The notes under the pieces were generated by a model. The model had not been told where the DNA came from. It searched no databases and was given only the letters and a program-made list of their open reading frames with translations. Made by a program: the position numbers and the translations under genes. DNA of 64,000 nucleotides from Capsaspora owczarzaki ATCC 30864 (lineage: Eukaryota > Opisthokonta > Filasterea). Below, in pieces: positions 1 through 64,000 of the stretch. Numbering within the stretch: the stretch's first letter is position 1; every line of letters begins with the position of its first letter. The stretch is taken from assembly GCF_000151315.2 (NCBI RefSeq), contig NW_011887300.1, forward strand, positions 490,329 through 554,328, in the 5' to 3' direction.

Positions 1-1266
1 GGGAGACTTGCATCAGGTTGCAGACTCGCTCCCAGAGGAGCAGAATCAGAGTTGGCTTGCTGCGACTCTGGCGACTCGTGCGACTTTGTGAACTGCCCAA
101 CAGTCACCCACTCCGCCTCGGATTCAAACAGGCCGGGTGCTTGCTCGGTCGCATGGATTGGGGGGTCTGGCTGGTCGAGTCTTGCGCGTTTCGACGGAGC
201 TGATTTGCTTGCCTCGGTCTCAGTCACCGCTCGTTTTCTCCAGTCAGAATCTCGGCGGTTGATCGCTCTGCCATCGCTTGGTGGTGAGCTGGTTGTACAA
301 GAGTCAGGCGAGCTTAGGGTAAGAGCGACGTGCTCGTAAGTTGGAGGCCTGGTGAAGAGTCTAATGTGAAATCCATTGTGCATTTGCCGCTGGATTGGAT
401 ACCAACAAACCAGACTGATGTGGGAGGATACGGAATATCATAGAATTGCAATGAATTGAAGGTCAACGTGGTCCGGTTCAATCACAAAATAGCTTTCGTC
501 GATCGCAGTCGCTTGCTTCAACTGATTGCGCTCGGCTCTGCTTCACAACCGACCCAGTCCACTCGGGTGCTCAAGAGTAAATCGCTCTAAATCTTGTGGC
601 CGACTGCATGATGAAATGTTATGATCAAAGATCGTTCCACGAAGATACGAGTAATGGGTTGATGTTGAGAATGACGTTAGGGAAACTAGAGACTTCACTT
701 ATACAAAGCGACGAGTGAACACACTCCAAATACAGATACACATCAATCCATAACATGAAAACAGAATCACTCTTGCTCTGGAGAAGATTGGCGCGTGTGA
801 CAAGCAGTCCAAGTTGTCGCGCAGAAGACAAAAAATGGGCAATTCCCACTTCTTCGCTCCTCGCCAACAGTCAGTACATGCATTCTCCATCTATCAGATA
901 CATGCATTTTGAGTTGACAGGGGTTTCGAGAAGACGGTGGAACGAGAGTGGCTGGACAAGCACGACAAGCAAGCTCTCGACCATTTTCATGCCCTAATTC
1001 TGCCATGGATTATTGATTAATCGGTGTTCTACTACCATTCAATGATAGACTCCATTGATAACAGTCCCTCAGGGATCAGCGCGCAACACTCCACTCAAAC
1101 CAAGAAAACGACACCATTGAAATGTTCTCACAGCGTTCATTCCTCTTTTCAAATTTTTTTTCGTTCTTGTTCCTTATTCGTCATATCTCGAGCCTCTGTC
1201 ACTTTCACTCCCTCACTTCCCTCCCTCACTCACTCACTCACTCTCCCCTATCAACACCACACGACA
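1..1266. other. Leading region without a supported gene
   Basis: No supportable gene was found. Open frames here are short, mostly lack ATG starts and do not resemble known proteins. The last ~80 bases before the first gene are CT-rich with a CTCA tandem run around 1225-1245, which looks like a 5' UTR or promoter-proximal tract. The distal end of a gene lying outside the window cannot be excluded. Confidence 0.5.
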
Positions 1267-2283
1267 ATGCTTCGCCTGAAAGCACTGCTGCAGCGCATCC
1301 TGCCATCCGCAGTCCCATCTTCATCCGCGTCGGCACTCCGCAGTTCGCCAACTCTGCCGGCACCGCCCACCTATGTTCGCACTGCGCCTGCGTCCTCGTA
1401 TCCTGCTGCCGCCGCTGCGCAGCCACACAAGCACCCGCGCGTCCACTTCCCATCGCTCCTCGCTGCGGCGTTGGAGCCAATCCCGCATCGCGTCCGCCCC
1501 GTCGTTGTTATGACGAGTCGCACGGCGAGCTGGCCACTCCATCAACGCTTCCTCCACAGTCTCCCTGCGAGCGCCCTGGCCGCCGAGCCCGCGACCACTT
1601 CTTCAAGCTCGTCCCTGCCCAAGGACGCCATTCTGCCGCAGGCGATCAGCCAGACCTCTGACAAGGGCGCTTCGGGTACCTGCGCCGCCGCCGCCCTCGA
1701 CCACGCCCAGGCGTCATCATCATCGACGTCCAACGCTGCCGCGCGTTCATCGTCGTCGTCGTCAGCGTCCTCGGACAATGCGACGCTGCCCGTGGATATG
1801 CACGTGACGGCCGCGCCAACGAGCTCGGAAGAAGTCGACGAACGCACAGTCGTCGCGACGGTCGCGATGCGTCTCGAAGAGGGAATTGACGGCGAGGCGA
1901 GCTTCACGCGCGATTCGCACGGACACCTCACCATGCGCCCCAGCGATCCACTCGCGCCGTGGGAGCGTGAAAAGCTTGTCGGGAAAAGCACGACTACCTC
2001 GCCCGATGAAGCGATCGCCATCCACGAAGCGCACGAGCACGAGACCTTCCTCTCTGAGAGCGAGCCCGAGCCGGCAACTGCCTCGAGCGGCTCCAGCGTT
2101 CAACATGGTCTTCACCCGTTGGAAGGGTTCCAGGCCAACCGCGCGCCGTCCGTTGAAGAAACCGAGTCTCAGACTCTTGCAAACGAGGGAAACCGTGCCA
2201 TGTCTGCGGAAGAGGTCCTCGAGCAGGACGGCGCGCCGACCGGCGTTCGCTCCGACCACAAGGTTCCTACTCTTGGTCTTTGA
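1267..2283 (+). CDS. Ala/Ser-rich orphan protein, possibly mitochondrial
   Basis: This is a single-exon frame of 338 residues. The ATG at 1267 was chosen because the longer frame upstream begins at a GTG and runs through a CT-rich leader. The N-terminus (MLRLKALLQRILPS) is basic and amphipathic, and Arg/Ala/Ser-rich sequence follows, which is compatible with a mitochondrial presequence. The middle is Ser/Ala-rich low-complexity sequence. The second half (about residues 180-300) is acidic and contains TMRPSDPLAPWEREKLVGKS, a stretch that looks more constrained. I do not recognise a domain. It converges on the aminopeptidase gene downstream. The ORF is open throughout and GC3-rich like its neighbours, so it is probably real, but its function is unknown. 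Confidence 0.6.
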   Translation: MLRLKALLQRILPSAVPSSSASALRSSPTLPAPPTYVRTAPASSYPAAAAAQPHKHPRVHFPSLLAAALEPIPHRVRPVVVMTSRTASWPLHQRFLHSLPASALAAEPATTSSSSSLPKDAILPQAISQTSDKGASGTCAAAALDHAQASSSSTSNAAARSSSSSSASSDNATLPVDMHVTAAPTSSEEVDERTVVATVAMRLEEGIDGEASFTRDSHGHLTMRPSDPLAPWEREKLVGKSTTTSPDEAIAIHEAHEHETFLSESEPEPATASSGSSVQHGLHPLEGFQANRAPSVEETESQTLANEGNRAMSAEEVLEQDGAPTGVRSDHKVPTLGL

Positions 2284-2663
2284 ATAATCCAGGGACCCAC
2301 AAAAAGCAAACTTTGCAACAAACAAAAAACAGCTAGACAAACTGCTTGCAATGTAGCGTACACAAGGCACTGTACAACCAAAAAAAATGTGAGCTCTGAA
2401 CAAGAGTGTGAATATGTGGTTTTTGTCCGGTCGCTGAAAGACTGCAACAAGAAAAGCAAAACAAAAAATATGAAAACTCGGACAATATGACTTGTCGTGA
2501 GATGTACAGCTGGATCTTTTTTTTCTGTGAGAAAATCATGCGCGTCAATAAGGGGGGAGAGAGATGGGCATTCGCTTTGTTTTGATGCTTGTGTTGATGT
2601 TGATGTAAACATTGAATGAAAAGCATTTTGCCCACAACATAGCCAGCAACCAATCGCTCGCAT
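2284..2663. other. Convergent intergenic spacer
   Basis: This AT-richer spacer lies between two genes that converge. It contains several A-rich runs on the + strand and must hold both 3' UTRs. No gene or structured RNA was seen. Confidence 0.5.
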
Positions 2664-4810
2664 TCACTGCGCACAAACACGTTCGATATCATCCACAAGT
2701 TTGGGAATCATTGCAGTCAAGACTTGAGCTGGCAAACCGGATCGGAAGAGAATGTTGTCCTCGACACGGATGCCAATGCCGCGTGCTCTGTAGAGGCAGA
2801 TGAAGGGAGGTTTTGGATGTCAGGCACACAATCAAGCTCTGGGCATGGGTGGGACTGGTGAAGACTTACTCTGGCACAAAATGCTCGCCAAACTCGTCAA
2901 TGTACAACCCAGGCTCGATCGTAAAGACCATGCCGTCGACGAACGTCTCAAACTGGCGGATTTCAGAAGTGTCGTGCGTGTCCATTCCAAGAAAGTGGCC
3001 AATGCTGTGTGGAAAGAGCTGGCTTGCAAGCTAAAATGCGAACAGAATGAGAACCGAGTCAAACACTTTCCCCCGCCCCCGAAACAAAGGAATCATCCTC
3101 GTTACAGGAATCAGCTGCTCGCGAGTAGAGTAAAGGTGGCGAAATTGAGGTTGGATGATCAGTGGAACAAGCTTTTCAAGCTCTTGAATCGTAAAGTTTC
3201 GGGCATGTCGCGAGAGATCGGCAGCCCGGAGGCCAGCATTTCGTCCCAAATCGCAAACCTGATGCAGAAAAGGCGGAAACAATGAGTGATCAATATGATC
3301 AGGATGTTGCACGCGGCGCGAGACCCTTGAGCGTACCTCGATGCATTTCTGATTCACCGAAAGCACTGCTTCGTAGACGGCTCGCTGGATGGCGTTAAAC
3401 TTGCCAGAAACTGGCCACGTCCGCGATACATCCGAGCAGTATCCAAAGTACTCGCTGCCAAAATCGACCAATACCAACTCGTTCGCACTAAAACGGAACA
3501 AACCCGCCGCACAACAGACGTCAGAATACTGTAAGCAAGACAAAAGTTCAAAGAGCCCCCCCCCCCTACCGTAATAGTTGATCCTTTTGCACGTAATGAA
3601 GGATGGTGGCACGAGCACCACCAGCGACGACTGGTGGGAAGGACAGGTGGAAGGCTCCTCGTGAGATTGTCGCTGCTTGCATTGCAGCAAACACTTGGTA
3701 CTCTGCCACCCCTGGGCGAGTCGCTTGCATTCCCTTGAGAGTTCAAAGCGAAGAAAGCGGTGAGTATTGAGCACAGAAAAAAAACTGACTTCACAAAACG
3801 CCGCTCGACCGACATCATCTTACAGCAATAAAGGAATGGTAGGCGATCTCGGCTGCCTTGCGCATCAACACGAGCTCAGCGGGAGACTTGACAGCGCGCT
3901 GAGCATGCAAGAAGGGTTGCAGAGGGACTTGACGATGCTCGGGAAAGGACTTGATTGCCGAATCAAACACGCTCGCCACTGGCTGTGGGGAGCTGGCCGA
4001 GTCCGACGAGGGCGCAATGACGTGTGTGCATTGGCCCAGTGCTATTCGCAGATGCATTGCAAACTCGCTGTTTTGAAACGACCGGTCTGCTCGAAAGTGC
4101 GCCTTGGCCCATTCGAGACCCGCACGAGGCCCGTCCCACAGCCGCGAGACGCGATCGGTTGGATTGACAAACAGGGTCATGGTATGCTCGCCTCTAAGGT
4201 TTGCCACGGCAGCCCGGAACGTGCTCGCTGGCAGTGATGGCGGGGGCGGGAGTTGCGGCAATGGCGGGAAATCTCCTTGTTTGACAAGTGAAACGCCAAG
4301 AATACTCGCGACCATCTGCGACGCGGCCGACGGAGCTTGCTTCAGTGCACTCGATAAATGTGCTTGTTGTTGCTGAGTTGATGATTCAGTGCTTGGATGG
4401 TTATTCTTGAGCTCGCTGGTCGGCGCTTGGAGCATGAGGACGGCGTCGGGCTCGTTCAGCCCAGTCAAGTACAGCATGTCTGCGTTCTGGTGGAACGGGT
4501 ACGGGATGTCGTTCGCCATCAAGTGCTTGGTGCTTCCAAACACGAGTACAAGGCTCCCGAGTGGCAGCCGGCGCATCAGAGCGCGGCGTCGCTCGGCGTA
4601 CTCGTCCGCGGGAATCCCAGGCGTGAGCTCGCCGTGCTTCATCAGGTGCGGGTGCCTGCCCGGCGACGGCTGCGGCAGCTCGGGATGAGTGTCTGCAGCG
4701 AGTCCGTGGCTGGATCTGCGCGAGTGGTGGTCGTGGTGGTGGTGGATTGGAAGCACCCTCAGTCGCGTGGCGATCGAGAATGAGCCGCGCAACATCAAGT
4801 GCAGCACCAT
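2664..4810 (-). CDS. XPNPEP3: Xaa-Pro aminopeptidase 3 (mitochondrial, ICP55/XPNPEP3 family)
   Basis: This is a metallo-aminopeptidase of the M24B family, which removes an N-terminal residue preceding proline and in mitochondria trims imported proteins. Six exons fit: 4810-3824, 3733-3570, 3487-3337, 3258-3106, 3030-2870 and 2787-2664. They join in frame to 579 residues. The N-terminal domain carries HPHLMKHGELTPGI, typical of the family. The catalytic half shows FPPVVAGG, then metal ligands Asp (VLVDFGSEY), Asp (CSDVSRTWP), His (GHFLGMDTHD), Glu (FTIEPGLY) and Glu (IRVEDNI), so all five are present. The start MVLHLMLRGSFSIATRLRVLP looks like a presequence; the longer frame begins at TTG and was rejected. 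A Gln/Ser/Pro-rich insertion interrupts the N-terminal domain. Exon 4 is the least conserved part. Identification is secure. Confidence 0.93.
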
Positions 4811-5112
4811 TATTGAGGTTTGTGAGAATTTAGTGGAGGACTGAGACGTGGTCAAATATGACGTTGAGATTCACTCTAGACAAATGGATGGTGAAAAGTC
4901 GCAGATCGAGCTGGAAACTGCTGGAAGTTGTCTTGGTTTCGACACTACAACCAGACATGTTCATCAAAGCCTCGTAGACGCGCTCTCAGCAGTGTGTGGT
5001 TTTCATCGAGCGACGTCGCTTGATGTGACAAAACAACAATGCAGAAATCATCCCTAGGGTCGTGGTAAAAGTTGTATTCAACCAAAAAAAAATTGTGTGT
5101 GTTGTGTGAGAT
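4811..5112. other. Spacer between tandem minus-strand genes
   Basis: This short spacer holds the promoter of the aminopeptidase gene and the 3' UTR of the Sel1-repeat gene. No conserved motif was recognised. Confidence 0.4.
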
Positions 5113-6998
5113 TCACGACCGCCGCATGACAAAGACAGCGGCGGCAGCTGCAGCAAGCACTGAAACACCAGCTGCAACATCAATAAACCAACTGGGCGAA
5201 GCTGCGCTAGTGTCCGAAGCGGGAGTGGCGGTGCCGTCAGCAATCATGCCGGGAGCTGGCGTTCCTGGTCGGCGAGGGGTGCCTGCTCGCGGTGTGCCCG
5301 GTGAGCTGCTGCTGGCTGATGCACCTGTCAAGCGCGAGACCGTCGCATGAGGAGCCGAGCCTGACGCGGCTTTTCTCCGTGCGCCGGCGCCCGTCGGTGT
5401 GGAAGTTCCCGCAGAAGCAGCAGGCGATCCTGCCATGCGAGTGGGCGTGATCACCATCGCAGGGGGTCCGGCTTTCATGGTCTGAGCAGCTCTGGCAATC
5501 GCCTCAAAGTCAATACTGCGACGCATCGGATCCAACTCGTCCACGCCGTCTTCGTCGTCCTCCTCGTTATCCAGACTGTCGAGCTCGGGGATGTTGGTCA
5601 GTTTGGGATCGAGTGCTTGCGCAGCTGTGAAATGCTCGCGCGCTCGGACCAAATCCTGAGGGACGCCCTTGCCGTAATAGTGCAAGACGCCGAGGTTGTA
5701 GTGCGCGGCAGCAGAGTCCATCGAGGCAGCCAGCTCCCACCATTTGGAGGCTTCGGGAATGTTTGGTGAGTGAGTGTCGTCGCCTGTATGCAGCAGCACG
5801 CCCAAATGGAAGGCTGACGACTCGGTGCAACTGTGCTCGTGATTGGCGGCCTGCGTGTACAACGCCAGCGCTTGCTCGTACGATCGTCCGACACCCTCTC
5901 CGCGCTCATACGCTCGCGCAAGCATAAACTGCGCTTCGCCGCTCCCGGCCTCGGCGGCTTGCATGTAGTACCAGGCCGATTCGGCCACATCGCGGTCGAC
6001 GGGGCAGTTGTTTTCGCGCCCGAGCTGAAACCATGCGCCCAGCTTGAGTTGCGCTGGAATGTTTCCTTTCGCGGCGGCCTTTGTGAGCAGACTCAGTGTG
6101 GCGTAAATGTCCGACGCCTCCGTGAGGCCTGCAGCCAGATACAAACTCTGGCCGTCCATTTCTGCGTTCGGACCGTCGCGCACGATCGCAGCAGGCCATA
6201 CCTCCGGGTCGACCTTCTGTAGATGGATTTCGACCGCGCTCTCCGTGGCGCTGATCTTTTCAAACGTCCACGAGCCGTCTGGTTCGACGTTGGAAGGGTA
6301 GGCGCCCTAGCAAACCAAAAATGAGAAGAAGTCAGTCAGCTCTAACGCGTTCATAGTGGCAAAGCTCAGCAATAGCGAGGATGGTGCCTCGAACTCTACT
6401 CCATCTCCACATAATCAGCATCATAAATGCTCGCGATCTCAGACGGTTCCAAGCGCTCAGATCCGATCGCTTTTGGTATGGAACTTGGCCGAATTGACCC
6501 AATCCCGATGCCCCCCTTCATCTCCGGCTGTCGTGCGTAGAGTTTAGCATTTGAACCTCTCTTACCGAGATGGTTGGCGGATGGCCTTTGATGCCAGCGA
6601 CGATCGAGTGTGGCAACAGTTTGACAGCAACGTCCTTTACGCTGAACACGGCTGGGAACGAGAGCACGATCGTCACCTCCTCCTGAAGCAAGTCAGTAGC
6701 AACGCCGCAGTCCAGTTAGCAATCAATGTTAGCGAGAGAGAGAGAGAGTGAGAGTGAGAGAGTGATGGGGCTCAACAGAGCGTGAGTGTCGTCGAGGCTG
6801 TCGTCCCTTCAGCAACAGAAGCGACGAGCACGCAATGGGGGAAGCTCAAGTGGTGCTCCACTCGTCACCATTGAGATCGGGTGGGATGGAAGGATGAGAG
6901 AAGGGTCGTACGTCAGTCTGGGTCCAAGAGTAGCTGCCGACGGGACGCGTAGCTCCACTGCTGCTGCTGGTGCTGGACGACTTGGTGCCACTCGCCAT
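5113..6998 (-). CDS. CS domain plus Sel1-repeat protein with C-terminal membrane anchor
   Basis: Three exons are supported. The first encodes MASGTKSSSTSSSSG and ends SYSWTQTDV at a GTACGA donor. The second (about 6690-6567) gives EEVTIVLSFPAVFSVKDVAV and HSIVAGIKGHPP. The third runs from about 6308 to the stop at 5113. Exons 1-2 and the start of exon 3 (GSWTFEKISATESAVEIHLQ) form a CS (p23/NudC-like) beta-sandwich, usually an HSP90 co-chaperone module. About four Sel1-like repeats follow (for example AHYNLGVLHYYGKGVPQDLV), then an acidic linker, a Ser/Pro/Gly-rich region, and a C-terminal hydrophobic segment (VAAGVSVLAAAAAAVFVM) ending in MRRS. That is a tail-anchor layout. The architecture suggests a membrane-tethered chaperone adaptor, which is inference. 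The start is the ATG at 6998; frames beginning further upstream lack support. Confidence 0.82.
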
Positions 6999-7325
6999 GA
7001 AATGAATGAAAAAATGAAGAATAAACAGTACTAAATCAAAAGGAGATGGGAAACAAAAGGGGGAAAGAGTGAAATATCGGGAAAGAAACTTAGAAAAAGC
7101 GAGCAAAGCGTTTCTGTCAATGTTGGCTCGATAGTGCGCTGTGTAGATCAAGAAGTCAAGACATGGGCATCCAATGACGTTTTATAATGACAAAGTTGAA
7201 CAGCACAGAAACGACCAAAATGGTCAGAGATCAGTCTATTCTCAGATCCGTCCCGTTTCCATTCCAAAGCCTCGCGGCGTCGCCTCCCAGGTTCCGAATT
7301 ACAAACATACCACCCTAAGAATAGA
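6999..7325. other. Divergent promoter region
   Basis: This 327-bp spacer lies between divergent gene starts, so it probably contains both promoters. It is AT-richer than the flanking exons. No TATA-like element in a convincing position and no gene were seen. Confidence 0.4.
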
Positions 7326-7811
7326 ATGGAGCCTTCTTGCATGCTTTCTGTCTCTGACACTCCGCTCGTCGACGGTCAAGTCGGTCCGGTCGTTGACGTC
7401 AGAAATGACGCTCCGTTGAAGCAGCGTTTGACGCTCCAGCAGCTGCTCGACACGCGCCTCGACACCCTCGCAGCGGAATTCCAAGTAGATACCACCGTGT
7501 ACAGGAAACAGGTTTGACAATAGCTCGACTTGTTGCTGTGATCTTTGTGTGCGTTCAGCCAAAAACCCGAAAAAAACAACGCTGAATGCTGTTTTTGGTG
7601 CGCAAATCTTGCTCAGATCTCAACCGTTGGTGGCATTGTGGGATTGACATATGCACCCACTTTCAACGCAATCACGAAGCACTTGGCCCGAGCGGTGGAC
7701 GAACTCGACTGGAGCGCTGTGAACGAAGGTAAAGATGCGTGAAACAAAATCCAACAAAGCTATAAATATCTGGCAGACTTCCATTCTGAGCCGGTTCAAA
7801 ACCTCAATTGA
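7326..7811 (+). CDS. Small helical orphan protein
   Basis: Three short exons fit in frame: 7326-7511, 7617-7728 and 7777-7811. The donors are GTTTGA (weak) and GTAAAG; the acceptors are CTCAG and GGCAG. The product is about 110 residues. The middle (PLKQRLTLQQLLDTRLDTL) is predicted helical, and the second exon continues ISTVGGIVGLTYAPTF. The C-terminus is short and polar. I do not recognise the family. It is separate from the LRR gene that starts 92 bases later. An alternative is that the exons are 5' parts of that LRR gene, but the third exon runs into a stop in the consistent frame. Confidence 0.45.
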
Positions 7812-7902
7812 TCTCGTTCTCTCGCGGACGAAGCATCCCTTGAATCTCATCATCTGGGACCATTTTTCAAACTTGTGGAATTTTCGTTGCTTGTTTTTGG
7901 TC

Positions 7903-9047
7903 ATGGCAGACGGCGAAATTCAGAACAGCGGGTGGAAATTGTGTCCGCGAGCGCACAAGCAGCTTCCAAGCTGCATTTTCGACATGGTGCATCTACACAC
8001 ACTCAATCTTGCGGGTGTCACATTGGAGACATTGCCGAGCTCGGTAAGCCGAGTTTGTGAGCGTGGAACGAACTGATCGACCATTTGATGCGATTCTCAC
8101 TCCTCGTCGCCCTCGTGCTGCGAAACTACGCCAGATTGGAGCCATGGCGCAGCTCAAAGTACTAAATTTGACCATGTGTGGGCTGAGCTCCCTCCCTCGA
8201 GAAATCGGCCAGCTTGGGCAGTTGGAACAATTGCACGTCGGTTCCAATCACCTCAAGGAGCTTCCGTGGACAATTGTAGCCTGCACGCAGCTGCAGGAAC
8301 TAAGTCTCAATGACAACTGGTTTGCGGCCATTCCTGGCGTGGTCTTGCTCTTGCCCAAGCTCCAACGGCTACGACGGCTTGGAAACTATTCTTGGCATGG
8401 AAGTTCCGTTCCGATGCAGAGCAACGGTAAAGTTTTCGCTTACACGGGGTCTGGACTGCGAAAGCATGGTGAAAACAGACGCAGTGCTCATGCGTGGTGA
8501 TGGGTGTTCAGAAACGGCCAATCTCGCAGCAGCACCGCCAACGCTACTTGATCTGGCCGGGCAAGTTGCTCTCCGATTCTGCCACTCGCCCCAAGACTAC
8601 GAGTTTCTTGCAACAATGCCTTGCCTTCGTGATGACCTCGATCGAATCATGCAAGATACGAGCATTTGCATCATTTGCAGCAAGCACTTTTCGCAACAGC
8701 GCAGCAGTATGTTGTTGTTGTGCAAAGGTTGGCGAGGTCGTTTCAACGCGAAATCCTGACTCGTTCCTTTGTTATGCTTGACAGAGTGGTACTTGACTCG
8801 CGCCATCTTTGAACACTTTCTCGGCAATCGGATGGTGCAATTCTCCATCTGGGCGTGCTCCGATAGATGCCATGCAGCCACGCACGCGCGCATCGCTCAG
8901 CTCCAGGCGGCGGACTGCTGTGGTGAGCTCAGTCCCGACGCATCCACCGAAGACTCAAACAACCCGATCTCTGGGTCCTTTGTCAAACCGCCGACCTACA
9001 CGGCTACGATCAAGCGTCGTTTCCGAGCATTGTTCTGTTTGTCGTAG
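7903..9047 (+). CDS. Short leucine-rich repeat protein with C-terminal Cys-pair motif
   Basis: Four exons close in frame to 296 residues: 7903-8043, 8135-8426, 8512-8706 and 8785-9047. LRRs of the SHOC2/typical class appear as LHTLNLAGVTLETLPSSIG, LKVLNLTMCGLSSLPREIG, LEQLHVGSNHLKELPWTI and LQELSLNDNWFAAIP. A helical stretch and a CIICSKHF Cys-x2-Cys motif follow, then a Trp-Tyr turn and a basic C-terminus. That arrangement resembles small LRRC proteins with a C-terminal zinc-binding knuckle, although only one Cys pair is obvious, with further Cys residues near CSDRC and DCCG. It probably acts as a scaffold for protein interactions. The start MADGEIQNSGWKLCPRAH was chosen as the first ATG continuous with the repeats. 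Confidence 0.8.
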
Positions 9048-9738
9048 GGTCCTGCGACTGCATTGATTGATTGATTGATTGACAGGGTCTCTTGTTGAAC
9101 GCAGTCCTCGTATCTTCGTAGAACAATCTCTGATCATAAGAATTTCCAATTTCAATCGTTTCCATCTCAATCTCAAACCCTCACTCGGACTCTGAGCTTT
9201 TCTCAGTCTTTTTTTGTTCGTTTACTTTTTCTCTTTTTCCCCTTTTCAATGTTGGCTGCTGGATGCCTCCGTCGCACGGTAACACCCCCCCCCACCACCA
9301 CCACCACCACCAAAATTCCCTCTTTGTTATCACTCAACTCAACTCTCGGCGGCTTCATTCATCGCGATCCCACTGCGGCTGATCATGGAGCTCTTCGTCT
9401 CCTCTTGTCTTGGCAGTGTGTTCTCTGGCCCTCTCTCACTCAAAAGCTCACTCATTCACTCGCTTCCACCAAACTCATCTGCAAAACCTGAGCTTGTAAA
9501 CTCACTCTACTGTATCTCGGGGGGATCTGAATCTCGCTGTTGGTAGAGCGCTGCGGTCGCTGGGCGATCACGACTGCCGCTGCCACATGGCGCCAGTCAG
9601 CAACCACGCGTCGCCCTGCCGCGCTCGCTCTCAACACTGTGCGTTGCGACACAGCAAGGTAGCCGCCATCGTCATTCCCATCGTCTTCATCAGGATGGTG
9701 TCGCGAGCGCAGGCGCAGGCCGAATCGCCGCCGCTGCA
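9048..9738. other. Region between LRR gene and repeat-protein gene
   Basis: This stretch contains a 4-base ATTG tandem at about 9061-9083, a pyrimidine-rich tract around 9200-9245, a C-run/CCA repeat at 9282-9312, and a possible short frame from an ATG at 9249 (MLAAGCLRRTVTPPP) that could be an upstream exon or uORF of the next gene. No splice link to the next gene was convincing. Confidence 0.35.
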
Positions 9739-11658
9739 ATGCTTCAGCCAGCCAAGCCATTGCCACTCACACGCCAAGCGCTGCGTGCAATGTCATCATC
9801 ATCGTCGTCGTCATCGTCGCAGGAGACGACGACTACAACTGCCAATAGTATCACTACTGCGGCTCCAACTGCAGCGACTGCTGGCCACGCGGTTTTTACT
9901 CTCGCTCCAACTCAGACTGCAGCTGCTCCCGTTGCTGCTCCCGTTGCTGCTGCTGCTGTTGCTGCAACCCCGATCGAAGTGGTCGAGTCGGTCGAGCCCG
10001 ACGCTGCTGACTCCTCCCCCAAGCCAGCAGATATCGTTGTTGAAGTCGAGGAAAGCTTGCCGACTGCATCCAACGAAGTCGCACCGACAGCTTCAGTAAG
10101 CAAGGCTGAGCCCCATCCCGGCTCGCCGATTCACGCCTTTGCCTTGCCAAAGCCCGCAGAGACCGTTTCCGAAGCCCATCCCGGCTCGCCGATTCATGCC
10201 TTTGCCTTGCCAAAGCCCGCAGAAATTGTTTCCAAAGCTATTGTTTCCGAAGCCCATCCCGGCTCGCCGATTCACGCCTTCGCCTTGTCAAAGCCCGCAG
10301 AGGCTGTTTCCGAAGCTATTGTTTCCGAAGCCCATCCCTTGACCACTCCGGTTGCTGCTGAAGCAGCCCATCCTGGCTCGCCCATTCACGCCTTCGTCGC
10401 TCATGATACACCCGCGTCCAAAGCAAGCGCCGAATCTGCTGAGGCTTCTTCAGGCGAAACGTCTCTTGAACAGGACAAACCAGACACGGCATCAACCAAG
10501 TCTCATGTTCGCGCTGCTCGTGGCTCAACCGCAGTGCCCGTCAAGCAAGCACTCGTCACTGTGCTGGCAAACTCGCTCGTCGGTCTCCAGGATGGCGTGT
10601 TGCCCACCACCTTGCTCAAGCGCGTCTCTTACAACAATCCCGACCAGACTGATGCTGCTCTCAAGGTCGTTCAGCAAGTCGACGCTCTTGTGGAAGCCCG
10701 GCTTGAAAAGAATCGCGAGGAAGTCAAAATCGAGAACAAACTACGCGAAGAAGCGGCTGCTCGCGCGGCGGCTGCATCTACCAGTACCACAGTCCCGACT
10801 GCACCTGCTTCATCGCCAACACCATCGGCGGGGCCCATCTCGATTTCCGTGGGCAAGTTTGCCGCGTCCCAATCCTCGCAACCAGCAGCAGCAGCAGCAG
10901 CAGCAGCAGCCTCCACATCTTCCACTGGGCCGCATTTGGTCACGCCCGGCATGGTGCAGCCTCGACGCTTCACCGAGCCCTCGAGTGTTTACTCGCGCAT
11001 CGCTGGATCGTTGGACATTGATTCGAACGACATGCCATGGAACCTTCCCGGCATTGTGAGCGCGCTTGACGCCCATCCTGCAGGCGACGCACGTGTGCCT
11101 CACCGAGGCGGTGTTGTGCTGCATCAGTCGCCTCCCTCTGTCAACAGCGGCCCTGGGTTTGCCTTGACCAGCTCACATTCCGCGACCCCCACAGCTGTAT
11201 CCTCTCTCAGTGGCGCTACCTTCCACGTTCAGCATCAGTACATTATCACAAATGGAATGCTTCCTGCTGCGCCCACTGCCACCGCAGGCTCTCCAGCAGG
11301 CGACGCCCCAACCCCGAGCATTGCCGCGCTAAGCGCTCAATTGAAGCTAATGGAAGGCATGCTGCAAGAGATGACCGCTATGGTCCACGCTTTGAAGGTC
11401 GGTGCCAACCCGGCATCAAACCAGGCATCCACAAACCAATATTCGCGCCCGGCATCGACATTGTCCACTGCGCCTTCATCGGCTTCCGCCTCATCTTGGA
11501 GCGCGCCCAACCGAGTGCGCCGCATCACGATCGGTCGCAACCAAAAGCCCTCGTTCGCTCCTGCTTCGGAATCTCCTGCGGCTTCAGCTGCCCCTGCCGT
11601 GGCAGTGGAAACCCCAAACGCTTCAAGCACGCCATCATCGTCGAAGGACTCGAAATGA
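9739..11658 (+). CDS. Ser/Ala/Thr-rich orphan with AHPGSPIHAF peptide repeats
   Basis: This is a single open frame of 639 residues from the ATG at 9739; a second ATG before the Ser run at 9790 is also possible. The N-terminal third is low complexity (Ser, Thr, Ala, Val). Residues about 115-220 hold four full copies and one partial copy of a unit built on AHPGSPIHAFALPKPAE. The most conserved-looking part is about residues 265-335 (PVKQALVTVLANSLVGLQDG, then a charged helix rich in Glu/Arg/Lys that could form a coiled coil). A poly-Ala run and a basic C-terminal region (RVRRITIGRNQKPSF) follow. I do not recognise the family. Codon use matches its neighbours. Confidence 0.65.
   Translation: MLQPAKPLPLTRQALRAMSSSSSSSSSQETTTTTANSITTAAPTAATAGHAVFTLAPTQTAAAPVAAPVAAAAVAATPIEVVESVEPDAADSSPKPADIVVEVEESLPTASNEVAPTASVSKAEPHPGSPIHAFALPKPAETVSEAHPGSPIHAFALPKPAEIVSKAIVSEAHPGSPIHAFALSKPAEAVSEAIVSEAHPLTTPVAAEAAHPGSPIHAFVAHDTPASKASAESAEASSGETSLEQDKPDTASTKSHVRAARGSTAVPVKQALVTVLANSLVGLQDGVLPTTLLKRVSYNNPDQTDAALKVVQQVDALVEARLEKNREEVKIENKLREEAAARAAAASTSTTVPTAPASSPTPSAGPISISVGKFAASQSSQPAAAAAAAAASTSSTGPHLVTPGMVQPRRFTEPSSVYSRIAGSLDIDSNDMPWNLPGIVSALDAHPAGDARVPHRGGVVLHQSPPSVNSGPGFALTSSHSATPTAVSSLSGATFHVQHQYIITNGMLPAAPTATAGSPAGDAPTPSIAALSAQLKLMEGMLQEMTAMVHALKVGANPASNQASTNQYSRPASTLSTAPSSASASSWSAPNRVRRITIGRNQKPSFAPASESPAASAAPAVAVETPNASSTPSSSKDSK
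10087..10400 (+). repeat. In-frame coding tandem repeat (AHPGSPIHAF unit)
   Basis: Units of about 54-75 bases encode SEAHPGSPIHAFALPKPAE with few changes. Most differences are at the ends of the unit and in small insertions (KAIVSE, EAIVSE). Near identity at the DNA level indicates recent expansion. Confidence 0.85.
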
Positions 11659-11727
11659 GGAGGAATTGGGAAAAAAATACAAATTGAATACTGATTTGGT
11701 TTCTTATTAAAAATATTGTCTGCGCGT

Positions 11728-15985
<4,258 letters not shown>

Positions 15986-17578
15986 CGTCCGAAATGGTGG
16001 GGTGGGGACTGTGCGGAGGGGAGGAGGACGTCGGGCAACAATGCAATCCAGGAAAGAATACGAAACGGGAAAAAAAAACGAATAAAATAATAAAATAATA
16101 AAATAAAAAATGAAAAAAAAAATATAAAATGAGCGGTTTGTTCGTCTTTTTTGTGTTGAAGTCAGACATTGAACATGAAGAGCGAATCAGTGCATCAGCG
16201 TTATCAGAATTGAAGCAGGGTTCGTTTTGGTGTTGACTGGAAAAAAAGCCACTCGGTTCGAACTGCAAGAATGTTTGTTTCGCATCGATCGCCTTGCCAT
16301 CCTGCCAGCGCCGGGGGTGGATTCTGCTTCTGCAGCTGCACCTCATGCCTTCTCTTTGATTTTCCTACAATGTGCTTGAATTGTTGGCGCGATGAGAAAG
16401 CGGTTCGTTTTGCGGTTTTGCTGGTGAAACCGACAAATCCAAAAACGAAAATGCAAAATCGGTTCATTCCTCCTTTTTGCTTCATAGAATGACTTACGCC
16501 GTCACTAAGAACAGCCTGAAGGCTCTGAACGTTTTCTACCTTGTACGGTTTCATACGAAACAGTGAACTTTTTTTTTTTTTCCTTTCTCTACGTTTCCTA
16601 CCTTCCTTCTCTTCTTCTTCTCGTTCTCGTTCTCTCTCTTCTTCTTCCCAACTTCGAACAAAGCAACCTCCTCCATCCGTTCCGCTCTGAATGTGATGAC
16701 GACTCCCACACTCGCCAGCCGACGTCGCCTTCGCTCAGCCCTGTGACTTTTTTGAAGTGGGGAAAAAGCATTTTTTTTTTACTTTTTTTTTTTTTTTTTT
16801 TCCTCCTTCAAATAGCTAAAATGACGGCATTTTCGCGCGCTTTCGAAAAAATTTCGCTGCGCAGTTGTTTTCGCCTCTTTTGCTTGGGACCGCGCGCGCA
16901 GTGCCCCAGAATCACTGACTCGCCGCTTGGCTATGCGCTTGCGTCGACCGTCCTCGCGCGGTGTGCAAGCGCGCTTCCAAAAAAATGCGCCCATTGTGCG
17001 AAAATGAAAAAGAAACAGAAAAAAAAGCGATCGCGAATTTTTTTTTTTTTTGATTTTTCAAATTGGCGTGTTGTATTTTTTTTTTTTCTGGGTCTGTGTT
17101 CGTTTTCACTTTGCTCTGCGACCTGTGCGACAACGCAAGGTGTACGAGCTTGGTGCAAAATGGGTGTACCAGCGTGCTGCATCCAGCGCTGGCCAAATCG
17201 CAAATCGCTTCCCACAAGAATTCAAAACAGAAAAAAAGGGAACATATGGCGTTGTTCCAGCAAAAAACAAAAAAAAAAAAAAACCTGTTACATCGAAAAC
17301 CTGGTTCGAAAAAGACGTGAACAGGAAATGCATCAAAAATTCAAATTCAATGAGAAGAAGAAATCGAGTGTCGCACCAGAGAGAGGACCAGAAAGCGACA
17401 CCCGAGATGGACATTTCCGATGGCGCTGGCTTGGGTTGGTCGCTCTTGGAGCGACTCGAGCAAAGCGAAAGAAGAAGAAAAAGAAGAAAAAAAGAAGCCA
17501 CGTCGTTGTCGCTTGCCTCTGCCCTTACATGCACGTTGTCATCTCATTGTGCCTCTCGCTCCCTTTTTGATCCTGTAG
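15986..17578. other. Homopolymer-rich region upstream of AGAP and tetraspanin
   Basis: The two genes diverge from here. The stretch holds many poly-A/T runs (for example 16086-16125, 16567-16580, 16770-16800, 17040-17050, 17271-17283). A short minus-strand frame at about 16555-16497 (MKPYKVENVQSLQAVLSDG) ends at a GTAAGT donor and could be a first exon, but no continuation was convincing. The missing first exon of the tetraspanin should lie here or further upstream; I did not find it. Confidence 0.4.
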
Positions 17579-18372
17579 GTCGTGTCGATCATCTTGATCG
17601 CCGTCGCTGGCGCCGCCAAGGGCATGGCCAAGCTCAGCTCTGCCGCCGTCGCTGGTGGTGTCATTGCCTGCGGTGTCTTCCTCCTCCTCGTCTCGGTTCT
17701 CGGTTTTATTGGCGCCCACAAGCACCACCAGGTTATGCTCTTCATTTACATGATTGTCCTCGCCCTCATTTTCATCATCCAATTCTCGGTTTCCGTTGCC
17801 TGCCTCTCCGTCACTGGCGGCCAGCAGCGCGATCTTGTTCGTGAGGCCTGGATCCAGCTCAGCGCTGACTCGCGTGCCGACATCCAGAACTGGGGCACCT
17901 GCTGCGGCTTTGACGCCCCCACTGGCGCCTACTACAACGGCACTGTCTTCACTGCCAACTACCTTGGCCCCTCTGAAAACGTCCACACCAACCCCCATCA
18001 ACGCTGCCCCTGCTCTGACGGCTCCAACAGCGCTGCCACTGGCAACCTCGTGTGCCACGACGACGGCTCTGGCACTGAAGGCACTCCTGGCTCTGGCTAC
18101 CCCACCCGTGGCCCCAAGGGCAAGGGCTGCATGGCCAAGCTTGAGGACGACCTCGACAAGGGCTTCAAGGCTGCCGGCGGTGTCGGTCTCTTCTTCTCCT
18201 TCACTGAGGTGAGATGGCTTTTTTTTTTCCCCTGGCTTTTTGTTGTTATTGGTTTCTTTGCTGGTTTTCAAAGTGCTCACTTGCCGCTCGTCTGTTTGTT
18301 TCTCAGCTTATCGGCATTGTTGCCGCTGCTCGCTTCCGCACCAGCCTTAAGCAAGAGGCCAACTACGCTTAA
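17579..18372 (+). CDS. Tetraspanin, TSPAN13/31-like (5' exon not found)
   Basis: Two exons are clear: 17579-18208 and 18307-18372, in frame to a stop. The reading begins inside the first membrane segment (VVSIILIAVAGAAKG), continues through TM2 (VIACGVFLLLVSVLGFIGAH) and TM3 (MLFIYMIVLALIFIIQF), a large extracellular loop with the tetraspanin CCG motif (NWGTCCGF) and further Cys residues, and ends with TM4 (VGLFFSFTELIGIVAAARF) and a short tail. The sequence HKHHQVMLFIYMIV and FFSFTE matches the TSPAN13/TSPAN31 subgroup. These organise other membrane proteins into microdomains. The loop is longer and more Gly/Ser-rich than in vertebrates. The true start, with the N-terminal cytoplasmic residues and half of TM1, must be in an upstream exon preceding the acceptor at 17578. 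Confidence 0.88.
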
Positions 18373-18702
18373 AGCGATTTTTGGTTACATTTTTTTTTCT
18401 TTTTACTTTTTCTTGTTTTTATGTGGTTGCGCGTGTCTGTGTGTCGTGATCGTTTCACATGTGCATTGTTAGTGGCTCACTCGCTGTTCCTCCGTGATGT
18501 CCGAGCTGCGCGTGTCATTTGCGTCTACTGATGTGCTGTGCAAAGGATGATTCGTTGTTGACTTTTAATTGTCAGGTTTTCTAGCTTTTTGTTTCTGTCC
18601 CTTCTCCATAATTTTCATTGTTGTCCTGATTTCCAATCCGACCTCTTATGTGCACCTGCATTTGTCCAAAAGACCGTTCGCCACTCTTTACTTTGAATCA
18701 GA
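18373..18702. other. Spacer between tandem plus-strand genes
   Basis: T-rich spacer containing the tetraspanin 3' UTR and the promoter of the NDUFA4-like gene. No gene was seen. Confidence 0.45.
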
Positions 18703-19582
18703 ATGGTTGTTGGCGCCACCAAGCAGCTTCTCAAGGAGAACCCTCCGGTAACCCTGCGCTCTCATTTCCCCCCCCCACTGCACTGGAGTAGCCCATCCTT
18801 CATCCCCACCCCAGCAGCATAGCGTTTTTGGGACGCAGAGTGCGGGGCTGGAAGGAGGTGGGGGAAAGCACCGCGACATGAGGGGCTTCACGCCGAACCA
18901 TCCTCGACCCCCTCTCCCTCGCCGCCGCCGCCGCCGCGCTCATTCCACCCCACGCTACTTTAGCACTCGTTCCTAGCAAGTGCACCGCTGGGACGACACG
19001 GGGTGCTCTCTCTCTCTCTCTCTCTTTGTCAAACGCTCACTTGATTTTTGTATGTCGTTTGTTGTATTGATTTTTTTTTCTTTTTTCTTGTTCAGCTCAT
19101 CCCGCTTTTCGGCATCATCGGCCTCGGTCTCGTCGGCGCTGGCTACTATGTCGGCCGTCTTTCCATGGGCTCCCACGTCGTGTAAGTCCCCCCAATTATG
19201 CTGTTGCCCCGACTCGCATTGACAGGGAAGCGAGATCCTGCTTTTTTTTTTTTTTTTTTTTGCCGACTTTTTCCCTCTCTCTCTCTCTCTTCCCTCTCTC
19301 GCTCACATCCATCGATGCCGATCCGTCATTGGGTCTTCTGTCGCACTTTGTGCTCATGCATCGGCAGCTGGGATCGCAAGAACCCCCACCCCTGGATCCA
19401 CACTCGCCAAGATGATCACGACAAGGTAACCGAGATTGTCAATCTAAACGGCCATCGTACTCAGTACACTTGTAGTCGTCTCACTCACAATCATGCACGT
19501 TGACACAAAATTGCAGTTCATTGACCTGCGAGATGAGCGCAAGAAGATTATGGACGCCAAGGCTGGCAACAACTCCCAGTAA
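18703..19582 (+). CDS. NDUFA4: NDUFA4/COXFA4-like cytochrome c oxidase subunit
   Basis: Four exons close in frame to an 84-residue protein: 18703-18747, 19096-19181, 19368-19425 and 19517-19582. The product has the layout of NDUFA4, a small inner-membrane protein now assigned to respiratory complex IV: a short N-terminal helix (VGATKQLLKENPP), one membrane segment (LIPLFGIIGLGLVGAGYYVG), the family signature WDRKNPHPW, and a charged C-terminus. The length matches the family (about 80 residues). The introns (348, 186 and 91 bp) together exceed the coding sequence; the first contains a G-rich/C-rich segment around 18770-18950. The coding part is short but the signature is convincing. Confidence 0.88.
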
Positions 19583-19948
19583 ACGGCTCGACACGAAAAT
19601 GCATTTCAACGCCTTGTCGTCTTTGCTGTTTGCCGCTTGCTGCTGCTGTTGAGAACCCACGTCTCTCGCTGCTGCTGCTGCGTGTCAACAGTTTGTTGAT
19701 AGTTGTTGATATGTTGCTTCTTTCTCTTTTGTTGCATTGATACACATCCAAATCGTCCCTCAATGAACGGTTTTGTAGATTTTTTTTTTTTTTTTTTCAG
19801 CTTTCGTTCCCCTTTTGCTTGATTTTGAGCAGATTCACCAGCCACAGCACTCGAAACTCGAACACAATCAAAAAGTACATTAAATAATGTCAGGATACAG
19901 GCACCAGCAGTGTCCAGCACTGCGCGCATTCAACAAGCACACGATTCA
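19583..19948. other. Convergent spacer
   Basis: Spacer between the converging NDUFA4-like and SUMO-protease genes. It contains CTG/TGC-rich segments around 19620-19690 and a T run at 19780-19797. No gene was seen. Confidence 0.45.
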
Positions 19949-22369
19949 TCAAAACAACGCGTCTTGAAAGTTGAGCTCCGCTGCTCGCAGTTCGGACTGG
20001 ATGTGCTGCCGGAAGGGCTGAATGGCGCTCACCCGATCGTCGACGGTTTGCAGAATGGTGCTCGTCTGCGCTTGATGCGAAACAAACAAATCGCCGGCAA
20101 CGAACGCGCGTCGCACGAGCCGCTCAAAAACGAGCACAAACACGCCGCAATCGTTTCCGTTTTGCTGAACGGGTGTGCGTGCTGTGGGATTCGCCGCTTT
20201 CGCGCAATCAACCAGCTCCCAATTCTTGACGTCTGGACGCAATAGACGAAGGAGACGCTCGATGAGTTTCAGCGGGTCGTTGCCAGACATGTGCTGCGAG
20301 TCCCAGTACTCGACCCGGGCTTGCTCTGGCAGAATAACCAATAGGCCCCAGTGTGCCTTGTCTCGATTGATGGGGATCATGATGACACGGTCGGGCACTC
20401 GTGGATGTTTGAACTTTGGCTTTGCGCCGCCGTCTGCCTCGGAAGACAGAGCGTCCAGTCGCGCTTGCGCGTTCGGTGCAGTGAGACCAATGCGGATGGA
20501 TGTCTCCCACGTGCGAACATGCGAGATGCCCCGATTTTGCAGTCTGGTAAAGAAAAACGTCGTGGCAATGTGCAACCCGGGTGTTCCGTGACACAGGAGC
20601 TCTCCGTACGCGTCAATCAGACGGTCATTCAGCCACCCAGAGCCGTCAAGTAGTTCAAATTCCTTTGGCGTGAGTTCCCTGGCCAAAAGGGTGTCTGTTG
20701 CTGAAACTGACGACTGGGATGAGGGCGTGGTGGATGCCGATTGTCGCGGCGGGGCAGCCGAGGGCGGAGACGGCGTTCGTCGGCGCCCGACTCTGTCCGA
20801 ACACTCATTCCACACGTCGGATTCATCGCCGCTGCCATCACTGCGGTCGCTGTGATCAATGTCAACGCCATCAAAGTCGTCGTCGTCGTCGTCGTCGTGT
20901 AGTTGTATTGGTGGCGGCTGGTGATTGCGATCGCGAGGAGATAATACACCTGCCTTTGGTGCTGGCGATGACGAGGAGGTTGGTGCGGCGATCGAGCGCG
21001 GAGTCGCAGGTTCTCGGGGTGTGGATGACTGGCTGGCATCAGAGGCACGAGGAGGCGTTTGCGGGAGAGTGGTGGCGGGTGCATGTCGAGAAGTGGTTGT
21101 TGTTGAGGCCGCCTTCGGTTCCATGTTCTTGTTGTTGGCAAAGACTGGGAATTCACCCAACGGAGCGGTGTTTGGCAAGAGCACGACCATCTCGCGGACT
21201 TGCGATTGGACGCCATCAAAAAGCAGAATGGCGGCGCGATAGGCATTCTCCAGGCTGTCAAACGTGCAAACTCGGCTTTCGGAGCCTGGATAAACCAATG
21301 GGCCTGGTCTCCCATCGATTAGAATCCAATCCCTCTTCAATCCAACCACGCCAATGCAGCCGAGAGACGGGTGGAGTACGAGGAAGGCAAGCGGCCGAGG
21401 AAACGGCGTGCTCCTGTGTGTTGCAACGGCTTCGCCTCCGTTGTAGAAGGTTTTCAGTTGCAGCGACAAGCCAATCTCGGGAAGTACCTCTGCGAACAGC
21501 TCGAGCTCGTCTGCGTCGCCCAGAGTCTTGGGCAGCCAAACAGCAGCGTGTCGGATCCAGTCCCGCGGCCAGTGCACCCACGTTTCCACGTCAAACGTGG
21601 CATGCTGCAAGAGATTCGCGTGGGCGGCAAGCGGACCCTCCGTGCGCTCATCGTAGGCAAAGTTCAGAAACCCGGCCAGCACAAACAGCGGGCTGAGTCG
21701 TGTGACGAGGACCTTCTCGCTCGCACCACCTGCATGATTGCGCGTGGATCTTGCCGTCAGCAACAACTCGGCCGCAGTAGTGATGGCTGGTTGCACCGTT
21801 CTTGTGGTCGACGGCGTCAAACTTGACGACGCTTGTGTCAGTGGCAGATATTGCTTCTCATCGCCCTCGGATGACGACGACGATGAGGATGAGGATGATG
21901 ATGAGGATGATGAAGATGATGACGATAATTCCTCCATGCGAGGCTTCTTGCTCGGTCGCTCAACGCTGCTCGCAGATGGAGCACGAACAGAGCGCCCGGA
22001 CTCTTGGACGTCCACTTCATTGTCGTGGTCGTCGACGTCGTCGTCTTGGTCCGCGTCCGAGTCGCCGTCGAGGACATGCACGGGCGGCCAGAGTTCCTTT
22101 GCGTTTCGGAGATACTCTTCGCACACGCACGAGAGGTCCTGGTCGGACGCGAAGAGCTGGCTCACGGCTCGCTGGAAGCGCAGGTTGAGCTCTCTCCGCT
22201 TGGCCGTCGTGCTCATCGCGGTTGTGTCTGCATGGCGCGATGGCGTCGTCCTGCTGGTCATCAAACCAGTCGCAGTCGCAGTCGCAGTCGCAGCGGTGGC
22301 AGTGGATTTGGATTGCGCGCGGCGGCCTGCAGCAGACGGGATACTTCGACTCGGCCCCTGGCCCATCAT
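19949..22369 (-). CDS. Ulp1/SENP-type SUMO protease (C48 peptidase)
   Basis: This is an intronless frame of 806 residues starting MMGQGPSRS. Only the last ~210 residues form the C48 cysteine protease domain, which cleaves SUMO (or a related ubiquitin-like protein) from precursors and conjugates. Visible elements are the entry motif LLDGSGWLNDRLIDAYGELL, catalytic His in DKAHWGLLV (about residue 673), Asp in VEYWDSQ (about 690), and the oxyanion Gln and nucleophile in QQNGNDCGVFVLVFERL (Cys about 741). The N-terminal ~590 residues are largely disordered, with an Asp/Ser-rich block (a long Ser run at about residues 155-175) and a more ordered segment (about 210-400) containing FVLAGFLNFAYDERTEG and WVHWPRDWIRHAAVWLP that I do not recognise. 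The catalytic set is complete, so activity is likely. Confidence 0.9.
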   Translation of the reverse strand: MMGQGPSRSIPSAAGRRAQSKSTATAATATATATGLMTSRTTPSRHADTTAMSTTAKRRELNLRFQRAVSQLFASDQDLSCVCEEYLRNAKELWPPVHVLDGDSDADQDDDVDDHDNEVDVQESGRSVRAPSASSVERPSKKPRMEELSSSSSSSSSSSSSSSSSSSEGDEKQYLPLTQASSSLTPSTTRTVQPAITTAAELLLTARSTRNHAGGASEKVLVTRLSPLFVLAGFLNFAYDERTEGPLAAHANLLQHATFDVETWVHWPRDWIRHAAVWLPKTLGDADELELFAEVLPEIGLSLQLKTFYNGGEAVATHRSTPFPRPLAFLVLHPSLGCIGVVGLKRDWILIDGRPGPLVYPGSESRVCTFDSLENAYRAAILLFDGVQSQVREMVVLLPNTAPLGEFPVFANNKNMEPKAASTTTTSRHAPATTLPQTPPRASDASQSSTPREPATPRSIAAPTSSSSPAPKAGVLSPRDRNHQPPPIQLHDDDDDDDFDGVDIDHSDRSDGSGDESDVWNECSDRVGRRRTPSPPSAAPPRQSASTTPSSQSSVSATDTLLARELTPKEFELLDGSGWLNDRLIDAYGELLCHGTPGLHIATTFFFTRLQNRGISHVRTWETSIRIGLTAPNAQARLDALSSEADGGAKPKFKHPRVPDRVIMIPINRDKAHWGLLVILPEQARVEYWDSQHMSGNDPLKLIERLLRLLRPDVKNWELVDCAKAANPTARTPVQQNGNDCGVFVLVFERLVRRAFVAGDLFVSHQAQTSTILQTVDDRVSAIQPFRQHIQSELRAAELNFQDALF

Positions 22370-22816
22370 ATGCCACCAAAATCCCCTCCTTCTTATTCTG
22401 CTTCACAACAAAAGGAGAAGAGTGAAGAGTGAAATTATTCTGCTGTGGTCTTCATATCTGTGTCTTTGTGACATGTTCACTGCTTGTGGTGGATTGTCCA
22501 GTTTCTGAGCAAGCAAACTCAGCCCTTCTCGTTGTTTTGCAAAGCACCCTGTCTGTCCGTCTGTCTGTCTGTCTGTAAGAAGGAAGACATCTTGTCTGTA
22601 GAGAACCCCGCGTTGTGTGGAGGAACGCGTTGCTTGTTGAACCATTGCGATTGCGATTGTTGCCATGGATGGATGGATGTTGATCTATCGTGGGGTGTTT
22701 TAGGGGGGTTTGTTGGTCGTTGAATCCCTGATTTTACCTAATTCTCTGTTCTTCTGAGATTTTTTGAATTCACTCCCTTTTTTGTTTGTTTGTTTTTCAA
22801 AACACACATCAATCAC
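22370..22816. other. Divergent promoter region
   Basis: This spacer separates the divergent SUMO-protease and penta-EF-hand genes. It contains a TCTG tandem at about 22553-22576 and T-rich tracts just before the plus-strand start. No gene was seen. Confidence 0.45.
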
Positions 22817-24446
22817 ATGTCGTACCGACCGCAGCAAGGCTATCCCCCGCAAGGCTACCCGCCGCAGCAGGGCTACCCACCCCAGCAGCAGCAGCAGGGA
22901 TACCCGCCTCAACAGGGCTACCCGCCTCAGCAAGGCTACCCGCCGCAGCAGGCAAGTCCACACGAACAAACCGCCCCTTCGCAACCTAACGGCCTTCCTC
23001 TCCAGCTTCATCCCCGCGCGCGCTTGAACGGTTCGATTGGATTGATTGCTGATCTGTCTCGTTGTCGCTGTGTGATTTGACGGCTCGGGGGGTGCGCAGG
23101 GATACGGCCAGCAACAGCCGCCGCCTCGTTACGGACAGGTTCTGCCTCCCCAGCGCAACAACCCAGTCATGCCGCCAAACTGCGATCCGACCCTCTGGGC
23201 ATGGTTTATGGTAAGGCAGAGTCGCGCCTCGTCCATTTTGTAAACGCGCCCGTTCGCTTTGGCGTTGGCTTTGGCTTTGGCTTTGGCCTTCTGACGTCAC
23301 GCTCATCATCGGTGAACGAGGCACCCCCGTCACCATTGTCGGAAAGATTGGGCAATAATAGCTCACGCTGAGTCTCTGTCGTGATTCTTTATTGGTGTCC
23401 AAAAAAAGGCCGTCGACACGGACCGCAGTGGACAGATTGATGCCAACGAGCTCAAGCAAGCATTGGTCAACGGCAACTGGTCGCCCTTCAACGATACCAC
23501 CTGCCGAATGATGATTGGCCTGTTCGACACTGACCGCTCTGGCACCATCAACTTTTTGGGTGAGGCAGAACGCTTCCACCAAAGCAAACACGAGCGAAAC
23601 GCTTGCGGAAATGCAAAGAACGGTTTGTAGTTTTGCCATTCCGTCTCCTCATTTGTGATGTGTCTTGTCCTCAGAGTTCTCTGGCCTGTGGAAGTACATT
23701 CAGGATTGGAAGGCCTGCTTTGATCGCTTCGATCGCGGTAAAGGACCATTTGTGTGCTTGTTTCTTCCCTTCTTTTTTCTTTCTCGCTGTTTTTCGGAGA
23801 CCTATTGCCTACAATCTCCACCCACTGACTCGAATCCCCTCCAACTTGCTTGTTCGGCTCATCAGATCGATCTGGCACGATTGAGGCGAGCGAACTCCAA
23901 ACCGCCCTGCAGACTTTTGGCTACCACCTTTCGCCGCAGTTCTCGCAGCTGGTCGTCCGCAAGTTCGACCGCACTTGTGAGTGCTTTTGAATGTCAATAG
24001 CTGTGCCGTGGACTCATTCTTCTTCAATTGTGTGCTCATGTTCTTGTTTCATTTTTGTTTGTGTGATTGGTGTTGTTTTCTCCTTTCCAGCCGGCTCGGG
24101 CATTCGCTTTGATGACTTTATCCAGACCTGTGTGCTCATCAAGGGCCTTTCCGAGTCGTTTGCGCAGGCCGACACCGAGCGAGTGAGTTGTGCAAGCAAA
24201 TGTTTTTGTTTTGTTTGTTCGTTTTGCTGTAGCTTTGCGCTCTCACTCCCTGCTCCCCTTGGCTCCTTGTACCCGAATCAGAATGGCTTTGCTCGCTTTG
24301 GCTTTGAGCAGGTGAGTGACACGAAGCAGCTTGATTTTTTTGGGTTCAACGAGCGAAAAAGGACAACTCAGTGTTTTTGAACGATTGTTTCTTTTTTTGC
24401 TCTGTCACAGTTCCTTGCTATCGTCTTCAGCCGTGCCATCGCATAA
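22817..24446 (+). CDS. Penta-EF-hand calcium-binding protein (ALG-2/peflin-like)
   Basis: The gene has about nine short exons. Exon 1 (22817-22951) encodes MSYRPQQGYPP followed by QQGYPP repeats, a Gly/Tyr/Pro/Gln-rich N-terminus like that of peflin and sorcin. The next exon gives NCDPTLWAWFM, and EF hands follow: DTDRSGQIDANELKQAL, DTDRSGTINFLEF, DRDRSGTIEASELQTAL-type, a degenerate hand near FDRTSGSGIRFDDF, and a final hand ending in FLAIVFSRAIA. The first three have canonical acidic ligands. Such proteins dimerise through the fifth hand and link calcium signals to membrane traffic. Exon 1 is followed by GCAAGT, a GC-AG intron, because only this junction keeps the frame with GGATAC at 23100. 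Other introns are GT-AG. Confidence 0.9.
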
Positions 24447-24682
24447 GAACGCCTCTTGTTTTTTTGCTGATTTCGCTGGTCTCGAGACACTTTCTGGGTT
24501 TTGATACTCGAGTTTATTCGTGCGTGCAGCCTTTGCTGTATTTTTTTTTTGTTCTGCGCCGTGCTGCTGTCTGAACCGAGTCAAGTACACTTTATTGATC
24601 ACTCTGTTCTTTTGTCTTTTTGTCCTTTTTGGCGCCAACCAAATTTCGTGCAAAACCACTCTTTTTTTTTTTCTTTTCACTC

Positions 24683-27046
24683 ATGTTGAAGAAACGCGTC
24701 ACCTTCCGTGAACCGCTCTTCTCGCAATCAACACAGTCATCAACGTCGTCGTCGCAGATATCGTGTGCACAGAGCAGCTTGCTGAGGTCGTCGCCGTACG
24801 CTGCCCAGCCGTTGAGTGTTTTGACACAGACAGGACCGGACGTGCGCGCAGCGTCCACCGCAGCGATGGCCGCCCTGCGCCATGCCACTCTCCTCCAAGA
24901 CAAGGCATCCAGCTTGACCATTGCATCATCATCATCATCAACGACAGTTGTGGCTGCATCGGTGCCGGAGCGCGACGATCGGTCAGTGTTGCAAAACTGC
25001 TCGCCAGTTTGCAAGAGCAGCAGCAGCAGCAGCAGTCCACCCCGCAATCCGCGCACACACCCCCTTGAATCCGCAAGAGTGCGTCCCACGGCAACAATCA
25101 GCACTCCAGGCACCAGCGCGGCAGACGTCGCAAGCCGTGCTGTTGCAGCGTCGGTCTCGGCGTTGAACTTGCAAGAGAGTGAAACAACCAATCTGAAACA
25201 AGCTTCCACGAGTTTTCCCGCGCTCACGTCATCCGCAGCACCCGCCGACGCTCGGCCCACCGACGCCTCCCCTGCAGCGCTGGGTCAGCAGCGTGGCCGA
25301 AGCGGGTCGCCGCAGCGGGTGGCGTGCGAAGCAGAGGACAGCGCGGAGTTGGACGAGGTGTGCTTGCTTGCAATCGAGCAGCTCGAGCAGCAGCCGCAGC
25401 AGCAGCCAAAACCCACCACGCCGGTGCCAGTGCGGACGGTGCTCGCCGCGGGTCGGACTGGGCCGTCTGTGCGTCGCTTGTCGCTGGTTGGACGTGTGCC
25501 CGAGCTGCCCGGCGGCGAGTCGCGCGTGCTGGCGTTTGTCGGAGAAGCTGCAGCCGCGGTGACAAGCTTGTCAATTTCATCAATCGCATCCATGTCACCC
25601 CAACCGCACATTCAATCCCCGCTCGTGTCGTCCCCGCCCTTCTTGCAGTCCCAGGGTCAAGCTGGAGAAGCCGCTGCCGCTGCGCCTCAGTTGCGCAAAT
25701 CGCCAGCCAAGCGCACGCATGCAGAATCCGAGGCAGCGCCGCCGCAAGGCGAGGTCATTTGGCTTGACAGCCAGCCCAACCACCCGGCATCCGAGCAAGA
25801 AGGCGAGATATCCATGTCAACTCTCCCAGCCACGAGTCGACCAACATCACAGCAACCGCAACAATTGCCAGTGCAGCGGCCGATCCAACAAGCTCAACCT
25901 CAAAATCAGTCGCCACAACCTCGACAACCACCACAGCAGCAACCTCAACAACCACAAGCACAACAACCACAACAACAAGCACACCAACCACCACAGCAGC
26001 CACAACAGCAACAGCAACAACCATTAGATGCCTCGCCAACAAAACGCCCGCGAATGGACGTGTCCCCATCGTCAGCCCGCAAACTCAAGGGACGCCTCAC
26101 ATTTACGTCGCCAGATGCGTCTCCCACAAAGACGAGTACCAGCAGCTCTGTGATGCATGGCACATCGCCCCCAATGGACACGCGAGGCCACGTCGCTGGC
26201 GATCACACAAACAAACAGACAACCGCAATGCCTACACCAGACAACACGCCGTCACCCAGCTTTCGTCGAGCACTGTTCAACCGCCCAGGGTCACCACTTG
26301 GACAGACACCGCCCGGAGTAGGCGCGGGATTTGCAGGCGCGGCACCTGCAACTGCAAATTCCACCACCAGCGTCTCGCCACCTGCCGCTCGTGCAGTCCC
26401 CCGCCAACAACAGCAACAACAGCAACAGCAACATCAACTACTCGGGAGTGTTCCGCATTTTCCCGCACGCGCCGTTGCTGGAGGACTAGCGTTCGCATCC
26501 GCTGCTCGAAGCAGAGATGCGGACAAACTTGGCATCTACCAGAAGGCTGCCACTGTGCTTGCGCCAGTCCTGACCAAATTGCAAGTGCGCACCTGCTGCA
26601 CCCTGCTTGAGGTGATTTCGACGCTGCTGGCTGCACACCACCCACACTTTGCGCCTCCCACCCAAGTACTCCGGCATCAGCCAGATCCGAGTGCTCGAGC
26701 CGCTGCAGCCCTGCCCGTTTCCATCCCTGTGCACGCCACGGCACCGACAGCCTCGACTGCCCTTGTTCTATCCATTGCAGACCTGCGGTTTATTCTTGAA
26801 AAGTACCGGTCGCTGGCGACTGCCAACCCTCCCGCGTCGTCCATCGGCGCCATGCTCGCGTCCAGCGCGTACTCTGACGCCCATCGTCGCAAGCACCACC
26901 ATTCCGGCGAAATCGTGTCATATCTGCCGGATCTCGCGCTCTCCGAGCTGCTGATCTTTCTCGACTGTGTTGTGTTGCTCGTCGACCACCACATTACCAA
27001 TCGCGAGTTTGTAAATTACCTGTTTTCCACCATGCACGTTGTCTGA
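24683..27046 (+). CDS. Large disordered orphan protein with N-terminal RVxF motif
   Basis: This is a single frame of 787 residues from the ATG at 24683; an in-frame TTG frame upstream was rejected. The first residues, MLKKRVTFREPLF, contain KKRVTF, which matches the RVxF docking motif for protein phosphatase 1. The next ~550 residues are low complexity: Ser/Ala/Pro runs, SPT/SPS sites typical of proline-directed phosphorylation, and a long Gln/Pro-rich block (about residues 385-455). Residues about 610-787 are ordered and helical (YQKAATVLAPVLTKLQVRTC, LSIADLRFILEKYRSL, LALSELLIFLDCVVLLVDHH). I do not recognise this C-terminal domain. A PP1-targeting or nuclear scaffold role is conceivable but is inference from one short motif. 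Confidence 0.68.
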   Translation: MLKKRVTFREPLFSQSTQSSTSSSQISCAQSSLLRSSPYAAQPLSVLTQTGPDVRAASTAAMAALRHATLLQDKASSLTIASSSSSTTVVAASVPERDDRSVLQNCSPVCKSSSSSSSPPRNPRTHPLESARVRPTATISTPGTSAADVASRAVAASVSALNLQESETTNLKQASTSFPALTSSAAPADARPTDASPAALGQQRGRSGSPQRVACEAEDSAELDEVCLLAIEQLEQQPQQQPKPTTPVPVRTVLAAGRTGPSVRRLSLVGRVPELPGGESRVLAFVGEAAAAVTSLSISSIASMSPQPHIQSPLVSSPPFLQSQGQAGEAAAAAPQLRKSPAKRTHAESEAAPPQGEVIWLDSQPNHPASEQEGEISMSTLPATSRPTSQQPQQLPVQRPIQQAQPQNQSPQPRQPPQQQPQQPQAQQPQQQAHQPPQQPQQQQQQPLDASPTKRPRMDVSPSSARKLKGRLTFTSPDASPTKTSTSSSVMHGTSPPMDTRGHVAGDHTNKQTTAMPTPDNTPSPSFRRALFNRPGSPLGQTPPGVGAGFAGAAPATANSTTSVSPPAARAVPRQQQQQQQQQHQLLGSVPHFPARAVAGGLAFASAARSRDADKLGIYQKAATVLAPVLTKLQVRTCCTLLEVISTLLAAHHPHFAPPTQVLRHQPDPSARAAAALPVSIPVHATAPTASTALVLSIADLRFILEKYRSLATANPPASSIGAMLASSAYSDAHRRKHHHSGEIVSYLPDLALSELLIFLDCVVLLVDHHITNREFVNYLFSTMHVV

Positions 27047-27065
27047 TGCATTGTTTTCTGTTGAT

Positions 27066-27067
27066 GC

Positions 27068-27115
<48 letters not shown>
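27066..27115 (+). repeat. TTG/GTT trinucleotide microsatellite
   Basis: About 16 tandem GTT units lie just after the stop of the RVxF-motif protein, in its 3' UTR. Confidence 0.95.
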
Positions 27116-27287
27116 GGGTAGGCGTTTCGATCCTGCTTGTCAAAATATTAATATTCGATCCGGTTTCTTTTTCTTTGTTTCTTTGATAAGTACATCCACA
27201 CATTCATCACATTCATCACAGCCATTACAACCATTTGACAACTAAATCTCGTCACCCCCAATGGCGTAGAGTGCCCAGGTCCTTCTG

Positions 27288-29714
27288 TTACTCGCGGAAC
27301 TCCAAAAACGGCTGCAGCCGCTGAGAGTGTGTGCGCGGGAGATCATACTGCAAAATAGAATCTCCAAACGCAAGTGTGATGCGGTACAGACATGTTTTCA
27401 AACCTGGGACAACCAAGCGGGCATTTTTCACGCGAAATCAGAACCAAACAAGCCAAAAAAAAAACCACTCGCAATCCAAATCAAACACACAGAACTTCTT
27501 ACAATTGCTCATTGCCAGTGGGTGCTGCCGTGACGCACCAGAACCTTGCAATCGAACGAGCGCGGCGCGGCCCTGGGTCTCAACGCTGTTCAGCAAATCA
27601 AGAAGAGACACGACGATTGGCACAATTTGCTCGCGCGACCCTCCAACGCTATCTTCGTCCAGGGCATGGCACGCAATGAATGAAAGCGCCTCGGCTGCAA
27701 ACAGGGTGAGTTGGAGCTCTGAGAAGAGAACGGCCACCTTGAGTTGCTGAGGCTCTTGCCGTGCAAACGCCGTCCATGACGACGATGCGAGCAGATTGAC
27801 AAACTTGTACCACCGAGCCCACGCTAGCCCGACCAGGAACGACGGCCGTAGCTTGGAGAAGAATGACTCGGATGGCTGCTGCGGTTGTGCGGCTGGCGGC
27901 GGCCTTGTTAGTTGGAAGGGCGATGTGACTTGCCGTGGTGGGGGCACGGGCGCAAGCAAGAAGCGTGGCGCTGGTTGCGACGACATCCCCTGCCACAGTT
28001 CTCGCAGCCAACGACGAGGCGTTATGATGGAGTTGATTAGCGCCCAGAGTCCAAATGGCTCCTCTGTCGAAAGCAGGAGACTGGGTTGCGCTGGGGCGGC
28101 TGCGGCGGCCGTTTCAGGAACCTCGTCAAGCGCGGCCACCTTGGCCGCAAACTCGTCAAAGTCGTCGTTGGCGCCGTTGCTCGACATGGGCAAGGTAGCG
28201 GCCAACTTTGACGACAGCGTGGCAAGAACAAGCGTGCATTCGGCCACCAGACGCTTGATGAGCGTCGGGCCAGACGACGTGCTGCCAAGCGATGCGGAAG
28301 GCTGCCCCGCGCGGTACACAACCTCACGAGCCTCGTCCGACTGAGACAATTGCCGAACAAGATCTTGGAACGCCAAAAGACGCAAGAGAGCGCGAGAATT
28401 GTCCGCCGTCGCGCGGCCAATACCATCGCCCGTCTCGTTGGTAGGACGGCCACCGGGTGTCGGCGCAGGGTTGCGTGCAGCGGCCAAACCCGCCAAAATG
28501 GTCTGAGATCGCTCGCTGGCATCCTGCGCGACAAGCGGGAAGGGCAGCGGCTGGCTGAGGAAAATGTTGAAGAGTGCTTGCCGAAGATTCCACAGGGTGA
28601 CGATCGGCGTAAGAACGAGCAGCCATGTTCGCAGGAAGAGGAGAGGGCTGGAAAGGGTCATGTGGTCCAGGACAACTCCGACGGAGCCGTCGTGGCCCAG
28701 AGGCACGTAGGCGGCGCTGTACATGGACAGGTACCGGGGGACGAAGCGAGTGCTGAAGAGCAGGCTCAGAATCGTGCGACCAAACAATCCAAACAGCAGA
28801 TACACACCCAACAGCACGAAAAAGGTCACACCAAGTGCCTCGAAAAAGCTGGTGCCCAGGCTCGCCTTGATGGCAAAAATTCGTCGCTGGGACAGCAGCG
28901 GGAATGTGACCTGCTGCTGCTGCCTGGAGAAAAACAAAAAGGTGTGCACCAGGCCGAGCAAGAACGCTGCAAAGAACAGCAGAAGGCTGTTGGCGTCGAG
29001 GGTGTGATAGTACTCGTGCACGGCATCCAAATCCTCGATCGACTGCGGCTCCGGGTTGGACGTCTCAACCACGCCGTGCACAGTGATGGCCTCGACCAGG
29101 CGATCGTCAACAAGAGGCACATCCAACGATGCATAAAACATCCACGCAGTCACAATGGCAACAACACCATGCAGTAGGGCAAACGCCAACCGCGCAGGGT
29201 GGAGCAAGAGGGCCGTATTTCGCAGCGTTGTCGACCGAACCGTCGGTGCCACTGCCACGGTCATTGTGCAGCAAACGCCAAATGCAAGTGCAAGGTGAGT
29301 GCGTGCGATTACATGATAGAGACGAGAACGGACTTGCTTACCAGAGAACAGCGACAGCTGGACGGTCGCCAGAGCTGCGTTGAGCACGATCGCCGCAATG
29401 CCGCCAGCAACGTATTCGATTGGGAACAGGCTCGCCACCGTGCGGACGATGCTTGCGATAAACCCACCGACGGTCGCAAAGAAGGGCAACTGGAAGCAGA
29501 GGAGGCCAACCAGCTGGCTCAAGAAGCGCGACTCGAGCGAGATGACGCCCGCGATCGCATCATAGATGGTTGCCCATGGGTACAAGGGGCCATACTGCCA
29601 CAGCACGGCGTTCACAGCGAGGCACAGCGGCGCCATGAGGCAGGCAAACCAGACGTAAGCGGCAATCGCGCGTGCGTAGAGCACTCGCTCTGTAAACCAC
29701 CGCGTGTCTGGCGG
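27288..29714 (-). CDS. NDC1: Nucleoporin NDC1 (TMEM48), 5' exon uncertain
   Basis: NDC1 is a multi-span protein of the nuclear pore membrane that anchors the pore and helps insert it (in fungi also the spindle pole body). The main exon runs from 29714 to about 27499. After a GTAAGA donor, the last exon (about 27409-27288) gives CLYRITLAFGD and HSQRLQPFLEFRE, the conserved NDC1 C-terminus. The N-terminal half holds about six membrane segments (for example AIAAYVWFACLMAPLCLAVN, LLLFFAAFLLGLVHTFLFF, LGVTFFVLLGVYLLFGLFG). The soluble half has LLAFQDLVRQLSQ, a family landmark, and an ordered end (LFAAEALSFIACHALDEDS). The first amino acids come from a separate exon: an acceptor CTCCAG lies just upstream of 29714, and a candidate ATG at 29882 (MER) would need a weak GTTTCA donor, so the start is unresolved. 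Confidence 0.85.
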
Positions 29715-30735
29715 CTGGAGACTAACCAAGCAGCAACGGCAAGGACAAGGACAAGCACATGAGTGAGTGAGTGAGTGAGTGATGACGATGCGATGGTCTG
29801 GCCAGTGGGAGCGACACAATGATGGAGACGATCAAGATCTCGTCTTTTTTTTTTTTTTTTTTTTTTTTGAAACCCTTTCCATTGTATTTCCCCAGTCAAA
29901 GTCGAGGTGTTGTCGCGACTCGGGCTTCTGAAGCCTCGCAATGTAGTAACAAGTCTCGATGCAAGTGCACAAGAAGATGATCATGATGATGATGATGATT
30001 TTTTTGCTGTGTAAACCTGAAGTCTGGAACTGAGGACATGGCGTTTCAGAAGTGAATCCGCGTTCCGAATGCGGACAGGTTGAACGTGTCCCGATTTTTT
30101 TTTTCTAGGGATTTCAATCCTACTCGCCGCCACTTTCAGGATGCATGTAGTTATATTCGTAGGTTGGACGAAACGAGAGAAAGGAGCATGAAGTCGAGAT
30201 GCCATCTCAGGGGGCTCGGTTGAAAGTGGGCGGCGGGGTTGATTGCCGATCTGAGCGTATCAGCCTCCAGACCCGCCACCTAAATTCGTCCCACCTACAA
30301 TATTAAGCAAACTCATGGGCAAAAAATGGGCGGACCAGTCCCGTTTGGTCATAGGGCTGACAGGGCGACATTTACTCCACATGTGATGAAACCGAGTGAA
30401 ATCAAGTCTCGCCAATCCCGTTCGCCTTCTTTCCAAGTGCACAAATAACTCACACAAGCAAATTAGAAGTGCAACGGTGTCAGGACCCGAGTTTGCGTCC
30501 GTCCAGCCGGCGAGGCTAGCCGGTGGTAGTTAAAGAAGATTTAGAATATTCTGATATATTTGGATACTGTGAAATAGTGGTCATTGCGCATTTTGTATCA
30601 ATCAATCGACCTTACCTGGCCAATAGTTCTAACGCCCAACCGGAGTCTCACAAACGGGGGTCGAAAAAGCCAACAGGACGGTGCTGTGTCATGGGCAACT
30701 GGGGATTGTCGCGGCAGACAACAATAAAGCTGAGC
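29715..30735. other. Region upstream of NDC1 and 3' of the NTPase gene
   Basis: This region probably contains the missing first exon and promoter of NDC1. It carries a CACTCA tandem, a 24-base T run (29845-29868), and an ATG/ATC-type microsatellite near 29980-30000. From about 30000 to 30735 no gene was seen; base composition is more AT-rich and less ordered than in the flanking genes. Confidence 0.45.
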
Positions 30736-33700
30736 TTAGAACATCGGGCACAAACAGGCAATGTCATCACCAATCAGAACAATGACACGGTCATTGCCGT
30801 TGCGAACGTCCTTCGCCCATGCTCGCGTTGCGTTGCCACTGAACGCCAACACAAGCACAAAATCATAAACTCCGCCGAGTGCCGAGCGGTCCAGATCGGC
30901 CAGAGTCCGAGCAATATCCGAAGCCCGTTGCGATGCAGACGGCAGCTCTTCCCGAGATGTGCTCACATCCTTCATCTGGAAGAGGATCATCACGGGCCTC
31001 GCGCCACCTGCGACGCGTCGCAAGGCAACACGCCCATCTACGCCGGTTGTTGAATTTGCGCACTGAAACACAGGGTGGCTGGGACCCGCACCAAGTATGT
31101 CCACTGCATCCCATGTGACCGTATCAGACGCCGAGGCATTTGTTGAGAAAGACAGGGTTGCAGAAGGACTTTGGGCGGAATGGACAACGTGGCGGTTGGT
31201 GATGAACTGATGCTGCTCTTTGAAAAATTCAAAACGTTGCGCCTCGGCCATGTTGCCAGGGTTTCGAAGATCAAGCTCGATATTCAAGAGGCCACGTGGC
31301 GCACTGCCTCGCAGCGCATTGGATTGAAGACCGAGAACATGGTGAAGCCGAGGCACGGCGATGGGCGGATCGGCTTGAGGATCGCGCGCTGGTCGAGCAG
31401 CGGCCAGCAGCCATGAACGAATCATGTTCAGACGGCTGGCCACCGAAAACAGAACAAACGCCTCAAATGCCACGCCGTCGCCGCCAGCCACTCGAGGGAA
31501 TTTTGACATCGCGATTGACGTGTAAGTTAAATGGCCGCTCATAAACCGGCCCGCAAGCACAGACAGCATGGCAACTGGCATCCGGATGACGATACCCCTT
31601 CCTTCGACGCTTCGAGGGAGGTTTTGAGGGAGGTTGTCATCGAGGTTTTCATCGAGGTTTTCATCGAGGTTTTGAGGGAGGTTGTCATCGGGATAAGTCG
31701 TGACAATAATGCCACGGTGGGCAAGTGCCGCCACGGTGGTAGTACCAATCTCAGTCTCCTCAAAGATCGGAAGGTTGGCGAACGAAAGTTCAACCAAAGT
31801 CTCGAAACCGCTGGCAGTGATCATCCCCGCTGAAACATCAGGCGGGCATCGGCTCAAGACGGCAGCAGTCATGGAAGATCCGAGCATGTCGATGACACAG
31901 CTGATGTTCTGCACACTCGACATGTTGACCGAAGGGGTGAACGGTTGTTGCAACTCAGGATGTCTCTCTACCAACGTTGTAAGTAGAGCAGGAAGGCCGC
32001 CAAGGTCACGGATCAGCCGCCGAAATTCAAAGAGTTCACACCACGATGGATGAACATTCATGCTCCGGAGCAACAAGATGGAAGTGTCCAGGTCGAAGGG
32101 AACAAGGTTGACCGGTATTACTGTGTGGCGCGTGATATTAAACGTCATGCCGCTGGATGCAGTACTGGTGAGAAGCAAAATCACAACGGCTCGGTCTTGG
32201 CGGGTATTGTACCCAACGATCTCTTGGACTGCCTGCTTGAGCCAGTGATTTGCGTCCTCAGACGTCAGTACCGGAGACATGGCTGGCGCCATCAGTTGAA
32301 ACTCGTCAATGTGGACAAAGATCAATACTCGCTGCTGAGCGAGCTGCGGGTTTTGCTGCCGATAGCGTGCCACGATAGCGTCGAGAACGACATCTGTGGA
32401 GAGCGTAGACCAAGAGGCACAGAAAATGCGGTTGCTCGCGGCGCGTGTCAATGATTGGCCGCAAAGACCACGAGCGGCCAGCCGAACAGGGAGAATCAGA
32501 TGAGAATTCGATGTAACACGATCAGCCGGGAGAATCGCATCACCTCCATTGAAGTCGATGAAGAGTTGCAAGGAGTTCTCAAGGAGGGAAACGAGATACG
32601 TTTGCTGCTCAGGTGTGAGAGTAAGATTCTGTTGAGGCTGACGCAGAAGGTTGAGAACCTCGGAGATTGCATGCTGGCCGAAGGTTGTTTTGCCGCAGCC
32701 ACTAATTGTGTTTACGCGGAGCACAGGAAAGTTCCCCCGCTCCGTACGAACGCCGAAAACCGACCTCGCGATGTAGCGCAACATGTGGTTGGTCGCAACA
32801 GGACGGGCTAGAAATGTTCTGGGCGCAGGAGCTTGAGCAGGCAGTTCAAGTGGAGGAAACTGTCCTTCGTCAACGGCCGCTTTCAGAGCGGCGATGGCCT
32901 CAGCAGGATCATTGTCTGATGTGCGACATTTCAAGCAAAGACAAGCCAAACGTGTTAGAAATGCCGAAAACAACCCAACCAACTCGCCAACATCCCAGCG
33001 AAGGCTCACAAGGGGGTAGCTCCCGCAGGTTTTGTATCAGTTGCTCGGCCGCTTGTCGCCGTCTCTTGGCTTCTTGTAGCTGTCGCTCGGCTTCTTGAAG
33101 CTGTCGCTCGACTTCTTGTCGCTGTCGCTCGGCCTCTTGTCGCTGCCGCTCGGCCTCTTGTCGCTGTCGCTCGGCCTCTCGTTGCCGTCGCTCGGCCGCT
33201 TGTTCCCGTCGCTCGGCCTCTCGTAGTGCTTGGTCAAAACGAACCCTGTCGTCAAGCTCTGCGTTGAGCGCTTTGAGCAATCTGGCTCCGACTCTGTTGT
33301 ACTCGACCAACTCCTCATTTTGGTTGGGCACTCCCAGCTCCTGGAGTGCAGCTGCGGCATCAGCTTTCTGACTCTCAGTGACCACGACTTCTGCGCTGGC
33401 TTGACAACGTTGCAAGATCTGCTGGAGGGCAGCGCGCTGGGCAGGTTTGTCGGAAATGGAAGAAATCGAGGTCAAATCGACATTGTCCAAGACGCCAAGA
33501 CATGCGGCCAATGCTTTCAACCGCTCGCTGTCAGCAGAATGCAACGGAAGCAACGTCAGTCAACTCAAATCAAAGCATCAAGACATCTACAGCATACCTG
33601 AAACTTTGATCGAGAGCAACCTGACTCAGGTGACGAGCAAAAGCACGCAAACAAACAAACAAACAAACAAACAAACAAACATAAAAGCAAGCGAAAACAA

Positions 33701-34016
33701 AAAAAAAGTTAGTCGTTTGGTTCGCAGTTGGTCACGGGCCCTCTCACTTGAGACTGAAAGCGAAAGCCATTCACACAACCGCCCACAGAAGAACGGAGGG
33801 GGGTTTGGAAAGACGAGACGGCACGGAGAACAAAGCGAGAGAGAGAAAAAAAAAGCAAAAAAAAAAAAAAAAAAAAGCGGTTGTGCACGCGGTTGCCATT
33901 ACAAGGCCAACTCGAGGGGCGATGAAGACGAGACTCTGACTGCTCCTTACCGCCTTGCGAGTAGCTGCTTCGTCTTCGTCGAGCCCTGCTTCCGTTGTTG
34001 TACGCCTCAACGCCAT
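30736..34016 (-). CDS. Crinkler/RHS-like P-loop NTPase with coiled coil and nuclease-like C-terminus
   Basis: Four exons fit: 34016-33951, 33620-33598, 33527-33010 and 32915-30736. Their summed length is an exact multiple of three and gives 928 residues. After a short N-terminal part, residues about 75-200 include a long charged coiled coil built of EAERQRQ repeats. The NTPase domain has a Walker A (NTISGCGKTTFGQH, about 280) and Walker B (VLIFVHIDEFQLM, about 410) and ILLLTSTASSG beyond. The last ~200 residues contain a Glu-bearing helix (GDGVAFEAFVLFSVAS) and VDGRVAL followed by VMILFQMKD, which resembles the D...(E/Q)xK core of restriction-endonuclease-fold enzymes. This layout is known in Crinkler (CRN) and trypanosomatid RHS proteins. 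The typical CRN header was not recognised. Coding minisatellites lie in both the coiled coil and a DDNLPQNLDEN segment. The gene stands isolated. Function is unproven; the homology call rests on motifs. Confidence 0.65.
31610..31695 (-). repeat. 15-bp coding minisatellite in the NTPase gene
   Basis: Near-identical 15-base units encode repeats of Asp-Asp/Glu-Asn-Leu (for example NLDENLDENLDDN) in the linker before the C-terminal domain. Confidence 0.8.
33050..33235 (-). repeat. 21-bp coding minisatellite encoding a heptad coiled coil
   Basis: Tandem 21-base units encode the seven-residue repeat R-Q-E-A-E-R-Q with few substitutions, so one DNA unit equals one coiled-coil heptad. Confidence 0.85.
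33648..33682. repeat. AAAC microsatellite
   Basis: About eight tandem AAAC units lie in an intron of the NTPase gene. Confidence 0.9.
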
Positions 34017-35254
34017 GTGATACCAAGGAAGGCGCAGTCCCGAACACAAGAAGAAGAGAGGGGGAGTTGAAAAAAAAAAAAAAAAACTCGAAATCAGCTC
34101 GCTTTCAAGGGAAACGAGTAAAGAGATTGAATGACTGAGCCAAGCTTATCAGATTTGGATCCAGCATCTCATTGACAGCAATTGCTCAATTGCTCAAGTC
34201 AAAATCAAAGTATACAGTACGGTTGAGGGAAGCGCGTACCGCATTTGGAACAAACTTGGCAAAGACGAGGCCGCTCAGTAATACAAAGTAAAATAAAATC
34301 AAAAAAGAAAGCGCAACCAAACATGTTCGAACCCAGTAGCAAAAAGAAAGCAAAAAGCACCAAGACGCTTGGTCGAGACAGCTCGAAGTGAACGCTGGGC
34401 GAAATGGGATTCGATCGCAGGCATGAAACTACACGTTTTCATCCTCCTCCAATCGCGCGTATCTCGATTGGACAATATGTCATTATATCTCAGAATACTA
34501 CAAGTCGAGAAAAGAAGCACGAAACACCGCGAAAAGACATGCAAATGGTGAGGACAAGCTCACTCGTTTCGTGTTATCGCCTGTCCTGTCGCTGCATTGG
34601 CCTCTTTTGCCCCGCTCGTTGCTTTGAATGATACTAGAATGAGTGGTCGTCCTAACGCCATGTTGTATTCTGGTGTGCGGGGCGCGGTTTCTGTCATTTT
34701 GAAGCGAACATTCGCGAAAAATGAAGCCGGCCGCAGGCGTTCTTTGAACACTATGTTTCCGTGCTGTTACTGCCGCTGGACTGGAACTGCTGCGACATTA
34801 TTTGAGCATAACTACCTGACAATGAATGCGCTAATCACCACCCTTCACAATTTTTATCGCAGGCCGGTATCAAGCTCGCGGAAGTGATACCCATCGCGAC
34901 AAACAACGCTACGACCGATCAACGCTCGTTTTTCAGCGCACACCGCACGCTTGACGTCAGCGCTCACTTGTATTACATTTGAATGATTTTTGACACGCAT
35001 TGGTGTGCAGCGGGGACCGAGTGCCGCAAGACTGCCAGCGGTACAAGTAAGGGAAGTGACCGATTTGAGCTCACTTCTGTTGGCAACAGAGCGCTTTGCC
35101 AATCGCTCCAAAAGTTACACACACCAATACTGAGCAATGGGCCAACCACTGACAAGATCTCCACGCTTGCTACACTTTTCTCCCCACTCACTCTTCTCTT
35201 TGTTTTTTTTTTTTTTCATCAGATCCCTCTTTGACTGAGAAGGCGGAAACGCAA
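34017..35254. other. Intergenic region upstream of the NTPase and DHX37 genes
   Basis: Divergent spacer of about 1.2 kb. It contains A runs at 34067-34086 and a T run just upstream of the helicase start. A frame from an ATG at 34639 (MSGRPNAMLYSGVRGAVSV) has an even composition but no recognisable relative and no codon bias like its neighbours; it was not annotated. Confidence 0.4.
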
Positions 35255-36237
35255 ATGGCCAAAAACCGAGTTGGATTCAACGCGAAAGGCCGCCAAAGCA
35301 AGCGCACCTCGGGCGCGTCGGTGCTGCCCGGGTCGGCGATGCCAGCAGTTGCACACGCGTCCAAGAAGCACACTGGTACCAGCGTAGGCGCAGCGGGATC
35401 CACTGCACCGGCTGCACAGGCCGCCAAAGTGGCGAGCGCGCTCAAGCTCCTGTCGCCTGCGAACGCCTCGACCGCGACCGGCTCGCCAAGCGCCCAGAAA
35501 CCACTCACAGGCACCAGTGCCACCCAAAGCAAGCCGCACAGCGCGACGAAAGCTGGCGCCAAGGCCAAGCGCGCCGCCGCCGCCGCCGCTGCAGCTGCGC
35601 CACACGTGGTCCTCGTGGACGTGGATGCGCTTGCTGGAGGCTCCCGCGCTGTCACGTCAAGCTCAATGCAGCCCACGCACAGCGATTTGTCGGGTTCTGG
35701 GAGCAGTCTGGGCGGAGCGGCAGTCCCGATGATGACCTCGAGCGACTTTGGCACTGCTGCTGGCTCCTCTGCCTCGCTTGTGGCTATCGACTTTGATGCA
35801 CAACAGGCGGATGGCAGCAATGCACTTGTGATGCCAGGGTCAAGAAAGGCCAGCAAACGCGCGGCGGAATCGCAGGACAATGACGACAGCAAACGGCCGC
35901 GCCTGTCCACCAAGCAGCGACGGCGGCTCGAAGCCATTCTCAGCAAGAAGCAGAAGGCTGCGCAGCGATCGGCCTTGCTCGAGTCACTGGCCATGTCTGC
36001 GTTGCCTTCTGGCCAACTCAACTTGTTGAAGTCGTCATCCAAGCTCGGCCACTCAAAGGAGACGACCAAACAGCTGCTCAAACGCCAGCTCGTTGAAGAG
36101 CGCGTTGGTCTCTCGTTCGCGGCCCAAGACGCACAGGAACTCGGCCCCAAGGCATCCCTGTACGTTCCGCGTGTGGCCGCGGGAGAGGGCAGCGACAATG
36201 ACAGCGGCGACGACGGCGATGATGCTGATGATGATGA

Positions 36238-36285
<48 letters not shown>

Positions 36286-39200
36286 CACTCCGCGGGCTTT
36301 CAAAGCGAATGGGGCTGCGTTCAATACTTCTTCGTCCATGAGTTTGGCTGCGCTGGCGAATTGGGCGGCCGCACCGCAGACCCTGTCCCCTGCAGCTCAA
36401 GCCGCCGCTCGAAACAGCCTCAAAGGTGCTCCGGCCGCCGTGAAAAAGGCACCAGTCACCGGCACTACTGCCAATGGCAGTGTCAGCAACGCGCAGCGAG
36501 ATGTCCAACGAAAGGCTGAAATGTCACGTTTGCAGCAAATGTCAATGAAGCTGAAGGCTCCTTCGTCTGCTGCCGCCGCTGCTCCACCGCCGGTTGAGTC
36601 ATCGTCATCCTCCAGCTCTTCCAGCGAGGAAGATGAAGATGAGGACGAGGAAGAAGCAGCACAAGACGACGCAGAGGAGAAGAAGATGGCCCAAGTTCGA
36701 ACAACAACAGCAACAACGTCGCAGCCTGCCGCTGATCGTTCCATTGTAACACCAACAACAACAACAACAACAGCCACAGCAACCACAGCAACACCACCAC
36801 CAGCAGCAGCACCCGCCGAAGCCACACCAGTCCCTTCCAAACCCGCCTTTTACGTGACTGTCAAGCGCCCCGAACACATTCAAGCAGCCCGATTGCAGCT
36901 TCCGATTCTTGCAGAGGAACAGCGCATTATGGAAGCCATCACGGAAAACGACGTGCTCATCTTGTGCGGTGAAACTGGCTCTGGCAAAACCACCCAAACA
37001 CCCCAATTCTTGTACGAGGCAGGCTACGGCAGCCTCAACCCCAAGAGCCCCCACCCAGGGCTGATTGGAGTGACCGAGCCTCGCCGAGTCGCCGCTGTCA
37101 GCATGGCCCGGCGCGTTGCTGGCGAACTCTGCTTGTCAGAGCGACAGGTGTCGTATCAAATCCGCTACGAGGGCACCGTGTCAAACGACACGCGCATCAA
37201 GTTCATGACGGATGGTGTGCTCTTGCGTGAGATTGAGAACGACTTTCTCCTTCGGAAATACTCGGTCATTATCATTGACGAGGCTCACGAGCGCAGCATC
37301 AACACGGACATTCTGATTGGCCTGCTGTCGCGCATTGTTCCGCTCCGCGCAGAGCTTTCTCGCGAGCAACTGCGCCAACCCCTTGCCGACAAGGCGACCG
37401 CACGACTCCAACCGCTCAAACTTGTCATCATGTCTGCAACACTGCGTGTTGAGGACTTTACGAGCAACGCACGGCTCTTCCCGTCCGGACCGCCTCCAGT
37501 CTTGTCTGTCGACTCGCGCCAGTATCCCGTCACGGTGCACTTTAACAAGCGGACGCCGCCCAAGGACTATGTGACTGAGGCGTTCAACAAGGTGTGCAAG
37601 ATTCATCGCCGGCTGCCTCCAGGTGGCATTTTGATTTTCGTGACTGGCCAGCAGGAAATTGCCGATCTCGCCCGCAAGCTCCGCGACGTCTTCCCAGCCA
37701 AGGCCAGCAAGCGGGCACTGGAGCGTCTGCGGGAGGCGACCGAGCACGGCCGTTCCGTTGCAGCCACCGCCGCGGCAGCTCGAGCGATTGCGAGCAGCCC
37801 AGCTTCTGCCTCTGCTGCTTCTTCTTCGACCAAGGACGAGTCAACCTCTGGAGACCTTTTCGAGTCCGGCACTGGCGAGAACGACATTTCACCCACTGAA
37901 CAGCTGGCCGGTGGTGTGGCGGAGCTGATTGACCAGATGCAACATCGCCCAGCAGCTCCAGGCGGATCTGCAGCTGCCAAGGCCTCGCCCAGTGTGTCTC
38001 GACGCACCGAGGATGACTCCGATGCCTCCGATGCCGACGACCAGGACGACATGGATGTTTCCAGTGGCTCGGACAACGAGTATACCAGCGACTTTGACGA
38101 CGAGGATGGTTTCGATATGGGTGACGAGGAAGACGACACGGTTGCACTGGACAATCCGTTCAGCCTTGCGAATGTCATGCGCACGACTGACTCTTCCACT
38201 AACGAAGAAGGCCCTTCAACTGTGAGCGCTGCGGACTCGGCGCCGTCGTCGGCCTCGCCGTCTAGTAGCAAGAAGCCCGCGCCTGCCCGCCGCGAAACGC
38301 TGTCTGATAACGACCTTGGCCTGCACATCCTCCCGCTGTACTCTCTGTTGCCATCGGCTCAGCAAATGCGTGTCTTCCAGGATCCTCCGGCCGGAACGCG
38401 TTTGTGTGTGATTGCCACCAATGTTGCCGAGACTTCGCTGACCATCCCTGGCATCCGATACGTCGTTGACACTGGCAAGGTCAAGGAGCGCCAGTTTGAT
38501 CGCACCACTGGCATCTCGTCATTTGCCGTCGAGTGGGTTTCCAAGGCTGCCGCGAATCAACGCGCTGGTCGTGCGGGCCGTACCGGACCTGGTCATTGCT
38601 ATCGGCTGTACTCCTCGGCTGTCTTTGAGCACGAGTTCCAGCAGTTCTCTCCGCCCGAAATCGAGCGAATGCCCATCGAGGGTCTGTACCTGCAGATGAA
38701 GAACATGGGCATTGACAATGTGGTCAACTTCCCTTTCCCGACACCGCCCGATCGCAGTGGCTTGGCCGCTGCCGAGCGCTTGCTTACAAGTCTCGGCGCT
38801 ATCGAGTCTACCACAAAGCACGTCAGCGAAGTGGGTCGCGCCATGTCGCAGCTGCCCGTGCTGCCTCGCTACGCCAAAATGCTCATGCTTGCCCGCCAGC
38901 ACGATATGCTGCCGCTGGTCGTGTCGCTCGTTTCTGCGCTGTCCGTCCGCGATCTCTTCACCTTGGACACGCAACGCGCCGAGATCATGCAGCAGGAAGA
39001 GGAAGACCAGGAAGCACAGACGGCCATGCGGCAGCTGGGCATTGCCCGAAAGTCGGCCGACTCGACTGTGTCCGCCTCCAACGCCGCCGCCGCCCGCGCA
39101 GCCATGTCTGTGCGACAGCAATGGGGCGCCATTGCCCAGTCCCTCGAGTCGGACTTGCTCGTGATGCTCGCTGCTGTTGGGGCGTTCGAATTTGGAACCG

Positions 39201-40252
39201 CCGACGAAAAGTTTTGCCTGGCACACTGCTTGCGCTACAAGGCGCTTGTGGAAGCTCGCAAGCTCCGTTCCCAATTGGTGGATGTCGTCAATGCACTCCA
39301 GCGCCAATCCGCCCCAAACCAAGCCCCGCTCAAGGCCACTGGCAAAATCAAGCCTCCCTCGCCTGTCCAGTCCAAGCTGCTCAAGCAAATAGTGCTTGCC
39401 GGGTTTGGTGACTGCGTTGCTCGGCGCAGCGAGGAGATTGCTGTTTACGGCAAAAACTCGGCCCGACTGGTGCCGTATCTCTGCTCTGCCACCGACGAGC
39501 CCGTCTTTATCCATCCGTCCAGCTTTATGCCGCGCGCCAATCCGCCGCTATTCGTCGTGTACCACGAGCTCACGCGTGCTGCTGCCAAAGCCTCCAACCC
39601 CAACCAGCAGCCAAGGCTATACATGCGCGGCGTGACGGCGATTGACCCCCTCTGGCTGCCCGTGATTTGCCCGGCGCTGAGCGTGCTTTCAAAGCCACTG
39701 GAGCTGCCCATGCCCCGTTATGACGCTGCGACTGACCGCTTGCGTTGCTACATTTCCGGCACGTACGGACAGCGCAACTGGTCCATCCCGGCGCAGGAGA
39801 TGGACTTTCCCGCAGGCGGCGAGCGATACCGCTGGTTTGGTCGCCTGCTGCTCGAGGGCAAAATCTTGCCAGGATTCGCTCAGTTTGAGCCCGAGCTTGT
39901 CAGTCGCCCCAACGTGCTAAACAAGACGTGGGCGCAGGAGCGCATTGTTTCGATTGTGCGCGCGCTCTCCGACAACCACATTGATACCAAAGCCAAACTC
40001 CTCGCCAAGTGGGAGACCGACGTGCGCTTCTTGCTGGAGCCTTACATGCTCTGGCTCCCCAAAGAGCTGCACGCGACGGTCGTGGCAAACTGGCCGTTCC
40101 GCAGCGAAACGACCGCCAAATTCCCCGTGCGCGCTCCTGCAGGTGGCAACCGGGCTCCCGTCATCAACCGCGCGTTGGAACAAATGCAACGAATGGGCGT
40201 CAACGAAGGTGGCACTGCCATGGATGTTAGCAGTGATGAGGATTCCGATTGA
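35255..40252 (+). CDS. DHX37: DEAH-box RNA helicase DHX37 (Dhr1/Ecm16)
   Basis: This is an intronless frame of 1665 residues. DHX37/Dhr1 releases U3 snoRNA from pre-ribosomes during small-subunit assembly in the nucleolus. The start at 35255 (MAKNRVGFNAKGRQSK) matches the conserved N-terminal KGRQ motif; the longer frame starts at TTG. DGSNALVMPGSRK and STKQRRRLEAILSKKQKAAQ are diagnostic of the N-terminal region. The core has Walker A GETGSGKTTQTPQF (about 573), DEAH in IIIDEAHERS (about 672), SAT in IMSATLR (about 725) and QRAGRAGRTGPGHCYRLY (about 1100). HA2 and OB-fold domains and a conserved C-terminus follow. Two large acidic or disordered insertions stand out: a poly-Asp run encoded by GAC/GAT repeats (36220-36285), and an insertion between helicase motifs III and V (about 840-1000) rich in Ser/Ala/Asp. 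The core is complete. Confidence 0.96.
36220..36285 (+). repeat. GAT/GAC trinucleotide run encoding poly-Asp
   Basis: About 20 consecutive Asp codons, mostly GAC, lie in the acidic N-terminal region of the helicase. Confidence 0.95.
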
Positions 40253-40394
40253 GCTGGTTTTTTTCTTTTTGGTTGTTGTTTTGCGCATTGTCTGGAGTCT
40301 GCTGTATTTTTTTGGGTTTTTCTGAACTTGAGGTATAGAATTCACGAAATACGTCTCAGCCTTGTGAGTCTGCGAGGTGGGTGCCACTGTTGAA

Positions 40395-42212
40395 TCAAGA
40401 AAAATGGCGTTGGTGGGAATCCTGAGGCGGGGTAGAGATGCTGGTGGCATCCGACTGCGCGTCTGCTACTCCTGCGGGTGCCAACGAGGGAATGTTTCGC
40501 AATGTCAATCGAGCTGGCGCCGCGGGAATCTGTGGGGAGGCGCGCTGTTCCAATACAACAATGCGAGTTGAGTCAATAAAATTACATCGGGCACACTGAG
40601 ATGAGTAAACGAGCGATACCGAGTGATGTGGAGTGACTTGATGAATCGGACCACTTGTGATGGGCGCTTGAGGTATCGGACTGGGTGTCGCAGTACACGA
40701 TATGAGGTCAGTTGCATTCTGACTTGCGCTCATTCTCTCACGAACCAGTTTTGGACGCCTTACCTCCATTCACCGCGAGAACGTGGTGACTTTCCAACAC
40801 CCGCATGCGCAGGCGCCATTGGAGAGATGGATCGCAGCAAGTGAGGGACAGGAGTGGCATTTTGAAGGGCCATCGGAACCCTGTCAATAAAACCCCAAAG
40901 GCAACTCAGCGATATTGACAGGCAGTGCTTCAAACACAATCCTGTCGACACCTGTTTACCGTTGAGCAAAGTTTGGAGCGGTTCGACGAGCCGGAGTCAC
41001 CAAGGAATGCGCCGTGTCAGCGTGCTGGCTTGGAGGCATCACCGAGCGAGGAGTGAAGAGTTGCAACGGACCTGGAGCCGGCCCTGGCGACTGTCTGACA
41101 TCCGCCAATCCTGCCGCACCTAGTGCATCTTCTGCTCGAATCTGAGCTTCCAAGTCTCGAATGCGCGACCGAGCTTCCGTCAGTTCTCGATCGAGCTGGT
41201 GCGCCTGTTCGAGCTTGACGCGCGCCTGTTGCATTTGGCGCTGCTTGATGGCCAGGCTCTGCTCGAGAAACTCTGTATACTGTGTCATCCATGGCTTAGT
41301 GACAGTGGATTGCAGCGCGTCATCTCTTCCCAGAGCACGGACGGGTTCAACGGCACCGAGTACTCACCATCATCCGATGCTGGTCTTGAAAGCGCATGAC
41401 TTCGCACACACGCTCCGTGTAGAAGGCCATGAGCTTGGCCGGTTCAATGTAGAGTCGACGCAACTCGGGTGGCATCTGATCAGAGATGGGAGAGAGTTAG
41501 ATCTAGTTTTCGGTTTTTGGCACAGCAGCAGCAGCAGCCGGTTTCGATCCGACATGCACACCTCATCGTTGAGCTCCATGCATGTTGCATCCTCGGAGCA
41601 GATTGGACACTTGAGATGAGTGCCGTTCCTTGAGCTGCCTCGCGCGACGTGCGGATTGGTGGTCTCGCCCGATGCTTGATGTAAGCCTGCAGCCGCTGCG
41701 GCCGTCGCTGCGCTCAACCCATTCGTTCGTTTTTCACACACCGCCCAAACAACAGACATTCAGTTGTTAGAGACAGCGAATGCCGCGTCGCAGACCAGTT
41801 TGAAGATGAAACGTGCGAATTGGCGTTCATCTTTCCCGCGGTTTTTTGAGTTTTGAAACGAGTTTCCGCTTCATCTTTCGTTCTCTTCAGCTCGACCACC
41901 GTTGCCATCGTCACACACACGCACAAACACACAGACACACTCGTCTGAGCTTGACGATGTCAGCGCACCTTCAGTCAGACACGCAACGCAGAGAATGTGC
42001 CCGCAGCTGGTCAGGTGGAACGACGGCGCTGCAGCGGCTGCCTCCGCTGAAGCGTGTTGCGACGAGCGGATGGCATCTCCAGTAGCAGCCAAGGACTGCC
42101 GAACCTGTGGTTGTGGTTGAAGATGCAATGGTCGCTCATTCCCAGAGGAACCAGCGGACGAAAGAGCAGTGACAAACGGCCGAAAGCACCGATTGCAATG
42201 AATCCAGTCCAT
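40395..42212 (-). CDS. RNF212/ZIP3/HEI10-like RING protein
   Basis: About six exons fit. Exon 1 (42212 to about 41970) starts MDWIHCNRCFRPF, continues with an Ala/Ser insertion, then FHLTSCGHILCVACLTE. Exon 2 (about 41710-41561) completes the RING with THLKCPICSEDA. Exon 3 (about 41475-41368) encodes MPPELRRLYIEPAKLM and RVCEVMRFQDQHRM. Exon 4 holds a coiled coil (YTEFLEQSLAIKQRQMQQAR, KLEQAHQLDRELTEARSRIR). The remaining exons are Pro/Ser-rich and end at 40395. The order of N-terminal CNRCF, CGHxxC and CPIC, then a helical coiled coil and a disordered tail, is that of the RNF212/Zip3 group, which promotes crossover formation in meiosis and is linked to SUMO. The start ATG at 42212 matches the WxxCNRC beginning of the family. 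The RING is interrupted by a 40-residue insertion between its first Cys pairs. Confidence 0.85.
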
Positions 42213-42501
42213 AGTGTTTGCACGAAAGAAAGAAAACACACAAAACAGCACGATGAATGAAGACTGTCGGCCATGGACGTTCAAACTGAGCGAATCGAGC
42301 GCAGTGTTGCACAACACAACTGCAAGTGCCTGAGAGAAACAGGACAACAAGTCATTACAATCATAAAAGGAGCGCAGAAAGCACAAACAACGTGTACTGA
42401 TACAACACACACACACAAAAAAGAGCAGCGCGGAAAACATTGCAACATGCATTCGAGACTGAGAGCTAAACACTTATAAAAAAAAAAAGAGACTTGGCCG
42501 C
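42213..42501. other. Spacer between tandem minus-strand genes
   Basis: Short A-rich spacer with an AAAAAAAAAA tract at 42478-42488 beside the anoctamin stop. It contains the promoter of the RING gene. No gene was seen. Confidence 0.4.
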
Positions 42502-45500
42502 TCAGTTATCGCCCATGACGCGATCAGCCTGGAACTTTTCGCGCTCAAGAGCAAGGCGAACAGCGCCGGGAACGTCGGGGATGATGAATGCGACAATGCG
42601 AGTCAGAATAAAGACGACGTGCTGCAAAACAGAGACAAGTCAAACAAACAAACAAACAAACAAACAAACAAACAAACAAACAAAAACAAAAACAAGAAAA
42701 AGGGCACGGAAGGTGAGCAATCTCATAAACGAAAAAGCATTTTTGACGTGCTTTTAACACAAAACCAAAATCTGAACACAAAAACCCCCCTTACCTCAAA
42801 GACAATGACAAAGGCAAAGCGGGCAGCAAGCATCTGCCAGAAGATGGGCAGGTACTCGCCAGTGGTGTCACGCCATGCATTGTAGTGGCAGGGGGGACCA
42901 ACAGGGGCCGTCGGGTAGCTGTCCTGGATGTAGTTGTTGAGGCTGCCATGGACATCCTTGTACACGAGGCGGGGGATGAACTCGGAAGTGAAGGCAATGA
43001 CAAAACCGTTGGTGATGACGGAAATGCCACCGACGACCGTCAGAATGGCCTGCCAAGTGCCAATGTCCTCAGCGGGAATCGGCGGGGGACGGCGAGTGGT
43101 GACAACGAGCTTGACGGCATCAAGGCGGATTTCAACAATGTTGTTCAGGAAGCCGAGCAAGGGGGCAAGCGGGAAGGCGGCAATGAACAGGGTGATGAAG
43201 CCGTACTGCAAAACCATCTCGAGGTACTCGCCAAAGAGGCCGCCGAACATGTTCAGGCTGGCGTCGCGCTGCCACTGGGGAGAGTTGACTTGGTCGACCT
43301 TGCGCTTGGACGAGATGGACTTGAGCATGGGGACGGCAAGCTCGATAATGTTGCCGACGACCTGCTTACCAGTGAAAATGATGACCAACTGGATGGTGAG
43401 ATCCATCATGCAGCCGTAGGGCGGGCAGCCGTCCAGCGTCTCGCCAAACAGCGTGTCCGACGAGCCAGGCACGTTGCGGAACTTGCCCTTGAAGAAGGCG
43501 ACATAAAAGATCGAGGCGTACGAGTTGACAAACTGGAAGAGGAAAATCTTAAAGATGAGAACGTCGTCATAGTCGGTCTGAGTGCGGTGGTTTTCCCAGT
43601 CCGTCATGATGGTGGCGAGCTTGGTGTAAATGCGGTTGAGAATCACGATACACGTCAAGTTGAGAAGCGCAGCCGTGAACGCAGTGAGGGCAGACGCATT
43701 CGAAGGGTCCCTGTTGTAGAACGAGGCGCGGACAGCGAGGCGGTACGACAGGACGGCAACGACGGCAATCAGAACGCAAGCAAGCAGGGTCACGATGGCA
43801 AAGACGGAGGTCAAAAACTTGAAGATGCGACGCTTGAAGGGGTAGTATTCCTCCTCCACGCCGGAAATGGGGTCCTTGCGCATTTCGGTACCATAGTACT
43901 GCGGGCGCGGCGGTTCGTCCTCTTCCAAGCCAATCACATCCCAGTCAAACACAATCTCGGCGTTGCGACGCTTCCAAAACTCGAGGAAGAGCGTCGCCCA
44001 CAGCGACATGATGGCAGCGAACGGAAGGGTGGCTTCGTTATCAAAAAAGTTTGAATACTGGTACGTGTTGCAGGCGTCGCTGAGGGTGTAGTTCTTGCAC
44101 GTGTTGCACACACCGCAGATGACCATTGAAGAAGAGCAGACTTGTTGGGCAATTTCGTTGTCCTTGTAGGTGCCAACGCCGTAAAGGAAGACGAGAATGC
44201 CAAGAATGGACGGAATGAAGAGCCAAGTCGTGTAAAAGCCGAGCCAAGCATAGTAGAGGCCAATTTGCTCGCCATAGTAGCGACGGATGAGGTTGAGGGG
44301 CTGGAAGCGGAAGAAGCACTTGAAGCGAGCCCACTTGGAGGCCAGAATGTAGCGGACAGAGTTGGCCGGCGGAGGCAGGGTCTCGCGGTTGGTGGGGCCG
44401 TCGTGCAGGGGGTAGGTGGCAGTGAAGACGTTCTTGAGCTGGAGCGCCGGCACACCCACGTCGGACGGCTTGGGGCCAAAGCGCGTGCGGTTGAGCATCG
44501 AGTACACGAGCAGCGAGCGCTGCGTCTGGTTGAAGAAGAGCTTGGGGTCTTCAATGTTCAGGAACTTGTCCTTGCGGTCGTAGCGGAAGGTGGCGGTGAA
44601 CGACTCCTCCTCCTCATCCAGCGGAACGCCCGCACGGCAGCACACCATCAGCGTGTTGATGACACCGCGCGCAGCCTGTTCAGCGAACGAGATCTTGGGG
44701 TAATCGGCGTCGCACTGCAGGGCATGGGCATGGGCATGGGGTTTTTGGGTTAGGAAAGCACACACGCAAAAAAAAAAACACACAACCACAGCACGCACAC
44801 ACCTTGATGGACAGCTTCAACTTGATGCGATCAGCCTCGTGAAGGAGGCGGTCGAACGAAGACGAGACCTTGTAGCATTCCCACAGACCATCGGAGGACT
44901 TTTCGTGCTCAATGGTGAGTTGGAAGCGCTTTTGGAGCTCGTCAAGGTACTTGTTGCGGCTCTCCGCGGCGGCCTCAAACCACTTGTTGTTGGTCTGGAC
45001 AACCAAGCAGTAGTCGATGGGGTCGCCATTCTTCATGAGGTAGTTGTCGGGCGACGACGAGTCCTGTGTTGAAGATGAAACGAGAAACGGCGATGATTGT
45101 CACACAGCGTGAGTGAGTGTTTTCGAGCTCGATGAAATACAACGGTTGAGAATGTCACGCCCCCTTCTGAATTTCTTATCGATGGTGACTTTTGTTATAC
45201 AAAAAACAACAAAAACAACAAAAACACACCCGAAAACCAAAAACACCAAATTTGGGCGAATGTTATTGAAACTGACTAAAAATAAATCTGCCAAAAAAAA
45301 AAATAAAAAATAAAAAAAATTGCGAGTTCCTTTTTGAAAGCTGGACTGCAAAACAGCCAGCGAGCCCACGACACGAGACACACACACGACACAGCACGAG
45401 ATAGACAAGCGCACTACGTCTCAGACGGAGCGATGAAAAGACGGGACAGCAATGGAAAGAATGGAAAGGGAAAGGCTGAAAAGGCTTAATAAAAAAAAAA

Positions 45501-46133
45501 AAATGAAAAAATAAAAAAAAATCCACATTTCGCTCTGCTGCTGTTTTTTCTCACTCGCTCGCACTCTCGTTCTCGGCACTTTCGAAGCACGGCTCTTGCA
45601 TTTCAAAGGAGCGCACTTCAAGCCTCTCTACGGGGGTTGGAATGGAGGGGGGGGGGCGAGACGAGTGGCTCAAGCAGCGAGTCAAACGAGTGAAGGGAGA
45701 AAAACAAAATAAAATCCAGTGTCACAACATGAGGTTTTTTTTTTTTTTTTTTTTTTGGTCTTTGGTTTTTGGATGAATCAGCACACTTGAGCAGCGAGGG
45801 CTGACCGACCATCCACAGTTCAGCACAAGACAAGCCTTCTTCTCGAACAAACACGCAGACGGCAGCAGAGAGACCAATGACGGGGAGCAGCAGCAGCAGC
45901 CGACAATGAGCGCGCAAAGAGAAACAAGGATTCGTTTGAATCTCAATAATAAATAAATAATAATAATAATAATACTTTTCAAAAGCAATCCTTCAACAGC
46001 AGCAAAGTCGGGTCTCTGAGTGTGTGTGTCATGGGTGTGGATGTAATGCGAGGTGCAGCGAGTGTGGTGGCAATAAAATCGTCGTTACCGCGATCGAACC
46101 GGTGCGGACTTCGTTCAGCTGAACGTCAGTCAT
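42502..46133 (-). CDS. Anoctamin/TMEM16 membrane protein
   Basis: Four exons are supported: 46133-46089 (MTDVQLNEVRTGSIA), about 45063-44804 (DSSSPDNYLMKNGDPIDYCL), about 44714-42796, and about 42624-42502. The first intron is about 1 kb and the exon phases agree. The protein has the anoctamin layout: a cytosolic N-terminal domain, about ten membrane segments, and the family landmarks YYGEQIGLYYAWLGFYT, FVNSYASIFYVAFFKGKF, GCMMDLTIQLVIIFTGKQ, and YLEMVLQYGFITLFIAAF. The calcium-site acidic residues visible in TM7-TM8 are conserved: the Glu pair in GEYLEM and Glu/Asp in NNIVEIRLDAVKLV. Members are calcium-activated chloride channels or lipid scramblases; which one this is cannot be read from sequence alone. 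The C-terminus ends in a charged helix (RLALEREKFQADRVMGDN). Confidence 0.93.
42642..42685. repeat. AAAC microsatellite in an anoctamin intron
   Basis: About ten tandem AAAC units within the last intron. Confidence 0.9.
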
Positions 46134-46863
46134 ATTTGAATAGGAAAAAAAAAAGAAAAAAAAAAAAGATGGGAATGAGCTCGATTTTGTTTTTGGGTGA
46201 ATTTGATGAATTTTGGGTGTGAAGGAAGAAAAAAGAAGTCGAAGGAAGGAACAAAGGACAGCCAGAGCGAAATATGCAAAGGGGAATGAATCGGGGTGGA
46301 GAGGGGTTAGGGGGAAGCGCGAGGAAAGAGGACGAAGGAAAATGCTTAAAACTTGCGCCCTTCCTTCCAGCATGGAACCTACCATCCCAAGCTGTGAACC
46401 TGCGCAGAGCAACCCTTCATTTTGTTGAGCCATGTTCTCTGGTGAAATTGTTGGGTGTGTTCTGCGCTGGTTTTTGCATTGCCTGACAAAACCGCAGCGA
46501 AACCAACAAAGGATTTGCAAATTCGCAGAGGTTCTTTCTTCTCGCTCTCCACTCACTCTCCACACCCAGCCCACAAGCAAATCGATATCACCATTGAGCA
46601 TAGGCAGTAACAAAAGCCCCGATTCTTTTGCTCTTCCAATTGTTCACAGCGTTCATCTCGGTCTTTCTGCATTTCGTTCCAGCAAGTTGTTGTTTCGCCC
46701 GGCTCCTCAATGTCAACTGCTGTGGTTCCGATTTCAGTGCGTGATTTAGCAACTCAAACTGCAAATCAGTCTTTGTATTTGCTCCGAGGTGTTGTTCCAT
46801 CCTCAGGGCACAAGAGGACCCCCCTGGATTGAAATTCACATCATCCAACTGCACAGTAAATGC
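46134..46863. other. Divergent region between anoctamin and a helical orphan
   Basis: Contains A-rich runs (46142-46170) and an Arg/Gly-rich GA-biased stretch at 46220-46350. It probably carries both promoters and 5' UTRs. No gene was seen. Confidence 0.4.
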
Positions 46864-48101
46864 ATGGCGCAGACGACCTCGCTCAACGTGCCCACGAGCG
46901 CTCCAGACATCCTTAGGAAAGCCACTGGTCCATCGAGCAGAAGCAGTTACCATGAGGTGCTGCAATTGCGACTCGTTCGTCTCAGTCACGTATCGCAGCT
47001 CGCGTGGTTGAAGCCAAGAGCCAGAATCGCGCACACGCCCAGCCAACCCGAGACTCTGGCGACAAGCACACATCATCATCCTGTTGCAAGACGTCGTTCT
47101 TCAAGACGGCGCACTGTTGCTCAAGGGCAGATCGCCGCCAGCCTCGTTTCACTCAATGCTCGTGTCGCGTCAAGCTCCAATGGCGGCGCAGTGACGCTGC
47201 AAGTCAGCCCGTGTCCTCCTGCTGCTGCTTCAGAGCATGGTCACGTTGGAGTCGACTCGAGGGTTTGGATCGGCCTTGTACTGGTGCATCCGCTGCTGAT
47301 CCAATCACTGTGGCTTGCTTTCACCGCTGAACAAAACACGAGCTCAAGCACCTCCCGGCGAGTACTCAACATGCGAGGTATCTCGACCATTGCCAAGGCC
47401 TATGCAATGTACTTGCATGCGTCCCCAGCGGATTTTGCTGGCCAAACCGATCGGCACCGAGCAGTTACGCTTATTCTCATGTCGCCGCCAATCTGTCCTC
47501 GCCAGCTTCAAGCTGACTTTGTGTGGTACGTGTTTCAACCCAAAACAATACCAGTGCTACATTGCCATGCCTGCAACCTCACGTGTTTTGAACTCTTTGT
47601 ATTCTCTTTCAGGTCGGCGATGGTCGGAGCTCTGGTTGCTCGACGAGCTGCAGCGTTGGGCGTCACAGCGTGGCTGTCGACCTTGGGAGGAGCGCACTCT
47701 GCACTGGGCGATCACAAGCACGAGCACGCCCTCGAAGCAGGCCGCCTGGCGCTCCAGCAGTTACGCGTGGCCATCCAACTCGGCGATCCTGGTTTGGTCG
47801 TTCGCTGCCGGCTCTTTTTCGCCTATTGCCTGATTCAACTGGGCCAATTTAAGCTTGCGTATCAATTGATCCGTTTCTTGCGGATGGTCGGCAAGCGAAC
47901 GCGCGATGCAAAGGTAATAATTGCAATGATTTTGATTTGGTTGCTTGAGACGCTGCGCTTTCTGTCGAGCTCATGTTTGTTGCCTTGGTTTGTCCCCAAC
48001 TATGACGACCTCAACAGTTTCTCATCATGTGCCGAGCCGCGTTGCTCAAGCTCCAACTCGCCATCCAGCGCTCTTCGATTCCCAATCTCGCGATCGAGTG
48101 A
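46864..48101 (+). CDS. Helical orphan protein
   Basis: Three exons fit and close in frame to 348 residues: 46864-47525, 47613-47913 and 48018-48101. The introns are 87 and 104 bp with GTACGT/TTTCAG and GTAATA/CAACAG ends. The first exon is Ser/Arg-rich and weakly constrained. The second and third exons are helical and more convincing: LEAGRLALQQLRVAIQLGDP, FFAYCLIQLGQFKLAYQLIR and LLKLQLAIQRSSIPNLAIE look like TPR-type helical hairpins. I do not recognise the family. The final TGA overlaps a GTGAGT that could act as a donor instead, which would extend the gene toward SEC24, whose ATG lies 262 bases further on. Confidence 0.55.
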
Positions 48102-48362
48102 GTTTCTGCCATTCCTGCCACTGCTATTTTCCCACCCTGTACTCCACCCTGTCTCTCTCTGTCCGTTTGTTGTTCCCATTGCCTTTGTACTGTACATGTA
48201 CATTAACGTTTCATTCCCAATGTCGATTTTCCATCATTTTGCTCCATTTCGCCCGCTCCCACTTCTTTGCTCATTGTTTTTTTTTTTCTTCTTCTTCCCT
48301 CTTTCATTTCATTTCATTTGTTTCATTCTTCTTAATTTCACTTTTGGGAGCGATCGATGATG

Positions 48363-48928
48363 ATGCACCCAGATCCCGCCTTCCAAGCTCAAGGTAGTAA
48401 GTAGTAGTTTGAAGCCGTCCTTTTGCTTCTTCTTCTTCCTCTCTCCATTCAAACGCAGCCGTCATTCGCTGACGCCACTTCGCCTTCCATTGACGATGCG
48501 TTCGTGCATCTACATGGTCTTGGCTCCCCCCCCCCTTTGTCGACGTGGCTGCCGTCGTCAGACTTCTGGTTTGAAATGAGACGTGGCAGCAACTCAAAAA
48601 AAAAAAAAAAAATAAAAAAATAATAAATTCTCCTTTTTTTTTTTTTTTTTTTTTTTGAGTTTTTCCATTCAAACTGTGTCGATCAACGCTTTTTTTTTTG
48701 CTTCCTCTTCTTCCAATGCGTTTGTTCACTCTTTTGTTTCCTCATTCTGACGTTGTCATTCTCATTGTGCTCTACATTGTCGCTCGCTTGCTTTCCTGCA
48801 ATCTCGTCTTCTCTTCCAATTCCTGTTCGGTTTCAAAATCGCTGCGATCGCACTTTTTTTTTTTTTTTTTTTTTTTTCTCGTTCAGTTCAGTTCAGTCAT
48901 TTTGTGATTTTTGACACGTTCAGTTCAT

Positions 48929-48966
<38 letters not shown>

Positions 48967-51900
48967 TGTTGCTGTTTCATTGCATCAAACTCACTGAGCA
49001 AACAACCCCCCTGCCTTTTGCTGTGAAATTGTAGGCGGGTTTGCGCAGTTTGCTGCTCCTGGTCAAGGTCAAGGTCAAGGTCAAGGATTGCCACCTCCGA
49101 CTGCCGCCTCGAGTCATACAAGCGCAGCACATCCTCCCCACGCAGGAGGATTCCATCAGGCTCCGTTGCAAGCACACACGGGCGCAGGACCGGGACTCCC
49201 GCCTCCGACACAGATGGCGCCGCGCACGACGACTGACACATCAGCATTTGGCGCGCCTCCACCGACGACGACTGGTGCTGCGTTTTACTCCCCGAGCGGC
49301 CACGCAGGCACATACCCTGGCCAACACGCTGCACCACAGGAGGGTCTCATGGTCTCGCAGGGGCGTCAACCGGGGCCGCCGGGACCCGCTGCTCCACCGC
49401 CGCTCTCTTCCTCCTCCTCCTCCTCCTCGGCTGGCCAGCAGTTCCACACTTTGCCGCAGCCGCCACCCGGAGCACCGTCATCTCAGCAGCAGTTCCACGC
49501 CTTGCCATCCGGAGCGCCGCATCAGCAGCAGTTTGGACAGCAGCAGTTTGGCAACACTTCTTCGCAGCAGCTCACTTCCCCTCCGCAGCAACACCAGCAA
49601 CCACAACAACAGGCCCCGTCTCAACAAGCATGGCAGTCTCCTGCGCAACCGCCGTTCAACCCGGCCGCTGGGCATCCTGCGCGCACCGACCCCAACTCGC
49701 TTTCCGGGCCAATTGCCAGCATGAGTTTGCAACCACAGTCACTTCAGTCGCAGCCGCAGCTTCCTCACCAACCACCACATGCTCAGCAACCGTCGCAGTT
49801 TGGCGAGCAGCAATTCCCATCGAGCCAACAACCCGGATTCCACGCGGCCGCACCACCCCAATCGCTCCCTCAGGCTGCCGCCCAACCCGGTTATGCGCCT
49901 CCGCAGCAGCAGCAGCAGCAGCAGCCCTCGGCTTTCCCACCTTCACAGCAGCCCTTCTCGCCTCCTCAGGCTGGTTTGACACCTGCTGGAATGCCGCCTA
50001 CTGATGCCGGATTCTCTGCCACCTCGCCTCAAGGAGCATCGGCCAATCGTCGGCGTTATCCCACCCCTGCTGCAGCAGCTGCCTCGTACGGAGCCGCTCC
50101 TCAACAGCCTCAACTCAACAGCCAGATGCCGCAATCCCAGCCGCCATTCAGCAATGGACCGCCTGGGTTTGCACCCCAAAGCGGCCAGTTTGCCGCGCCA
50201 ACCCAGCCGTTTGGCAATCAGCAGCAAGCGCAGCAGCAAGTGCAGCCACAGCAGTTTGGCCAGCAACCTCCCTCCCAGTTTGGAGCTGGTCCTGGTATGT
50301 CTGCTCCGCCTTCCACGCAGCAGCCACAACAACCGCCCATGCAACCAAACCAGTTTAGCAACCAGCCATCCTTTGCTCAGCATCAACAACAGCAATTCTT
50401 GCAACAGCAACAGCAGCAGCAACAGCAACCGGGATTCCCACAGCAGCAACCTGCTGGATTCCAACAACCTGGATTCCAACAGCCACAACCTGGATTCCAG
50501 CAGCAACAACCTGGATTCCAACAACCAAACCAGCAGCTGCAGCAACAGCAGGGCGGATTCCAACAAGCAGGCAAACCCCCGCAAAAGCAAAGCCGAATTG
50601 ATCCCAATCACATTCCCTCGCCAGTGGCGGTCATGGAGGGTGACCAGCAAACCTTTGACGGCGTTGCAGCCTACATTGCAAGTGCACCCGTCGCCGGCTT
50701 GGCCCCTTCTGCCTCGTTTACCGGAGCGACCACGCCCACCGCGACTGAGAGCAAACACATTCCGCCTCTGGCATCGACAACCGTTCGTCTCGTTGATGAC
50801 GGCAACTGCACACCGCGCTTTATGCGTGCAACAATCAACAATGTTCCCATTTCCGAAGAGCTGCTGAACAAGACCAAGCTGCCGTTCGGCGTCATTGTGA
50901 CTCCTATGGTTGACACGACGCCTGGCGAGCAGCCAATCTACGTTGCCGACCACGGCACCGATGGACCCGTGCGATGCAACCGTTGCAAGGCCTACATTAA
51001 CTGCCACGTGACGTTCATCGATGGCGGCCGCGCGTTTGTGTGCAATTTGTGCAGCCAGAAGAACGAAGTGCCTGCAGCCTACTTTTGCAACCTCGACCAC
51101 ACTGGCCGGCGTCTCGACGTGAACGCGCGTCCCGAGCTCCGCTTTGGCTCGGTCGAGTTTGCTGCCACCAAAGACTACTACAACCGTCCTCCGCTTCCTC
51201 CGGCCTACGTGTTTGTGATTGACGTGTCGTGGCACTCGGTGCATTCGGGAGTGCTCTTGACCGTCATCCAGGCCATCAAAAGCTTGCTCGACTCGCTGCC
51301 CGCTGCCGTCCCAGTCGAATCCCCGAGTCAACCTGGCGACGATCGCATCGACAGCGAACCTACGAGCAGCTCCGCTCGCGCCACTGGCAGGACGCGGTCA
51401 CCTGTCAAGGTCGGCTTTATCACGTACGATCGCGCAGTGCACTTCCACAACCTAAACCCTTCGCTGACGCAGTCACAGATGCTCATTGTGAGCGACGTGA
51501 CGGATGTTTTCTTGCCGCTGGCGCCCGAGGGCGGGTTGTTGGTTGACGCGTTCCAGTCGCGCTCTTTGATTGAATCCTTCCTCGATCGTTTGCCGCAGCA
51601 ATTCCACGACACGAAGCAATCCGACCCGGCGATTGGCCCCGCGTTGCAGGCCGCCCATCTCGCTGCCAAGGATCGCGGAGGCAAGGTTCTCTTTTTCCAG
51701 ACCACCTTGCCCAGCTCGGAGCTTCCCGGCAAACTGACGCGACGAGATGACGTCAAGTTGCTAGGCACGGACAAGGAAAATACCATCATTGCGCCCAACC
51801 CCACCGACACGTTCTACCGCAAGCTTGCCACAGACTGCACCGCATCCGGAGTGTCTGTTGATCTCTTCCTCTTGTCGCCTTCGTATCTCGACGTCGCGAC

Positions 51901-53519
51901 TGTGAGCCAAGTGAGTGCGTTGACTGGCGGTTCTGTGTATCACTACCCGAACTTTACAGCCGCGCTGGACGGCGAGCGTCTCTTCCGCGAGATTCGCTAC
52001 ACTGTCACCCGCACCACCGGCTACGACGCGCTCATGCGTCTGCGCTGCAGCAACGGGCTGCGTGCTGTCGAGTTCTTTGGCAACTTTAGCATGCGCAACA
52101 CAACTGACATGGAGTTGGCAGGCATTGATGCTGACAAGGCGATTGGCATCCAACTTCGGCATGACGACACGCTCAGCGAGCGCCAAAACGCATACTTGCA
52201 GCTTGCCCTGCTGTACACGAATGCGCACGGGCAGCGCCGCATTCGAGTCCACAACATTGCGCTTCGCATCTCGAATGTTATTCAAGATGTGTTCCGGCAC
52301 GCTGAAATGGACACCATCCTGAATTTCATTGCCAAGCAGGCTGATCGCGATGTCCACAAGAAGCCACTTCGCGCCGTCCGCGACCATTTCAGCGATCTTT
52401 GCATTGCCATTCTGACCAACTACCGCAAACACTGCGCGGCCAATTCGTCTCCTGGCCAGGTAAGCAGACGGGGGGGGGCGGAGGTTGAAAGTTTCGTCAT
52501 GTTTGCTCTTTTTTTTTTTGTGTGTGTGTGATGGATGTTGATGGCTGATTTTGTGTTTTTGGTCGGTTCATTATGCTTTTGCCTGTAGCTCATTCTGCCA
52601 GAAGCTCTGAAGCTGCTACCCGTTTACACCAACGCCCTTCTCAAGTGCGATGCGTTCCGAGGAGGGTCTGCTGTTGCGCCTGATATTCGCGCGGCGACCC
52701 TGCATGCCCTGTCGTGCATGGCTGTCTCCAATTCCATCCCTTTCTTCTATCCTCGGTTGTTGTGCGCAACTGACGCTCGTGCCAGGGATGTTGTTGATGA
52801 TCGTCTGCCTCGACTGGTGCGCACGTCGTATGAGCGATTGGATGATACGCAAGTGTATCTGTGTGGTAAGTTTCGGTGCAACAGCTGTTGGCTTGTTGCT
52901 TGTTGCTTTATGGCGCTCTCTCTCTCTCGTGTGTGTTCTTGCTCATCATCCTTTTCCTTTGCCTCGTGTCACTCAGAGAACGGCGTGTACTTGTTTGTTT
53001 GGGTTGGGCGTAACACTTCGAGCGAGCTGCTGCAATCCTTGTTTGGTGTTCCGACATTCCAGGCCGTTGACACGACAAAGGTACATGTGGGATGGTGTAT
53101 TGGCGCCCGACTGCTCTGCAACCAGCGGCTGCATTGTGATTTGGCTCAGCTCAATCCCACTTTTTTTTTTCCCGGGACCAGACATCACTTTCGGCGTTCG
53201 ACAACCCCATCTCTTCCAAAATGCGATTGTTTGTCGACATCCTTCGTCGCCAGCGCCTCTCGTCCCGCTTTTTGCGCATGAGCATTGTGAAGCAACAGGT
53301 TTGTTCGAAATTATCTGGCGTTGGCGTTCCGATCGCAGCCATTTTCTTTATCATCTCACTGGTTTTGTTTTCTGCTTTTCGTTGACAACAAAGGACGCTT
53401 CGGAAGTTGCCTTCCTCAATATGCTAGCGGAAGACAAGGGTCCCGATACCATGTCCTACGTGGATTATCTTTGCCACATTCATCGCATTATTCAAGCCGA
53501 TATCTCGACCAATTCCTAA
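48363..53519 (+). CDS. SEC24: SEC24 COPII coat cargo adaptor
   Basis: SEC24 pairs with SEC23 in the inner COPII coat and selects cargo for export from the ER. Exon 1 (48363-48393) encodes MHPDPAFQAQ; after a 641-base intron exon 2 (49035-52459) continues GGFAQFAAPGQGQ. Further exons are 52589-52865, about 52977-53080, about 53183-53299 and about 53395-53519. The N-terminal ~530 residues are a Gln/Pro-rich disordered region. Then come the zinc finger VRCNRCKAYINC ... FVCNLCSQ, the trunk (YVFVIDVSWHSVHSGV), the beta-sandwich, the helical domain (YRKHCAANSS ... LILPEALKLLPVYTNALLKC) and the gelsolin-like domain (ENGVYLFVWVGRNTSSELLQ). It ends YLCHIHRIIQADIS, as in other SEC24 proteins. A 35-base GA run lies in intron 1. 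The start is supported by phase: exon 1 plus exon 2 keep frame. Confidence 0.95.
48929..48965. repeat. GA dinucleotide microsatellite
   Basis: About 17 tandem GA units within SEC24 intron 1, preceded by poly-T runs at 48633-48656 and 48850-48877. Confidence 0.95.
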
Positions 53520-53675
53520 TTGACGTGTCTGCCTTTCTGTTTGCCATTTTTCAGAATGAAAGCGATTTTTTTTCAATGACAAAGACGGAAACAACAAAAG
53601 CGCGTCTCGGCAATTTTTTCCCGCCAAACATTGTCTTGGCACTTTTTTCCAGCCAAACATCACCCCAGTGAAAGT

Positions 53676-54041
53676 TCACGAGAACAAAAAGTAATCGGCA
53701 AAGGATTTGCGCTCACTGTGCAGATACTTCGGAAGCTGGCTGGCAAACTCAGTCCATTGCGCCTCGGACAAGGGAAAGGTGGAACACATGTCCTCCGGGT
53801 CCATTTCGCCTCGAATCTTGGCAAGCACATGGATTTCCGCCGGATAGCCGACAAACACCTTGATCTTCGTGGCATCATAGGGCTCGTCGATTTCGTGGTA
53901 CTTGAGCGAATAGCATGCCAATTGCGAGCCAGGGATGCATGGCTCCTCACGCGCCAAAATGTCCGCGTGGAATTCCTTGGGAAGTTTCGCCAGAGTGGTT
54001 GCAACGCCTCGAAGGTGTCTGAAACTGAGATAGATGCCCAT
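53676..54041 (-). CDS. Small orphan protein, family copy A
   Basis: Intronless frame of 121 residues from the ATG at 54041; a longer frame starts at 54101 but only sequence from MGIYLSFRHLRG aligns with copy B. It shares with copy B (58563-58946) the pattern LRG[VI]xxxLAK[LF]PKE[FL]H, a Cys-x-Pro-Gly-Ser turn, TK[IV]xVxV, FPLSxxxWxEF, and a C-terminal block LPxYLHxERKSFADYFL. The predicted fold mixes helices and strands with no membrane segment. The gene ends 157 bases beyond the SEC24 stop on the other strand. I do not recognise the family. Confidence 0.72.
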   Translation of the reverse strand: MGIYLSFRHLRGVATTLAKLPKEFHADILAREEPCIPGSQLACYSLKYHEIDEPYDATKIKVFVGYPAEIHVLAKIRGEMDPEDMCSTFPLSEAQWTEFASQLPKYLHSERKSFADYFLFS

Positions 54042-54549
54042 TTTGTGCGGTACGGAGATTGGTGAAAGAAAGACTGTCCGAGTCATCTTGGACTGGTCCA
54101 ATAAGGCTCTTCGAATTCCAGTCAGTCAGGTTGGTTGATTGCAGCACGTGTCGGCTGGGCAGTGGAGTTGAGCAAGGGGGGGGGGCAGGGAAGTCTCAGA
54201 AATTGAGGACGGTGGAAAAACGTCCGTTGCTTGTCCTTGTTCTCGTCGCTCGCCGGGTGGAACTCGCCAATCCATGAAAGAACAAACACCAACATACACC
54301 CAACGTGTGCGCTTTGCAAAACAAAGTCGGTTCAGCAATCATAGGAGTGCCAGTCTTAGAATTCTTGCCCGGCACCTCGCCTTCGTGCCCAAACAACAAC
54401 CACACCTCTCAATCGAGGTGGCTGTGATTGAACACTCCCACTCGAACTAACACACCAACCCCCCGCCTCCCCATCCTGTCTTTGTCTTGCCCGTGCTTGA
54501 TATTTCAAAAAAGGAGCAGAGTACTGTTTGAGCGGGAGTGGTGCGGGGA
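54042..54549. other. Divergent promoter region
   Basis: Spacer between the divergent copy A and 5-phosphatase genes, with a G run at 54178-54186. No gene was seen. Confidence 0.4.
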
Positions 54550-57500
54550 ATGCAATCCAAGCAGAACGCCGACAGTGCTGCTGAGCAAGTGGCGATAGTC
54601 ACCACTGGCTCGCTTCCACGTTCGACGCCAAGCCACCACGGTCCAGTCCGATCATCACCCATTCAAACGCCGCAAATCCCGGTCTCAGGAGGCGAGCAGA
54701 GCGCGTCTGGCTCGAGCTCGCTGCCGCATTCGACCGCGGGTCTGTCATCATCATCGGCGTCCTCTGCTGAGAGCACTGCGCTCTCAAGGCGCCTGGCACC
54801 GCTCCAACCGCATGCAAGTCTCTCGTTGGACCCTTCTGGACCCACTTCCACGGCGCTCATCACACCGAACGGCGTTGGAAATGCCGGCCCTGGATCTCCA
54901 GCTCAACCGGCCGCATTCAAGTTCATTGGCGCACAGGGCTACCGACCTGCAAGTCGCTCAGAATACCTGCTCCGATGCTGGTGCATCAAGCGCAACATGT
55001 CCATCAAAACGCTACTTGGAGTGAGTGAGGCATTTTTTTTCCCCCTCTCGTGCTCGACACTCGACACGACCCAACCATTCACCTGCGTTTTTGGTTTTGT
55101 TTTGGCTATTCCTTTGACTCGGTTATTTTGCTCCACATCTCAGATCTGGTTCTTCGGGACGTTTCTCCTGGCAGTGATTTTGAACACGGCTCTCTTTGCT
55201 CGAAATTCAGGCGACATTGTCGACAAGGTCTTGTCGCTTGGGTTTACCATCCTCTTTCTCGGCATCCAGTTTGGATTTATCTGCTGGTTTGTCATGACGC
55301 TGACACGACCCCTGCGGGCGTTCGAGCAGGACATGAGAAACATGACGAAATTGCTCGAGGCAATGAATGCAGATGAGCCAGCCCCACCACTTTCCGCGCA
55401 GCCCAAACCGAGCGTTGGCCAACCAGCAGCAGAGCCAGCTTCGCCTTTGCCTGTAGACCACGCGAGCATCGCAGTTCCCGGGTCACCCGCGAACGATCTC
55501 GAAGCGGGCAGCGCGGCGCTCGCGGAAAATGCAGCTTCGTCAAGCAGAGTCTCAGAGCTGACTCAAGTGTTTGAAGCACAGTCTCAACTGCTGACAATGG
55601 CGTCTCGCACTCACGAGCGCAACCATCGCCTTCGCACAGACTTGACCATGGCGTATGATACCGTGTCACAGTTGATGCAACGATTGCAGCAGCGCGAGCG
55701 CCAACTTGCTGCCGCTCAGCGCGAATTGCTCGACTTTGAACTCATTGTTTCTCAAATGGCCGCTGCCGATGAAGCCGCGCATGGTGCAACGGACGACAAC
55801 GTATCCGTCTATGACGATGACGACCAGCAGAGCCTTGCCAGTTTTGCAGAGGCCGAGGTTGAGGACAATCCAGCCCCGCCCTCGGCTGCCCCGCGTCTCG
55901 AGGTGCCGGCGCCACCATCCCGAGCTCGTCGTCCTTCATCTGTGTCTCTAAGCGGAGGAGACATTGAACGGTTGAAATACCAGGTGGAGCACTCGCGCCA
56001 ACAGGGCATTTTTGCCGACACAGCGTTTGAGGCCAACCGGCTGGTGCTTCCCAGGACTTCTCTGCCACTTTCTCCCCCGCCTCGCGTTCTGCCGCCGCCG
56101 GCAGCTCACAGCGGAATCGACCAAGTGTTGGCCGCAGTTGGCTCTGCGCCTGCGGTCATTTCAGTCACGCCCGCCACCCCACACGACCCTGCACCGCCAC
56201 CCAATCCCCTTCCAACTGTTCAGCCCGTCGAGGGTGCGTTAATAGCGCCTCCACCCATGCATCCCTCGTCCAACACTACTCCGCGACTCGTCTCTCTGTC
56301 GTCTCAGTTACATCGACGGATTGAGCCGCTTCTCGGACTCTCGCTCCGGTCTGTCTCCAAACCCTTCACGATCAGTATCGGCACGTGGAATGTCGGCAAT
56401 GCCGCGCCGGTTGGAACGCTGCTTCCGTGGGTTGATCCTGGGGCAGACTTGGTCGCAATTGGAGTTCAAGAGTGCGCGTATTCCGCTCCAGAAGGAAGCA
56501 GCTGCGAGAGTCACTTTCATAGCCTCTTGCTCGATGCTCTAGGATCGCAATTCTCAACTGTCACCGTGTGCAACATTCTTGCTGCGGCAGGAATGCGCGC
56601 TCCCAACACCAAAGCCTTTTATGACACGGCCGGCATTCGCCTGTTTGTGTTTGCACGCCGCGCCATCGTTCGCTACATTTCCAGCGTGCAGACGGACGCC
56701 GTTCGAACGGGCCTGGCCAAAGTTGGCTTTAACAAGGGCGCGGTTGGCGCGTCCTTGCGTCTGTTTGATCTTTCCATCTGTTTTGTGAATGCCCACTTTG
56801 CGGCTCACCAGGAGAAAATCCGTGAGCGCAACCAAGACTTTGGTCGCATCATCTCCAAAATGAATCTGGGCGAGTCGGACGCGGACTTTTCAAACGCCTT
56901 CCACGCTGTCTTCTGGATGGGGGATTTGAACTATCGTATCGAACGATCGCGCGATGCCGTTCTCAGCACCATCTCGACCGTTCAGCAGGACCAGCAACGC
57001 GTTGCAGCCGAGGCTGCTGCGACCCATCTCGCTTCGTTCGAGGCGCAGTCGCAACTGGCGAACGAGGCGTCTGGCCTGCCAGCCAATCCGTGGCGCGATT
57101 TGCTCAGCGTGGATCAGCTCAACCTAAACCGCGCCGCTGGTTGCGTGTTTGCTGGATTTGACGAAATGCCCATTTCTTTTGCACCCACCTTCAAGCTCGA
57201 TCCTGGCGCTTCGACATACGAGTCGGTGAAGAAGCGTGTACCATCGTGGTGCGATCGCGTCTTGTACAAGACTCTGCCCGGCGTCTCTGTTTTGCCCGTT
57301 TCGTACGAATCCGTGCCCACGATGCGCTCCTCTGATCACCGTCCCGTCCAGGCAAAGTTCACCATCGATATTCCGCTCCCGCGCCCGGTCTCCGTTCAGC
57401 GCATGTTCCCTGCACGACTCGTTTTGACAAACGTGATTGTCACCCAAGTGCCCAATCCTCCAGCATACGTCACCTGGTCTGAGGGCGTGGATTCTGGCCA

Positions 57501-58329
57501 TGCGCATCATCATGCCGCCGCCGGCGTCGACACTGCTGCAGGTCCGTCCTCACCCGCGAAACCAGCTAGTGCCCACCGTATTCCGACAGAGCCGGTCCTT
57601 GCCGCTGGACTTGCCGGCACTTTGGCGCCTGCAATGAACGCTGCTGCTGCCGCCGCTGTGATTGCCAGCCCGTCCGTGCACAGTGAGGGCTCTGGCGTGG
57701 TTGTTTCGCTGGACGACACCAAAGCGGAAACGAGCGCTCGCGGGGCGCTACTCACGTTTTTGCCAAAGTTTGGCAAAAAGCGCAAACCTTCCGATGACCA
57801 CGATGACGCTCCAGGAGATGCCGACGATGACGCCATGCACCTTGGCGAAATTGCAATGGACAGCGAGCAGCTCGGAACCGATGCGGACAACTCGCTCCTC
57901 TTTGCCAGCTCTTTTATGCAAACGGTGGTTTGGTCGCAATGGCACCGCCAGTCGCTGACGCTGGATTTGTGGGAGACCGAATTGCAAGAGCTGGGAACGT
58001 TGCATGTCAAGATCTTCCTACGCCGGAAACTCGATCAGTCGGCCTCCTACTCTGACTTGTCGGCGCTCGACGAGCGTCGCAAGGCAACCCATCGCCTTGG
58101 CGAGGGAGCGCTTGGGCTCCGGTCTGTCGTCGACGCGCTTCTGGCCAGCTCGCCGTTGACACCCGCCACCAAATCGGTTCGGCCATCGGACGGCGACGCA
58201 CCCACCAAGCAAGTGAATCGCGAAACGCCGTTTGATGTTCCCTTGTTTCAGAACGGTCGGCTCGTTGCGCACGTTCGTGGCATGGCGAAACTGTCGCGGC
58301 GCAGTAACCGTCGGACGGCTGTGCGGTAG
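54550..58329 (+). CDS. Inositol polyphosphate 5-phosphatase with two N-terminal membrane segments
   Basis: Two exons (54550-55020 and 55144-58329; 123-base intron) give 1218 residues. The 5-phosphatase catalytic domain (about residues 560-900) removes the 5-phosphate from inositol phosphates or phosphoinositides. Its signatures are present: SIGTWNVGN, VAIGVQECAYSAPEG, VNAHFAAHQEKIRERNQDF, FWMGDLNYRIERSRD (about 747), PSWCDRVLYK (about 856) and SDHRPVQAKF (about 886). Two hydrophobic segments near residues 158-215 (WFFGTFLLAVILNTALFA and VLSLGFTILFLGIQFGFICWF) follow a disordered N-terminus, then a coiled-coil-like region (LMQRLQQRERQLAAAQRELL). A C2-like C-terminal region contains WETELQELGTLHVKIFLRRK. 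Membrane segments at the N-terminus are unusual for this enzyme class. The start at 54550 is the first ATG; the frame also opens at a GTG 12 bases earlier. Confidence 0.9.
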   Translation: MQSKQNADSAAEQVAIVTTGSLPRSTPSHHGPVRSSPIQTPQIPVSGGEQSASGSSSLPHSTAGLSSSSASSAESTALSRRLAPLQPHASLSLDPSGPTSTALITPNGVGNAGPGSPAQPAAFKFIGAQGYRPASRSEYLLRCWCIKRNMSIKTLLGVSEAFFFPLSCSTLDTTQPFTCVFGFVLAIPLTRLFCSTSQIWFFGTFLLAVILNTALFARNSGDIVDKVLSLGFTILFLGIQFGFICWFVMTLTRPLRAFEQDMRNMTKLLEAMNADEPAPPLSAQPKPSVGQPAAEPASPLPVDHASIAVPGSPANDLEAGSAALAENAASSSRVSELTQVFEAQSQLLTMASRTHERNHRLRTDLTMAYDTVSQLMQRLQQRERQLAAAQRELLDFELIVSQMAAADEAAHGATDDNVSVYDDDDQQSLASFAEAEVEDNPAPPSAAPRLEVPAPPSRARRPSSVSLSGGDIERLKYQVEHSRQQGIFADTAFEANRLVLPRTSLPLSPPPRVLPPPAAHSGIDQVLAAVGSAPAVISVTPATPHDPAPPPNPLPTVQPVEGALIAPPPMHPSSNTTPRLVSLSSQLHRRIEPLLGLSLRSVSKPFTISIGTWNVGNAAPVGTLLPWVDPGADLVAIGVQECAYSAPEGSSCESHFHSLLLDALGSQFSTVTVCNILAAAGMRAPNTKAFYDTAGIRLFVFARRAIVRYISSVQTDAVRTGLAKVGFNKGAVGASLRLFDLSICFVNAHFAAHQEKIRERNQDFGRIISKMNLGESDADFSNAFHAVFWMGDLNYRIERSRDAVLSTISTVQQDQQRVAAEAAATHLASFEAQSQLANEASGLPANPWRDLLSVDQLNLNRAAGCVFAGFDEMPISFAPTFKLDPGASTYESVKKRVPSWCDRVLYKTLPGVSVLPVSYESVPTMRSSDHRPVQAKFTIDIPLPRPVSVQRMFPARLVLTNVIVTQVPNPPAYVTWSEGVDSGHAHHHAAAGVDTAAGPSSPAKPASAHRIPTEPVLAAGLAGTLAPAMNAAAAAAVIASPSVHSEGSGVVVSLDDTKAETSARGALLTFLPKFGKKRKPSDDHDDAPGDADDDAMHLGEIAMDSEQLGTDADNSLLFASSFMQTVVWSQWHRQSLTLDLWETELQELGTLHVKIFLRRKLDQSASYSDLSALDERRKATHRLGEGALGLRSVVDALLASSPLTPATKSVRPSDGDAPTKQVNRETPFDVPLFQNGRLVAHVRGMAKLSRRSNRRTAVR

Positions 58330-58562
58330 CGCACTAGTCATGCCGCTACTCCACAAGCAACTGCGTACGACGATGCTGCGAATCGGGGGGGTTGATTGAG
58401 AAAGCATTCACAATAAACAACCAACCAAGCCAACAAACACACACACACCAAACAAAAAAAGCAAAAAAAAAGCAAACACAAACAAACCTCAATTCAACAA
58501 AGCGTTATAGGTATCAGTTCCTCCGGCAGTCTTGATTTTCTTTCATACATTCTGCGCTGATA

Positions 58563-58946
58563 ATGGGCTATGCACTTTATTTTTCTCCACTTCGTGGCAT
58601 TCAGACGATTCTGGCGAAATTCCCCAAGGAACTCCATCACGCAATCTTCGAACACCAGGGCTGCCACATCCCCGGTTCTACGTTGTTTGTGTATCCGCTC
58701 GAAAGAGGCGAGCTGAGTGAGTATGATGACGACCACGCCACAAAGGTTAATGTCCTTGTCTGTTTGAAGAAGGAAGAAGATCATTTTGTCGCCAAGAATG
58801 GCTACCACGCTTACCCTTACCTCCTGACACGCTCCAAGTTTCCACTGTCTGATGAGGACTGGAGTGAGTTTGTCAAGCACCTGCCGCCATATCTGCATGG
58901 GGAACGCAAGTCCTTTGCCGATTACTTTTTGATGGATTTCGTGTAA
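58563..58946 (+). CDS. Small orphan protein, family copy B
   Basis: Intronless frame of 127 residues starting MGYALYFSPLRGIQTILAKF. It aligns over nearly its whole length with copy A (53676-54041) but on the opposite strand, so the two copies flank the 5-phosphatase gene and point outward. Shared residues include PKELH, the Cys-x-Ile-Pro-Gly-Ser turn, YDD-x-TKV, FPLSDEDWSEF and LPPYLHGERKSFADYFL. Copy B has a longer, more acidic middle. Function is unknown; an adaptor or small regulatory protein is possible but not shown. Confidence 0.75.
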   Translation: MGYALYFSPLRGIQTILAKFPKELHHAIFEHQGCHIPGSTLFVYPLERGELSEYDDDHATKVNVLVCLKKEEDHFVAKNGYHAYPYLLTRSKFPLSDEDWSEFVKHLPPYLHGERKSFADYFLMDFV

Positions 58947-59402
58947 CTTTGTGTTTGGCGCGAAAACCTGAGCTGAGAAATCCGGTTTCTTGGCTTTTTC
59001 TCTTGATTTTGTGCTGCTTTGCCTCGGACACCTAGTTCTTCATTGTATTGAATACAGCGACGCATCTGCTCGATCTTTCTGGGAGTTCAATCCACGGGCT
59101 GGTCGTCACAGATCCAGAAACACTCGCTTGTCGTGATTTTGTCAACTACGATGCATTTTCAATCTATGGCAATCTATGGCGTATTTTGGAGTTGAGTGAA
59201 ATTCATCATCACTAGACCCAAGTACTTTTCCCCAACTTGATTTTAACTTTGAATTTGGCAAACATCTTTTTGTTTAGAAATTGAATTCGAAACAACAGTC
59301 AGTCTTCTTTTCCTTCCTCATTCTGTTTTTCTGACTCGTACTCACTCGTTGATTTTCGTGTTGTTTTCACCCGAAACCAAAAAAACCCACACATCTGCAA
59401 CC
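58947..59402. other. Intergenic region before RAD51
   Basis: T-rich 456-base spacer holding the RAD51 promoter. A 10-base sequence TCTATGGCAA is repeated directly at 59162 and 59172. No gene was seen. Confidence 0.4.
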
Positions 59403-60952
59403 ATGTCGGCAATGGTCTCCCAAGAAGAGGAGGCGTACAGTGGCGAGGAAGCCATGGGCCCGATGCTCGTGTCTCGACTCGAGGTGAGTCTTGCCATGCT
59501 GTCTTGCACCACCTCCTCTTCCCCCCCCATCACACAAGCAATACAGAAGCGATGCTGGGGTAGCCTCAATCGTGAGGTGACACAGGCAGCCAGCTCGCTT
59601 GCAACAAAACGTCGATGCAAAAAAAAAGAAAAGAAAAAAAAAGCGCGCGAAAATGCGTTTGTTTCAGTTTCAAGCCACTTGGGTTTGTGTCGCTTTGTTT
59701 CGACACAAGCCCGACTCTCGCACCACTCTCCCTGTATCACAAACACACCACTTGCGCGAAGCGAGTCCGTGTGGGATAAAGTGCAACTGGACGACACACA
59801 CACACTCACACGCAAACACTGAACACAATTGCAACAAGTTGCAAGTTTTCCCGCCAAGATTGATTTTGTTTCACTTTTTGACGCTTTTTTCATTTTTTTT
59901 TTCTTCTTTCTTGCAGGTCGCTTGCTTGCTGTCTCTTTCTCTCTCGCTCACTCACACACCCACGCTTCTCCAACCCATGCTCACTCTTGTCGTCCTTGCT
60001 TGCTTGTGGTCTGCAACAGCAACATGGCATCTCGGCGGCAGACACCAAGAAGCTCATGGAGGCGGGCTACAACACTGTCGAGTCGGTCGTCTACACACCG
60101 CGCAAGACCCTGCTGACCGTCAAGGGCATCTCGGAAGCCAAGGCCGACAAAATCATTGGCGAGGCCACCAAGCTGGTGCCCATGGGCTTCACGACCGCGT
60201 CAGAGTTCCACCAGCGGCGCTCCGACTTGGTGACGCTGACCTCTGGCTCCAAGGAGCTCGACAAGCTGCTCCAGGGCGGCTTTGAGACGGGCGCCATCAC
60301 CGAGATCTTTGGCGAGTTCCGTACTGGCAAGACGCAGATCTGTCACACGCTGGCCGTGACGTGCCAGCTGCCGACCAGCCAGGGCGGCGGCGAGGGCAAG
60401 TGTCTGTACATTGACACGGAGGGCACTTTCCGTCCGGAGCGTTTGCTCGCTGCTGCCGAGCGCTACGGTCTGTCGGGCCCCGATGTGCTCGACAACGTGG
60501 CCTATGCGCGTGCCTACAACACTGACCACCAGCTGGCGCTGTTGATGCAAGCCTCCGCCATGATGGCCGAGTCGCGCTACGCGCTGCTGATTGTCGACAG
60601 TGCCACCGCGCTCTACCGAACAGATTACAGTGGCCGTGGTGAGCTGTCTGCTCGTCAGATGCATCTGGCCAAATTCATGCGCTCATTGCTCCGACTCGCC
60701 GACGAGTTTGGCATTGCGGTTGTCGTGACCAACCAAGTCGTCGCCCAGGTCGACGGTGGCGCCATGTTTGCCGCCGATCCCAAAAAGCCCATCGGTGGCA
60801 ACATTATGGCGCACGCCTCGACCACCCGCTTGTATCTGCGCAAGGGTCGTGCCGAGACGCGCATTTGCAAAATCTACGATTCCCCGTCTCTGCCCGAGGC
60901 CGAAGCCGTCTTTGCCATTAACGCCGACGGTATTGGCGACGCCAAGGATTAA
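59403..60952 (+). CDS. RAD51: RAD51 recombinase
   Basis: RAD51 forms the strand-exchange filament on single-stranded DNA in homologous recombination. Exon 1 (59403-59483) encodes [16 protein letters not shown] and ends LVSRLE; after a 536-base intron, exon 2 (60020-60952) continues [20 protein letters not shown]. The total is 337 residues, the usual length. The N-terminal helix-hairpin-helix domain ([20 protein letters not shown]), Walker A ([16 protein letters not shown], about 124) and Walker B ([20 protein letters not shown], about 215), and the L1/L2 DNA loops ([20 protein letters not shown]) are conserved. It lies tail to tail with HUS1, 213 bases apart. Near identity to animal RAD51 makes the call secure. 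Confidence 0.98.
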
Positions 60953-61165
60953 ATGATGTTTGGTTGACGGTCATGATGATGATGATGATGTGTGTGTTTG
61001 CCGTGTTGATTTTCGTTTGTTGGGTTTGCCGACGTTGAACAAACAAAAAATACCAAGTTACTTTTGGAAATTGACTGTCCGCACTTCTTTGGAATGGCTG
61101 AACTCGACAATGAGAGTACTGTACATATTATTAACATGAAGGCAAGACATGACGACATTGGGGAT
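60953..61165. other. Convergent spacer between RAD51 and HUS1
   Basis: 213 bases, with a GAT/GATGAT run near 60975. It holds both 3' UTRs. No gene was seen. Confidence 0.5.
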
Positions 61166-61253
61166 TTAGCAGGGAATGATGGGCAGCCGATAGGTCAAGG
61201 CCACACCGTCGTCAATCAGGAAGAGAATCACAGCTTTGTCTTCGACGATACCT

Positions 61254-61288
<35 letters not shown>

Positions 61289-62767
61289 ATTGCAACGGTT
61301 CAGCACTTGCACACACTGCTGATGACAACTTCCGAATGCACGTACTGCAAATCACATTGGATGCCCCAACTTGGTGGCCATGAAGGAACTGAGCGAAATG
61401 CTTGATTGCGACACGAGCGACGGTGAATTGTTTGGGGTCTGTTGCTTCTTGCTCTGGCTGCAGGCCATCCCCTGACACACCCGATGACAAACAATGCAAA
61501 ACAAAGTCAGATGGAGACCTGCCCCTTGACCAGAGTCTCAAAAACAAAAAAATCAACTCTTGAAAACAAACACTCACGCCACTCGGGATTCTGCAAGTTG
61601 GGAAAGGAGGCGCGGATTTCCAGCATGTCCGAGTCCACTCGAAGCCAAAACGTCTTGTCATTGTTGGCCGCAATGTCGAGGTGGCTGCTGATCGTCTTCA
61701 TGCGCTCGACAACGTTGCGCAGCAGTTTGAGCGACGGCATGTAGATGGACACCTCGGGACGCGGTAAGACGGGCTCTTGGTAGTCGTCAATCAAGGAATG
61801 GTGCAAAATCAGCATGGGAATCTGCTGGCAGAGCAGGCGGGGTCGACTGTTTTGTCCGGGTCGAGTGTTTTGAGGGCGCTGCGCTTTGAGAAAAATGCCA
61901 AAGAAGATGAGCGAGATTCAGCCTGCCAAATGGTCAACAGGAAAAAGATGATGGCACTCACCAGCACGACATCGAGAACCAGGAATGGAGTTTCCTCCTT
62001 GCGGATCATGCGCATGGTCACCGTGTCGGCGTTGTTGGCCGTTTTCAGCGCGCGTTGCAGCAAATCGAGCGAAATGTCGACCAGAATTTCATTGTTCTGG
62101 TGTGTGCTTTGGATTCTGTATGTTTTAAAGATGGATGTCTTTGTTGTGTTGCACAGGAGGTCGATTTGAGGTCAAATGGTGAGACATTGCTTGGGTTGAC
62201 CAACGAACTCTGTATGAACGACGTTGCTCTGCGTACCTGTGTGATGTCCGACCAGACGCGTGCTGCTCGGTCGGTCACATCGCTCTGCAGCACAAAGTGG
62301 AGTTGTGTTGGCGTGAATCGAATCACGCACTTGTGCGAGATTTTGGCCAGCGTGGCGACGATGCCTGTTGAAGGGAGTGCAGAGAGCGAGCGAGCGTCAG
62401 TCAGTCAGTTCAACGGCCAGTCAGTCAGCCGGCGTTGCGCGGCCAACACGTTTGGAGATGTGGCGGTGATGTCGGTTGTGGTAGTAGCTTCGGTCTGCGA
62501 TGCCACGAGAAAGAGGGAACGGCTGGGTGGATTTTGCCGGGAAAACGAAACGAAACGCGCGTTTCAGTTGCTTGCAACGCTCAACCTTCAACCTTCGAGT
62601 CTGTTCCACTGGACTGGCTGAGTTGCATGAGTTCAGAGTGACTCGATCTTGCTACAAGGACATTTGGGTGTGTGCATGTGTGTGTGTGTGTATGTGTGTG
62701 TGGGACGAAACGCACGCTGCAACTTGATGACATTGTCGACAATGTCAATGCTCGCTTTGAATCGCAT
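61166..62767 (-). CDS. HUS1: HUS1 checkpoint clamp subunit
   Basis: HUS1 forms the 9-1-1 clamp with RAD9 and RAD1, which loads at damaged DNA and activates ATR signalling. Exon 1 (62767-62716) encodes MRFKASIDIVDNVIKLQ; exon 2 (62364-62237) encodes RIVATLAKISHKCVIRFTPT; a following exon gives NNEILVDISLDLLQRALKTA; later exons carry YQEPVLPRPEVSIYMPSLKL and the region ending LPIIPC (stop at 61166). These match the PCNA-like halves of HUS1 including the EPVLPxPEVSIYxP linker. A short conserved segment expected between ITQ and NNEI was not placed with confidence, so one small exon may be missing. A 31-base A run (61255-61285) lies in an intron near the 3' end. Confidence 0.9.
61255..61285. repeat. 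Poly-A run in HUS1 intron
   Basis: 31 consecutive A residues on the + strand just upstream of the last HUS1 exon, so the run forms the T-rich tract on the coding strand ahead of the acceptor. Confidence 0.95.
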
Positions 62768-63145
62768 GTGGGAGAAATGGAAGAGGAGTGAAAGCGTTGC
62801 GTTGCGGGAAGTCCACCCGCCATACGAGAATTACAACGACAATTTAGTATCAGGCTGAAGCGGAATGGCGATGGTTGTGGGGTGAAGGCGGCAACTTGAA
62901 AGAGTCCAACTTGAAAGAGTTCAACACAGGTCCAAACACAGCGACCGACTTTGGTGCACTGCCAATCACCTTTTTCCCTCCGTTTGTGTTGCAAGAGCGG
63001 AACGGGATGCGGTGCATTCCACCAGATATGGCCGTGGCTGAAGTGCAGGACTGTAGGTATTGAAGCAGCCCGTCCTGATTTGGGTTTTGTTTTGGGGCTC
63101 GGCTGCTTTTCGCGCTCAGTCGTTCGCTTGCATTGCCATTCCGTC
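62768..63145. other. Divergent promoter region between HUS1 and the LRR gene
   Basis: No gene was seen. An AACTTGAAAGAGTCC-like direct repeat occurs near 62892-62920. Confidence 0.4.
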
Positions 63146-64000
63146 ATGACAGATATTCAAAGCTCTGGCAAAATGCTGCAAGAGGCGAACCAGCCAGCGC
63201 ACCTGTCGTATGAGAACATGACTCGCAGACAGCGTGAGTTGTACGACAAAGTCAAGACGCCTGAATCCGACCATATTTGGTAAGAAAGCGAAGAGGTGAC
63301 ACACGACAACGTGAGCTGATGAAATGGAGGACAGGTTTCTCGACCAACAGATTGGCGATGCTGGAGCCCAGGCGATTTCTGAGGCACTCAAAGTGAACAC
63401 GACGTTGACTCAGTTCGGGTAAAACATCTCACTTTGACTGGTGCATGTGAGTGCGTGATATCAGCAGAGGGCAAACAGAGTGCTCACTGATGGACAGTGT
63501 GGGCACGAATCAGATTGGCGATGCTGGAGCGACTGCAATTGCTGAAGCACTCAAAGTGAATGGGAAGCTGTATTGGGCCGAGTAAGCCACCTCCCTTTGA
63601 CTGGTGCATGAAATTGGATGATCTAGTAGCGTTTTCGGGAATCCATACTGATGGAATGATGGACAGGCTGGAGGATAACCAAATTGGCGATGCGGGAGCC
63701 CAGGCGATTGCCGAGGCACTCAGAGTGAACACGACGCTGAAAGATCTCATGTAAGGCATCTCACTTTTGCTGATGCTTGTGAGTGGATGATTGAGCAGAG
63801 TGTTTTCGAATGATTCCTCATGGAAGGGACGGACAGACTGTACGCGAACCGGATTGGCGATGCGGGAGCTCAGGCGCTTGCCGAGGCACTCAAAGTGAAC
63901 AAGACGCTGACTAGCCTCAGGTGCAGGATCTCGCTTTGACTGAAGCATGTGAGTGGGTAAACCAGCAGAATGTTAAAGAGTGCTCACCGATGATGGAGGG
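63146..64000 (+). CDS. LRR protein with one repeat per exon (incomplete; runs off window)
   Basis: Exon 1 (63146-63279) encodes MTDIQSSGKMLQEANQPAHL and QRELYDKVKTPESDH. Each of the next four exons is 84 bases and encodes exactly one ribonuclease-inhibitor-type LRR: 63335-63418, 63498-63581, 63667-63750 and 63837-63920. The repeat consensus is NQIGDAGAQAIAEALKVN, followed by TTL. All introns are in phase 2, so each exon can be duplicated or skipped without a frameshift. The gene continues beyond 64000 with another intron. Such LRRs resemble those of NLR proteins, but no NACHT or other domain is visible in the window. It is probably a protein-interaction surface whose number of repeats evolves by exon duplication. 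Confidence 0.88.
63335..63920 (+). repeat. Tandem exon-intron repeat unit (about 163-170 bp)
   Basis: Four consecutive units of one 84-bp exon plus a 79-86-bp intron. Introns keep similar sequence, for example TTTGACTGGTGCATG and GAGTG/GATGAT stretches, so the duplication unit includes the intron. Confidence 0.85.

What the first reader, a model, noticed from the sequence alone, without database searches (positions are those of the whole stretch)
30736..34016. Crinkler/RHS-like NTPase with a nuclease-like C-terminus in an otherwise housekeeping region
The four-exon model sums to an exact multiple of three, which supports it as real. The order coiled coil, P-loop NTPase (Walker A NTISGCGKTTFGQH, Walker B VLIFVHIDEFQ), then a VDG...FQMKD nuclease-like core matches the layout described for Crinkler effectors and trypanosomatid RHS proteins. 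Those families are known in oomycetes, chytrids and trypanosomes; a copy in an animal relative would be of evolutionary interest and could reflect transfer. It has no nearby partner gene. The nuclease call rests on short motifs only.
Basis: partly seen in the sequence, partly recalled or inferred. Interest (0 to 1): 0.82.

Follow-up and report, generated by a model that had tools for sequence, protein, structure and literature searches.

The report
Crinkler-type nuclease from shuffled gene family
This gene looks like a molecular-switch protein tied to a DNA-cutting domain, of the kind known as Crinkler/RHS conflict proteins, and it belongs to a repertoire in this genome that appears to mix a few interchangeable front ends with different back ends.

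Summary

It is not a lone copy. The genome holds 14 such loci, this one included, plus a fragment. Its ~90-aa header lies directly upstream of an NTPase-nuclease part at 7 loci, a second NTPase at 5 and a DUF5898 kinase-like domain at 5. An unrelated header precedes NTPase-nucleases (3) and the second NTPase (9). No neighbour within 4.5 kb has wrong order or strand. DNA comparison shows header/effector swaps at a junction intron that often starts with (TG)n.

This matches the modular layout reported for Crinkler-RHS ("CR") proteins, already known from free-living eukaryotes, but with private headers. I read it as an NTP-gated nuclease of biological conflict. Kinship by sequence, activity, delivery and transfer are untested.

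The parts
30736..34016 (-). whole gene, 4 exons, 928 aa
33951..34016 (-). exon 1 (66 nt, start ATG)
   Evidence: splice site and frame only
33598..33620 (-). exon 2 (23 nt)
   Evidence: splice sites and frame only
33010..33527 (-). exon 3: header domain plus coiled coil
33251..33526 (-). type-1 header domain (aa 31 to ~122), also found upstream of other C-terminal domains
33020..33250 (-). heptad coiled coil (aa ~123-199; Pfam match starts at 117)
   Evidence: (below cut-off) and the sequence itself
32916..33009 (-). 94-nt phase-1 intron between header and effector part (no (TG)n here, unlike 13 related loci)
30736..32915 (-). exon 4: NTPase, winged-helix-like segment and nuclease
31924..32844 (-). 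ORC/STAND-type NTPase (aa ~227-533), P-loop aa 271-280, Walker B D406-E407
31576..31821 (-). winged-helix-like segment (aa ~568-649); inferred from secondary structure, part below pLDDT 50
30739..31086 (-). PD-(D/E)XK-like nuclease core (aa ~813-928), D829, Q849, K851

Best explanation
The gene encodes a Crinkler-RHS-type ('CR') conflict protein: a lineage-specific, probably helical header and a coiled coil for recruitment and oligomerisation, an ORC/STAND-type NTPase that acts as a nucleotide-dependent switch or DNA-loading module, possibly a winged helix that touches DNA, and a C-terminal restriction-endonuclease-like domain that cuts nucleic acid once the switch is set. It belongs to a genome-wide repertoire in which two or three unrelated header types are joined to several effector types, and new pairs arise by recombination at the intron between header and effector exons. 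Shown by computation: gene structure, paralogy, folds, header sharing, DNA-level header/effector swaps, phase of the junction intron where tested. Inferred: enzymatic activity, target, and that the context is conflict (with other organisms or with invading DNA).
Against: No sequence-level match to Crinkler or RHS profiles (own-genome searches 4 and 31 uninformative), so kinship rests on fold and architecture. The MspJI match is moderate, ranks 49th, and Foldseek does not print which model residues it covers; VIA rows hardly cover that part. Mean pLDDT is 68 from 11 rows. In 6 of 11 rows a catalytic position is changed, and L026 and L027, though open, have also lost the Walker B glutamate, so nuclease activity cannot be essential to every member. 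8 of 25 header-1 and 4 of 16 header-2 places have no partner of the three classes nearby. NTPase II is itself distantly similar to the window NTPase (blastp E 4e-4). No expression, localisation or secretion data.
Confidence: 0.72

Rival explanations
1. Cell-autonomous immunity: an intracellular STAND-type sensor that detects invading nucleic acid or virus and triggers its own nuclease (as bacterial Avs proteins do, recalled), with headers as recruitment modules, never delivered to another cell. This overlaps with the best explanation, which leaves the direction of the conflict open.
For: Best Foldseek row is Avs3; other rows are plant NRC proteins, Apaf-1 and NOD2. No evident signal peptide at the N-terminus (by eye; no predictor run). 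Plant CR proteins are thought possibly to act on intracellular DNA (PMC5289972).
Against: No C-terminal repeat sensor was found by Pfam; the Avs-type similarity is a shared NTPase fold and says little on function.
Confidence: 0.35
2. A self-mobile or transposon-derived element: NTPase plus nuclease act as a TnsC/TnsA-like pair that moves its own gene.
For: Copies L026-L029 are 90-98% alike over up to ~3.5 kb at scattered sites; TnsC-like fold; CR C-termini are thought to be linked to transposons (PMC5289972).
Against: No terminal inverted repeats or target-site duplications seen at the copy boundaries by eye (no repeat tool run); 3' boundaries fall in or near (TTG)n or similar repeats; introns kept; catalytic residues lost in several copies.
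Confidence: 0.1
3. A decaying gene family of no present function; the window copy is merely among the least damaged.
For: Two close paralogues share a frameshift at the same codon and L029 carries a transposase-like insertion; dN/dS 1.2 for L026/L027.
Against: The window copy is open through all exons with every motif; 9 of 14 loci have an open effector exon; dN/dS 0.41-0.42 window vs two paralogues.
Confidence: 0.12

Closest known systems
CR (Crinkler-RHS-type) proteins, NTPase-HTH-REase class (Phytophthora CRNs, trypanosome RHS)
   Same: Header + P-loop NTPase + possible HTH + restriction-endonuclease-like domain; multi-copy and modular, header shared between effector types; a kinase-type class with the same header
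   Different: No hit to the Crinkler (PF20147) or RHSP (PF07999) profiles; junction intron often with (TG)n; organism (unnamed here) not known to be a plant parasite or trypanosomatid
MspJI / Mrr-type nuclease domain
   Same: Restriction-endonuclease fold by Foldseek; MspJI's nuclease belongs to the Mrr family (PMC3874153 section 9); a D-QxK active site is recalled for MspJI and was confirmed by no call
   Different: Fused to an NTPase; no SRA-type Pfam hit
STAND NTPases (Avs3, Apaf-1, NLRs)
   Same: NTPase fold and perhaps winged helix
   Different: No repeat sensor domain found; nuclease at the C-terminus
Tn7-like TnsC
   Different: No transposase partner beside the window gene and no element ends seen

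Membership tests
CR (Crinkler-RHS-type) proteins | N-terminal header shared between genes with different C-terminal effector domains | tested here: met
   29 header-effector pairs, 5 of 6 combinations of 2 headers x 3 effector classes
CR (Crinkler-RHS-type) proteins | CDC6/ORC-STAND-type NTPase | tested here: met
   (fold level; the clade name is recalled from Zhang et al. 2016, not held)
CR (Crinkler-RHS-type) proteins | HTH between NTPase and nuclease | tested here: inconclusive
   helices and strands at exon-4 residues 365-446, but pLDDT < 50 in 409-438
CR (Crinkler-RHS-type) proteins | C-terminal restriction-endonuclease fold | tested here: met
   topology and D-x19-QxK; MspJI E 3.5e-3, prob 1.00; moderate strength, aligned model range not printed
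CR (Crinkler-RHS-type) proteins | Sequence or tree placement with oomycete, fungal or trypanosomatid CR NTPases | not testable with these tools
   no such genomes held; prokaryotic, viral, plasmid and phage scans confirmed no relative
Crinkler sensu stricto (PF20147) | Ubiquitin-like LFLAK header | tested here: not met
   hmmscan of the whole protein: PF20147 absent up to E 10; no Pfam family hits the window header up to E 1; own-genome search rang nowhere, controls included, so it says nothing on the rest of the genome
RHS (PF07999 RHSP) | Match to the RHSP profile | tested here: not met
   absent up to E 10 in the window protein and in 11 of 11 exon-4 rows (HMMER filters may hide weak matches); own-genome search uninformative (no control rang)
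STAND/NLR immune receptors | C-terminal repeat sensor | tested here: not met
   no repeat-sensor family among the 11 listed up to E 10
MspJI family | SRA-like modified-base-binding domain | tested here: inconclusive
   no SRA family, but MspJI-type SRA-like domains may escape Pfam

The most novel reading that the evidence does not exclude
A unicellular relative of animals keeps a combinatorial arsenal of conflict proteins: at least two unrelated headers and three or more effector classes are re-paired by recombination at a constant phase-1 junction intron whose 5' end carries a (TG)n repeat, giving in-frame new header-effector pairs. This would be a eukaryotic module-shuffling system with its own recombination-prone junction, distinct in headers and junction from oomycete Crinklers.
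Probability: 0.45. Interest if true: 0.78.

Novelty: new variant of a known kind. Interest (0 to 1): 0.58.

Why it matters
Crinkler/RHS proteins are mostly discussed as plant-pathogen effectors. A modular repertoire with private headers in what appears to be a close unicellular relative of animals bears on whether these proteins are weapons, immune nucleases or both, and on how header/effector shuffling works. The (TG)n phase-1 junction makes the shuffling question testable by comparing strains.

Tried and rejected
Single-sequence AlphaFold model: useless (mean pLDDT 33.9). PDB sequence searches with the exon-4 protein, the paralogue profile, the nuclease profile, the header profile and L053: nothing significant. 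PADLOC: only weak matches in single rows (TRIP13 E 0.013, AbiN E 0.065). Relatives in prokaryotes and IMG/VR: patterns matched 34, 20 and 121 stretches but none was confirmed (such scans find only near relatives); plasmids and phages by tblastn: none. Autonomous transposon: boundaries inspected by eye, no inverted repeats or duplications seen. Other nuclease folds are not excluded: VIA rows cover mainly model residues 24-408. Literature: Zhang et al. 2016 (gkw221) is not held, so whether it already lists this organism is unknown. Searches for Crinkler, RHS or CRN together with Capsaspora gave 0, 1 and 1 papers: the paper (passages) mentions crinkler only as lacking in an aphelid; that was not opened; a wider holozoan search listed 5 of 379 papers, none with the Crinkler phrase. 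MspJI's active site was sought in passages of three papers and not found, and in one search (0 papers).

Full report
Gene. Splicing 34016-33951, 33620-33598, 33527-33010 and 32915-30736 on the minus strand gives 2,787 nt and 928 residues with one terminal stop and canonical splice sites. Of three neighbouring reading frames scanned, two have ordinary hits: an Ndc1-type nucleoporin (27438-29831, minus) and a DHX37-type helicase (35153-40252, plus). No tool names the organism. A 27.46-Mb, 29-contig genome with 48-60% GC in the window fits Capsaspora owczarzaki, but that is recall and inference.

Nuclease. Exon-4 residues 611-725 (protein 814-928) have block pLDDT of 60-91, 9 of 12 blocks at 79 or more, and the order strand, D626, strand, strand with Q646-M-K648, helix, strand, i.e. 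PD-(D/E)XK topology with D-x19-QxK. MspJI is in the Foldseek list (4f0p_B, rank 49, E 3.5e-3, prob 1.00, 114 columns, 19% identity); the aligned model range is not printed, and VIA rows hardly cover this part. MspJI's nuclease belongs to the Mrr family (PMC3874153, section 9 read). Of the 11 rows, D and QxK are both kept in 5: the window gene, L031, L032, L034 and L036. L026, L027 and L033 have N for D; L026, L027, L030, L037 and L038 lack the K. L026 and L027 also lost the Walker B glutamate, and L036 has D there. The family thus contains both apparent enzymes and apparent pseudo-enzymes. NG86 dN/dS is 0.42 and 0.41 for window vs L026 and L027 (dS 0.90-0.96), 0.56-0.80 for four pairs in two other subfamilies and 1.2 for L026/L027; these are rough estimates.

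Modular header. The 111-residue query from exon 3 found 17 places. Besides the window and five NTPase-nuclease paralogues, it precedes genes with other C-termini. L053 and L055 carry DUF5898 (E 1e-30 and 3.5e-18), a family of the Pfam protein-kinase clan (PMC9758233, one passage seen). L042, L047-L049 and L051 carry a second P-loop NTPase (NTPase II; mutual blastp matches), which is distantly similar to the window NTPase (L047 vs window, E 4e-4) and whose own C-termini I did not examine. L054 is followed by an AAA_22-like one (E 3.5e-6, just over the cut-off). Header groups match each other by hhalign with E from 8e-25 to 7e-5, and in none of 6 comparisons did any of 100 column shuffles reach the real score; the weakest pair (g1a/g1d) has probability 63%. 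A second header, with no detectable relation to type 1 (hhalign probability under 1%), precedes L031, L035 and L038. A third upstream segment is shared in DNA by L033 and L034. For L030 and L037 no header was found.

Pair count. I entered 25 header-1 places (one partial C1 hit left out), 16 header-2 places (the hit at E 0.9 left out), 14 NTPase-REase loci (pieces of one gene merged), 25 NTPase II loci (26 hits, two of one gene merged) and 11 DUF5898 loci (three below the cut-off left out). With header upstream, same strand and a gap under 3 kb there are 29 pairs: 7, 5 and 5 for header 1; 3, 9 and 0 for header 2. No header and effector within 4.5 kb lay in wrong order or strand. Eight header-1 places (six in the C1 cluster) and four header-2 places have no partner of these three classes, and 4 of 14 NTPase-REase, 11 of 25 NTPase II and 6 of 11 DUF5898 loci have no header of these two types. 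In 3 of 5 DUF5898 pairs header and kinase hits report one and the same open-frame length (691, 813, 812 aa).

Shuffling. L031, L032 and L033 have effector exons 83-89% alike in DNA, yet different upstream parts: header 2, header 1 and the third segment. L032 (same locus as L045) shares 1.2-1.4 kb of upstream and header DNA at 90-91% with L047 and L048 (87% with L049), whose C-termini are NTPase II. L048 and L051 share C-terminal DNA at 95% but their headers only at 85%. In these comparisons the similarity begins or ends in or beside a (TG)n array. Such an array of 8 or more units lies at the header/effector junction of 13 loci (L031, L032/L045, L033-L035, L037, L038, L042, L047-L051); L052 also has one and was not followed up. 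The window has no (TG)8 or (CA)8 array, and the 14 ten-kb loci have one outside the junctions. BLAST's low-complexity filter also acts at such arrays, so breakpoints are approximate. The window gene, L026-L030 and L036 have no array, so it is not universal. The 12 header donors tested, picked by eye, are all phase 1, the window's included; for L033 and L034 the reading frame is less sure, and L037 and L051 were not measured. The 3 acceptors measured are phase 1; one search had anchored one of them in a wrong frame.

Position. Counting known contig ends, 17 of 25 NTPase II loci and 4 of 14 NTPase-REase loci lie within 25 kb of an end and 0 of 11 DUF5898 loci do. For NTPase-REase within 20 kb, 4 of 14 against 2.8% of those contigs gives a binomial P of 5e-4, but duplicates are not independent. 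The window gene itself is 522 kb from the nearer end.

Relation to known kinds. [quoted passage not shown] The family here fits by architecture and fold. It fails the narrower Crinkler and RHSP profile tests. Kinship by sequence was not testable. I therefore call it a new variant of a known kind: CR-like, with its own headers and a distinctive junction.

Mechanism. Most likely the coiled coil and header gather copies at a site or partner, NTP binding changes the ORC/STAND module, and the nuclease cuts nucleic acid. Whether this serves attack on other cells or internal defence is open.

Noticed in passing
L029 (C15:142500-152400), oriented 2511-3692: A Tc1/mariner-like transposase reading frame (named by eye, no family search) sits between header and effector exons of one paralogue.
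   Followed up: partly
L028 and L029: Two paralogues share a frame change at the same codon (~aa 532/534), so they descend from one broken copy or exchanged it.
   Followed up: partly
L039 (C11:1209700-1219600): A remnant with only the last ~40 residues, followed by 1.5 kb that is 97.8% identical to the 3' flank of L028, about 60 kb away on the same contig.
   Followed up: partly
genome contigs C3, C4, C5, C7, C8, C9, C11: 11 DUF5898 kinase-like loci over the cut-off; 5 have the type-1 header upstream. None of 14 control genomes rang for the family.
   Followed up: partly
genome, many contig ends: About 25 loci of a second P-loop NTPase family, 17 within 25 kb of a contig end, look like a subtelomeric effector-type family.
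   Followed up: partly
C1:2717575-2856812: A cluster of genes with a divergent type-1 header; in one of them (L054) an AAA_22-like NTPase follows.
   Followed up: no
model m951840e5e728: Best viral fold match is an uncharacterised Pithovirus LCPAC104 protein (A0A481Z7L9, E 4e-10, 18% identity).
   Followed up: no
L026, L027, L029 3' ends: Copies run into long (TTG)n repeats of different length soon after the stop codon.
   Followed up: no
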